NCBI GenBank assembly: GCA_028700325.1
Contig: JAQVSV010000013.1
Coordinates: 1-42,685, forward strand
Direction: 5' to 3'
Length of the DNA stretch: 42,685 nt
Source: Elusimicrobiaceae bacterium
GTDB taxonomy: Bacteria > Elusimicrobiota > Elusimicrobia > Elusimicrobiales > Elusimicrobiaceae
The notes beneath the pieces are model-generated. The model saw only the letters and a list, made by a program, of their open reading frames with translations, did no database searches and had not been told where the DNA came from. Every line of letters starts with the position of its first letter. The stretch's first letter is position 1. The translations under genes were made by a program, and so were the position numbers. Positions 1 through 42,685 of the stretch are shown here, piece after piece.

Positions 1-493
1 CTTCGCCTGTTTTCCCGAATAAAACGACTCCCATCCCGGGAAACCGCACTTCATACTGGGGCGTGCTCACCCCGGGATAATGGGAGGAAATGCGCTGGCG
101 CGCATCCGGCAACATCGCCCATTTGTCATACAGGCGGCCCCGATCCCGCACTATGGTATGGGAGCCATGCAGCGCATCAACTATATTGGTGGCTTTCCTT
201 ATATCTTTGATAACCTCGTGCTGGGTCGGCCCGAATTTGGAAGAAACCGCGCGCAATGCAACCCGCAGCTGGTACGAGCGCAGTTTATAATTATCCGCCG
301 GATAGGCGGTAGTCGGTGTCAGCATAAGTGAAGCGGGAGTGGATAAAAGCTGCTTTAAATGTTTCTGTTCTTTCGGGGTAAGCCAGGCCATTATGTCGCC
401 GGTTTGAATGGCGGGACACGATGCCTCGCCAGCATAAACCATGCCCGATGCTGCCCACAGCAGAATTATTGCCCATATTTTCATCCTGATCAT
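1..493 (-). CDS. Secreted protein of unknown function, 3' end cut by window edge
   Basis: An open frame runs from an ATG at 493 to the left edge without a stop, giving 164 codons of an incomplete protein. The start is supported by a GGAG at 500-503, six bases upstream of the ATG. The N-terminus is a signal peptide: a short basic start, a hydrophobic stretch (IWAIILLWAASG) and a probable cleavage site after VYA, so export to the periplasm or beyond is likely. The mature part is mixed polar sequence with no catalytic motif I recognise; it contains the segments AWLTPKEQKHLKQLL and DIRKATNIVDALHGSH. Nothing upstream is co-directional: the next 395 bases hold a repeat and a terminator. Function unknown. 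That it is a real gene rests on the signal peptide, RBS and uninterrupted frame. Confidence 0.7.
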   Translation of the reverse strand, partial: MIRMKIWAIILLWAASGMVYAGEASCPAIQTGDIMAWLTPKEQKHLKQLLSTPASLMLTPTTAYPADNYKLRSYQLRVALRAVSSKFGPTQHEVIKDIRKATNIVDALHGSHTIVRDRGRLYDKWAMLPDARQRISSHYPGVSTPQYEVRFPGMGVVLFGKTGE

Positions 494-653
494 AAATTTC
501 TCCAAGTGTAGTGTAAAGGCTTGCGGAGGTGTTGTCAAGGGCCTTTCGGGTTCAGGGCGGACTCCACGCTGCTCCCGTAAGTCATTCCGCGTACGGGCGC
601 AATATGCCGGGCAGCGGGCTTGTCCGGCACGGCAGATAATGTGAAATGGTTTT
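494..653. other. Intergenic stretch without a gene
   Basis: These 160 bases lie upstream of the truncated secreted-protein gene and before the dispersed repeat. They should contain that gene's promoter. I see a weak hairpin (CCCGTA ... TACGGG around 574-599) but no convincing coding frame or strong -35/-10 pair. Confidence 0.4.
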
Positions 654-826
654 GGCTGTGCCATTGGCCTGCCGGTTGTTATTACGCTTTACCGGCAAGC
701 CGGGGGTTTCTTTTGATCCGGACTTCGTTTGCCTGCTTACGCAGGGTTACACACGAATCCCCCTGCCTGAGCTATGCCATATTATGTCGTGCCGGCCAGC
801 GCGGGTTTTTTGAGCGGAATTCATAC
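654..826. repeat. Dispersed repeat, copy A
   Basis: The first 62 bases match 5986-6047 with essentially one substitution. After a divergent middle, conserved islands return: CCCCTGCC(T/C)GAGCTATGCCAT, TGCCGGCCAGC and GAGCGGAATT. The 5' part can fold as TGCCGGT / ACCGGCA (seven-base stem around an A/T-rich loop), flanked by a short GGCT/AGCC stem. A 90-codon frame crosses this copy, but the same frame is stopped in copy B, so coding is unlikely. It sits between two minus-strand genes. It could be a MITE- or REP-like element or a structured RNA; I do not recognise the family. Confidence 0.65.
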
Positions 827-835
827 AAAGAAAAA

Positions 836-856
836 CGCGCCGGACAGCCCGGCGCG
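836..856 (-). terminator. Rho-independent terminator of the 55-aa gene
   Basis: Eight-base GC stem CGCGCCGG / CCGGCGCG with a five-base loop. On the minus strand it is followed by TTTTTC, as expected for the end of the gene stopping at 889. Seven T residues on the plus side also make it potentially bidirectional. Confidence 0.8.
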
Positions 857-888
857 TTTTTTTCGTTTAAGCAGAAAGAGTACGGAGA

Positions 889-1056
889 TTAAGCTCCGGT
901 CTTGTCGTTTTCCTGAACGAATTTTTTGATGTCTTCAAGGGCTTCAAGAATCATTTTCGCTTTGGTCACGCCGAATGAAAAAGGATATTTGTCTTCTTCC
1001 GTGCGTTTGATAACCAGCAAAGGATTGCCCCGGTATTCGCTTTTTTCAATAATCAT
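889..1056 (-). CDS. Small conserved-looking protein, 55 aa, possible PC4-like fold
   Basis: I chose the ATG at 1056 because AGGAG (1063-1067) lies six bases upstream; the longer frame from 1083 would place this RBS inside the gene. The 55-aa product begins MIIEKSEYRGNPLL, is rich in Lys and Glu, and has the look of a short beta-sheet (NPLLVIKR ... YPFSFG) followed by one helix (TKAKMILEALEDIKKFVQE). That order resembles small single-stranded-DNA-binding proteins of the PC4/YdbC type, but this is only a shape argument and no function is assigned. It is a single gene with its own terminator, downstream of and in the same direction as the aminotransferase, with a 56-base gap between them. Confidence 0.7.
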   Translation of the reverse strand: MIIEKSEYRGNPLLVIKRTEEDKYPFSFGVTKAKMILEALEDIKKFVQENDKTGA

Positions 1057-1112
1057 GTTAATCTCCTTGGAAACGCTCGCCACCTGTCCAGATTATAATA
1101 GTTATTTCGTTT

Positions 1113-2264
1113 TTAGTCCAGATTTTTAAAAAAATCTCCGGCCAGCCCGCAGGCGTCGCGGATCTGCTGCGGCCGCAGACAGCCGAAACTCATCCGCAGA
1201 TGGTTCTCCCCGCCCTTGCCGAACGCCTCGCAGGGTATGGTGATCACGCCCTTTTCTTTCAGCAGCCGCAGCGCGGTTTCATGGGCGGTGAAAGGCGAAT
1301 TTATTTTTACCGCGGCGAACATCGCGCCCTGCGGGTCGCGCCAATGCAGCCGGTCAATGCCGGCCAGCCCGGCTCTGAGGATTTCGCGCCGGCTTTTTAT
1401 TGACTCCAGATATTTCTTCGACGGCCAGGCCTCGTTTTTTATAAGCAGTTCCGCCGCCGCCTGTCCGGCGTTGGGCGCGCAGACTACCGTCGTGTCCTGC
1501 GCTTTTATGGCCTGCGCGATCACTGCCCGCGGCGCGGCGATATAGCCGGTGCGCCAGCCCATCAGGCCGAGACTTTTTGAAAAACTGCCCAGCGTGACGG
1601 TGTGTTCCCGGCAAACCGAGGCGGGCCGGAAATGCGGAACGTCGTGACAATAGCGGTCATACACTTCATCGCTTATAAGCCAGATTCCCCGGGCGGCGCA
1701 TTCCCGCGCTATCAGCTCTACCGATTCGCGCGCGAAAACCGAGCCGGTCGGGTTATTGGGGTTTACTAAAGTGACGGCTTTTACGCGCGGAGCAAGTGCG
1801 CGCAGAAAGGCGCCGGTGTCGAGCGCCCAGCTGTCGGTTTCCAGCAGCGGGACTTCCACCGCCCTGCGGTTTAGCAGGTCAAGCGTCATCCTGTGGTTGA
1901 AATAGCCGGGCGTGAACACTATAACCTCATCACCCGGGTCGGTTAAAGCGCAGACCGCCAGAAAATACGCGTGATTGGCGCCGGCGGTTATTATAATTTC
2001 TGTGTCCGGATTATAGCGCGCGCCGTCCGGCCCGAGTATTTTATCGCAAACGGCCTGACGCAGGCCTGAAAAACCTTCATCCGGCGTGTAGGAGTCAAGC
2101 CGTCCGGGTTCGGAGAAGACCTGCTTCATGAGCCCGGCGTCAGGCGCGAAGTCAGGCACCGCCTGACCGAGATTGTATACCGGACGGCCCTGCCTTCGCA
2201 TTTCGGCAGCGACAGAGTTGAACTCGAAAATTACCGGATGGGCGACGGTTTCTATTGTCAGCAT
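1113..2264 (-). CDS. PLP-dependent aminotransferase, class I/II
   Basis: This 383-aa protein has the full length and motif order of fold-type I aminotransferases of the aspartate/aromatic group. It shows the N-terminal YNLGQAVPDF substrate segment, the cofactor loop (ITAGANHAYFLAVCAL), the NPNNPTGS stretch, SDEVYDRY with the Asp and Tyr that contact the pyridine ring, and SFSKSLGLMGWRTGY carrying the Schiff-base lysine (Lys230) and the phosphate-binding Arg. The C-terminal LRMSFG supplies the Arg for the alpha-carboxylate. It would transfer an amino group between an amino acid and a 2-oxo acid in the cytoplasm; the exact substrate cannot be read. The start lacks a strong Shine-Dalgarno sequence. 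It is divergent from the 2339 gene, so the 74 bases between them carry both promoters. Confidence 0.9.
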   Translation of the reverse strand: MLTIETVAHPVIFEFNSVAAEMRRQGRPVYNLGQAVPDFAPDAGLMKQVFSEPGRLDSYTPDEGFSGLRQAVCDKILGPDGARYNPDTEIIITAGANHAYFLAVCALTDPGDEVIVFTPGYFNHRMTLDLLNRRAVEVPLLETDSWALDTGAFLRALAPRVKAVTLVNPNNPTGSVFARESVELIARECAARGIWLISDEVYDRYCHDVPHFRPASVCREHTVTLGSFSKSLGLMGWRTGYIAAPRAVIAQAIKAQDTTVVCAPNAGQAAAELLIKNEAWPSKKYLESIKSRREILRAGLAGIDRLHWRDPQGAMFAAVKINSPFTAHETALRLLKEKGVITIPCEAFGKGGENHLRMSFGCLRPQQIRDACGLAGDFFKNLD

Positions 2265-2326
2265 AAATCTGCCTATACTCTACAATTTTTTTAAGCCGGC
2301 GCGTAGCTCCCGCCGGATGAGTTTGC

Positions 2327-2332
2327 TATACT
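2327..2332 (+). promoter_or_regulatory. -10 element for a probably leaderless mRNA
   Basis: TATACT ends six bases before the ATG at 2339, so transcription should begin at or next to the start codon. There is no Shine-Dalgarno sequence and no good -35 box. The same spacing is seen at 8824-8829 and 32721-32726. Confidence 0.55.
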
Positions 2333-2338
2333 TTACGC

Positions 2339-2701
2339 ATGAAGAAGACTGAGCGTTATCCGGCTGGCGCCGTGCGGCTGGAAGGCGAGGCCGACGCGGA
2401 TGGCGGCTGGGACGGCATTGTCAGCCACTACCTTGAAACCGGCGTTTTGCGCAAACAGACTTGTTACCGCGCGGGCGTGAAGTGCGGTCGGGAACAGGTG
2501 TTCCGGGCGGACGGCACTCTGGAGCAGGAAATTTTCTATCGCGACGGGCTGCCCAGCGGAGCGGCGGTCTTTTATTATCCGGACGGAAAAAAACAGCGGG
2601 AGATATTTTTTGAGGCGGGCCGCATTCTGTCGTCCGCCGAATATAAGCCGGACGGGCTGCCCGACACTTCCGGCCAGCATTTCAAATCCGCGGACATTTA
2701 A
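2339..2701 (+). CDS. MORN-like repeat protein, 120 aa
   Basis: The protein carries about three to four short repeats of the MORN_2/YwqK type: residues in the pattern Y-x-x-G-x-x-x-G-x-x-x-x-Y/F-x-x-D/N-G, visible as YLETGVLRKQTCYRAG, FRADGTLEQEIFYRDG and YYPDGKKQREIFFEAG. Such repeats form small beta-hairpin sheets and usually serve as binding or scaffold modules; no enzymatic role is implied. There is no signal peptide, so it is probably cytoplasmic. The gene ends two bases before the next start at 2704, indicating co-transcription with the Sel1-repeat membrane protein. Translation probably starts from a leaderless message. Confidence 0.8.
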   Translation: MKKTERYPAGAVRLEGEADADGGWDGIVSHYLETGVLRKQTCYRAGVKCGREQVFRADGTLEQEIFYRDGLPSGAAVFYYPDGKKQREIFFEAGRILSSAEYKPDGLPDTSGQHFKSADI

Positions 2702-2703
2702 CC

Positions 2704-3381
2704 ATGATCAATACCAGACATATCAGGAAGAATACCGCCGCACAGGGAAAAAGCGGACGAGAAAAACTGGCCCTTTTATTATTCGCGGTGGTGCCGCTTG
2801 CGATACTGGCGGGTTTCATCGCCAGATTCACGTTCAGCACCGCGAGCTATTTAAACCGCGCGCGCGGCGCGATGGAGGCGGGCGATCCTGTAAAAGGGTT
2901 CGAATTGTACATGACCGCCGTGAACCGCGGCGATATGTACGCCATTTCACGGGTTATCGCCGCGCGGCGGTTCTGGAGCGTGGAGCAGTACCAGCGGTTT
3001 CTGCGGCTTGTCGAGCGGAAAGCCGAGGCGGGCGACGCTGTTTTTCAGAATGTCATGGGCGAGCTCTGCGCAAACGGATACGGCGTGCGCCAGAATTACG
3101 GCGCGGCTCTTGAATGGCTGAAGAAATCAGCCGCGCAGGGCAATACCCGCTCGCAGTACAATATCGGAATTTTCTATCTCAACGGCTACGGAGTGTTTGC
3201 TGACCAGCGGGAGTCGCTTGTCTGGTTCGGCAAAGCCGCCGCGGGCGGCAGCAGGCAGGCCGCGGAAATGCTTGTTCAGGTGCAGGCGATGCAGGCCAGA
3301 GTGACGGCTGCTCAAGCCGGGGCCGCACCAGCTCCGGCAAAAAAACCGGAAGCGGCCGCGCGGAAAACCGTTAAAAACTAA
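2704..3381 (+). CDS. Membrane-anchored Sel1-like repeat protein
   Basis: A 225-aa protein with one N-terminal membrane segment (about residues 22-42, LALLLFAVVPLAILAGFIAR) after a basic cytoplasmic tail. A helical body follows with at least two clear Sel1-like (SLR/TPR-type) repeats: GELCANGYGVRQNYGAALEW and a second ending GYGVFADQRESLVWF. The last 35 residues are a low-complexity Ala/Lys/Pro tail. Sel1 repeats are protein-interaction scaffolds, so an envelope-facing adaptor role is likely, but no partner can be named. It follows the MORN-like gene by two bases. Its stop overlaps the convergent gene at 3378 by four bases. Confidence 0.85.
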   Translation: MINTRHIRKNTAAQGKSGREKLALLLFAVVPLAILAGFIARFTFSTASYLNRARGAMEAGDPVKGFELYMTAVNRGDMYAISRVIAARRFWSVEQYQRFLRLVERKAEAGDAVFQNVMGELCANGYGVRQNYGAALEWLKKSAAQGNTRSQYNIGIFYLNGYGVFADQRESLVWFGKAAAGGSRQAAEMLVQVQAMQARVTAAQAGAAPAPAKKPEAAARKTVKN

Positions 3382-4001
3382 TCTTCGCTTTCAGCGCAGT
3401 TTACGGGCTGGGATTGCGCATAGCACAGAGTGTCGAGCAGTTTCCCGTTGCCGTTAAGCAGGCGGTACTTTCCATCCGCAACAGCGCAGCGGGGCAGATA
3501 TCCCTGTTTGGTTTTACTGGCCGCGCACAGGACGGTTTTGCCCGATTTAAACAGGTATGTTTCCGCGCCGGAACCCGGTGCGATAATGCGCTGAATAGTC
3601 AGCTCCGGCGCGGGCATTTCAGTCGGGCCCGGCGGCAGAGCGACGCTTTCCGCGTCGAACGCGGCAGTGTCTGCCGTTACAGCCATGTTTTCGGCCCGGG
3701 TCGAGATTTCGGACGCCCGCAGAACGGGGCTGTTGCTTTTTTCGTCGTCCGGCGAAACGGCGGAATCTGCCGCGGATGAGCCTGCGGTTTCCGCTTCTTC
3801 GCTTAAAATGTCAACAGGCAGGCTTAACTGCCCGGCCTGCGGCGCAATCGTTTCGGCCTGCACGGCTTTTTCTTCGGCCGGCGTGGCGAGTGACTCGGCT
3901 TCAGCGGCTATGGCCTCCGCCTCAACGGGTGTCACGGGTTCCGCGAAGGCCGGCAAGCCCAGCAAAACCGACATGGCGCAAATTCCAATAATATTCCGCA
4001 T
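3378..4001 (-). CDS. Secreted Ala/Glu-rich protein of unknown function
   Basis: The 207-aa product starts with a classic signal peptide (MRNIIGICAMSVLLGLPAFA) and continues with about 100 residues of imperfect low-complexity repeats built on EAE, AES and AETIA-type units. A compact C-terminal part (about 135-207) contains four Cys (VLCAAS, PRCAV, TLCYA, VNCAE) that could form two disulphides after export. I recognise no family. The start is preceded by AAAGGAG, and this RBS lies inside the 3' end of the upstream Memo-AMMECR1 gene, whose frame overlaps this gene by 70 bases; translation is probably coupled. The low-complexity half is likely to evolve fast and may be a linker. Confidence 0.7.
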   Translation of the reverse strand: MRNIIGICAMSVLLGLPAFAEPVTPVEAEAIAAEAESLATPAEEKAVQAETIAPQAGQLSLPVDILSEEAETAGSSAADSAVSPDDEKSNSPVLRASEISTRAENMAVTADTAAFDAESVALPPGPTEMPAPELTIQRIIAPGSGAETYLFKSGKTVLCAASKTKQGYLPRCAVADGKYRLLNGNGKLLDTLCYAQSQPVNCAESED

Positions 4002-5458
4002 GGTATCGCTCCTTTTCTATATGATAACTCGCAAAACGCCGTTGCTGTATAAAGGTACAGCTCCGCGCCTTTTTTCCAGGCGTCCGGCTCCAGGCCGGCT
4101 TTTTCGGAGCAAAGCGAGTGCATGAACAATTCCATGTTGTTTGCGAAGTGTTCCCACACCTGAGGCAGATAGGTTCCGCTGCGCCGGCCCCGCCGGACCA
4201 GAACGCCGTGTTTGCCGGGCACTATCTCGGCGGGCGACGTTATGCGCCTCAGCGGCGAGAGTATCGAGATTTCAATTTTTATCTCCGCCAGTTCCTCCGC
4301 GCCAAGCGGCGGAAAGCGCGGATCCTCAAAAGCGGCTGAACCCGCCAGCCCGCAAACCGCATTCTGCAGCGTGTCCGCCGGTTCGAGCGAGCCCATGCAG
4401 CCGCGCAGCTTCCCGTTTTTTGAAAGCGTTACAAACAATGCGGCGGGCATATTGAAAAGCGCGTTGCAGTTCAGTGCCGGGCGCAGCGGCCCGCCTGTTT
4501 TTAACCGGGCAAGAATGCTGTTGCGGGCAAGAGCGAGCAGCTCGGTTTTTTCGGTTCCGGTAAACTCGAACGGTTCGGGTTTTTGCGCCCGTTCAACGAA
4601 AGCGCCCGCGCCATAGCCGACCACCCGGTTTCTGTCCGCGCCTTCAGCGCGCGAGGAGTTGGCGCGGCTGAGCGTGGCAAAATCGTTTGCGCCCAGCGCG
4701 CAGGCCGCCGCCAGCCCCGCCATGACGGCGGCTGCGCCGCAACAGGCGGTGTCGAGCCCGGGCAGGTTTTCGTTTAACAGCAATTCTTCCGCCAGCGCGA
4801 AATACGACGGCGCGTTGGCGCGCGTTGCGGTTTCGAGGGTCAGGAGCATCGTCCGGTCGGCTATTTCGGCTGTTTCCGCCGCTGGATAGTGCGCGAAATC
4901 CGTTGACACTATTATCAGAACGGCCTTGCCTTCCGCTTCCCGCGCAATGGCGGCGCCTATCCTGGCGGCGGTTTCTGGTTCGGCGTGGTTAAGCGCGACA
5001 GGCAGTATTTCAACGCCCGGCAGAACCGTCTGCAAAAACGGCAGCTGCACTTCAATGGAATGTTCTCGCGCGTGAGCGGCGGGGCTGTGCGCAAACAGCG
5101 CGGGATGATTGCTTAAAAGCGCGTCGGCGAGCGCGGAATCAATCCCGCACTCTCCCAGCGGGGTTGCAAACGCCCCTTCTTTGACAATTGCGGCGTTTTC
5201 AATAGAAACAGTGTGTCCCGCACCTAGAATTACGGCGGTGTCAAACGTCAGTCCTTTCAGGCAGGCATATGCTTCCGCCGCGACCGCGCCGGAATAAATG
5301 TATCCGGCGTGCGGAGCAAGGATTCCTCGAATTGCGCCTTCGGGTTTCCGGTCTGAGCGGGCTTGCGCCAGCAATTCGGCGGCAAGGTTTTTAAGCTTGT
5401 CGGGTCCGGCAGGATAAAACCCGCCGGCCGCTACAGGTTTTCTGATATTAACCGGCAT
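3932..5458 (-). CDS. Memo - AMMECR1 fusion (AmmeMemoRadiSam proteins B and A)
   Basis: A 508-aa fusion. Residues 1 to about 285 form a Memo domain related to extradiol dioxygenases, with PHAGYIYSG, the His-rich positions AGHTVS and AREHSIEVQLPFL, and STDFAHY; these His/Asp residues match the metal-site region of the family. Residues about 300-480 form an AMMECR1 domain with the signature LRGCMGSLEP. The two proteins normally accompany a radical-SAM protein in the AmmeMemoRadiSam trio, whose biochemical role is unsettled; that third gene is not in the window. AGGAGG precedes the ATG at 5458. The last 25-30 residues (after TATAFCELSY) overlap the downstream gene and look unlike the family's usual end, so the tail may be a late extension. 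Confidence 0.9.
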   Translation of the reverse strand: MPVNIRKPVAAGGFYPAGPDKLKNLAAELLAQARSDRKPEGAIRGILAPHAGYIYSGAVAAEAYACLKGLTFDTAVILGAGHTVSIENAAIVKEGAFATPLGECGIDSALADALLSNHPALFAHSPAAHAREHSIEVQLPFLQTVLPGVEILPVALNHAEPETAARIGAAIAREAEGKAVLIIVSTDFAHYPAAETAEIADRTMLLTLETATRANAPSYFALAEELLLNENLPGLDTACCGAAAVMAGLAAACALGANDFATLSRANSSRAEGADRNRVVGYGAGAFVERAQKPEPFEFTGTEKTELLALARNSILARLKTGGPLRPALNCNALFNMPAALFVTLSKNGKLRGCMGSLEPADTLQNAVCGLAGSAAFEDPRFPPLGAEELAEIKIEISILSPLRRITSPAEIVPGKHGVLVRRGRRSGTYLPQVWEHFANNMELFMHSLCSEKAGLEPDAWKKGAELYLYTATAFCELSYRKGAIPCGILLEFAPCRFCWACRPSRNP

Positions 5459-5541
5459 AGTCCTCCTTCATGCGTACCCGTTGGGTTCATGGCGCACCTT
5501 GCTGAAATGATAGCAATAAACTATGCGCCGGATAAAATGGC

Positions 5542-5570
5542 TTGAAGCGGAACTGCTAAAGAAATATAAT
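5542..5570 (+). promoter_or_regulatory. Sigma-70-type promoter of tRNA-His
   Basis: TTGAAG (5542-5547), a 17-base spacer and a perfect TATAAT (5565-5570). Transcription would start near 5577, about 21 bases before the mature tRNA. This is the best consensus promoter in the window and shows that the organism uses standard sigma-70-like elements. Confidence 0.85.
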
Positions 5571-5597
5571 ATACAGGCAATTGTAGCCGCGATTTAT

Positions 5598-5674
5598 GGT
5601 GGCTGTAGCTCAATGGTTAGAGCGCACGGCTGTGGCCCGTGAGGCTGCGGGTTCAATTCCCGTCAGCCACCCCA
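5598..5674 (+). tRNA. tRNA-His (anticodon GUG)
   Basis: A full cloverleaf is visible. The acceptor stem is GTGGCTG (5599-5605) with CAGCCAC (5664-5670), preceded by the extra G-1 (5598) that is the hallmark of tRNA-His and pairs with discriminator C73 (5671). The D stem is GCTC/GAGC. The anticodon stem CACGG/CCGTG holds the loop CTGTGGC with GTG at its centre. The T arm is GCGGG-TTCAATT-CCCGT. The 3' CCA (5672-5674) is encoded. It has its own promoter upstream and a long hairpin just downstream. Confidence 0.97.
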
Positions 5675-5677
5675 TAC

Positions 5678-5728
5678 TAAACGCCTAGAACTTTCTGTCG
5701 AAACTGACATAAGTTCTGGGCGTTTTAG
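5678..5728 (+). terminator. Terminator hairpin after tRNA-His
   Basis: A 14-base stem with one G-T wobble (5680-5693 pairing with 5711-5724), extended by flanking TAAA/TTTA. The loop is 17 bases and a T-rich TTTTAGTTT follows. It sits six bases after the tRNA CCA, so it most likely ends the tRNA transcript. Confidence 0.75.
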
Positions 5729-5985
5729 TTTATGTGCAGCCAAGATGTTAAACGGTACTCTGTATTCACAATTGAATAGCAGGCATAAATTCAGAGGAAT
5801 TTCCCGTTAAATAAGATTGTTGGCCTTTATGCCGTCAGGTCACGCATAAATCGCGAAGCGATTTGGCCTGACCACGGCTCCGCCCGTTTGCTGCGCATAA
5901 ACGTGCGTCCGCCCTTGCGGGGTGCGTGGGAAGCAGTGCTTCCCTGACTACGCGCACCCCTCACCCGTAAATATGAAACTCCCCC
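5729..5985. other. Non-coding stretch with strong inverted repeats
   Basis: No plausible gene is seen on either strand. It contains two notable palindromic structures. One pairs GTCAGG (5834-5839) with CCTGAC (5867-5872) and encloses a perfect seven-base hairpin AAATCGC-gaa-GCGATTT (5848-5864). The other pairs GGGGTGCG (5919-5926) with CGCACCCC (5953-5960) and encloses the 17-base palindrome at 5928-5944. The region lies between tRNA-His and copy B of the dispersed repeat. It could be an untranslated RNA or remains of a mobile element; no known RNA family is recognised. Confidence 0.5.
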
Positions 5986-6173
5986 GGCTGTGCCATTGGC
6001 CTGCCGGTTTTTATTACGCTTTACCGGCAAGCCGGGGGTTTCTTCTTTCCAAATAGCCAAGCTGTTTGCCCCGCGAGCGGGGTTGCACACTCCATCCCCC
6101 TGCCCGAGCTATGCCATGCCGGCAATCATTATGCCGTGCCGGCCAGCACCGGGTTTTGGTGAGCGGAATTTAT
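5986..6173. repeat. Dispersed repeat, copy B
   Basis: The second copy of the element at 654-826, in the same orientation. The 5' 62 bases are nearly identical, the middle differs, and the 3' islands GAGCTATGCCAT, TGCCGGCCAGC and GAGCGGAATT are shared. In this copy the outer stem is longer: CCCCCGGCT (5981-5989) can pair with AGCCGGGGG around the inner TGCCGGT/ACCGGCA hairpin, and a pyrimidine run follows. A second short hairpin, CCCCGC-gag-GCGGGG, lies in the divergent part. The frame open in copy A has a stop here. Confidence 0.65.
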
Positions 6174-6174
6174 A

Positions 6175-6202
6175 AAACCCCCGCCTTTAAAAGCGGGGGT
6201 TT
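6175..6202 (-). terminator. Terminator of the peptidase / NTF2-like operon
   Basis: Ten-base stem AAACCCCCGC / GCGGGGGTTT with an eight-base loop. On the minus strand the downstream arm ends in TTT and runs on into TTAT. It lies 18 bases after the stop codon at 6221. Confidence 0.85.
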
Positions 6203-6220
6203 GCATTCCGGATCATTTTT

Positions 6221-6619
6221 TCACTTCGCAGGCACGGAATAATGCGAGTGCATTATAAGCCATCTGCCGTTGCGTTTCTCGAATACAAAGGTGAACAGGC
6301 CATCGAGCTTGAATTTCTTTCCGCCGGTTACGCCGTTGTAAATACCGACGCCGCTTGTCCACGCCACGCTGCCGCAGGCGGAAACTTCATACGCCTTTGC
6401 TTTGAAAGATAACTTTTCGAATTGCCTGTGGGTAGCGATAAAAGTTTTTTTCAGCCGGGGCAGGCCCATTACAACTTCTCCTTCAGATCCGATGGAAATC
6501 ACATCCTTGTCTTTTGCGTAAAAGGACAACGCTTTCTCGGTATTGCGCGATACGAACGCGGTCATCGCATCGCTGATTGTTTTGAGTATTTCTTTCTTTA
6601 CTGTCAGTGTCGCTTTCAT
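6221..6619 (-). CDS. NTF2-fold (SnoaL/DUF4440-like) protein
   Basis: The 132-aa product has the helix-then-curved-sheet pattern of the NTF2-like superfamily: an N-terminal helix containing DAMTAFVSRNTEKALSFYA, the turn KDKDVISIGSEGEV, and C-terminal strands SVAWTSGVGIYN and GRWLIMHSHYS. This subgroup is often annotated as ketosteroid-isomerase-like or SnoaL-like and includes stand-alone proteins of unknown ligand. There is no signal peptide. GGGAG lies five bases before the ATG. The gene starts one base after the prolyl oligopeptidase stop, so the two are certainly co-transcribed. The link between a peptidase and this small fold is unexplained. Confidence 0.85.
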   Translation of the reverse strand: MKATLTVKKEILKTISDAMTAFVSRNTEKALSFYAKDKDVISIGSEGEVVMGLPRLKKTFIATHRQFEKLSFKAKAYEVSACGSVAWTSGVGIYNGVTGGKKFKLDGLFTFVFEKRNGRWLIMHSHYSVPAK

Positions 6620-6620
6620 T

Positions 6621-8726
6621 TTATCTCCCTTTTATCTCTTTAAGCAGCAGCGTGTATTCAAGCGCGGCGCGCTTGGCGCGTTCGATATTATTGGCTGACG
6701 CACTGTGCCCTCCGTCAATATTCTCATAGTAATACACTTTGTTGCCGAGCGCGATGAGTTTTGCGGCTGATTTTCTGGCATGGCCGGGGTGCACGCGATC
6801 GTCTTTTGTCGAGGTAACGAAAAAGATGTCGGGATAAGCAACGCCTTTGCGGATGTTCTGGTACGGCGAATAGCGCGAAATTACGGCGCGCATGGCGGGT
6901 TCGTCGGGATCGCCGTATTCGGCTTTCCAGCTGTCGCCCGCAAGGAGCTTGGTGTAGCGCAGCATGTCGAGCAGGGGCACTTCGCAAAGCACCACCTTGA
7001 AAAGATCGGGCCGCTGGGTGAACATCGCGCCCATAAGCAGGCCCCCGTTGCTGCCGCCCTGCGCGCCCAGATGTCCGGGCGAGGTAACTTTTGTTTTTAC
7101 GAGATCTTCGGCGATGGCTATGAAATCGTCAAACGCTTTCTGCCGGTTTTCCAAAAGCGCGGCTTTATGCCATTTCGGCCCGAATTCGCCGCCCCCGCGG
7201 ATGTTGGCAAGCGCATACACGCCGCCCTGTTCCAGCCACAGGTTCCCCAGCACCGGGCTGTAGTGCGGCTCCATGGAAATTTCGAACCCGCCGTAGCCGT
7301 AAAGCAGAGTCGGATTGGCGCCGTCGTATTTCATGTTTTCCGGCCCGACCAGAAAATACGGAATTTTCGTGCCGTCTTTGCTGACCGCCTCTTTTTGCGT
7401 TACTTTTAACCCTTTCGCGCTGAATTTGGGCGGCAGCTGCTTGATGAGCTGCGGAGCGTTGGCGCCGTCGGTATAATACAGGCTGGGCGGAGTAAGAAAA
7501 TTGGCGTAGTCGAACATGAACCCGTTTGCGAAATCGTCGGCTGCCGTGACGCCCGCCGTGCCGTTATCCGCCACCGGGACGGTTTCGCCCGCCCACTGGC
7601 CGTTTTCCCGGTGAAATTTCAAAACGCGGCTTTTGACGTTGTCGAGAATAGAAACGAGCACGGTGTCTTTTGTGGTTGTTATTCCCGACAGGGTCATTCG
7701 GTCTCCCGGCTCTAAAATTGTCTGAATTTTACCGGCGGGATCGCCGGTGTCAACCGCCTGCCTGTCGAAAGAGACGAGGCTCCCCTGCTTGAATGTTCTG
7801 CCGCCGATTAACCAGTCGCTGCGCAGCGACGCCAGTATCAGGTTTTTGAAAACGCCGTAAAATCTGGCGTCTGCTGGCAGCGGGATTTTTTTTAGTTCGC
7901 CGCCGGAAAACAGCCAGTTTTCCTCTTCGAAAAAGCTGGGCGCGTTACTGACGCCCGAGTAGGCGCCTTCCGGACGGATGCCGCAGAATCCGCTGACGGC
8001 CATCGTGTCCTTGTCCCGCTCGAACAGGACGGGCGCGGCTTTGGGATCCGTGCCGCGCCGCCATTTGCGCACGAGGCGGGCATAGCCTGATTTTGTAACG
8101 GAATCGGGCGTGGTCGCGTCGGCAAAAAGCACGGTGTCACGGTCAAGCCAGGAAAGACCGCTTTTGCTTTCTTCCAGCCGGAACCCGTTTTTCACGAACT
8201 CCTTTTTTTCCACGTCGAATTCCCGGATCACGCTCGCGTCTTTCCCGCCTCTTGAAAGGGAAAGCAGGCAGAACCGGTTTTCCGGCGGCAGGCAACTGGA
8301 ACCTTTAAACACCCAGTTTTCCTTTTCTTTTTTTGACAGCTTGTCAAAATCCAGCAGGATTTCCCAGGCGGGTTTGTTTTTTTTATATTCCGGCAGGGTC
8401 GCTCTGCGCCATAAACCGCGCACGTTTTTTCCGTCCTGCCAGAAGTTATATACATAGCCGTTGCGCAGGGATCCGTAGGGTATGCGGTTTTTATCGTTGT
8501 AAAGCGCTTCCGCTTTTTTTAAAAACGGCGCGTAATGTCTGTCATTCTGGAGTTCGGCGAGGGTTGTTTTATTCTGGGCGCGCACCCAGTCCAGCGATTT
8601 TGAGCCTTCAATTTCTTCCAGCCACAGATACTGGTCGGGCGTATCCTCCGCCGACTGGGCAAACGCGCAGGGCGCGCCTATTGCCAGCGCTAACGCAACT
8701 GACACTGCTGTTATTGAAATTTGCAT
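6621..8726 (-). CDS. Prolyl oligopeptidase family serine peptidase (S9A), exported
   Basis: About 700 aa, the normal length for S9A enzymes. A signal peptide (ITAVSVALALAIGAPCAFA) leads to DQYLWLEEIEG, the typical N-terminal motif, then a seven-bladed propeller and an alpha/beta-hydrolase domain. The nucleophile is in GGSNGGLL, the acid in STKDDRVHP and the base in DGGHSA, so the triad is complete. It should cleave short peptides after proline in the periplasm. I chose the ATG at 8726 because GGAG is seven bases upstream; the ATG at 8732 leaves only one base. It is followed immediately by the NTF2-like gene and is divergent from the lipoprotein at 8836. Confidence 0.92.
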   Translation of the reverse strand: MQISITAVSVALALAIGAPCAFAQSAEDTPDQYLWLEEIEGSKSLDWVRAQNKTTLAELQNDRHYAPFLKKAEALYNDKNRIPYGSLRNGYVYNFWQDGKNVRGLWRRATLPEYKKNKPAWEILLDFDKLSKKEKENWVFKGSSCLPPENRFCLLSLSRGGKDASVIREFDVEKKEFVKNGFRLEESKSGLSWLDRDTVLFADATTPDSVTKSGYARLVRKWRRGTDPKAAPVLFERDKDTMAVSGFCGIRPEGAYSGVSNAPSFFEEENWLFSGGELKKIPLPADARFYGVFKNLILASLRSDWLIGGRTFKQGSLVSFDRQAVDTGDPAGKIQTILEPGDRMTLSGITTTKDTVLVSILDNVKSRVLKFHRENGQWAGETVPVADNGTAGVTAADDFANGFMFDYANFLTPPSLYYTDGANAPQLIKQLPPKFSAKGLKVTQKEAVSKDGTKIPYFLVGPENMKYDGANPTLLYGYGGFEISMEPHYSPVLGNLWLEQGGVYALANIRGGGEFGPKWHKAALLENRQKAFDDFIAIAEDLVKTKVTSPGHLGAQGGSNGGLLMGAMFTQRPDLFKVVLCEVPLLDMLRYTKLLAGDSWKAEYGDPDEPAMRAVISRYSPYQNIRKGVAYPDIFFVTSTKDDRVHPGHARKSAAKLIALGNKVYYYENIDGGHSASANNIERAKRAALEYTLLLKEIKGR

Positions 8727-8823
8727 TTGCATTCTCCATTAAATCTACTTGGTCAGTTTACTCAAATTTAAGGGATTTGCAAAACGGTTTCCGGCAACAG
8801 GTTCCATTTTTCAGCATAAATAG

Positions 8824-8829
8824 TATAAT
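8824..8829 (+). promoter_or_regulatory. -10 element for a probably leaderless mRNA
   Basis: A perfect TATAAT lies exactly six bases before the ATG at 8836. There is no Shine-Dalgarno and no clear -35 element. Transcription would start at the A of the ATG or within a base or two of it. Confidence 0.65.
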
Positions 8830-8835
8830 CAGACT

Positions 8836-9540
8836 ATGAAAAGAATACTCAACATGGCAGTATTATCGGTGTGCGCGGTTTTTTTGTCCGGCTGCACTTC
8901 AATAATGGTGTTTCAGGACGCGAAAACCGTGCCGCAGGGCAGTCTTGAAACCGGAGTCGGCATGGCTGCGGGCTCCTACAGTTCGCGCAGGACGCTGGCG
9001 AATTTTGATCTGACCGTTCCGTCCGTGGCGGGCAACGCCTGGCTGCGCTACGGTATTATTTCCTCGTGGGACGCGGGCGTCAATCTGGCGATACCCGGCA
9101 ACTGCACCGTTGACACGAAGGTGATGTTCATGAACGAGGACAACGGCGCGCCGTTCACCATGTCTGGCGGAGCCGGATACGGGTTCAGCATGGGCAACGG
9201 CAACACCGAAAACGACAGTCAGGTTCAGAAAGTGACCGACTACATCATCCCGCTTTACTTTTCAAAAAACATGCTCGACTGGCTTACCGCCTATGTGTCG
9301 CCGCGGTATTTCTACCGGCGAACCTATAACGAGCAGCGCTACACCAGTCTGCCCGCCACTTCGGAAGTGCTGTTCGACAATATGATGGGTGTTGGCGCCG
9401 GTTTTGCGTTTAACTTCAACGAAAAGAGTCGGCTGATGCTTGAGTGGCAGTATACGGCCCCGTTCTCGGACCTGCAGTTAAGTTCCGTCCAGCTCGGCAT
9501 CGGCCTTGCCACCCGCTGGGGCGGGAATAAGGAAAAGTAA
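8836..9540 (+). CDS. Lipoprotein with probable beta-barrel body
   Basis: A 234-aa protein with a lipoprotein signal: hydrophobic [14 protein letters not shown], in which LSGC is the lipobox and Cys20 the likely lipidated residue. The rest consists of alternating amphipathic strands rich in Gly and aromatics ([58 protein letters not shown]), as in small outer-membrane barrels. No catalytic motif is visible. It is a single gene with a leaderless-type promoter and a strong terminator after it. A structural or transport role in the outer membrane is inferred from composition only. Confidence 0.8.
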
Positions 9541-9555
9541 TTTCCCCCGATCAAA

Positions 9556-9580
9556 AAGCCCCGCCGAAATGGCGGGGCTT
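9556..9580 (+). terminator. Rho-independent terminator after the lipoprotein gene
   Basis: Ten-base stem AAGCCCCGCC / GGCGGGGCTT with a GAAAT loop, running into a run of eight T. It lies 15 bases after the stop and separates this gene from phosphoketolase. Confidence 0.95.
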
Positions 9581-9658
9581 TTTTTTGGCAACAACCCGCA
9601 AAAGTTAGGTACTATATGCTTATACGCGCTGTTACGCATAAGGATTCAAGGGGGACTC

Positions 9659-12043
9659 ATGACGCAGCCAAAAACACACCAGCCACCGCTTTCGCCGCAG
9701 GAACTTGAAACGATCAACGCCTACTGGCGGGCGGCCAACTATCTGTCGGTCGGGCAGATCTATCTGCTGGACAATCCGCTTTTAAGCGGACAGCTCAGCG
9801 CCGAGGATATCAAACCCCGTCTGCTGGGCCACTGGGGCACCACGCCCGGCCTTAATTTCATTTACGCGCATTTAAACCGCGTCATCAGGCGTGACGATCT
9901 TGACATGATCTATATTATCGGGCCTGGACACGGCGGCCCCGGCATTGTCGCCAACTCCTGGCTTGAAGGAACCTACAGCGAAGTTTATCCGGAAATCACG
10001 CTCGACAAGAGCGGCATGCAAAAACTGTTCAAACAGTTTTCGTTTCCCGGCGGAATACCCAGCCACGTCGCGCCGGAAACCCCCGGTTCCATCCATGAAG
10101 GCGGCGAGCTGGGTTATTCGGTGGCGCACGCCTATGGCGCGGCGTTTGACAACCCGGAGCTGATTGTCGCCTGCGTAGTGGGCGACGGCGAGGCCGAAAC
10201 CGGCCCGCTTGCCGCCAGCTGGCATTCCAGCAAATTCCTTAACCCGGCAAAAGACGGCGCGGTGCTGCCGATTCTGCATCTTAACGGCTATAAAATCGCC
10301 AACCCGACCATACTTTCCCGTATTCCGAACAGGGAACTGGAATCGCTGTTCAAAGGCTACGGCTACCATCCGATCTTCGTGGAAGGCCGCGAGCCCGAAG
10401 CCATGCACCAGCTGATGGCGGCGGCGATGGACAAAGCGCTGGCCGAAATTAAAAAAATCCAGCGTGCGGCCCGGCGCAAAGGCGCGCCGGCAAAGAATGT
10501 GCCCGCGTGGCCTTTGATTATTCTGCGCAGTCCCAAAGGCTGGACCTGCCCGCCCGAAATAGACGGGCAGAAAACCGAGGATTACTGGCGTTCGCATCAG
10601 GTTCCGCTGGCCGAAGTGCGTAACCGGCCCGACCATATACGTATTCTTGAAAACTGGATGCGCAGCTATAAACCGGAAGAACTGTTTGACTCCAACGGCC
10701 GTCCCCGGCAGGAACTGCTTGATCTGGCTCCCAAAGGTGCCCGGCGCATGGGCGCCAATCCCCACGCCAACGGCGGGTTGCTGCTTAAGGATCTTGACAT
10801 GCCGGATTTCCGCGCTTATGCGGTTAAATTTGACCGGCCCGGCACGGTGAGCGGGGAATCCACCCGCGTAATGGGCCAGTTCCTGCGCGATGTGATGAAG
10901 CAAAACCTTCAAGCGGCTAATTTCCGCGTTATGGGGCCGGATGAAACCGCCTCCAACCGGCTTGGCTCGCTTTTTGAGGTGACCAAACGCGACTGGCAGG
11001 CCGAACTCCGCGGTTACGACGATCATCTCGCCCGCGACGGACGCGTTATGGAAGTGCTCAGCGAACACCTCTGCCAGGGCTGGCTGGAGGGCTATCTGCT
11101 GACCGGGCGGCACGGCCTGTTTTCATGCTACGAGGCCTTTATCCACATTATTGACTCGATGTTTAACCAGCACGCCAAATGGCTGAAAACCACGAAGCGC
11201 ATACCATGGCGCCGGCCGATCGCGTCGCTGAACTATCTGCTTACCTCGCATGTATGGCGGCAGGATCACAACGGGTTTTCGCATCAGGATCCGGGGTTCA
11301 TTGATCATGTGGTCAATAAAAAATCCGACGTGATCCGCATTTACCTGCCTCCGGACGCCAATACCCTCCTCTCCGTTACCGACCACTGCCTTCGCAGCCG
11401 GCATTATGTGAATGTGATCGTGGCCGGAAAGCAGCCCGCGCTTCAATATCTTGACATGGAAGCCGCGGTCAAACACTGCGAACGGGGGTTAAGCGTCTGG
11501 GAATGGGCCAGCAACTGCAAAGGCCTCACGCCGGACGTCATACTCGCCTGCGCGGGCGATGTGCCTACGCTTGAAGTGCTTGCGGCGGCGGATATTATCC
11601 GCGTGCAGTTTCCCGATCTGCGGGTGCGGGTGGTAAATATCGTTGATCTGATGTCGCTCCAGCCGTTCTCCGAACATCCCCATGGGCTCGCGGATGAGGA
11701 ATACGATTCGGTATTTTCGCCCGATACGCCCGTTATTTTTTCGTTTCACGGCTACCCGTGGCTGATCCACCGGCTGACTTACCGGCGCAAAAACCACGAC
11801 CATATCCATGTGCGCGGGTATAAGGAGGAAGGCACCACCACCACGCCCTTTGACATGGCTGTCCTCAACGAGATTGACCGGTTTCACCTTGTGGCGGACG
11901 TGATTGCCCGGGTGCCCGGACTCGGCGAGAAAGCCGGCCCCGCGCGCCAGTATATCGCCGGCAAGCTGGCCGAACACGCCGCCTGCATACGCAAGACCGG
12001 CGACGACCTGCCGGAAATCAAAAACTGGATATGGCCTTACTGA
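9659..12043 (+). CDS. xfp: Xylulose-5-phosphate / fructose-6-phosphate phosphoketolase
   Basis: A 794-aa protein, the usual size for bacterial phosphoketolase. It cleaves xylulose-5-P (and often fructose-6-P) with phosphate to acetyl-phosphate plus glyceraldehyde-3-P or erythrose-4-P, using thiamine diphosphate and Mg. Family marks are GPGHGGPG near residue 85, the ThDP motif start [15 protein letters not shown] with [11 protein letters not shown] as its metal-binding end, SFPGGIPSH, and the C-terminal [16 protein letters not shown] start at 9659 because GGGGG lies just upstream and a strong terminator (9556-9580) sits inside any longer frame. It is monocistronic, with a hairpin after the stop. 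It gives the organism a route from sugars to acetyl-phosphate and ATP. Confidence 0.97.
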
Positions 12044-12061
12044 AACAGGCACGGACGAAAA

Positions 12062-12096
12062 CGGCGGCCCGGAAACATAACGTTTCCGGGCCGCCG
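12062..12096. terminator. Long GC hairpin between converging genes
   Basis: A perfect 15-base stem (12062-12076 with 12082-12096) and a five-base loop, placed between the phosphoketolase stop and the end of the minus-strand gene at 12111. On the minus strand it is followed by TTTT; on the plus side the T tract is missing. It probably ends both transcripts, better for the minus strand. Confidence 0.75.
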
Positions 12097-12110
12097 GCAG
12101 TCAAAACCGT

Positions 12111-12809
12111 TCAATATTTGAATTTCAGTAGAATCATTACCGCTGTCAGCAGGCCGAACGTTAAAAAGAGCCTGTAGGCTGTCGTGCTGCCGCGCCGCAG
12201 GATTTTCAGGGCTGCCGGGTCGGCAAGATAAAGCAGTGAACCGTCAGGCTCGCCTGTCAGTGTAAACTGGGGCTGGCCAGACTGCTCGTCCTTGACAAAA
12301 ATATCCACTTTCGTAACACACAGGCCCGCCAGGGTAATCTGATCGCCGGGCTTAAGCGAGTTGATTTTCATTTTAGCGTCCTTGTCGGCCGTGACAAGCG
12401 TTATCTCCTTAAACTGCGCGGCGTTGAAACCCGGCTGCTGCGGCCAGTTCAGCGAGCCCAGACTGTGTTTTGCCGTTTTGTAAGCTCCCGTGCGCAGATT
12501 GTCGGCGAATGCGAGCGAAACCGTCGCCGGCTGCACTGCCCGTATTTTGGACAAGCTGCTGAATGGCGAATTATTCTTCTTTACTTTCATGACCAGCCCG
12601 GACACCGTGTACCCGCTCAAAGGAGCGACTGTCATGTTGAATTTGTCGGTTCGCGCCATAAACAGCTGCGCCGCCCCCGCCCCCGCTTCCGACCAGTACG
12701 GCTCGAGCAAGGCGGCAGGTTCTATGACTTCGGTGTATTTATAGTTTTCCTCAAACACGAAAAACGCACCTATCGTCAGCACAAGCAGCCCTGTTATATA
12801 TTTCGTCAT
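12111..12809 (-). CDS. Membrane protein of unknown function with two TM segments
   Basis: The 232-aa product has hydrophobic segments at each end (about 4-19, YITGLLVLTIGAFFVF, and about 212-228, LFLTFGLLTAVMILL) and a roughly 190-residue domain between them that would face the periplasm. That domain has a predominantly beta look (TVAPLSGYTVSGLVMKV, INSLKPGDQITLAGLCVTKVDIFV), and the phrase SLKPGDQITLAG resembles an OB- or Ig-like strand turn. No family is recognised. AGGGG precedes the ATG. It starts 12 bases after the class III cyclase gene ends, so both are in one operon and this protein may serve the same signalling unit. The Ig/OB reading is weak. Confidence 0.7.
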   Translation of the reverse strand: MTKYITGLLVLTIGAFFVFEENYKYTEVIEPAALLEPYWSEAGAGAAQLFMARTDKFNMTVAPLSGYTVSGLVMKVKKNNSPFSSLSKIRAVQPATVSLAFADNLRTGAYKTAKHSLGSLNWPQQPGFNAAQFKEITLVTADKDAKMKINSLKPGDQITLAGLCVTKVDIFVKDEQSGQPQFTLTGEPDGSLLYLADPAALKILRRGSTTAYRLFLTFGLLTAVMILLKFKY

Positions 12810-12821
12810 TGCATGCCCCTG

Positions 12822-14525
12822 TTATGCGGGATTGCTGCGGTAAACCATGATTTCCCGGTTAATTCCTTTGAAATTGCGGAAACCTTCCGGCTGAAACAGC
12901 GCGGCGTTGACCTGGGCCGCGCGGTAAACGGGATCCGTGATCCAGACTTCGCCCGCCTCCGCCATATCGTCCAGCCGGGCGGTGAGGTTTACGGCCTCGC
13001 CGTAAATGTCGCCGTCCGCCGCGACAGAAACTTCTCCGGCATGTATCACCACTCGTATATGGATTGCCTCGCGCGGCGGTTTCTGCGCGTTATGTTTTTT
13101 CAGCGCTTTTTGCACTTGCATGCCGCAATTGATGGCGGACCAGCCGCTCTCAAACACCGCCAGAAACGAATCGCCTATGGTTTTGACAATGCGCCCTTTA
13201 TGCTCGCGGATAAGCGAAGCCACGATATCGTTGTGCTTTTTTAGATAATCCATCATGAATTCCGCCGGTTCCGAGCAGGTTTTTTCGGAGTAGCCTTTCA
13301 TGTTGGTCATCATGATATGGTAACTGCGGCTGTTAACCGCAAGATTCCCGCGCAGCGCGTTATAGCGTTTTTCGGCGTCGCGGTAGGCGACGCCTTCGGT
13401 GATGAACCGGCGGTAGATTTCTATCGCCAGATCGGCGTGCCCGGTTTTTTCGCAGTGCTGGGCCGCTTCGTAATGGATTTGCGGATTGCTTTTCAGATTC
13501 ACCTTTTCCCTGAAGACCGGATAAAATTCGTGCGCCAGCGCGGGATCGAATTCCGTTTCCAGCATGAAATAAGCCAGGTAATCGGTTTCCTGCCAGCTGG
13601 AGCGAGGCAGTTTGTTCATGAGTTTTTTCGCTTCCGCGGTATCGCCCTCCCTTATAAGCCTTATGATCGCCCGCCCCAGCAAAGACTGCGGCAGCGCTTC
13701 CAGATATCTGGGCGGCAGTGCGCTGAGGGTATCGCAGACGTCGAGCACCGTTTCCCAGCTGCTCCTGTGCAGCCTGTTGGGCGGCACGCTCAGAATAAGC
13801 GCGCCGGCGGATTCTTTCAGCCCGTCTTCCGCAAGTTTGCGGCTGACGGCGTTTATGAACTGGAATTGCGCCGCGGAATCGCAATGTTCTTCCAGCCATC
13901 TGGCGATTTTGACGAAAGTCTGGCCCGGCAGCCGTGCAATGCTCGTCCAGCGCGGCGAGCCGTAAGCCATGCCGGGCCGCGCACAGCAGTCAAACACTCC
14001 TTTATTCAGAAAAACCGCTTCCGCGTACAGCTTGTAACTGCCGGCAATGTAAAGAAAACCGAGCAGTTCGCTTAATTGCGGCCCGTTCAGTTTGCGCGCC
14101 AGCGGCAGATTGAGAAACCCTTTTTTCGCGCAGGCTGACGCCAACGCTTCCAGTTCCGGTTCGCCTATTCTGGACGCAAACATCCGGTTCAGCCGCTTGA
14201 AAACCGCGTCAGGCGGCAGGTTGCGCAGCTCCGGGCGTGCCGCTTTGCGCGCAACCAGTATCAGCAGCAGCAGGCCGGCCAGACCGCCCGCCGTATAAAG
14301 CCGGTGGTGTTTGAGCCAGTCGAATTTTTCCGTAAGTCGCCAGGTGTCATGGTCAAACAGGGAGAACCCCGTTTTGTCGGGCCCGGCGGGACTGTCCGCG
14401 CGGTTGAATCTGCTTGCGTCCAGGCGGATCGGTTCCTCCCGGTCCGGGCCGGAACCCGCGCAGAGCGGCGTGCATAACGGAAATGCTGCAATAAAAAGCA
14501 GGCGCAGAATCGCGGGCGCGGACAT
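12822..14525 (-). CDS. Membrane-bound class III adenylate/guanylate cyclase
   Basis: 567 aa: an N-terminal signal-like segment (LLFIAAFPLCTPLCAG), a TM helix at about 77-92 (GGLAGLLLLILVA), a helical TPR-like region of about 300 residues, and a C-terminal class III cyclase domain from about 400. Visible catalytic features are GDSFLAVF (second metal Asp, Asp452), GEVSVAADGDIYG and VNLTARL with the transition-state Asn and Arg. The first metal-binding position, normally Asp in FTDxxG, is Asn408 in MTNMKGYS. One metal ligand is therefore changed, so activity may be reduced or metal use altered. It should make cAMP or cGMP in response to an input read by the helical or periplasmic part. GGGGGAG precedes the ATG. 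A two-TM protein follows in the operon. Confidence 0.85.
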   Translation of the reverse strand: MSAPAILRLLFIAAFPLCTPLCAGSGPDREEPIRLDASRFNRADSPAGPDKTGFSLFDHDTWRLTEKFDWLKHHRLYTAGGLAGLLLLILVARKAARPELRNLPPDAVFKRLNRMFASRIGEPELEALASACAKKGFLNLPLARKLNGPQLSELLGFLYIAGSYKLYAEAVFLNKGVFDCCARPGMAYGSPRWTSIARLPGQTFVKIARWLEEHCDSAAQFQFINAVSRKLAEDGLKESAGALILSVPPNRLHRSSWETVLDVCDTLSALPPRYLEALPQSLLGRAIIRLIREGDTAEAKKLMNKLPRSSWQETDYLAYFMLETEFDPALAHEFYPVFREKVNLKSNPQIHYEAAQHCEKTGHADLAIEIYRRFITEGVAYRDAEKRYNALRGNLAVNSRSYHIMMTNMKGYSEKTCSEPAEFMMDYLKKHNDIVASLIREHKGRIVKTIGDSFLAVFESGWSAINCGMQVQKALKKHNAQKPPREAIHIRVVIHAGEVSVAADGDIYGEAVNLTARLDDMAEAGEVWITDPVYRAAQVNAALFQPEGFRNFKGINREIMVYRSNPA

Positions 14526-14607
14526 TAATCTCCCCCATATGTTGACCTGTTTAGATTTTATAGCTTTCGCCGTTTCATCGTCAAGCGCGCCGGGAACTCA
14601 GGAAAAC

Positions 14608-14641
14608 AGGCGTCTCCCTTCCTGTCAGAAGGGAGACGCCT
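14608..14641 (-). terminator. Terminator at the end of the molybdenum hydroxylase operon
   Basis: A perfect 13-base stem AGGCGTCTCCCTT / AAGGGAGACGCCT with an eight-base loop. On the minus strand TGTTTTCC follows. It lies 17 bases after the stop at 14659. Confidence 0.85.
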
Positions 14642-14658
14642 GGCTCGGTATGCGGCGG

Positions 14659-17019
14659 CTAGTAAAACAGTTTTGCAAACACTTCCGGCTGGTTGATGGC
14701 AAGGGCGATTTTTTCTGCCGTCACCGGCATTGATTTTATGCGCGCGCCGGTGGCGTTGAACACCGCGTTGGCCACCATGGAAGCGGCGGGGATCATCGTA
14801 TGTTCCCCCACTCCGCGCGCGCCGTACGGCCCGTCGGGCTGGGCCACTTCCACCAGAATCGGCACCACTTCAGCCGGTTCGTCCAGCGCGGTGGGTATTT
14901 TGTAGTCGGAGAAGCTGGGATTGAGCAGTTTGCCCTTGTCGCTAAAGCGCATATCCTCATAAAGAACCGTGGCGAGGCCCTGCAAAAGCCCGCCGGTTAT
15001 CTGGCCCCTGCAAAGATCCGGGTTGATGGCTTTGCCCGCGTCAACGGCCAGCACCGCCTTGAGAATTTTCACCTTGCCCGTTTCCTTGTCCACCTCCACT
15101 ATCACGCCGCCGGCGCCGGTTGTGTAATGGACATTGGGTTTGCCGCCCTGCCCGGTTTCCGGGTCGCCTATCGCGGAGGCGAATTCCGGCAGGAACACGC
15201 CCCGGCCCATGATCGGGCCGCCTTTGAAGGTGTGGTCCTTGGCCTGCATCCCGTCAATCACGAAGCTGCGCAGCGCAATGGCCATATCCGGCTTGGTATG
15301 GCATTTGACGCATTCGTTTTCAAGATACAGTTCGCTTGCGTCAATGCTGTGCACCCGCTGGACCAGTTCGAAAATCTGCCGGCGCGCGTCCAGCGCGGCG
15401 CGTTTCACAGCGTTGCCGCAGCTCCAGGTGACGTGGGATCCTACCGTCTGCCATTCGTAGGGATTGCGGTCTGTGTCCGGTGTTTCGACCCGGATTTTCG
15501 CAACCGGCACGCTAAGCACTTCGCTCGCGATCTGGGCCATCACGGTAAGCAGGCCCTGCCCTATTTCCATGCCGGAAACGAGCAGGTTAAGGCTGCCGTC
15601 CTCGTTGAATTTCAGGAACGCGGAGGACGAGGCGTTCGGCGGCATCGCCGGCGCTTTCCACAGCAGCACAATGCTTTTGCCGATCGCTTTATTGGGCGCG
15701 GAAGGTTTTTCCTCATGCCCCCAGCGGATCGCTTTTGCGGCTTTATCCATGCATTCGCGCAGTCCGTTGTCGTTCATTGGCGCGCCGTAAGGCAGAATAT
15801 CGCCCGCGCTGATGGCGTTTTTGCGCCGGAACTCCAGGGGATCCATTTTCAGTTTCCGGGCCACCCTGTCAATATGGGACTCCAGCCCGAACCCGAATTC
15901 CGAATACCCGAATCCGCGGTAAGGCCCGCCCGGAGGCAGGTTTGTGTAGATGCAGTGCGAGTCAATCTTCAGATTGTCAATTTTGTACGGGCCGGAGGCC
16001 GACAGGCCCGCCGCATTCACCACGTTCGCGCCGTATTCCACATATGCGCCCGCGTCCCAGAACAGCAGATGCTCAAGGGCGGTAATCGTGCCGTCCTTCC
16101 TGACGCCCATTTTGATTTTAGCCACCACGCCCTGCCGCTGGTAGGTATTGTAAAACTCCTGCGCGCGGTTCCACATCAGTTTGACGGGGTGGCCTTTTAC
16201 CGCCGTCGCCACGGCGGCGCACATTATTTCCATCGAAACGCCCGCCTTCCCGCCGAACCCTCCGCCCACATAGGGCGTGATGACCCGCACGTCCTTATGG
16301 GTCAGCCCGAGCGACGACAACGCCTCCGCGAACACGTTGCGCTGGGTAAAAGGCGACTGCGACGCGCTCCACAGCGTCAGCCGGCCGGCATTGTCGTAAA
16401 GCCCCGCGATAGCGTGCGGTTCGATCGCGCAGTGCGCGTAGCGCGGCACGCGGTAGGTGTCTTCCAAAATCACGTCCGCTTCGGCAAACCCCTTTTCCAG
16501 GTTGCCCTTGCGGGTTTTGCGGCAGTGCGCCACATTCGTTTTTTTCTTCGGAAAGAACCACGGCACGCAGGTGTAGTCGCCCAGCCCGGGGTGCAGCAGG
16601 CAGCACTGCTGGTCAATCGCCTTCACGGGATCAAGCACGGCGGGCAGCTCTTTGTACTTCACCTCCACGAGTCTGGCGGCGCGCAGCGCGGTTTTCTGAT
16701 CCCACGCGATAACCGCGGCCACCTGCTCGCCCACGAATCTCACCCGGTCGGTTGCAAAAACATGCCGGTCTTTCATATACAGGCCGAACTTGTCCGGGAA
16801 ATCCCTGCCCGTGACCACCTTCACCACGCCTTTTACTTGTGCCGCTTTTGCGGTGTTTACCGACAGGATTTCCGCGTGCGCGAAGGGGCTTTCCACCACG
16901 CAGGCGTAAAGCAGGCCCGGCCCGAATTCTATATCGTCCACATACTGGGCGGAACCCATCACTTTTTCCAGCCCGTCAATTCTGGGAACGGATTGACCGA
17001 CAACTTTCAGATTTTCCAT
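14659..17019 (-). CDS. Molybdopterin-binding subunit, xanthine dehydrogenase family
   Basis: The 786-aa catalytic subunit of a three-subunit molybdenum hydroxylase. It starts with VGQSVPRIDGLEKVMGSAQYVDD, typical of the family, and shows YVGGGFGGKAG, PYRGFGYSEF, the cofactor stretch MEIGQGLLT, and GARGVGEHTM with the conserved active-site Glu near the C-terminus. The reaction is hydroxylation of a carbon next to nitrogen (or of an aldehyde) with water as oxygen source. The substrate (xanthine, hypoxanthine or another heterocycle) cannot be fixed from sequence. It is the last gene of the operon after the FAD and 2Fe-2S subunits; no XdhC-type cofactor-sulphuration gene is nearby. GAGG lies nine bases before the ATG. 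Confidence 0.93.
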   Translation of the reverse strand: MENLKVVGQSVPRIDGLEKVMGSAQYVDDIEFGPGLLYACVVESPFAHAEILSVNTAKAAQVKGVVKVVTGRDFPDKFGLYMKDRHVFATDRVRFVGEQVAAVIAWDQKTALRAARLVEVKYKELPAVLDPVKAIDQQCCLLHPGLGDYTCVPWFFPKKKTNVAHCRKTRKGNLEKGFAEADVILEDTYRVPRYAHCAIEPHAIAGLYDNAGRLTLWSASQSPFTQRNVFAEALSSLGLTHKDVRVITPYVGGGFGGKAGVSMEIMCAAVATAVKGHPVKLMWNRAQEFYNTYQRQGVVAKIKMGVRKDGTITALEHLLFWDAGAYVEYGANVVNAAGLSASGPYKIDNLKIDSHCIYTNLPPGGPYRGFGYSEFGFGLESHIDRVARKLKMDPLEFRRKNAISAGDILPYGAPMNDNGLRECMDKAAKAIRWGHEEKPSAPNKAIGKSIVLLWKAPAMPPNASSSAFLKFNEDGSLNLLVSGMEIGQGLLTVMAQIASEVLSVPVAKIRVETPDTDRNPYEWQTVGSHVTWSCGNAVKRAALDARRQIFELVQRVHSIDASELYLENECVKCHTKPDMAIALRSFVIDGMQAKDHTFKGGPIMGRGVFLPEFASAIGDPETGQGGKPNVHYTTGAGGVIVEVDKETGKVKILKAVLAVDAGKAINPDLCRGQITGGLLQGLATVLYEDMRFSDKGKLLNPSFSDYKIPTALDEPAEVVPILVEVAQPDGPYGARGVGEHTMIPAASMVANAVFNATGARIKSMPVTAEKIALAINQPEVFAKLFY

Positions 17020-17034
17020 AAAGCCACGCCTCTG

Positions 17035-17523
17035 TTATCTGGATTTCCGGTTTTTGCCGGCGGTTTTTTTAGCGGCCACTTCGGCTATCACGTCAATAAC
17101 GGGCGTATAGCCGGTGCACCGGCAGAGATTGCCCGCTATCGCCTCCTGTATTTCGTGGCGGTCGGGTTCGGGGTTCTTTTGCAGCAGTTCCGTGGCCGAC
17201 AGTATTATGCCGGGCGCGCAGAATCCGCACTGGAACGCGTTGCGATCTGCGAACGCCCGCTGAAGCGGCGTGGGGCCGTTTTCGCTGAGCCCCTCGAGCG
17301 TGACTATTTCGCCGCCGTCCGCCTCGATCGCCAGCACAAGGCAGCTGCGCACGGTTTTGCCGTTAAAGAAAACGGTGCAGGTGCCGCAGTCGCCCTGATC
17401 GCAGCCGATTTTGGGGCTTTTGATGCCGAGCCTGGTGCGCAGCACGTCAATAAGCACGTCGTTCGGTTCCACAAAAAGCGACCGTTCGATGCCGTTAAGC
17501 CTGAAAGTTATCTCTGTTTTCAT
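17035..17523 (-). CDS. 2Fe-2S subunit of molybdenum hydroxylase
   Basis: A 162-aa electron-transfer subunit with both clusters visible. The plant-type N-terminal cluster is GCDQGDCGTC followed by VRSCL. The C-terminal helical cluster is CGFCAPG followed by GNLCRCTGY. These eight Cys form the two [2Fe-2S] centres that carry electrons from the molybdenum site to the FAD subunit. It lies 15 bases before the catalytic subunit and 10 bases after the FAD subunit, in the same direction. The last residues (AAKKTAGKNRKSR) are a basic tail. The start lacks a strong RBS and may depend on translational coupling. Confidence 0.95.
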   Translation of the reverse strand: MKTEITFRLNGIERSLFVEPNDVLIDVLRTRLGIKSPKIGCDQGDCGTCTVFFNGKTVRSCLVLAIEADGGEIVTLEGLSENGPTPLQRAFADRNAFQCGFCAPGIILSATELLQKNPEPDRHEIQEAIAGNLCRCTGYTPVIDVIAEVAAKKTAGKNRKSR

Positions 17524-17533
17524 GGATAATGTC

Positions 17534-18421
17534 CTATACCAGTTTTTCGCCGTAGCGCGGACCTTTGCCTTCCAGCCGCGCGAACGCCGCGGCGGCGCAG
17601 CGTTTGAACATGATTCCGGTCATGTGCGCGCGGTATTCGACCGTGGCGCGGATGTCGGTTATCGCGCAGACTTCAAGCGCGACCAGCTTCACCGCTTCCG
17701 ACAGGGTTTTATCGGTCGGACGCTTGCCTTTCAAAAAAATTTCCGTTTTGCGCAGCCGTTTGGGCGCCGGGCAGACGGCGCTTAACGCCACGCGGTAATT
17801 TTTGGCGGAATCCACCAGAACCGACACGCCCGCCTGCGCCAGATCTTCTCCGTTGTAGCGCGCCAGTTTTACATAACAGCCGCCCGTTTTCTTTTCCGGC
17901 AGCGTGATCCGGACGCATTTGACCAGTTCGTCTGGTTGGAGCGCGGTTGAGCGGGGGCCTGAAAACCACTCCGTTATCGGAATGGCCCGTTCGCCCCGGG
18001 CTGAAACCGCCATTACCGAGGCGTCGCAAACAAGCAGGCAGGTCGCGCTGTCGCACGACGGCACGGCCGACACGATGTTGCCCGCCAGCGTAGCGCGGTT
18101 GCGCACTCCGCCGGAAGCCACGGTCTGCGCGGCTTCGGCGAGCAGCGGGTAGTGTTTTCTGATCAGGGGCGATTCTATCAGTTCGGCAAACGTCACTCCC
18201 GCGCCGATTGTCAGCACGCCGTCTTTAACCGCCAGTCCGCCCAGCTCCGGCAGCTGTTTGAGGTCCATCACGGCGGAAGGCGTGTCCTGCCCGTTTTTCA
18301 GGCGCACGATCAGATCAGTGCCGCCGGCGAGCGGTTTGATCCCGCTCCGGTCCGCCAGCAGGCTCAGCGCGTCGCCAAGGCTGGAGGGGCGCAGAAATTC
18401 GAATTCATGTGTTATCGGCAT
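17534..18421 (-). CDS. FAD-binding subunit of molybdenum hydroxylase
   Basis: A 295-aa CoxM/XdhB-type subunit. The FAD-binding N-terminal half shows LAGGTDLIVRLKNG (pyrophosphate loop), IGAGVTFAELIES, GGVRNRATLAGNIVSAVPSCDS, which is diagnostic for the family, and RSTALQPDELV. The C-terminal half is the CO-dehydrogenase-flavoprotein domain (RYNGEDLAQAGVSV ... VEYRAHMTGIMFKRC). It passes electrons from the 2Fe-2S subunit to NAD+ or another acceptor. GGAG lies five bases before the ATG. The upstream neighbour, an unknown 178-aa gene, ends only 11 bases away, so the AlbA_2 cassette may be transcribed together with the hydroxylase. Confidence 0.95.
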   Translation of the reverse strand: MPITHEFEFLRPSSLGDALSLLADRSGIKPLAGGTDLIVRLKNGQDTPSAVMDLKQLPELGGLAVKDGVLTIGAGVTFAELIESPLIRKHYPLLAEAAQTVASGGVRNRATLAGNIVSAVPSCDSATCLLVCDASVMAVSARGERAIPITEWFSGPRSTALQPDELVKCVRITLPEKKTGGCYVKLARYNGEDLAQAGVSVLVDSAKNYRVALSAVCPAPKRLRKTEIFLKGKRPTDKTLSEAVKLVALEVCAITDIRATVEYRAHMTGIMFKRCAAAAFARLEGKGPRYGEKLV

Positions 18422-18432
18422 GGCAGCTCCGT

Positions 18433-18969
18433 TTATTTCACGTCCGGTTTGATTTTGGGTTTTTTTTCGTCCTGGCAGAAGCCTATTTTCCGCGCGGTTT
18501 CATCCTGCTCCAGGAAATGCTGGAGTCCGGCGGTATAACTGTCGCGGATTTCATCGAAAATAGCCTCATAAAGTTTATGCGCGGCGGACATGTCTTCGTT
18601 GCCGATATGATATTCGTGCCCGCCAGTGTCCATCTTTACGGTATAGGATTTTTCGTTGCGCTTGATCATGAACTCGAACACCACGGTTTCCTGCGGGGTT
18701 TTATCTTTTTTCTCGTAGAGAGTGAGGCCTACGCCGAAATGCCAGTAAGTGTCTTCCTCCAGATCCATGGCGCCCATCAGCGTGTAGGTATGCCCGGGGC
18801 GCAGTTCGCCTTTAAGCGGAAAGTAGCGAAGCTGGTCGGCGGGACAGTCAAGATAGGTCAGCAGGCCCGACATCAGCCATGCGGTGAAAGCCGTGCAGTC
18901 CTCCCGGTAATCGAAATAGTTTTTGCGGGCTTTCGAGTATGCTTTGCACAGCTGGTCGAATCTGGACAT
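18433..18969 (-). CDS. Unknown protein, third gene of an AlbA_2 cassette
   Basis: A 178-aa soluble protein that I do not recognise. I chose the ATG at 18969 because GGAGG lies four bases upstream; longer frames run into the previous gene. It begins MSRFDQLCKAYSKARKNYFDYREDC, with a mostly helical first 50 residues. A beta-rich centre follows (GELRPGHTYTLMGAMDL, WHFGVGLTLY, VVFEFMIKR, SYTVKMDTGGHEYHI), then a C-terminal helix and a basic tail. No signal peptide or TM segment is present. It lies ten bases after the 244-aa unknown gene and 11 bases before the molybdenum hydroxylase FAD subunit. Its role is probably tied to the two preceding genes. Confidence 0.75.
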   Translation of the reverse strand: MSRFDQLCKAYSKARKNYFDYREDCTAFTAWLMSGLLTYLDCPADQLRYFPLKGELRPGHTYTLMGAMDLEEDTYWHFGVGLTLYEKKDKTPQETVVFEFMIKRNEKSYTVKMDTGGHEYHIGNEDMSAAHKLYEAIFDEIRDSYTAGLQHFLEQDETARKIGFCQDEKKPKIKPDVK

Positions 18970-18979
18970 TGAGCCTCCG

Positions 18980-19714
18980 TTATAATGAGCGGGACAGGAA
19001 TATTTCCTGCTCCCGTTTGATGATTTCAGGCGCGGGCGGCAGCCACCCGAACCGTTCAAAAAACCACGCGCACGCCTTAAGCGCGTAGTGCGGGCTGTTG
19101 GAAATGATGTCGCGGCAGGCTATTTTCCAGTTCTGGCCCAGTTCGTTCTCGGCGGCGGAATAATAACGGTTCCACACGTCGCGGCTGTCGCTGGAAAGCA
19201 CAAACCCGCCTATGCCTTTAAGCTCCACTTCCACATACAGGCTGCCTTTGTAAATTTCCTGCGTGGCAAGTCGGGCGGCGAACTCGAAAATCTCCGTCAT
19301 GCGGTAGATGAAATTTTCGATCGAGATAAATCCGCGCGCCGCTTCCAGGTTCCGAAGCTGATCCGGCCCGCAGTTTTTCAGCATGCGCGCCTTGAGCGCG
19401 GACTGCCAGCGCTGATCCATGGTTTCCCTGAGCGAAAACAGATGCAGGAACTGGCCGCTCTGGTAAAACCGCCAGTATTCCAGATGCCCGCTGTCGGAGG
19501 TCCACGAAGCCACCCAGTCCAGCCCGTGGCCCCGCTCCGGCAGTTTGGAACTGACGTACGGGTAATGCCACCCGCGCAGTTTCACGCTGGTGTTTTCGAT
19601 GATGTTTTTGCATTCGGCGAGCGTTTTAATCCGTTCCGGACGGTACAGGTCGGGCCGGATAAGCACCCGCCAGTGCGGCACCTCGGTCACGTTTACGGGA
19701 AGCTGTCCGGTCAT
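18980..19714 (-). CDS. Unknown protein, second gene of an AlbA_2 cassette
   Basis: The 244-aa product starts with an ATG that overlaps the stop of the AlbA_2 gene (ATGA, 19711-19714), which means tight coupling. It is rich in Trp and aromatics (GWHYPYVSS, HGLDWVASW, LEYWRFYQSGQFLHLFSL, WFFERFGWLPPAPE), has no signal peptide and no TM segment, and looks alpha/beta. The RMTEIFEFAARLATQE helix and the SLYVEVELKGIGGFVLSS strands are the clearest elements. I cannot assign a family or activity. The fixed pairing with an AlbA_2 (Schlafen-type) protein suggests the two act together. Confidence 0.75.
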   Translation of the reverse strand: MTGQLPVNVTEVPHWRVLIRPDLYRPERIKTLAECKNIIENTSVKLRGWHYPYVSSKLPERGHGLDWVASWTSDSGHLEYWRFYQSGQFLHLFSLRETMDQRWQSALKARMLKNCGPDQLRNLEAARGFISIENFIYRMTEIFEFAARLATQEIYKGSLYVEVELKGIGGFVLSSDSRDVWNRYYSAAENELGQNWKIACRDIISNSPHYALKACAWFFERFGWLPPAPEIIKREQEIFLSRSL

Positions 19715-20355
19715 AAACCGCCCAGCTCCTCGTCGAATTTCCGCATTTCCGCGCGCTGGGCGTCGGCTCGGGCGGCGTCGGCAATGCCTATCTGCCGGAA
19801 CATCTCGATCAGGCGGCGCACCCGTTTTTCAACCGCCAGATCCAGCAGATCGTGCATCTGGTTCGCGTCCATGATCTGGGTGGTCTGCGGTTTGCCGGGC
19901 GTGCGGATGTAAATGCTGCCCTTGTGCATTTCTTCATTATCCGGCCCGTTTTTTTTGCAGACAAGCGGAGTTTCCCGGAATTCATGCACATAGATCGCCA
20001 GATAGCGCAGCTGCTGGTGTTTTATCAGCACGACATCGAGATCCACATAAGGCGACACATAGGCGTTCACCTGATCCACCACGATATCGCTGTCGTATGT
20101 GCTGAGGTGTTCCGAGCGGATGCCGGTGCGTTTCCACACGTTATTGCGTTCCGAAACGCCGATGACGATAATCCCCCCGTCGCGCAGGTTGCCCATGCCC
20201 AGCGCGGTGCGGATTATTTTATGTTTCAGCGTGTCCCAGGCCGCGGATTCCTTGAATTCTATATCCTGCGATTCCTGGCACCGGTCAATAGCCGCGCAAA
20301 CGCGTTCATGCAGCTGTTTGTGGCCCGGCAGTTCGGATGTGGGTATGGCGCCCAT
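19711..20355 (-). CDS. Schlafen/AlbA_2-domain protein
   Basis: 214 aa. Residues about 20-150 match the AlbA_2 (Schlafen AlbA-like) domain: QDIEFKESA near the start, then ALGMGNLRDGGIIVIGVSE (the family's Gly-rich nucleotide-binding-like turn), VNAYVSPYVDLDVVLI, and MHKGSIYIRTPGKPQTT. AlbA_2 proteins are often transcription regulators or nucleic-acid-associated factors, and some sit in defence or stress loci. Here the domain stands alone, followed by a short C-terminal helical segment (LLDLAVEKRVRRLIEMF). GAGG lies five bases before the ATG. It is the first gene of a cassette with two unknown genes, immediately after the terminator at 20377-20404, so it must have its own promoter close to its start or be fed by read-through. 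Confidence 0.85.
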   Translation of the reverse strand: MGAIPTSELPGHKQLHERVCAAIDRCQESQDIEFKESAAWDTLKHKIIRTALGMGNLRDGGIIVIGVSERNNVWKRTGIRSEHLSTYDSDIVVDQVNAYVSPYVDLDVVLIKHQQLRYLAIYVHEFRETPLVCKKNGPDNEEMHKGSIYIRTPGKPQTTQIMDANQMHDLLDLAVEKRVRRLIEMFRQIGIADAARADAQRAEMRKFDEELGGL

Positions 20356-20376
20356 GTAACCTCGTCAAAATAAAAA

Positions 20377-20404
20377 CCCGGACTGCCGAAACCGGCAGTC
20401 CGGG
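20377..20404 (-). terminator. Terminator after the cyclase-family hydrolase
   Basis: A perfect 12-base stem CCCGGACTGCCG / CGGCAGTCCGGG with a four-base loop, followed on the minus strand by TTTTTATTTT. Very strong. It divides the hydrolase at 20420 from the AlbA_2 cassette. Confidence 0.95.
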
Positions 20405-20419
20405 AAAAGCAGCCAGGCG

Positions 20420-21232
20420 CTACCCTTGCCAGGCTGTAATTCTGCACATGGAAGATTCCAGCTCGATGCCTCTCAGCGGAAACGCGCCGATCCACGCGCG
20501 CTGGTTGCTCAGCTTATTGATGTCGCCTCCGAGATTCTCGGCATGCACAATCCGCGCCGGGAACAGCTTGAGGTGCATTACCTGATAATAGACATCCTGC
20601 GGAAACATTTCGTCCCACGCCTTGCCGTATGTTTTCTGCAGCTTCGCTTCCGCTTCGGCGAACAGTTTGGGATGCCAGTTGCGGATGATGGTGTTCATCG
20701 GGTGATCCGCGCTGCCGCAGTCCACCCCGATCCATTTGAATTTCATCTTGAGCGCCCACTTGTGGAACTCCGGCCCGGGGCCCGGGTGCTTTGTAAAATA
20801 GCGCAGCTCGTCGGCTTTAGGCTGGTCCCACGCGTAGCGGTTATAGCCGGTGTTTATAATAAGGATGTCGCCTTTGCGGATATCGGCCCTGCTCATGAGC
20901 AGATCCGGCTCGTAAAGATCGTAATCGCCCACGGAATCGGAAATATCAACCACTACGCCTTCGCCCACCCATTCGTTGAGCGGCACCGCTCCGATCGCGC
21001 GGCCGCAGGAGTGAAAGTGTATCTCGCCGTCCATATGGGTGCCGACGTGGTTGCTGGTCTGGATGATCTGCCCGTTAGCGCCCTGGCCCATGTGCGCGCC
21101 GGCAATGCGTTTGAAATACTGTATCGAAAGCGGCATATAGCTCGGCCACGGCGGGGTATGCACGCTCAGCGGCTGGGTCAGATCGAACATTTTTGCTTTG
21201 CCCATCAGTTTAAGGAAGTCTGCGTTTTTCAT
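20420..21232 (-). CDS. Cyclase-family (kynurenine-formamidase-like) metal hydrolase
   Basis: 270 aa. The family signature HxGTHxD is present as HVGTHMDGEIHFHS; the His and Asp residues bind the metal. GDILIINTGYN and GVDCGSADHP supply further family positions. Members hydrolyse cyclic or amide bonds (N-formylkynurenine, isatin and related rings). Next to a molybdenum hydroxylase, ring opening of a nitrogen heterocycle is a reasonable inference, but the substrate is unknown. I chose the ATG at 21232 because AGGAG lies five bases upstream. It is terminated strongly before the AlbA_2 cassette. The spacing to the SH3 gene upstream is 150 bases, so it has its own promoter. Confidence 0.88.
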   Translation of the reverse strand: MKNADFLKLMGKAKMFDLTQPLSVHTPPWPSYMPLSIQYFKRIAGAHMGQGANGQIIQTSNHVGTHMDGEIHFHSCGRAIGAVPLNEWVGEGVVVDISDSVGDYDLYEPDLLMSRADIRKGDILIINTGYNRYAWDQPKADELRYFTKHPGPGPEFHKWALKMKFKWIGVDCGSADHPMNTIIRNWHPKLFAEAEAKLQKTYGKAWDEMFPQDVYYQVMHLKLFPARIVHAENLGGDINKLSNQRAWIGAFPLRGIELESSMCRITAWQG

Positions 21233-21333
21233 GAGTGCTCCTCGACTGTAAACCTGCTGTAAGCCCATCGTATATGTGTATGTTATTATAAAGCGTTTTC
21301 CTTTGCAAGCTCTCTGTCTCCGGTTCCGGTTGA

Positions 21334-21361
21334 AAAAGCCCGCCGGACCGGGCGGGCTTTT
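21334..21361 (-). terminator. Terminator of the Bax-inhibitor / SH3 operon
   Basis: Eleven-base stem AAAAGCCCGCC / GGCGGGCTTTT with a six-base loop; on the minus strand it ends in TTTTTC. It lies 21 bases after the SH3 gene stop. Confidence 0.9.
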
Positions 21362-21382
21362 CGCTGCGAAAACCGGCGTGTT

Positions 21383-21832
21383 TCAGATTGCGCCCCACAG
21401 AAGGCTTGCCGCTATCCAGCCTTCGGTTCCCTCATCGTCGGACACATGAACCCAGCCTTTCCTTTTGCCCAGCACCTTGAAGGAATATTCCCGGTCCACT
21501 TCCCACAAAACCTCGCTGCTGGCTTTTGGCGCGGCGCGCACCCTGGCGGCGGCTGATTTTACTGTTACCGTAGGCGTTTTTACCAGCGTGCCGGCGGAAA
21601 CCCAGCCGCGCACGTTTTCAAAATCCCGCACATGCACCCATGCGCCTTTGCGCTCCAGCACTAAAAGCGGCGTGAATTTCCACGCTTTCCACTGCGCGGG
21701 ATAGCGTGTGCCGGGGCCTGAGCGCACGTTTACCGCGCTTGTTCTGACGCTCAATAGTTCCGCGCACAAAACCGGTCCGGAAAAAATTGCGGCACAGGCC
21801 AGCGCTATCAGCAATATTTTAATCGGTTTCAC
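21383..21832 (-). CDS. Exported protein with two bacterial SH3 domains
   Basis: 149 aa: a signal peptide (ILLIALACAAIFSGPVLCA), then two bacterial SH3 repeats. The first is VNVRSGPGTRYPAQW ... GAWVHVRDFENVRGWVSA; the second is ARVRAAPKASSEVLWEV ... KGWVHVSDDEGTEGWIAA. The RSGPG and GWV motifs are typical of this fold, which binds peptidoglycan peptides or metals. Envelope sensing or cell-wall binding is likely. The start is a GTG with AGGGG upstream. It follows the Bax-inhibitor gene by 24 bases (measured from that gene's ancestral TAA) and is the last gene of the operon. Confidence 0.88.
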   Translation of the reverse strand: MKPIKILLIALACAAIFSGPVLCAELLSVRTSAVNVRSGPGTRYPAQWKAWKFTPLLVLERKGAWVHVRDFENVRGWVSAGTLVKTPTVTVKSAAARVRAAPKASSEVLWEVDREYSFKVLGKRKGWVHVSDDEGTEGWIAASLLWGAI

Positions 21833-21856
21833 TGGTTCACCCCTATAAATGCGGTT

Positions 21857-21949
21857 TTAATTGCGGTTACTGGAAAGTTTGGCGAGCAGGCGCAGCATTT
21901 CCACATACAGCCATATGATCGTAACCAGTGTGGCGAAAGAGGCGTACTA
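21857..21949 (-). other. Detached in-frame C-terminus of the Bax-inhibitor-1 gene
   Basis: After the TAG at 21947-21949 the same reading frame continues for 29 sense codons to a TAA at 21857-21859. It encodes YASFATLVTIIWLYVEMLR and then LLAKLSSNRN, which is the expected last transmembrane helix and tail of this family. The TAG stands exactly where KFME-W-Y would be read, so a single TGG-to-TAG change explains it. Confidence 0.75.
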
Positions 21950-22582
21950 TTCCATGAATTTGGGCGCGCCCTGCCGGGTGCCGCGTTCGATCATATCGAA
22001 ATCCATCATCAGGCTGAACGCCGCCACGCCGCACACCACCACGCTGAAAATGATGCCCGCCGGGCCGGAACCGGTGATGATTGAAAGACTGTGCCCGAAA
22101 AATCCCAGCACCATGCTGGCGATGTAGATCAGCATTATTCCGCCCACCGCGCCAGCCATGATTATGCGGAATCTGCTGCCGACTTTTATAAGGCCGCTTT
22201 TGTACACGCCCAGCATGCAGGCAAGCGCCCCGAACGTGCCCACCGCCGCTTTGACCGGCAGCCCGGGATACTGAGCGTTGAAAGCCATGGTTATCATGCC
22301 CAGAAACAAGCCTTCGCATACCGCATACACCGGCGCCAGGTAACTGGCCGTAACGGGCTTGAACGAGATAATGAGCGCGATTACCAGCCCCGCCACCGCA
22401 CCGACCATGCCAAGGATGGAAACTGCGGGGTTCATCCACACCAGCGCTGTCGCGGCAATGGTGATCAGGAGCAGGGCGAATATTTTGTTGACCGCGCCGT
22501 CAACAGTCATCACTTCCGCCGAGCCCTGCACACTGTATGTGTTGAAAACGTCTTTGCGCCAAACCGGATTTGAAGTCTGCAT
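21947..22582 (-). CDS. Bax inhibitor-1 / YccA-family membrane protein, cut by an in-frame TAG
   Basis: 211 aa before the stop, with six visible membrane helices (for example FALLLITIAATALVWM, ILGMVGAVAGLVIALII, GIIFSVVVCGVAAFSL) and the family ending MMDFDMIERGTRQGAPKFME. Normally a seventh helix follows; here codon 212 is TAG and the helix is encoded downstream in the same frame (21857-21946). Bax-inhibitor-1 relatives are pH-sensitive calcium-leak channels or membrane-stress proteins. I chose the ATG at 22582, with GAGGG upstream, rather than the TTG at 22600. This may be a recent pseudogene, a read-through stop, a recoded UAG or a sequencing error. It is co-transcribed with the SH3 protein gene. 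Confidence 0.85.
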   Translation of the reverse strand: MQTSNPVWRKDVFNTYSVQGSAEVMTVDGAVNKIFALLLITIAATALVWMNPAVSILGMVGAVAGLVIALIISFKPVTASYLAPVYAVCEGLFLGMITMAFNAQYPGLPVKAAVGTFGALACMLGVYKSGLIKVGSRFRIIMAGAVGGIMLIYIASMVLGFFGHSLSIITGSGPAGIIFSVVVCGVAAFSLMMDFDMIERGTRQGAPKFME

Positions 22583-22630
22583 TATACCCTCGCTTCGCAA
22601 TGCGTTACGCTATGGAAGTATTATAGCACT

Positions 22631-22660
22631 TTGACCGTATTTTTCAAAAAAGGATATTCT
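22631..22660 (+). promoter_or_regulatory. Promoter of the HTH-PAS regulator
   Basis: TTGACC (22631-22636), an 18-base spacer and TATTCT (22655-22660). The start would fall near 22667, so the message leader is very short and there is no Shine-Dalgarno before the ATG at 22674 or 22692. The region between the divergent genes is only 91 bases, so control of the neighbour is possible. Confidence 0.6.
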
Positions 22661-22673
22661 AATATGGAATACT

Positions 22674-24785
22674 ATGATAAAATATGCGTCTATGAAACGT
22701 CTGCAAACCCGCAATTTCCGCAAACTTACGGAACGTCTTAAACAGGCCCGCAAAACGACCGGACTCAGCCAGGCCGACGTGGCCCGGCTCATGGGAGTCA
22801 CCCAGTCATACATATCAAAAGCCGAAGCCGGGCAGGTGCGCGTTGATATTGTGCAGCTGCGCCGGTTCGCGGGGCTTTATAAACAGGATTTGGGATATTT
22901 TGTGGATGGAGCGGAGCCGGTTTCCGGGTGCAAGGCCGTATCCGCCGCCGGTTCCGGTCTGGCGGTATTCGATGAAATTTCGCGCGGCGCACTGGTGTTT
23001 GATGAAGACGGACTTGTGATGCAGGCCAACCCCGCGCTGGAAAAAATGCTTGGCTACACCAGCGCGGAACTGGCCGGCAAAATGGCCGGCGAATTAATGG
23101 CCGGCGACACCTCCGTAAGGGTGATGAAGCTGTTGCGCGGTTCCGAATCCGCCAACTGTTCCATACCGGACGCTGAACTCCTTCGCAAAGACGACGGCGT
23201 ATTTCTGGCTGATCTCGACGTCACCTCCACGTTCAACGCCGCCGGGCTCTGCACCGGCGGGGTGCTGTTCGCCGTCATGGCGGGAGTAACGGAACGCGAC
23301 CGGGAAATACTGCGTGCCTCCTCCCAGCTTATTGACGAAAGTTTTGACGCCATTATCCTGCTGCAGGACGGCATGATAAAATACGCCAACAAAGCCGCTT
23401 CCACCATGTCGGGTTATGCGGAAAAGGAACTGCTCGGCATGGATTTTCTTACGCTTGTCATACCCGAGTTGAGACAGGAGCTGGCGCACCGCCACGCACT
23501 GCGCATCAAAGGCGCGAAACTGCCAGCCACGCTGGAAACCCGCATCCAGCTGAAAAACGGCAAACATCTGGATGTGGAACTGGTGCTGGGAAACCTGCTC
23601 TACAAAGGCCGCCCGGCTTACACTGTCGTGGCGCGTGATATCGCCAGACGCAAGATGAGCGAGGACGAAGCGCGCTACCGCCTGGAAACGGCGACCCGCG
23701 AAAATGAGGAAAAAGAGCGGTTTGTGCGGGAACTGGGCAAACGGCTTTCCGATGCGGGCTCCATTCTGTCAGGCGCTCACCTGGCTTCGGAAAGCGTACG
23801 CGCGGTATCGGAGCGGCTTAACGGCGCGGTGGCGGAAATAGCGCTGCGTTCGCGCCGGGGCAAGGCGGGCCAGACGGTAGCCGATTTTTCACCGCACGAT
23901 ATTATTGCCTGGGCGGTCAAACGCATAAAGCACACCTCCAGCACGGGCAAGCGGCTTTCAATACGGATAGCCACCGCGCCGGATCTGCCGGTCACGCTGT
24001 TCGGGCGGGGCCGGCAGGCGATGGCGGTTACGGCCAATATCGCGCGCAACGCCGCCGCCCGCACGCGCGATTCGGCAATTGAGATCCGGGCCGAATACCT
24101 GTCCGGCACCGGAGAGGCCGGGGGCCGGCTGGTTTTCGAAATCACCGCTTTCAACGACACTACGCCCGCTTCCGAAATCAAAGCGACCATAGAAACCGGT
24201 CAGCCGCACCGGCATAATCCTTATCTGTCGCTGGCGGTTTTCATGGCTCATTTGCACGGTTTTTCGGTGGAAAGCGAAAAAAACGGGAATGGTGACCGGC
24301 TGTACCGTTTGACCGTGCCCGCGGAACCGGGCCGCGCGCCGGCTTTTGTGAGAAAACCACGCCTTCCTGAAGCGAAAAGTTTTGTGACCGGAGAAACGGC
24401 CGTGTTTACGCAGGAAGTGCGGATTATCGCGGTGCATCCGGACACGGGATTTATGGAATCGTTCGCGCCAGCGCTGGCGGAATCCGGCGCGCAGGCGGAT
24501 TTTTTTCAGAACGCATCCGAGGCGATCGCCGAGATACTGCGCGGCGAATTCGATATCGCCGTTTTTAACGAGGATATGCAGGGCCTCACCGCCGCCGAAG
24601 CCGCCGGGTTTTTGCGCAAAGCCCTTAAAAACCCGCCGGTAATAATAGTGCTGGATTCCGGCTGCGAAACACCCGTTGATGAAACCGGGCTGTATGATCT
24701 GAAGCTGGCAAAACCCGTATCGGCCGGCGAGATTGCGGCGGCCTGCCTGTCCGCGTTCACCAGGCGCCGTTCCGGCACGCCTTGA
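22674..24785 (+). CDS. HTH (XRE) - PAS - PAS regulator with degenerate kinase and receiver
   Basis: 703 aa. An XRE-type helix-turn-helix at about 15-70 (GLSQADVARLMGVTQSYISKAE) is followed by a PAS domain (about 105-225, ISRGALVFDEDGLVMQANPA) and a second PAS domain (about 230-345, SFDAIILLQDGMIKYANKAA). A helical and HATPase-like part (about 360-550) lacks the phospho-His and clear N/G boxes. The C-terminal receiver-like domain (about 585-700) has HPD instead of the acidic pocket and FNEDM where LMDxxMP is usual, while the Lys in KLAKPVS is kept. So it binds DNA and senses through PAS, but phosphotransfer appears lost. The ATG at 22692 is an alternative start; neither has an RBS. It is divergent from the Bax-inhibitor gene. 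Confidence 0.8.
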   Translation: MIKYASMKRLQTRNFRKLTERLKQARKTTGLSQADVARLMGVTQSYISKAEAGQVRVDIVQLRRFAGLYKQDLGYFVDGAEPVSGCKAVSAAGSGLAVFDEISRGALVFDEDGLVMQANPALEKMLGYTSAELAGKMAGELMAGDTSVRVMKLLRGSESANCSIPDAELLRKDDGVFLADLDVTSTFNAAGLCTGGVLFAVMAGVTERDREILRASSQLIDESFDAIILLQDGMIKYANKAASTMSGYAEKELLGMDFLTLVIPELRQELAHRHALRIKGAKLPATLETRIQLKNGKHLDVELVLGNLLYKGRPAYTVVARDIARRKMSEDEARYRLETATRENEEKERFVRELGKRLSDAGSILSGAHLASESVRAVSERLNGAVAEIALRSRRGKAGQTVADFSPHDIIAWAVKRIKHTSSTGKRLSIRIATAPDLPVTLFGRGRQAMAVTANIARNAAARTRDSAIEIRAEYLSGTGEAGGRLVFEITAFNDTTPASEIKATIETGQPHRHNPYLSLAVFMAHLHGFSVESEKNGNGDRLYRLTVPAEPGRAPAFVRKPRLPEAKSFVTGETAVFTQEVRIIAVHPDTGFMESFAPALAESGAQADFFQNASEAIAEILRGEFDIAVFNEDMQGLTAAEAAGFLRKALKNPPVIIVLDSGCETPVDETGLYDLKLAKPVSAGEIAAACLSAFTRRRSGTP

Positions 24786-24805
24786 CCGACTCCGGTTTCA
24801 AACAC

Positions 24806-24831
24806 ATGCGCGGCTCCTGCGAGCCGCGCAT
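24806..24831. terminator. Hairpin between converging genes
   Basis: Eleven-base stem ATGCGCGGCTC / GAGCCGCGCAT with a CTGC loop, 20 bases after the stop of the HTH-PAS gene. It has no T tract on either side, so a terminator role is likely only by position. Confidence 0.5.
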
Positions 24832-24874
24832 GCGGGTGTTGCCGCCTGTCAGGATCTGGCGTTAACCGCGGAGA

Positions 24875-25618
24875 TCAGAAATTGATGTCCACCTGCACCG
24901 TGGCGGTATTTTTGCCTGCGGCATCCTTATTGTTGAACACATCGTACCCGAACAGCACGCTGGTATTTTCGCTGAAGGCCCACGAGAATCCGAAGTTGAG
25001 CGCGCCTAGCGCGGACTGCCCGCCCTGATAATCCACGCAGAACCACAGCTTGTCGGATATTTCCTTCATGGTGCGGTCCCACGAAAGAAGCAGGCCGTCG
25101 CTGGCCTTGTCGCCTTTTTCGTCCAGCAGCACTTTATCGTTGCCGATGTAATAACCGGCCGACAGCCTGCCTGCAACAGGCAGCGTTTTCGCCGCCAGTC
25201 CGTAGAACATATTCTGGTTGGTCAGGTCTTTTTTGACGCCGGCGTTGTAGAGTCCGACCGCCACGGCGGGCGAGTGGGTGAACCATGCGTCCTCGGGCGT
25301 GCCGACCTTGCCGTGCAGATAAAGCGGATAATTGTCAAGCGCGGCGCTGCCCTGATAGATCAGGTCAACGCCGGCTTCCATCTGGATTTTCTCGAACGGC
25401 AGGATGCCCACCGTCGGCCCGATTACGCTCTGCGGCGCCTTGCGGGTGCCGTCGGCGTTGTTTTGCATTACCAGATAGCTGTCGAGGTTTAAATGCACGG
25501 TTTTATATTTCTGGATATCGGTTGACGGGATCCAGATCTGGGTGGATGGCGTGGCATACGCCGAAGGCGACAGCAGCGCGGCCGCCGTAAACAGCATTGC
25601 GCTTATGGTTTTTTTCAT
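24875..25618 (-). CDS. Exported beta-barrel-like protein beside the ammonium transporter
   Basis: 247 aa with a signal peptide (MLFTAAALLSPSAYA) and a body of alternating strands: VHLNLDSYLVMQ, IQMEAGVDLIYQG, PAVAVGLYNAGVKK, LSAGYYIGNDKVLL, ALNFGFSWAFSENTSVLFGYDVF, ending in ATVQVDINF. The terminal aromatic Phe is the usual signal for outer-membrane barrel assembly. It lies 63 bases after the ammonium transporter gene in the same direction, with a GC hairpin between them that may lower its expression. The linkage suggests a porin-like partner for ammonium uptake, but no activity is shown by sequence. Confidence 0.8.
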   Translation of the reverse strand: MKKTISAMLFTAAALLSPSAYATPSTQIWIPSTDIQKYKTVHLNLDSYLVMQNNADGTRKAPQSVIGPTVGILPFEKIQMEAGVDLIYQGSAALDNYPLYLHGKVGTPEDAWFTHSPAVAVGLYNAGVKKDLTNQNMFYGLAAKTLPVAGRLSAGYYIGNDKVLLDEKGDKASDGLLLSWDRTMKEISDKLWFCVDYQGGQSALGALNFGFSWAFSENTSVLFGYDVFNNKDAAGKNTATVQVDINF

Positions 25619-25636
25619 GTTGGCTCCTGAAGTTGC

Positions 25637-25670
25637 CCGGGTCCGCCGCGTTTCAACGGGGCGGACCCGG
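25637..25670 (-). promoter_or_regulatory. Intercistronic hairpin between amt and the barrel gene
   Basis: Eleven-base stem CCGGGTCCGCC / GGCGGACCCGG with a 12-base loop and no following T run. It could partly stop transcription or protect the amt mRNA 3' end. Confidence 0.5.
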
Positions 25671-25681
25671 AAAATGAGATC

Positions 25682-26893
25682 CTAGTTATGCAGATAGGCG
25701 GTTTCTCCGTGCTGCTCTTCGTCCATGCCCGATTCCTCTTTTTCAGAGGTGCGGACCGGGGTGACTTTGTCAATCGCCCAGAGCATCGCGTAAGTGAACA
25801 GGAACGCATAAACCGCGGTGCCGGCTACGGCCGCAAGCTGCTTGAAAAAGAAAGCGCTGTTGCCGGACAGCAGCCCGTCAGCGCCGGCGGAGTTGACCGA
25901 AGTGGTCGCGAATAGGCCCAGCGCTATCACGCCTACCACGCCGCCCATGCCGTGCACGCCCCAGACATCAAGCGCGTCGTCCCAGGCCAGCTTGTTCTTG
26001 AGATTCACCGCTATGTAGCAGATAGCGCTGGAGGCGATGCCGATAATAACCGCGCTGGTCGTAGTCACATAACCTGCGGCGGGCGTGATGGTGGCCAGCC
26101 CCGCTATCGAGCCTGTCAGCAGGCCGACGAGCTTGGGTTTCTTTTCGATATACCACGCGATCGCCAGCCAGGTGATCGCCGCGAACGAAGCGGCAACATC
26201 GGTGTTTACGAAAGCCAGCGCGGTCACCGCGTCAACTTTCAGTTCGCTTCCGGCGTTGAACCCGTACCAGCCGAACCACAGAAGCCCCGTGCCCAGCGCG
26301 ACAAGCGGGATGCTGTGCGCGCCGTTCTCGACCACCCGGCGTTTGCCGACGAAAAACACCGAGGCCAGAGCCGCGAAGCCCGCGCTCGCGTGAACCACGA
26401 TGCCGCCCGCGAAATCAAGCACGCCCCATTTGGCCAGCAGTCCGCCGCCCCACACCATATGCGCCAGCGGGAAATAAACAAACAGCAGCCAGCCAACGAG
26501 GAAGATGAGGTACGCGGGAAAACGCACCCGGTTGGTGAACGCGCCTGTGATAAGCGCGGGGGTGATCTGGGCGAACATCATCTGGTAAGCGAAAAACACC
26601 AGCAGCGGGATGCTGCTTGAGCCTGTGAAGGCGTCGGTGGGATTGATGCCCGCCATAAAGGCGTTGTTAAGGTTTCCGATAATTGCGCCTTCTCCGCCGC
26701 TGAAGCACAGCGAGTAGCCGCAGATATACCACAACACCGTCGTGACGCCAAGTGAAACGAAGCTCTGTATCATGATCGCCAGTACGTTTTTGCGGCCCAC
26801 CAGCCCGCCGTAGAAAAACGCGAGGCCCGGAGTCATGAGCATGACCAGACTGGTGGCCACCAGCATGAACCCGGTATTTCCTGTGTCGAACAT
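25682..26893 (-). CDS. amt: Ammonium transporter (Amt family)
   Basis: 403 aa and about eleven membrane helices. It begins MFDTGNTGFMLVATSLVMLM, with TPGLAFFYGGLVGRKN, the classical family start. The twin pore histidines lie in VVHASAGFAAL and WGVHGMGGVVG. GLLWFGWYGFNAGSEL and the cytoplasmic tail (EESGMDEEQHGETAYL) are also typical. It moves ammonium or ammonia into the cytoplasm. I chose the ATG at 26893 with AAGGAG upstream; the longer frame to 27028 runs through a Cys-poor, Arg-rich leader unlike the family. No glnB/glnK gene is adjacent, which is unusual. It lies 204 bases after the NarL-type regulator of the allantoin-linked locus, in the same direction. Confidence 0.95.
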   Translation of the reverse strand: MFDTGNTGFMLVATSLVMLMTPGLAFFYGGLVGRKNVLAIMIQSFVSLGVTTVLWYICGYSLCFSGGEGAIIGNLNNAFMAGINPTDAFTGSSSIPLLVFFAYQMMFAQITPALITGAFTNRVRFPAYLIFLVGWLLFVYFPLAHMVWGGGLLAKWGVLDFAGGIVVHASAGFAALASVFFVGKRRVVENGAHSIPLVALGTGLLWFGWYGFNAGSELKVDAVTALAFVNTDVAASFAAITWLAIAWYIEKKPKLVGLLTGSIAGLATITPAAGYVTTTSAVIIGIASSAICYIAVNLKNKLAWDDALDVWGVHGMGGVVGVIALGLFATTSVNSAGADGLLSGNSAFFFKQLAAVAGTAVYAFLFTYAMLWAIDKVTPVRTSEKEESGMDEEQHGETAYLHN

Positions 26894-27059
26894 TGGTATC
26901 TCCTTGGTAAAGTTGCCCGCAGCCTGAACAGAGCGCGCCTGAAAGCGCGCCGCAACGCGAAACAGCCGCGCGATCAGTGTCAGAGGGCAGTCAAATCGGG
27001 CGCCCGGTCCGGCGGGGCTGCCCGTCAAGTAAGGATAATTTAATGCGGAAGGCTCAACA

Positions 27060-27076
27060 ATCAGGGGTTCCCTGAT
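27060..27076. promoter_or_regulatory. Palindrome upstream of amt
   Basis: Perfect inverted repeat ATCAGGG-GTT-CCCTGAT, about 170 bases before the amt start and 22 bases after the regulator gene ends. It is a candidate operator or a small stem-loop; no T tract follows. No regulator is assigned. Confidence 0.4.
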
Positions 27077-27097
27077 AACCCTGTTCCAAAAGCCTTA

Positions 27098-27745
27098 TTA
27101 CAGGGCGGTTATTCCCTCACGTATGGCATACTTGGTGAGTCCTGCGATGCTGTGGATGTCCAGTTTTTCCATTATCTGCTTGCGGTGTGTTTCGATGGTT
27201 TTTACGCTCAGTTTGAGCTGGGTGGCTATCTGCTTGGTGGAGCGGCCTTCGGCGAAAAGCTGAAGCACCTCGCGCTCCCGGTCGGTCAGCTGAGAGAAAA
27301 CGGTTTTGCCCGGCACGGCGGGCTGCACGATATAATCCCGCACTATCACGTCGGCTATTGCGGTGCTCAGATAGGTTTTTCCGTTGCGTACGGCGTTGAT
27401 CGCGCAGGACAGTTCGCCGAACGCCGCGTCCTTCAGCAGATAGGCGCGCGCGCCGGCGGTGAACAGCTGCTTGACGAACCTGCGGTCGGCATGCATGGAA
27501 AGCGCGATTATCTTGACGTGCCTGTTATGCGCGAGGATTTTGCGCGCCGCCTCTATGCCGTTAAGGCGCGGCATGGAGATATCCATAATCACCACGTCGG
27601 GCAGAAGTTTCCGGGCCAGTTCGACCGCCTGCACACCGTCGTCCGCTTCGGCGATGACAGAAAACCCGGTCTCTTTTTCGATAAGCGTGCGCAGGCCCTC
27701 GCGGAAAATTTTATGGTCGTCGCAGATTATTATCTTCGCGTTCAT
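27098..27745 (-). CDS. NarL/FixJ-type response regulator
   Basis: 215 aa. The receiver domain (about 1-120) has the acidic pair DDH, phosphoacceptor Asp55 in VVIMDISMP, Ser in IIALSMHAD and Lys in YLLKDA. After a linker, the LuxR-type DNA-binding domain (about 150-212) shows LTDREREVLQLFAEG and the recognition helix region TKQIATQLKLSVKTIETH. It regulates transcription when phosphorylated. Its ATG overlaps the kinase stop (ATGA, 27742-27745), so it is the partner of that kinase. The operon also carries the oxamate carbamoyltransferase genes, making these and amt likely targets. Confidence 0.95.
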   Translation of the reverse strand: MNAKIIICDDHKIFREGLRTLIEKETGFSVIAEADDGVQAVELARKLLPDVVIMDISMPRLNGIEAARKILAHNRHVKIIALSMHADRRFVKQLFTAGARAYLLKDAAFGELSCAINAVRNGKTYLSTAIADVIVRDYIVQPAVPGKTVFSQLTDREREVLQLFAEGRSTKQIATQLKLSVKTIETHRKQIMEKLDIHSIAGLTKYAIREGITAL

Positions 27746-28962
27746 GTTTTTTTCCTCGCGCGCGCTTTAAGCGGCGCAGACAGCGTTATCAGCGCGCCTT
27801 TCGGCAGGTCCGAGTCAATCCGCATTTCGCCACCCACCCGGCCCAGCCGCTCGCGGATGCTGAACAGCCCGAACCCGTCGTAGCGCTTGCCGGGCGCGCG
27901 GGGCTTGAAGCCGGAGCCGTCGTCCCGCACCGTTATCTCGATATGGCGGGCGCGGCGGCGCAGTGCTATAGCCACGTTTTTCGCGTCGGCGTGTTTGGCG
28001 GAATTTACAAGCAGTTCCCGCACCGCTTTGAAAAGGAACACCGACACTTCTTCCGACAGCGGTTTTCGCTCTCCGTCGTCGGTAACGGCAATTTTAAAAC
28101 CGTATTTTTCCTGCAGCTGCTCCGCCAGCGACTCCACCGCCGCCTCGAACCCCAGTTCGTACAGGATCGGCGAGCTTAACTCGAACGTAAGCGACCGGGT
28201 GTACTGGATGGCTTCTTCGATAAGCGCGTATGCCTGCCTGCATTGCTGGGGGCCGGCGGTGCCGGGCCGCAGCAGCTCCGCGAGCTTGATTTTGGCGGTA
28301 GCCAGAGTCTGCCCTATATGGTCATGCAGGTCGGCGGCGATGGCGCGGCGTTCGCGTTCTTCCGTAAGCGACAGTTCCGACGCCAGCGAACTCAGCTGCT
28401 CCTGATACAGCCGGTTTTCCTTCTCCGCGCGTTTGCGCACGGCTATTTCGGCTTCCAGCGCTATGTTAAGCCTCTGCAGCGCGGCGGTGCGCTGGCGCAC
28501 CCGGCGTTCCAGCTGGCGGCTGGCCCGCAAAAGAGCTTGGGCCGCTTCCCTGCGTTCGGCGCACGAGCGCAGGATCTCCGCCAGCGAATTGATGAGATTG
28601 CGTTCCTCCGCCAGAAACGGGCCTTCGGTTTCAGCCGGAAACTTTTTGAGGTAATATACCTCGATCAAGCCTTTTTTGCGCTTGGCGGTGACAAACTCCG
28701 CCGACTGTTTCCCCCGCGTTACCGCAATCCCGTCGGTACGGAATTCGCGCCCGCCGAAAACGATGCGGGCCGCCGTATGCCGCGGATACTGCCACGCGGG
28801 CGGGATGACACGCACCGTTTCCTGAAACACTTCGGCGATGGATTTGCTGTTGTCCTGCTGGATTCTAGCGGTCTGGTGCAAAGCGGTAAGTTCCTTGACC
28901 CGCTCGCGCAGGTCATGGAGAATCCGCATGTCGTTTTTTGCGCCGGACCGTTTTTTTTGCAT
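27742..28962 (-). CDS. Soluble NarX-like sensor histidine kinase (GAF - HisKA_3 - HATPase)
   Basis: 406 aa, no TM segment. Residues about 15-140 form a GAF-like sensor found in many soluble kinases (LHQTARIQQDNSKS, IPPAWQYP, EVYYLKKFP, FLAEERNLINSLAEILR). A coiled linker (about 140-200) leads to HisKA_3 with His213 in IAADLHDHIGQT, and then a HATPase with VRELLVNSAKHADA (N box) and DDGSGFKP (G1). I chose the ATG at 28962, one base after the AllG stop, instead of the frame start at 28992. A cytoplasmic signal, such as a pathway metabolite, is more likely than an external one. It is placed directly between allG and its response regulator. Confidence 0.92.
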   Translation of the reverse strand: MQKKRSGAKNDMRILHDLRERVKELTALHQTARIQQDNSKSIAEVFQETVRVIPPAWQYPRHTAARIVFGGREFRTDGIAVTRGKQSAEFVTAKRKKGLIEVYYLKKFPAETEGPFLAEERNLINSLAEILRSCAERREAAQALLRASRQLERRVRQRTAALQRLNIALEAEIAVRKRAEKENRLYQEQLSSLASELSLTEERERRAIAADLHDHIGQTLATAKIKLAELLRPGTAGPQQCRQAYALIEEAIQYTRSLTFELSSPILYELGFEAAVESLAEQLQEKYGFKIAVTDDGERKPLSEEVSVFLFKAVRELLVNSAKHADAKNVAIALRRRARHIEITVRDDGSGFKPRAPGKRYDGFGLFSIRERLGRVGGEMRIDSDLPKGALITLSAPLKARARKKT

Positions 28963-28963
28963 A

Positions 28964-30367
28964 TTACCGGAAAGTTTCGGCCAGCCCCTCAACCGCTTTT
29001 TTAAACGGTTCGGCCGGCGCGCTTACAACCCCCGCGCCCACCTGCCCTATTCCGGGATCCTTGTGCGCCACGCCGGTGTCTATAAAGGGGAAAATGCCTT
29101 TTTCCACCACTTTTATCGAGTCAATGCCCGTGGGCGTGCCGCGGAAATTGAGGTAGGGAATCTGATAGGCGTTGTTTTCGCCCGCGGTTATTTCATACAT
29201 CTGCAGGGTGTAGTTAAGCGCGTCGGCGGCGGTGCCGCCCACAAACTGCACGATCGCGGGCGCGGCCGCGATGGCGAACCCTCCGAGCGAGCCGGTTTCG
29301 GTAATCGCGCTGTCGCCTATGTCGGGGTTGGCGTCCGCTTTGGAAAAACCGGCAAAATAAAGCGCGTCCGGCACCAGCGCGGGGCCGGTGAACCAGCGGC
29401 CGCCCGTGCCCGCCAGCTGGATTCCGAATTCAGTGCCGTTGCGCGCCATTGCCACGGCAAGGCTGCTTTTGGGCACGTTGCGCGCCGCGTCGAGCACCGC
29501 TTTGCACGCGGCCATCGAGAGATTCAGAAAGAAATGGTCGTTGCCGTTGATGAAATTCAGGACAGCCGCCGTGGTTTTCGCGCTTCTGCCGGTTTCCACC
29601 ACCGCCGGCGCGAGCGCGCGGTACAGCAGCGACGTGCCGGCCCGGTTTCGGTTATGCACTTCATCGCCCATGTGCAGCGCCTGCGCGATCAGCGTTTTAA
29701 GGTCAATCCCGCCGGTATGCGCGACCGCTTTTTTCAGCGCGGGATAAAGCGTTTTCTCCATCCACCTCAGCCGGGTGATCACTTCCGGGCTGAACGCGCC
29801 GTACCGCAGCACCTTGCCCAGCCCCTCGTTCATGGTGCTGTAGGCTTTATTGCCGCCGGTTTCGTTTTTTACAACAAACACCGGCATCGAATACGACACT
29901 ATGCCCGCCATCGGGCCCACCGCAGCATGTTCATGGCATGGCGAGAAACCGATCTTGCCGGAAGCGGCCAGTTTTTCCGCCGCCTTCGGGGTTTTTGCGA
30001 GCCGTTCATAGATAAGCGCGCCGATAACCGCGCCCCGCATGGGCCCGCACATTTTTTCCCACGTTACCGGCGGCCCGGCGTGCAGAAGCAGGTTTTTTTT
30101 CATGCCCGGCACCACGTTGCCCGCCACATCCAGCCCCGCAAGCACGGGCTTGCCTTTAAGCATGATTGCAAGCGCATGGGCGTTCGCTTCGGCTATTTCG
30201 GCCGCGTGCGCGCGCAGTGTTTCCAGCGTGCCCGCAGCGACCTCGACGGGCGGCTTCCACTCCACCTGAGCGGAGGGGCAGGCCGCAGCGTCCAGCGCGT
30301 CGGTAAAAGATTTCAGCCCTATATTGACTACGGCAAGTTCCTTTTTCAAAAGTTTATCAAGCGCCAT
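28964..30367 (-). CDS. allG: AllG/YlbE (DUF1116), oxamate carbamoyltransferase subunit
   Basis: A 467-aa DUF1116 protein. Marks are PPVTWEKMCGPMRGAVIGAL, GKIGFSPCHEHAAVGPMAGI, HNRNRAGTSLLYRALAP, INGNDHFFLNLSMAACKA and NGTEFGIQLAG. In E. coli this family (YlbE) works with FdrA and YlbF as the oxamate carbamoyltransferase AllFGH, which makes carbamoyl-phosphate and oxamate from oxalurate and phosphate. Carbamate kinase then yields ATP, CO2 and ammonia. AAGGAG lies six bases before the ATG, and the gap to fdrA is ten bases. The protein is somewhat longer than the E. coli one. Assignment of function follows from the trio rather than from residues of known role. Confidence 0.9.
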   Translation of the reverse strand: MALDKLLKKELAVVNIGLKSFTDALDAAACPSAQVEWKPPVEVAAGTLETLRAHAAEIAEANAHALAIMLKGKPVLAGLDVAGNVVPGMKKNLLLHAGPPVTWEKMCGPMRGAVIGALIYERLAKTPKAAEKLAASGKIGFSPCHEHAAVGPMAGIVSYSMPVFVVKNETGGNKAYSTMNEGLGKVLRYGAFSPEVITRLRWMEKTLYPALKKAVAHTGGIDLKTLIAQALHMGDEVHNRNRAGTSLLYRALAPAVVETGRSAKTTAAVLNFINGNDHFFLNLSMAACKAVLDAARNVPKSSLAVAMARNGTEFGIQLAGTGGRWFTGPALVPDALYFAGFSKADANPDIGDSAITETGSLGGFAIAAAPAIVQFVGGTAADALNYTLQMYEITAGENNAYQIPYLNFRGTPTGIDSIKVVEKGIFPFIDTGVAHKDPGIGQVGAGVVSAPAEPFKKAVEGLAETFR

Positions 30368-30378
30368 AAAATTCTCCT

Positions 30379-31908
30379 TTACTTCGCGATAAACGCGGCC
30401 AGCCGGCAGGCCGCCGCGTTCGACGGCATTACCAGCGCGCCGGCGTCTTCAAGCCCGGCCGCCACTTTTTTCCGGCACTGGGGATCTTTATCCGTGCCGG
30501 TAACGGAACAGACTATGGAAAGCGAGGCGTCCGCTTTTTTCGCCGCGCGGATAACCGGGCCCAGTTCGTCCAGCGGAGCCATGTTCGAGCCGTAGCCGAT
30601 AACCACATCCAGCAGGATCACGCTTGTCGTGGGGTCGGCGGCTTCCTGCGCTATGCGCCTGTTGCGAAGCGAGAAATCAATCATCGGGTGCGGACGCCCC
30701 ACGGTAAATTCATCGTCGCCCATGTCCACCACCGTATGTTCCCGGCTCGTGAGCGCGCTTTCAAGCCGGTTGGTTTTGCTGAGCGGAACGTTGGAATAAA
30801 CCGTTCCGAGCGCTGGTTCCATAATTACCTGCGCCTCGCTGCAGAAGGTGCCTCCGCTGAACAGGCCGCGCACGTATTTCCGGCCGGGCCGCTTGTTTGC
30901 GCGCTCTGCCGCGGCGAGTTTCTGCAAGGATGCGGAATCAGCCGCCGCGGCCGGCTTTTCGCCGCGCGACAGCGCGACTGCCGCATAAGCCGCGTCTTCC
31001 AGCGTGCGGCAGACGGTAATGCCGCATTCTTTCAGGCTGTCCGGATTGCCGCCAAGAAATACTCCAACCACCGGTTTTCCCGCGGTTCTGGCGAGCTCGG
31101 AAATTTTAGCCATAACTTCGCGGTGCGGCGGTTTGGAAACCAAAAGGATGATTTTTGTGCCGGGATCCTTTATCAAGGCCTCCAGCCCCTGAAGAAACGC
31201 TATTCCGCCGACCTCCTGTTTCACGTCGCGCCCGCCGGTCCCGATCGCCTGGCTGATCCCCGCGCCCGCGTTGGAAATAAGGGCGGTGACTTCCTGCAGG
31301 CCCGTTCCGGCGGCGGCCACCGCGCCGATATCGCCGCGGTTTACGGCGTTGGCGAACGCCAGCGGCACGCCGTTGATGATGGCGGTTCCGCAATCCGGGC
31401 CCATTACGATAAGATCGCGCGCCTGAGCGTATTTCTTCAGCTCGACTTCGCTCGCCACCGGCACGTTGTCCGAAAACAGCATCACGTTAAGTCCGCGTTC
31501 CAGCGCGTCCCTTGCCACGGCGGCGGCGTATTTGCCCGCCACTGAAATCAGGCACAGGTTCGCCTGCGGAATGATTTTGAGCGCGCCTTCCGTAGACCGG
31601 GGTTTGAATTCCGTGTTCGCAGTTTCGGTTTTGCCCGATTGGGCCATGAATTCCTGAGCCTTTGCGATAGCGTCGTCGGCCTGTTCGCCTGTTCCCGCGC
31701 TTACGGCGATCAGCAGGTCGGAGTCGAGCGCGTTTTTAAACAGGTCCAGCAGCATGCCGGAATTAGCCAGAATAGCGCGGTTTTCAGCGGTGCCCATTAC
31801 TATCGAGCAGTCTTTGATGCCGTCAAGCGCGGTTACCTTCCGGGCCACCAGCATCAGCGAAACGGAGTCGAAATATTCGCCTTTTTTAATCAGTCCTTTG
31901 GTTATCAT
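30379..31908 (-). CDS. fdrA: FdrA/AllF, oxamate carbamoyltransferase subunit
   Basis: A 509-aa FdrA-type protein with succinyl-CoA-synthetase-like architecture. The N-terminal part (about 1-110) holds SVSLMLVARKVTALDG, then a CoA-binding-like domain with IVMGPDCGTAIINGVPLAFAN and AAAGTGLQEVTALISNAGAG, and GGRDVKQEVGG. A second ligase-like part from about 330 includes YVRGLFSGGTFCSEAQ and DMGDDEFTVGRPHPMID. FdrA is the AllF component of oxamate carbamoyltransferase in anaerobic allantoin use. GGGAGG lies five bases before the ATG, which overlaps the allH stop (ATGA). The missing phospho-His of true CoA synthetases is normal for this family. It is the middle gene of allH-fdrA-allG. Confidence 0.93.
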   Translation of the reverse strand: MITKGLIKKGEYFDSVSLMLVARKVTALDGIKDCSIVMGTAENRAILANSGMLLDLFKNALDSDLLIAVSAGTGEQADDAIAKAQEFMAQSGKTETANTEFKPRSTEGALKIIPQANLCLISVAGKYAAAVARDALERGLNVMLFSDNVPVASEVELKKYAQARDLIVMGPDCGTAIINGVPLAFANAVNRGDIGAVAAAGTGLQEVTALISNAGAGISQAIGTGGRDVKQEVGGIAFLQGLEALIKDPGTKIILLVSKPPHREVMAKISELARTAGKPVVGVFLGGNPDSLKECGITVCRTLEDAAYAAVALSRGEKPAAAADSASLQKLAAAERANKRPGRKYVRGLFSGGTFCSEAQVIMEPALGTVYSNVPLSKTNRLESALTSREHTVVDMGDDEFTVGRPHPMIDFSLRNRRIAQEAADPTTSVILLDVVIGYGSNMAPLDELGPVIRAAKKADASLSIVCSVTGTDKDPQCRKKVAAGLEDAGALVMPSNAAACRLAAFIAK

Positions 31909-32714
31909 TTAAACCTCCCTTCAAAATAGCAAACCAGCCCCGCCAGAGTGTCCGCGCCGGAAGTATTGCCGAAATTCACGGCGGCTTGAACCAGCGGCGC
32001 GAGCGCCGCAGCGTCTTCTTCCGCCGCGGTTTCCAGCATTGTTTTAAAGCGCGCGAAATAACGGCCCTGCGCGGCGCACCGCAAAAACGTGTTGGAAAGC
32101 GGGTTGCCGCCCAGCGCGGATTTGAGAATTTCGCTGCGGCGGACCGTGTTTGGCGTGCCGCCGGCCGCCGCCGCGCCCAGCCCGCACAGCACGCCGGTGA
32201 TAAAATCGTCGCCCGCTGGGGTAAGCCCGGCTCCCAGCCCCTTAAATCCCGCAAGATTGCCCGCCGCCAGGTTTTCCTTTGCGCGGGCCAGAAACGCCGC
32301 GTCAAACGCGGCGGTGAAATTGTGTTCCCGCCCGGGGTCCAGCAATACGGCGAGGCTTTTTCCCGGCGCGCATTCCAGCAAGGTTTTTTTGATAAGCGGA
32401 AGCGACTGCGTTATGCGCCTGAACCCGCCGCCCGGCAGAATGAGCGCGGAATTATAGCGGGAATCCGCTTCGCGGCGAAAAATGCCGGACGGAAACGCGA
32501 AACTGTCCGGTGTTACCGCCAGTCCGGCCGCTGTTTTAAGCGGTTCAATATCGTCAAACACCATATTGACCGGCCCCGCGCCCGCGCCGTCCGGTTCCGG
32601 CAAAACGGCGGAAACAATGCTGCCATTCCGCTCAAAATTAACGGCGGTATCGAAAGCGGAATGCAGTTTGTACATGCCGGGTGCGATCGCGTCGCCGTGG
32701 CGGAGCAGTTTCAT
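31905..32714 (-). CDS. allH: AllH/YlbF (DUF2877), oxamate carbamoyltransferase subunit
   Basis: A 269-aa DUF2877 protein, close to the E. coli YlbF length. Characteristic parts are PVNMVFDDIEPLK, FKGLGAGLTPAGDDFITGVLCGL (the most conserved stretch) and GGNPLSNTFLRCAAQG. It acts with FdrA and AllG. I chose the ATG at 32714 because a hairpin (32792-32820) sits at the start of the longer frame and a -10 element lies exactly six bases upstream; there is no Shine-Dalgarno sequence, so the message is probably leaderless. It is the first gene of an operon through allH, fdrA, allG, the kinase and the regulator, with overlaps or small gaps throughout. Confidence 0.85.
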   Translation of the reverse strand: MKLLRHGDAIAPGMYKLHSAFDTAVNFERNGSIVSAVLPEPDGAGAGPVNMVFDDIEPLKTAAGLAVTPDSFAFPSGIFRREADSRYNSALILPGGGFRRITQSLPLIKKTLLECAPGKSLAVLLDPGREHNFTAAFDAAFLARAKENLAAGNLAGFKGLGAGLTPAGDDFITGVLCGLGAAAAGGTPNTVRRSEILKSALGGNPLSNTFLRCAAQGRYFARFKTMLETAAEEDAAALAPLVQAAVNFGNTSGADTLAGLVCYFEGRFK

Positions 32715-32720
32715 TTCTGT

Positions 32721-32726
32721 ATGGTA
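32721..32726 (-). promoter_or_regulatory. Putative -10 of the allH operon
   Basis: On the minus strand TACCAT ends six bases before the allH ATG, the same spacing as at 2339 and 8836. TTTATC 17 bases further up is a poor -35. Weaker than the other two examples. Confidence 0.4.
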
Positions 32727-32791
32727 CAATTTATCGCCGCGGCGATAAAGTCCCCGGGCCGGAGGCCGCGCCACCGGCCCGCAATACAGCA

Positions 32792-32820
32792 AACCGCCCG
32801 GCCTTGCGGGCCGGGCGGTT
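32792..32820 (-). terminator. Terminator after the PorV-like gene
   Basis: Twelve-base stem AACCGCCCGGCC / GGCCGGGCGGTT with a five-base loop, 20 bases after the stop at 32841. The minus-strand tail is only TTT, so it is moderate. It separates the secretion genes from the allH operon. Confidence 0.75.
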
Positions 32821-32840
32821 CGGAACCAATATCTTTTTAT

Positions 32841-33764
32841 TCAGAACGACATGCCTACGCTGAACCGGTTCACACCGCCCAGATCTCCCATCGGCGAATA
32901 GGCGTAGTCGAGCGAATAACTGCGATAGTCGAGCCCCAGTCCGAGCGCGAAGCCTTTTGTGCCGTCGAGTTCATGGCTTTCGGTGCTGTAGCCCGCGCGC
33001 AGCGCGGCTTTGAGCGCCGCACCGATCTCTCTGGCGCATTCCGCGCCGAACGCGCCGTAAACGCCGCCGTCGCGCGGGGCGACCGCGTCGGCCGACACCA
33101 GCACCGTATCGGCTATCATGCAAGCCGCTCCGCCCCGGATAGTGAACGGAAGCGGGTCGCTTTCATTCACATATTTCATGCCGGATCCCATGTTCTGAAG
33201 ATTCAGGCCAAGCGTAAGGCCGGAAATACTGTAGCGCACTCCCGCGTCCGCCGCGAAAGCCGTAGCCTTGCTGCGGATTTGCGAGGAGATGTATTTCAGG
33301 CTTGCGCCCGCGTCCAGCCCCAGCAGTTTATGCCCGAACCCGAGCGAAACCGCCAGATCGCCGGGATGAATGACTCCCTCGGTATTGCCGTTTGCGTCAA
33401 ACGCGTCCACATCGCCGTATGAAAGATACTGCACGCCAGCCGCCAGTGCGCCGCCCCAGACTGGCAGCGCATAAGAGGCCCATTCGTAGCGGATGTCTTC
33501 AAACATCTGCGCGTGGGTGAAAGCGGCGTGCTGGCTGGTCAGGCCCGCCAGGCCCGCGGGGTTCCAGTAGATTGCGCCGGAATCGCCGGCCACGGCGGTA
33601 AACGCTCCGCCCATGCCTGCGGCGCGCGCGCCGGGCCCGAGTTTGAGAAACTGCGCGGCGGAAGTGCCCGCGTCGTCGCCCGAAAAAGCCGCTTCGGCCC
33701 GCCCCGCGCAGCAGATCAGCAGGACGCCCGCTATAATCAAGGAGAATTGGTTGTTTGTTTTCAT
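32841..33764 (-). CDS. PorV/PorQ-family outer-membrane protein
   Basis: 307 aa with a signal peptide (FSLIIAGVLLICCAGRAEA) and the family start: AAQFLKLGPGARAAGMGGAF, AVAGDSGAIYWNPAGLAGL. The rest is a beta-barrel pattern with alternating strands (AGVQYLSYGDVDAF, LAVSLGFGHKLLGL, GLDYRSYSLDYAYSP) ending FSVGMSF. PorV is the shuttle/attachment barrel of the type IX secretion pathway in Bacteroidota; PorV-like proteins also occur in other phyla, where their partners are unclear. AGGAG precedes the ATG. It lies nine bases after the Asp-box protein, whose C-terminal domain resembles sorting domains, so the two probably work together. Confidence 0.88.
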   Translation of the reverse strand: MKTNNQFSLIIAGVLLICCAGRAEAAFSGDDAGTSAAQFLKLGPGARAAGMGGAFTAVAGDSGAIYWNPAGLAGLTSQHAAFTHAQMFEDIRYEWASYALPVWGGALAAGVQYLSYGDVDAFDANGNTEGVIHPGDLAVSLGFGHKLLGLDAGASLKYISSQIRSKATAFAADAGVRYSISGLTLGLNLQNMGSGMKYVNESDPLPFTIRGGAACMIADTVLVSADAVAPRDGGVYGAFGAECAREIGAALKAALRAGYSTESHELDGTKGFALGLGLDYRSYSLDYAYSPMGDLGGVNRFSVGMSF

Positions 33765-33773
33765 GACGCTCTC

Positions 33774-36464
33774 CTATTTCTCAACGGCTATCTTGAGCCG
33801 GCAGGCAGACTGGGCCTGGTTTTTAAGCAGCGCGATGTAGACCCCGCTGGCGACCGTTTTGCCGCCGCTGTTCTTTCCGTCCCAGACAGCGGTGCCGGAA
33901 GCCGAAGCTTCGAAACTGCGTATCAGCTGGCCGACGACGTTGAATATCTGCACTCTGCTGTTCGCGCCAAGATTGATGAAATTCATGCCCGCCTGCGTCA
34001 TCGGATTGAACGGAACGGGATAGGCTTTGGGGTTCGCCGCCGGAGCGGAGCCGGAGCCGGTATATGCCGCGAGCGCAAAGTCCGAGAAATGCGATGTTGT
34101 CGCCACCACTTTCTTAAGCAGCGGATAAGCGGTGGAAGCAAGCACCTCATAGCCCGCCGCCACGGAAGTGCTGAGCGTTACGATCACCAGCTGGCCGGTG
34201 TCGAGCCCCGACACGTCGCTGTTTTCATAATTGAAAGTCAAAGTGACCGGCACGGCGGGCTGGGTGGAAATGCTGGTCTGCACCGAGATGCCCAGCGCGG
34301 TGGGCGTGAGAGCGGCAAACGCGCGGGTGCTGATATCGAGCAGGCTTGTCATTACGCTTACTCCGCTTCCGAACGCCGCGGGCGGAATATTAACCGCAAG
34401 CGTGGCGCCCGATGTGCCTGTTGAAACCAGCAGCGTGGCTGTTGTGGTGGAGATGTTGGACGCGTTCACTTCGGATTTGAAAAGCCCCGCGTCCGTGCCC
34501 GCGTACAGCGAACCGGACGCCAGTGTCTTCACTCCGTTAAACCCGCTGCCGAACAGCGTCCAGTCGGCGCCTTCGTTAATGCTCGTGTAGATTTTATCGT
34601 CCAGGCCGATATGCATGAGCCGCGCGCCGTCGGCGCCGCGCGCCAGCAGGAATTTCTTTATGCCGCCGTTGGCGTCGTAATAAAGCCGCGACCAGCTGGC
34701 GCCGGAATCCGTGCTCCGCATTACATTCCACTCGTTGGCGGCATAGAGCGTGCCGTCATAATCCGGGTCGAGCTGGAGTGTGTTTATGGAACCGCCCGGC
34801 AGGCCGGTGGTGTCGTCCAGCGGTTGTTCGATGCGGGTCCAGCTGGCGCCGCCGTTGATGGTTTTGTAAAGGTAAGCGGTGTTTTCGTCATGAATGTAAT
34901 CCGGGTAGCTTGCCGCATACATCAAACCCGGCGTTGTGGTGGACAGTGCGATATGGGTTACGGTGGAAGTCGAGCCGTTTATGTAGATCTGGGCCCAGTC
35001 GCCGCCTTTGTCAATGCTTTTGTAAAGCCCGGCGGCGATATTTTCCTGCCCGCCCAGCCCTGTTCCCAGATATAAGGTCTGGCGGGAGAGATCTTTCGGG
35101 TCGAAAACCAGCGACATGATATTGCCCACATCCCCGGTATCGAAAGTGTACACGGCGTTCCAGCTCAGGCCGGCGTCGGCGCTTGCGTACACGACGCCAT
35201 TTATGCCGGCGTAAAGAGTGCCGTCGGTATCTACGGTCATTGCTTCATACCAGTCCGGCGCGCCCGCGCGAAACCCGTCGAAATAACGCTGCGTCCATAC
35301 AGTGCCGGAATCAGTGCTGGCGTAAAAATCAGCGCCGCTGGTCGCGTAAATTCTGCTGCTGTTGACGGGATCATGGAGCAGGCCGGAGAAACTCACGTTA
35401 TACAGTCCGCCATTGCTGGTTTCGAAACTGCCGGAGCCGGTTTTTTTGTACAGCGCGGCTCCGCTATAGCCGTCGGCGATATAGAGCGTATTGCCGCCGG
35501 CGGAATACAGAAGCGAGCCGTCGCCGTCCGCCGCGAAGCTGTTGTTTGAAAGGGTTGAGTCAATAACGAACCCGGTTCCCCAGTTCAAGCCGCCGTTTAC
35601 GCTTTCGTAGCAGGTGCCGCCGTTGCAAGCGACAACATCGCCGGTGCTTTTGACCACTATTCTGAAAAGCGATTTGTCATTATCCGAATCGTACAGGCCG
35701 GGGCCGAACGTGCCTGACACGTCAATCCCGGCCCAGGTGGCGCCGGAATCTGTGCTTCTGAGCACGGTCTGATATCCTCCCGCGTAGAGATCGGCGGGGT
35801 TTCCGGGATTCGCCGCCAGCGAAAACACGGACAGCGTAACCGTGCTGTTCCATGTCGTTCCCGTATCGGTGCTGCAATAAACCGCGCCGCTGTTGCCGTA
35901 GCCGGTTTTTGCCACGGTAAAGCAGACGGTGCCCGTTGAGGGCGCGATTAACTGCGTTATGACGCTGCCGTCATCCGCCAGCGAGTGGATGGAAACCCAG
36001 TCGCCATTGCCGCCCCCGGCGCTTTTGTAAACAGCGCGGGTTTCATTGTCGGCGCCATATATCAAACGCGCGTCGGCCGGATCTGCCGGCATTCCTATGG
36101 CAACTGCGGCATAAGGAATGTTCATGGAGGAAACGAATACCCACGTCGCGCCGGAATCGTCGCTGCGGTAGGTGGCTCCGGCATAGGAACTGTTTGCGTA
36201 GGCGCGGCCTGCCTGACCGGGCGCGAACGACACGGCTGCCGGTTTTATCCCGTTAAGCACCGCCGACCAGGTGTTCCCGGCGTCAATGGAGCGATAAACG
36301 CTTTGCGCTCCGGCCGCCAGCAGAATGTCATTGTCATTGGGATCCATGGCAAGCATATGGATTTTCCCGCCGGCAAGATTCATCGTTTGCCAGTTGGCTT
36401 CAAGGCCGTGTGAAATTCCTCCGGCGGCCAGCAGCCCCAATACCGCAAAAAAATATTTTCGCAT
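33774..36464 (-). CDS. Large exported Asp-box (BNR/VPS10-like) propeller protein with C-terminal sorting-like domain
   Basis: 896 aa: a signal peptide (FFAVLGLLAAGGISHG), then about 650 residues carrying eleven Asp-box-like motifs of the type S-x-D-x-G-x-x-W, for instance SIDAGNTW, SDDSGATW, STDTGTTW, STDSGASW and SINEGADW, as in sortilin/VPS10 and exo-sialidase propellers. A Thr/Ser-rich beta domain (about 700-800) and a C-terminal domain of about 75 residues follow (AYPVPFNPMTQAGMNF, VQIFNVVGQLIRSF, WDGKNSGGKTVASGVYIALL). The last is the FlgD-Ig / T9SS-type sorting domain pattern. No catalytic residues are evident, so binding is more likely than hydrolysis. AAGGAG lies five bases before the ATG. 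It is in an operon with the PorV-like barrel. Confidence 0.88.
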   Translation of the reverse strand: MRKYFFAVLGLLAAGGISHGLEANWQTMNLAGGKIHMLAMDPNDNDILLAAGAQSVYRSIDAGNTWSAVLNGIKPAAVSFAPGQAGRAYANSSYAGATYRSDDSGATWVFVSSMNIPYAAVAIGMPADPADARLIYGADNETRAVYKSAGGGNGDWVSIHSLADDGSVITQLIAPSTGTVCFTVAKTGYGNSGAVYCSTDTGTTWNSTVTLSVFSLAANPGNPADLYAGGYQTVLRSTDSGATWAGIDVSGTFGPGLYDSDNDKSLFRIVVKSTGDVVACNGGTCYESVNGGLNWGTGFVIDSTLSNNSFAADGDGSLLYSAGGNTLYIADGYSGAALYKKTGSGSFETSNGGLYNVSFSGLLHDPVNSSRIYATSGADFYASTDSGTVWTQRYFDGFRAGAPDWYEAMTVDTDGTLYAGINGVVYASADAGLSWNAVYTFDTGDVGNIMSLVFDPKDLSRQTLYLGTGLGGQENIAAGLYKSIDKGGDWAQIYINGSTSTVTHIALSTTTPGLMYAASYPDYIHDENTAYLYKTINGGASWTRIEQPLDDTTGLPGGSINTLQLDPDYDGTLYAANEWNVMRSTDSGASWSRLYYDANGGIKKFLLARGADGARLMHIGLDDKIYTSINEGADWTLFGSGFNGVKTLASGSLYAGTDAGLFKSEVNASNISTTTATLLVSTGTSGATLAVNIPPAAFGSGVSVMTSLLDISTRAFAALTPTALGISVQTSISTQPAVPVTLTFNYENSDVSGLDTGQLVIVTLSTSVAAGYEVLASTAYPLLKKVVATTSHFSDFALAAYTGSGSAPAANPKAYPVPFNPMTQAGMNFINLGANSRVQIFNVVGQLIRSFEASASGTAVWDGKNSGGKTVASGVYIALLKNQAQSACRLKIAVEK

Positions 36465-36568
36465 GTATTCTCCTTAATTGTTCCCCGCGCGACATGTTAT
36501 GCAGTGAGCTGTGATGACAGACCGATGATGAAAGATGTTTAAAAGCATCGCGACACCTAATTCTAGCA

Positions 36569-36608
36569 CAAAGCCAGGCCGGAGTTGTCGAACTCCGGCC
36601 TGGCTTTG
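36569..36608. terminator. Perfect 18-base hairpin between two minus-strand genes
   Basis: The stem pairs 36569-36586 with 36591-36608, all matched, around a GTCG loop. It lies 18 bases after the nitrilase-like gene ends and about 100 bases before the Asp-box gene starts. A following T run is missing, but position and strength point to termination. Confidence 0.7.
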
Positions 36609-36626
36609 CTGTTCTGGTTTTTGAAA

Positions 36627-37403
36627 TCAGATCCGTCTGTAGTCGGATCGCTTTTCCTTGTAAAAAGGAAACCGCTGCCGTGTAGTGGTCACTTTGTCTT
36701 TTTCCACGGGAGTTTCGCAGATGTGGATGCCGTCCTGCGTGCCGCAGTCAAGCAGCACCCGGCCCAGCGGGTCCACAACGCTTGAATTGCCGCTGAACTC
36801 AATAGTTTTTTCTCCGAACGGCTCGGTGCCGGTGCGGTCCACCCCGATGCAGTAACACTGGTTTTCAGTGGCGCGGGCACGCACGAGCGTGGTGTAATGG
36901 TCGGCGCGGCGCGCGGGCCAGACAGCTATATTCACGAAAATGTCCACTTTTTCAGACACTTCCCAGAACAGATACGGGAACCGCAGGTCGAAACAGATTG
37001 TGGGGCATACGGTCATGCCTTCAAGATCAAACGAGGTCATCTCGCTGCCGGGCGTGTAATGCTCGCTTTCGCCGCCGAACGCGTACTGGTGTATCTTGCT
37101 GTATTCGTTAATCTTTTCGCCTTTGCGGTTAAAGGTGACAAGGCGGTTGTTGCGGTCAATAACGCCGCCGAATGAAACCCAGGTGTTGTATTTGCGGGCG
37201 AAATCGCTGAAAAAAGCGAGGTCGGATTCGTCCAGCTCCGCCGCCGCGGTATTCATTGTGAAGCCGGTAAGCGTCATCTCCGGAAAGATTATCCAGTCTA
37301 TCTCGGCTGTTCTGCCGCAGTTTTCCATCAATTCGGAAATTCTGGTTTTGTTGGTCCGCTTGTCTTCCCAGGCCATATCGAACTGGCAAAGCGCGATTTT
37401 CAT
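36627..37403 (-). CDS. Carbon-nitrogen hydrolase, omega-amidase-like
   Basis: 258 aa, normal for the nitrilase superfamily. The catalytic triad is visible: Glu42 in FPEMTLTGF, Lys103 in YSKIHQYAFGGE and Cys137 in TICFDLRFPYLF. The FPEMTLTGF/TICFDLRFP combination is that of the omega-amidase (Nit2/YafV) group, which hydrolyses alpha-keto-omega-amides such as 2-oxoglutaramate. That role would feed ammonia into the nitrogen pool, in keeping with the nearby allantoin-linked genes, but the substrate is inferred. AAGGAG precedes the ATG. The gene stands alone between two terminator-like hairpins. Confidence 0.9.
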   Translation of the reverse strand: MKIALCQFDMAWEDKRTNKTRISELMENCGRTAEIDWIIFPEMTLTGFTMNTAAAELDESDLAFFSDFARKYNTWVSFGGVIDRNNRLVTFNRKGEKINEYSKIHQYAFGGESEHYTPGSEMTSFDLEGMTVCPTICFDLRFPYLFWEVSEKVDIFVNIAVWPARRADHYTTLVRARATENQCYCIGVDRTGTEPFGEKTIEFSGNSSVVDPLGRVLLDCGTQDGIHICETPVEKDKVTTTRQRFPFYKEKRSDYRRI

Positions 37404-37478
37404 GGTGAGCTCCTTGTGCTGTGCCTATATTTAACCAAAATACGCCGCACTTTAACAAACCGGCCTGATTCAAACAGC

Positions 37479-37507
37479 AAAGGCGGGAGCTCAGGGCTCC
37501 CGCCTTT
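37479..37507 (-). terminator. Terminator after the clostripain-family gene
   Basis: Twelve-base stem AAAGGCGGGAGC / GCTCCCGCCTTT with a five-base loop, 17 bases after the stop at 37524. On the minus strand the arm ends in TTT and then GCTGTTTG. Confidence 0.85.
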
Positions 37508-37523
37508 ATTCCAAGCGATGAAG

Positions 37524-38924
37524 TTACCGGTAAAGCTTAAGATATTCCATGAACCGGCCCCAGCTGGAAGCCTGCGCGAAACTGAGCGATTCGTAACGGT
37601 TGGACGCGTCCACCAGCGTTCCCGGCATGCCGGGAACAGTGATGGCTATGCCGTGCGTGTTTTTATAGTCCTTGCCGGTCCGGTCTTTGCTTGAATACAC
37701 ATTGTCTATCACAAGCGCGGAGCGTATGTAAGAAAGCAGTTCCGCCGTTTTTGCCCTGACCGGCGCGTACCGTTCGTCCCGCGGCAACGCGTCGGCGAAC
37801 AGGTCCGCGAAATTATACAGGTCGGCGTAGGGCGAGATGAGTTTTTGGGGATCCGTCGCGTCATCGCCCACCTCAAAGCGCACTACCCCGTTCAGCGCGG
37901 CTTTCAGCGCGCCCGCATTGTCCGCCTGACGAACCAGTTCTGTCCACCCGTCCAGCAATTTCGCCAGCCCTTCCAGCCTGGCCGCGCGAATGGCGGACAG
38001 CTGCACGCCGTATTTCGTCTGCACCAGCTGGTCGGCAATATCGGGGCGGGTATAAAGGCTGTGGAACGTTTTGGTGAACACTTTGCCAGCCGCTTCGGCG
38101 TTCATGCCGGGTTTGGCGCTGAGCGCGGCGATGATCGCTTCAAAATCGAAACTCGCCAGCTGGATCACTTCTTCAGAACCCACTATCACGTCCGGCGAGC
38201 TCTTGAATTCATACGCCACTTCCATCATCTGCATGAAGCAGGCCATGCTGGCGTAAACATCAAGATGCCCGATGGTTTCAAAAAGCGGCTTCAGCTCGGT
38301 CGTTTTAATATAACTCTGGTTCTCGAAATCATGCGAGATGGAGCGTCCGCCGGACCCGTTTTCCCGCCACGACGCCGGCGGGTCAATCCAGCCCCAGCCG
38401 TGATCCCACAAAACCAGAATATATTTTTCGGCGGGATAGTTTGCTTTTGTCCATTTGACAAAAGCCGCCACGTTTTTCCAGTTGCCCATGTCGGACCTGC
38501 CCAAATCCATCAGCACGGGCGACGTGATTTTTTCAGGGTCATTGTCACGGGCGACATAGTAACGGCGAACTCCGATCCAGTCGCCGTCGGCATCGGTATC
38601 GTTGTCCTGACCGCGCATGCGGCCCATTTCAACCACCACGTTGACGCGGTCGGACGAGCCCGCAGCTTCCAGTTTGTTCATGTCGGCCAGAGCGAACGGT
38701 TCGACGTTGCTCTTTCCATTCATATAAACCATCACGGTCCAGTCTTTCGTTTTCCGCGCCGAAACGGCGGCGGACTGTTTTTCCTCTTTCACAACAGGAA
38801 TGGCGGCCCCGGAATCAGCGAACCGGTCCGCAACCTGTCTGGCGCTTATGTAACCGAAATCTCCCAGCGAAAAACCCGGACTGCAGTATGCCGCAACCAA
38901 TACAGCCAATGCCGCAATTCTCAT
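37524..38924 (-). CDS. Clostripain-family (C11) cysteine peptidase, exported
   Basis: 466 aa with a signal peptide (IAALAVLVAAYCSPGFS). The C11 signature is clear: DWTVMVYMNGKSNVEP, then the His of the dyad in ILVLWDHGWGW and the Cys in DVYASMACFMQMMEVAYE, followed by IVGSEEVIQ. Such enzymes cleave after Arg or Lys and are often autoactivated. Secretion suggests use of external protein. I chose the ATG at 38924 because AGGAG lies six bases upstream; the GTG at 38927 is an alternative. It is monocistronic, with a terminator downstream. Confidence 0.9.
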   Translation of the reverse strand: MRIAALAVLVAAYCSPGFSLGDFGYISARQVADRFADSGAAIPVVKEEKQSAAVSARKTKDWTVMVYMNGKSNVEPFALADMNKLEAAGSSDRVNVVVEMGRMRGQDNDTDADGDWIGVRRYYVARDNDPEKITSPVLMDLGRSDMGNWKNVAAFVKWTKANYPAEKYILVLWDHGWGWIDPPASWRENGSGGRSISHDFENQSYIKTTELKPLFETIGHLDVYASMACFMQMMEVAYEFKSSPDVIVGSEEVIQLASFDFEAIIAALSAKPGMNAEAAGKVFTKTFHSLYTRPDIADQLVQTKYGVQLSAIRAARLEGLAKLLDGWTELVRQADNAGALKAALNGVVRFEVGDDATDPQKLISPYADLYNFADLFADALPRDERYAPVRAKTAELLSYIRSALVIDNVYSSKDRTGKDYKNTHGIAITVPGMPGTLVDASNRYESLSFAQASSWGRFMEYLKLYR

Positions 38925-39230
38925 CACTCGCTCCTGACATCGAAAGCAGATTATATGTTATATCCGTCACGCACTTTGCGCACATGCGGCAAAAGCCCCA
39001 ATTTCCCGCGGGACTTAAGACCTATTCTCACGCGGCAATCCGCAACATCCCATATTGCAGCCCGCCGCGGAAAACAGCCGCTTTCCATTCTTGCAAAAAG
39101 CGCCCGCCGAACGCAAGTCATTTCCCATGCCTGTGCCGGCTTGCGGTGCAGATGCCGGGAAAAATTGAACCGGTTCCGGCGGCAGGCCAGACGAAGACAG
39201 GCAGCGTCCCGCGCTCCGGCAATAAGCACA
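38925..39230. other. Intergenic region between divergent genes
   Basis: About 300 bases between the peptidase and the hybrid kinase. Short frames exist on both strands but none has an RBS or a recognisable product. The peptidase promoter must lie here; TTATATGTTATAT near 38951 is a possible A/T-rich -10 region for it. Confidence 0.4.
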
Positions 39231-39259
39231 TTGCGCCGGCATTGGCAAAGTTGTAGACT
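39231..39259 (+). promoter_or_regulatory. Promoter of the hybrid-kinase operon
   Basis: TTGCGC (39231-39236), a 17-base spacer and TAGACT (39254-39259). The start would fall near 39266, giving a leader of about 40 bases before the ATG at 39308. Confidence 0.5.
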
Positions 39260-39307
39260 AGCCGTTGCGGATCAGGCGGGGCATTTAAAGCATCGGGACA
39301 ATAACAG

Positions 39308-41848
39308 ATGGCGCATAAAAAAATTTATGTGGCGGCATGCGGTTTTCTCCGTTCCGAATTGGCGGCGGCGGTGAAAACAGCCGGGCTTGAAGGCGTTATA
39401 CCGGTCAGCGGCTGCGCGGATTGCCGGGACTGCGGCATGCGGTGGGCGGCTATCGAGAAACAGCTGCCCGCGCGCGGGCCCGCGAAAGTTCATCTGTACG
39501 GCTGCAAATGCCTTGACGGCCTGGGCGAACCGCCGCAGCGGCTGGCCAACGCTGTCGTCCGGCGTTTTGAAAACTGCGCCGAACTCGTGGCCGGCAGAGA
39601 AATGGTGGCGCATGCGCTGGCCCGGAAGAAATGTCCGCTCACGCCCGGCTGGCTGTCCGCCATGCGGGAAAACGGGCACGATTCCGTTTCCTCCAAAGCA
39701 TCGTACAGGGAAAAATATTCAGGGCTGGCGCTGTTTGATACCGGCGTGCTGCCGGATGCGGAACGGCTGCTGAAAGAATTTTCGGAATTTACCGGCCTGC
39801 CAGCGGAAACGGTGTTTGTCGGCCTGGATGTTTTGCGTCAGACTCTGGTTTCGGCCGTGCGGGAAGACGAACTGCAAACGGATCTGAAGGAAGCGCGCCA
39901 GTCACTCGCCGAACGCCGGGTTCTGCTCTCCCATTATAGCGTGACTCTTGAATTCATCGCGGGACTTACGGGCCAGAAGTCCGAACGCGAGATAATCAAT
40001 CAGCTGTTCATGCTGTTTTCCCGCCTTTTCGAACCGGCGCGCATTTCCTTTATTGATTTGAAAAATCCGGACCAAATCAGACACCTGCCGCAAGCCGCCT
40101 GCGATTGCGGCGAAATTGCCGGCAGAATGACCGGCGACGCCGATTTCTATCAGATCGGCGAAACCGGGTTCGGTCTTAAAATTTCCGGCAACAGCGGCCC
40201 GCTGGCGGCGGTGGAAGTGGACGGCGTAAAATATCCCGAACGGATCAATTACTATCTGAACATTTCGTTTCTGGTCGCGCAGATCTGCGGGCTGGGGATT
40301 GAAAACACCCGCCGCTATGAAGTAATACGGGCCGCGCAGGACCGGCTGGAAATCCAATACCGGCATTTTATTTCATTGCTTAACAATATTGATTCGGCGG
40401 TGGTGGTTTTCGATATTGCGACAGGTAAACTGGTGTTCGCCAACCGTTTTGCCGAAGGCGTATTCGGGCCGGCGGGAGACCGCGACTACCGGGCTTTTCT
40501 GGGCAGCCATGACATTATTCTGCCGTCTTCTTCAGCGGCGGACGCGCCGTTCAACTTTTTCAGCACGTCCGGCAACCGCTGGCATATTGCGGTAAGCCGC
40601 TGGATTTCCTGGTGGGACGGCCGCGATGTGATACTGCTCACCGCAACCGATATTACGGAACTTAAGGAAACCACCGAACGGGCCGACAAGGCCAAGCGGG
40701 CGGCCGACGAGGCCAACCGCGCCAAAAGCGATTTCCTTTCGGGCATGAGCCACGAGATCCGCAATCCGCTCAATATAGTCTGCAATATGGCGGTGCTGCT
40801 TGGCGAAACGGAGCTGGCGCCCGAACAGAAAACCTTTATCCAGGTGCTGAAAAACGCGAGCGACAATCTGCTGCTGATCGCAAATGACATCCTTGACCTG
40901 TCGAAAATCGAAGCGGGCAGAATGACGCTGGACGAAACAGTATTTGACGTGCGCGAACTGGTTGAAAGCGTATGCGGGATGATGAGCGTCAAAGCCGGGC
41001 GCAAGCATATCGAACTGCGGCTGACTATCGGGCCCGACGTGCCGGATACGATTGTGGCCGACGCCACGCGCCTGCGCCAGATCCTGTTTAATCTTCTTGA
41101 TAACGCGATAAAATTTACCGAGCAGGGGCATGTGGCTCTTGCGGTAACCAGAAGCGCGGCGGCGGGCAAGCCGGATCTGCTGAATTTCACCGTTACGGAC
41201 ACAGGCACCGGAATCCCTCTGGAGAAACAGTCGCTGCTGTTCGGCAAGTTTTCCCAGCTGCATGGCAATTGCGGCAAACTGTACGGCGGAACAGGGCTCG
41301 GGCTCAATCTTTCACAACAGTTTGCCCGGCTGATGCGCGGCAGCATTTACGCGCATAGCCGTGAAAATGAAGGCAGCCGGTTCTGGCTGGAAATTCCGCT
41401 TTTCGCCGCGCCGGCGTCACCTGCCGCAGAAACGCCGGCCCCGGAAAACGAACATTCGGGCAGGAAACTGAAGATTCTTATTGTCGAGGATTCCCGGGAT
41501 AATATCATGATCATCCGCGCGTTTCTCAAAAAACAGTCTCACACGCTGACGGAATGTTATAACGGCAAAGAGGCGGTGGAGGCGTTCCGGCGGGAACGGT
41601 TCGATCTGATCCTGATGGATATCCAGATGCCGGTCATGGACGGTTATACCGCCACCCGGCTGATCCGCGAGCATGAACAGGAAGGAAATCTGCCGCGCAC
41701 GCCCATCGTGGTTCTGTCGGCCTATTCCACAAGCGAGGAACAGCAGCGCGCGCTGGAACTGGGCTGCGACAGATATCTGACGAAACCGCTCACGCGGACG
41801 GGTGTGCTGGAAACAATCGCGCATTACGCAAGGCGCAATTCCGTATGA
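39308..41848 (+). CDS. Hybrid histidine kinase with DUF1638-like N-terminal domain
   Basis: 846 aa, soluble. Residues 1 to about 170 resemble DUF1638: VYLACG-type start (IYVAACGFLRSEL), Cys-rich CADCRDCG, LYGCKCL, ENCAELVAGRE and LTPGWL. A coiled segment and a GAF-like region follow (about 185-340), then a PAS domain (about 350-455). HisKA carries His482 in FLSGMSHEIRNPLN, HATPase has NLLDNAIKFTE and GGTGLGLNLS, and a receiver (about 715-840) has Asp771 in LILMDIQMP. All phosphorelay residues are present. The N-terminal domain may bind a metal or corrinoid-type ligand through its Cys; this is inference. Its stop overlaps the next start (ATGA), so the single-domain receiver is its partner. Confidence 0.9.
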   Translation: MAHKKIYVAACGFLRSELAAAVKTAGLEGVIPVSGCADCRDCGMRWAAIEKQLPARGPAKVHLYGCKCLDGLGEPPQRLANAVVRRFENCAELVAGREMVAHALARKKCPLTPGWLSAMRENGHDSVSSKASYREKYSGLALFDTGVLPDAERLLKEFSEFTGLPAETVFVGLDVLRQTLVSAVREDELQTDLKEARQSLAERRVLLSHYSVTLEFIAGLTGQKSEREIINQLFMLFSRLFEPARISFIDLKNPDQIRHLPQAACDCGEIAGRMTGDADFYQIGETGFGLKISGNSGPLAAVEVDGVKYPERINYYLNISFLVAQICGLGIENTRRYEVIRAAQDRLEIQYRHFISLLNNIDSAVVVFDIATGKLVFANRFAEGVFGPAGDRDYRAFLGSHDIILPSSSAADAPFNFFSTSGNRWHIAVSRWISWWDGRDVILLTATDITELKETTERADKAKRAADEANRAKSDFLSGMSHEIRNPLNIVCNMAVLLGETELAPEQKTFIQVLKNASDNLLLIANDILDLSKIEAGRMTLDETVFDVRELVESVCGMMSVKAGRKHIELRLTIGPDVPDTIVADATRLRQILFNLLDNAIKFTEQGHVALAVTRSAAAGKPDLLNFTVTDTGTGIPLEKQSLLFGKFSQLHGNCGKLYGGTGLGLNLSQQFARLMRGSIYAHSRENEGSRFWLEIPLFAAPASPAAETPAPENEHSGRKLKILIVEDSRDNIMIIRAFLKKQSHTLTECYNGKEAVEAFRRERFDLILMDIQMPVMDGYTATRLIREHEQEGNLPRTPIVVLSAYSTSEEQQRALELGCDRYLTKPLTRTGVLETIAHYARRNSV

Positions 41849-42219
41849 CCGGACAGAAACGGGTACTGATCATTGATGATGAACCGGACATTCTGGTGAT
41901 CATGGCTTTCCGGCTCAAAAAAGCGGGGTATGACGTGGTATCGGCGCGGAGCGCACGCGACGGCCTGCGCCTGCTCGGGCAGCTTGGCCCGGACCTTATT
42001 TTAACCGACATGAATCTGCCGGATATGAGCGTGGAAGGGCTTTGTTCCGCCGTGCGGACGGACGACCGGTTCCGGAATCTGCCGATTATCGTGCTTTCCG
42101 CCGGCAGCGAGGAATTCAAGAAACGGGTGCTCGCGGCCGGTGCGCAGGAGTTTTTAACCAAGCCGTGCGAACAGGAACACCTTGTCGCCGTTCTTGATGC
42201 CCTGCTCGGAGAGCGGTGA
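41845..42219 (+). CDS. Single-domain response regulator
   Basis: 124 aa, a receiver domain only. It has the acidic pair DDE near the start (LIIDDEPD), phosphoacceptor Asp55 in LILTDMNLP, Ser in IIVLSAGSE and Lys in FLTKPC. Without an output domain it should act by protein contact or as a phosphate relay with the hybrid kinase just upstream, which it overlaps by four bases. The membrane protein gene at 42233 begins 13 bases after it, so it probably links the kinase to that protein. Confidence 0.93.
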   Translation: MTGQKRVLIIDDEPDILVIMAFRLKKAGYDVVSARSARDGLRLLGQLGPDLILTDMNLPDMSVEGLCSAVRTDDRFRNLPIIVLSAGSEEFKKRVLAAGAQEFLTKPCEQEHLVAVLDALLGER

Positions 42220-42232
42220 GGCGAACCGGTTT

Positions 42233-42685
42233 ATGAACATTCTGGCCCATCTGACACTGCGCTGCCCCGATTATCTGTGTTTTGTGTCCGGTCTGAGCCT
42301 TATAGTGCTTTCAATAACGCTGCTCAGCTTCTCCGGCGCCTGCAAGGACAAGCCGCTGGTCAAATGGACCGCCATGTTTCTTGTCGCCTGCGGAATTTAT
42401 GAATGGGCTGGCCTGTATGACACGAGTTTTCTTGACGCGCGAAGCAATTTCTACAAAATCGGGTTTCTGAAAAACGGCGATCTGATCATGGCGTCACGCA
42501 TCCTGACGCTCTGGCTTGCGTTCTGGTTTCTGCTTGAAGGCATCAGGCGGAACCCGCGCGGCAAAACCAGACTGTCCGGCTGGCTTTATCTGCCGCTCGC
42601 CGCCGCTGTCGCCGCCGCCGTAAACCGGCTCGGCCTGCCCGCGGCCAACGATATCGTGCTCAGTTTTATCGGGATACCGCTGGCG
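42233..42685 (+). CDS. Polytopic membrane protein, 3' end cut by window edge
   Basis: An ATG at 42233 opens a frame that runs 151 codons to the right edge without a stop. It contains at least four likely membrane helices: FVSGLSLIVLSITLLSF, WTAMFLVACGIYEWAGL, ILTLWLAFWFLLEGI and the AAAVAAAV stretch. The early part of such proteins often precedes a kinase or cyclase domain that would lie outside the window, so it may be a membrane sensor, but that cannot be shown. It follows the receiver gene by 13 bases and belongs to the same operon. The RBS is weak (GAGG about 11 bases upstream). Confidence 0.7.
   Translation, partial: MNILAHLTLRCPDYLCFVSGLSLIVLSITLLSFSGACKDKPLVKWTAMFLVACGIYEWAGLYDTSFLDARSNFYKIGFLKNGDLIMASRILTLWLAFWFLLEGIRRNPRGKTRLSGWLYLPLAAAVAAAVNRLGLPAANDIVLSFIGIPLA

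Follow-up and report, generated by a model that had tools for sequence, protein, structure and literature searches.

The window analysed here is a stretch of 42,685 nucleotides from an Elusimicrobiaceae bacterium, and it carries three adjacent genes lodged between a cyclase gene and the gene for the FAD subunit of a molybdenum hydroxylase (table 1). The first encodes an AlbA_2 (Schlafen-type) protein and overlaps by ATGA the gene for a 244-aa protein; the 178-aa gene begins 10 bases past the stop codon of the latter, and the FAD-subunit gene follows 11 bases further on. The original prediction of three genes in this arrangement and at these positions is borne out by the comparisons: all on the minus strand, they are not chance open reading frames, since homologues occur in several phyla, and relatives in distant phyla start with the same residues (MGAIPTS.. 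and MSKFEE..), which supports both the reality of the genes and their assigned starts. No signal peptide is obvious by eye at the N-termini, and searches of Pfam, NCBIfam and PADLOC place the 244-aa and 178-aa proteins in no family, in line with the first description. The two proteins had also been called rich in tryptophan and other aromatic residues, which is true of the 244-aa protein (10 Trp, or 4.1%; F+W+Y 13.5%); the 178-aa protein shares the aromatic content (F+W+Y 13.5%) but has only two tryptophans.

Table 1. Features of the three-gene insertion and its boundary (window coordinates).
Feature	Position	Strand	Basis
AlbA_2 (Schlafen-type) protein, 214 aa, predicted nuclease effector	19711..20355	minus	Pfam PF04326, PDB profile matches, column check
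244-aa protein, undescribed family, predicted sensor/regulatory partner	18980..19714	minus	20 homologous loci, AF2 model
178-aa accessory protein	18433..18969	minus	tblastn to plasmids, E 2e-10; 11 viral-contig loci
GC-rich terminator-like hairpin 3' of the cyclase gene	20377..20404	minus	similar hairpins in relatives
Insertion, from cyclase terminator to FAD-subunit start	18422..20376	minus	no counterpart in relatives

The cyclase gene upstream of the cassette is conserved within the order Elusimicrobiales, mostly at 77–82% identity, and abuts the hydroxylase FAD gene in 24/24 relatives whose locus was read, usually with a gap of 24–121 bases. The three genes occupy exactly this gap in the window. 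Because the two flanking genes are adjacent in every one of these relatives, the trio is, judged by genome comparison, an insertion acquired horizontally next to the molybdenum hydroxylase, as had been proposed, and not part of the enzyme. The empty sites rule out a dedicated hydroxylase subunit or chaperone, and none of the other inspected loci that encode the 244-aa family lies beside a hydroxylase. No direct repeats of 7 bases or longer were found at the insertion boundaries. The 'very strong terminator' that the cassette was said to follow is real, with a 12-bp perfect stem and a T-run on the minus strand, but it is not a component of the cassette: GC-rich hairpins with folding energies of −25 kcal/mol or below occupy this gap in many relatives that lack the three genes, so the terminator belongs to the ancestral cyclase–hydroxylase site. 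At this same intergenic point, three relatives (L059, L070 and L075) carry a different small gene of approximately 115–130 aa, the product of which resembles by eye four-helix-bundle/23S rRNA intervening-sequence proteins; the site therefore tolerates insertions. In L070 and L075, a repeated GTCACAAGTCACAGGTCACAAG-type sequence flanks the small gene, suggesting a small mobile element. The location of the cassette, on the same strand as the FAD-subunit gene and so close upstream of it, would also suit a regulatory cassette for the cyclase–hydroxylase operon with AlbA_2 as a DNA-binding transcription factor, given that AlbA_2 domains are often annotated as nucleic-acid-binding or DNA-binding (PMC6299218). 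That the operon does without the cassette in all 24 relatives, and that other members of the family have no hydroxylase nearby, largely refutes this idea, which we regard as extremely improbable.

The AlbA_2 protein matches the Pfam family SLFN_AlbA_2 (PF04326) with 52.6 bits (E 8e-14) against a cut-off of 25.3; this is its only Pfam domain, with no C-terminal HATPase_c_4. In a profile search of the PDB the closest sequence is SLFN11 (7fex; E 4.5e-5), and the profile also matches SLFN14, a rodent Schlafen (5yd0) and the PDB-deposited CbCash. The acidic E-x4-[E/D] pair of Schlafen proteins is kept as E28 and E33, and a column check finds E28 in 12/12 relatives and [E/D]33 in 12/12. The two residues align with the ES..EFK motif of SLFN11 and match E205 and E210 of SLFN13, which are essential for tRNA cleavage by that enzyme, while its D248 contributes (PMC5862951). 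Where this third carboxylate would lie (SLFN13 D248, SLFN11 D252), the window protein has Ser68 with Glu69 adjacent, and an acid is present at 68 or 69 in 10 of the 12 relatives. With the first two positions invariably acidic and the third displaced by one residue, the protein is, on sequence grounds, most likely a Schlafen-type RNase; a nuclease effector reads better here than the regulator that had been considered for AlbA_2. PADLOC returned a weak partial match of the AlbA_2 protein to PDC-S50 (E 0.0018) and none for the 244-aa or 178-aa proteins. The C-terminal tail of the protein, FDEELGGL, is conserved, and its [F/Y/L]xxE[L/F/R] core seems by eye to be kept where AlbA_2 is fused to the 244-aa domain; part of this tail may be a protein contact and not merely a hidden ribosome-binding site.

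The 244-aa protein defines a family with the motifs LRGWxYPx and EYWRFYQSGQF and many invariant polar residues, including R46, E78, R81, Y83, S85, E96 and T139. Pfam was run on all members of this and the 178-aa family, and PHROGs on all members of the latter, with no convincing match; a PHROG search with the 244-aa and 178-aa proteins themselves gave a single chance-level match (E 0.2), and a PDB profile search with the 244-aa family gave nothing above chance. The AF2 model of the 244-aa protein is confident (pLDDT 87.9, pTM 0.88), and Foldseek found no match for it in the PDB (best E 0.03, TM-score 0.19) or among viral structures in BFVD (best E 0.016); matches of a TBP/AdoMetDC-like kind recur but are weak and insignificant. 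Judged by this model, the fold may be new when compared with solved and viral structures. Profile searches and structure prediction, which the original prediction had named as its check, thus assign no family or fold to either unrecognised protein, with a confident model for the 244-aa protein and a weak one for the 178-aa protein.

A survey of approximately 1,370 genome searches and three collections, of partial coverage, places the 244 domain at 20 loci across several phyla. Its hosts include Elusimicrobiota, three MAGs (one deltaproteobacterial, one from Nitrospirota and one from Eremiobacterota) and their relatives. A Rhizobium plasmid carries it too, as does a prophage contig in which the pair closely resembles that of Rhizobium. 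On the Rhizobium beringeri plasmid pRlX1 (L006:5888-6588) a frameshift interrupts the 244 gene but the adjacent AlbA_2 gene is intact; in the prophage copy (L008) both genes are intact. Searches of phage records with the 244-aa and 178-aa proteins by tblastn found none, nor did a second viral scan (alignment A5). In a tree of 244 domains the copy in the window falls into a clade (90/89) with those of G635, Nitrospirota and a deltaproteobacterial MAG, apart from those of its own phylum, which points to horizontal transfer. The same genome encodes a second, divergent AlbA_2–244 fusion that lacks the LRGW motif and is cut by the contig start (L019:2-1096, contig C101).

At 20/20 loci an effector-like partner lies directly upstream of the 244 domain or is fused to its N-terminus: AlbA_2 in 15 and a nucleoside-deoxyribosyltransferase (NDT)/TIR-like protein in 5. 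No 244 domain without one of these partners was found among the 20. AlbA_2 and 244 are separate genes in 10 loci, with junctions that are mostly ATGA or near-abutting, and form single polypeptides in five (L015, L016, L039, L052 and L019). The NDT/TIR-like partner is likewise separate in L040, L041 and L053 and fused in L017 and L055; it matches PF05014 weakly in L040 and L041 (E 1-2e-3) and has no match in the other three, where it was assigned by eye from typical motifs and alignment A7, and no convincing solved relatives were found for these partners. At one locus (L017:5159-7772, genome G176), the TIR-like–244 fusion adjoins a gene for a Schlafen AlbA_2–HATPase_c_4 protein, so both effector types are present.

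The label 'NDT/TIR partner' changes at least three times on well-supported branches of the 244 tree, and L051 and L053, the one partnered with AlbA_2 and the other with an NDT-like protein, carry sister 244 domains (87/60); what stays constant is thus the 244 domain, while the partner changes. Such swapping of AlbA_2 and TIR/NDT-like proteins is most simply read as an exchangeable effector joined to a common sensor or regulator, and it is from partner exchange only that we infer which is which. The roles might be reversed, with the 244 domain as a catalytic effector and the AlbA_2 or NDT/TIR-like proteins as sensors of nucleic acids or nucleotides: the invariant polar residues of the 244 domain are active-site-like in their number, and the frequent annotation of AlbA_2 as nucleic-acid-binding (PMC6299218) would suit a sensor. 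Defence systems, however, normally swap the effector, which here would be AlbA_2 or the TIR/NDT-like protein; moreover, in AlbA_2 the two acidic Schlafen positions are invariant, and the 244 domain matches no enzyme in fold or family. We consider such a reversal distinctly unlikely and treat the 244-aa protein as the putative sensor or regulator.

The 178-aa gene is, by its distribution and composition, separable from the pair and represents a separate prophage-carried family. Its relatives, at 25–31% identity, reside on contigs of enterobacterial temperate phages and on a Klebsiella plasmid; homologues at 11 viral-contig loci and on Klebsiella plasmids occur without the pair. No homologue lies beside the 19 other 244 loci inspected, and none was found in seven other 244-domain genomes by a search that had no internal positive control. 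The gene is also lower in GC (0.51 versus 0.57). A single, inseparable three-component system would explain why the three genes arrived as one block, and the 178-aa family is also found in a known defence hotspot, but these distributions and the difference in GC make it very unlikely. The trio foreseen as a conserved unit is rejected, the 178-aa family occurring elsewhere without the pair and not having been found in the seven genomes searched; it is AlbA_2 and 244 that are conserved together. The structural model of the 178-aa protein is weak (pLDDT 68.6; the family alignment used for it left out the row from the plasmid record), and Foldseek found nothing with it.

In one phage contig (L022) the 178-aa homologue sits between P2-type gpA and the portal/terminase genes, beside other accessory genes, and four further loci (L023–L026) are similar by gene content. 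The gpA–gpQ region of P2-like prophages is a known defence hotspot (PMC9122126); L022 resembles its cargo in position, whereas the window gene accompanies a different module. In L024 and L026, at approximately 7000-9000, an ATPase-like gene (by eye) and an OLD-like TOPRIM gene (E 3e-4) adjoin the 178-aa homologue, and by sequence these two are likely to form a separate defence pair. The 178-aa gene in the window probably represents a further mobile gene, with an accessory or defence role, that came along with the pair.

The surroundings of the AlbA_2–244 pair accord with the suggestion of a defence module, for it recurs inside restriction–modification (RM) and other defence loci, and several of the 20 copies of the 244 domain lie within such loci or touch them. 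In G061 (L015) the order is hsdM, a TIR gene, a small gene, a ThsB-TIR gene, hsdS, the AlbA_2–244 fusion and hsdR; the three genes between hsdM and hsdS (L015:11029-12515) encode a TIR protein, a small predicted membrane protein (by eye) and a ThsB-like TIR protein. In G352 the AlbA_2–244 fusion comes after genes for a YhcG-type nuclease and a GIY-YIG-like protein (the latter by eye) and is followed directly by hsdM–hsdS, and in the deltaproteobacterial MAG (L003) AlbA_2 and 244 run on into type III Mod and Res. Two NDT–244 pairs of G387 directly follow an SNF2/PLD helicase and an Eco57I-type RM gene, respectively. Elsewhere, DUF4062 and OLD-like AAA genes lie upstream of the pair (G654), NERD and HNH genes are nearby (L051), the pair sits between lexA and a three-Cys-motif-partner-like gene recognized by eye with no Pfam match (L042), or it belongs to a Rhizobium prophage with an integrase (L008). 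N6_Mtase occurs within approximately 5 kb of 3/18 loci against 0.11 expected (Poisson P 2e-4), a post hoc count in which two type I cases come from one weakly supported clade, and which supports but does not prove an association with RM and defence; several fusion loci are phylogenetically clustered. No clear defence gene touches L004, L005, L016, L018, L053 or L054, and in the window no RM or other defence gene lies beside the pair.

Two short overlapping genes that are mobile, with copies on a plasmid and within a prophage, also resemble a toxin–antitoxin pair for element maintenance, in which the toxin would be AlbA_2, acting as an RNase, and the 244-aa protein would serve simply as its antitoxin, without any sensing of infection. 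The frameshifted 244 gene of pRlX1 bears on this both ways, as decay of one partner beside an intact AlbA_2 gene, and as loss of the putative antitoxin where AlbA_2 is kept, a state that should damage the host if AlbA_2 were freely toxic. Against such a pair are the stable fusion of both domains in one protein, the use of the same 244 domain by chemically different partners and the embedding of the pair in RM operons; we regard it as unlikely.

Several known systems resemble the module in part. Like the Schlafen RNases SLFN11 and SLFN13, the window protein has an AlbA_2 domain with a pair of key glutamates spaced identically (ES-x3-[E/D]-F/Y-K), but this one small domain is all it has, with neither the second lobe nor the helicase; its third carboxylate is off the exact position, and it has a constant partner of a new family. 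Bacterial Schlafen–HATPase_c_4/wHTH defence proteins likewise place an AlbA_2 effector in defence loci, with proposed tRNA cleavage, whereas the partner here is the 244-aa family. PrrC is a tRNase (anticodon nuclease) restrained by its type I RM complex. The G061 fusion lies between hsdS and hsdR much as PrrC lies in its RM operon, but the nuclease and regulatory domain are unrelated to PrrC, and the setting within a type I RM operon is seen in G061 and G352 but not in the window or most other loci. The AbiJ-NTD/HEPN-Toprim-NTD type conflict domains offer a parallel in architecture, one domain combining with several toxins or effectors, among them nucleoside deoxyribosyltransferases and Schlafen (PMC3710099); the 244 domain similarly meets varied effectors, but it is C-terminal and has no Pfam match to such families.

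We therefore favour, with a probability of roughly 60%, a mobile pair of genes that acts against phages (or against mobile elements) and in which a Schlafen RNase effector is placed under a shared sensor or regulator; the small undescribed functional module first suggested would thus most probably serve defence. The 244-aa protein, often fused to the C-terminus of AlbA_2, would bind the effector and hold it off until an infection cue; once released, AlbA_2 would cut tRNA or other host RNA and halt growth. In other loci the 244 domain would control a TIR/NDT-like effector instead. Inside an RM operon the module would probably act as a second line, firing when restriction fails or is inhibited, like PrrC. 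In this genome it arrived horizontally, together with a 178-aa gene of prophage type, in the gap that separates the conserved cyclase gene from the molybdenum-hydroxylase operon.

The novelty lies in the 244-aa family and in the exchange of its partners. More tentatively, and at odds we would put below even, the 244-aa protein may found an infection-sensing family with a new fold, interchangeable effectors and a second-line role in monitoring restriction, which would be an undescribed modular class of immunity. Schlafen proteins are human antiviral tRNases, the bacterial roots of which have long been suspected; to our knowledge, little is known of how bacterial Schlafens are switched on. An unannotated 244 partner that accompanies Schlafen and TIR/NDT-like effectors across phyla and within RM operons is a candidate for this Schlafen switch, and as a small two-gene system the pair is directly testable.
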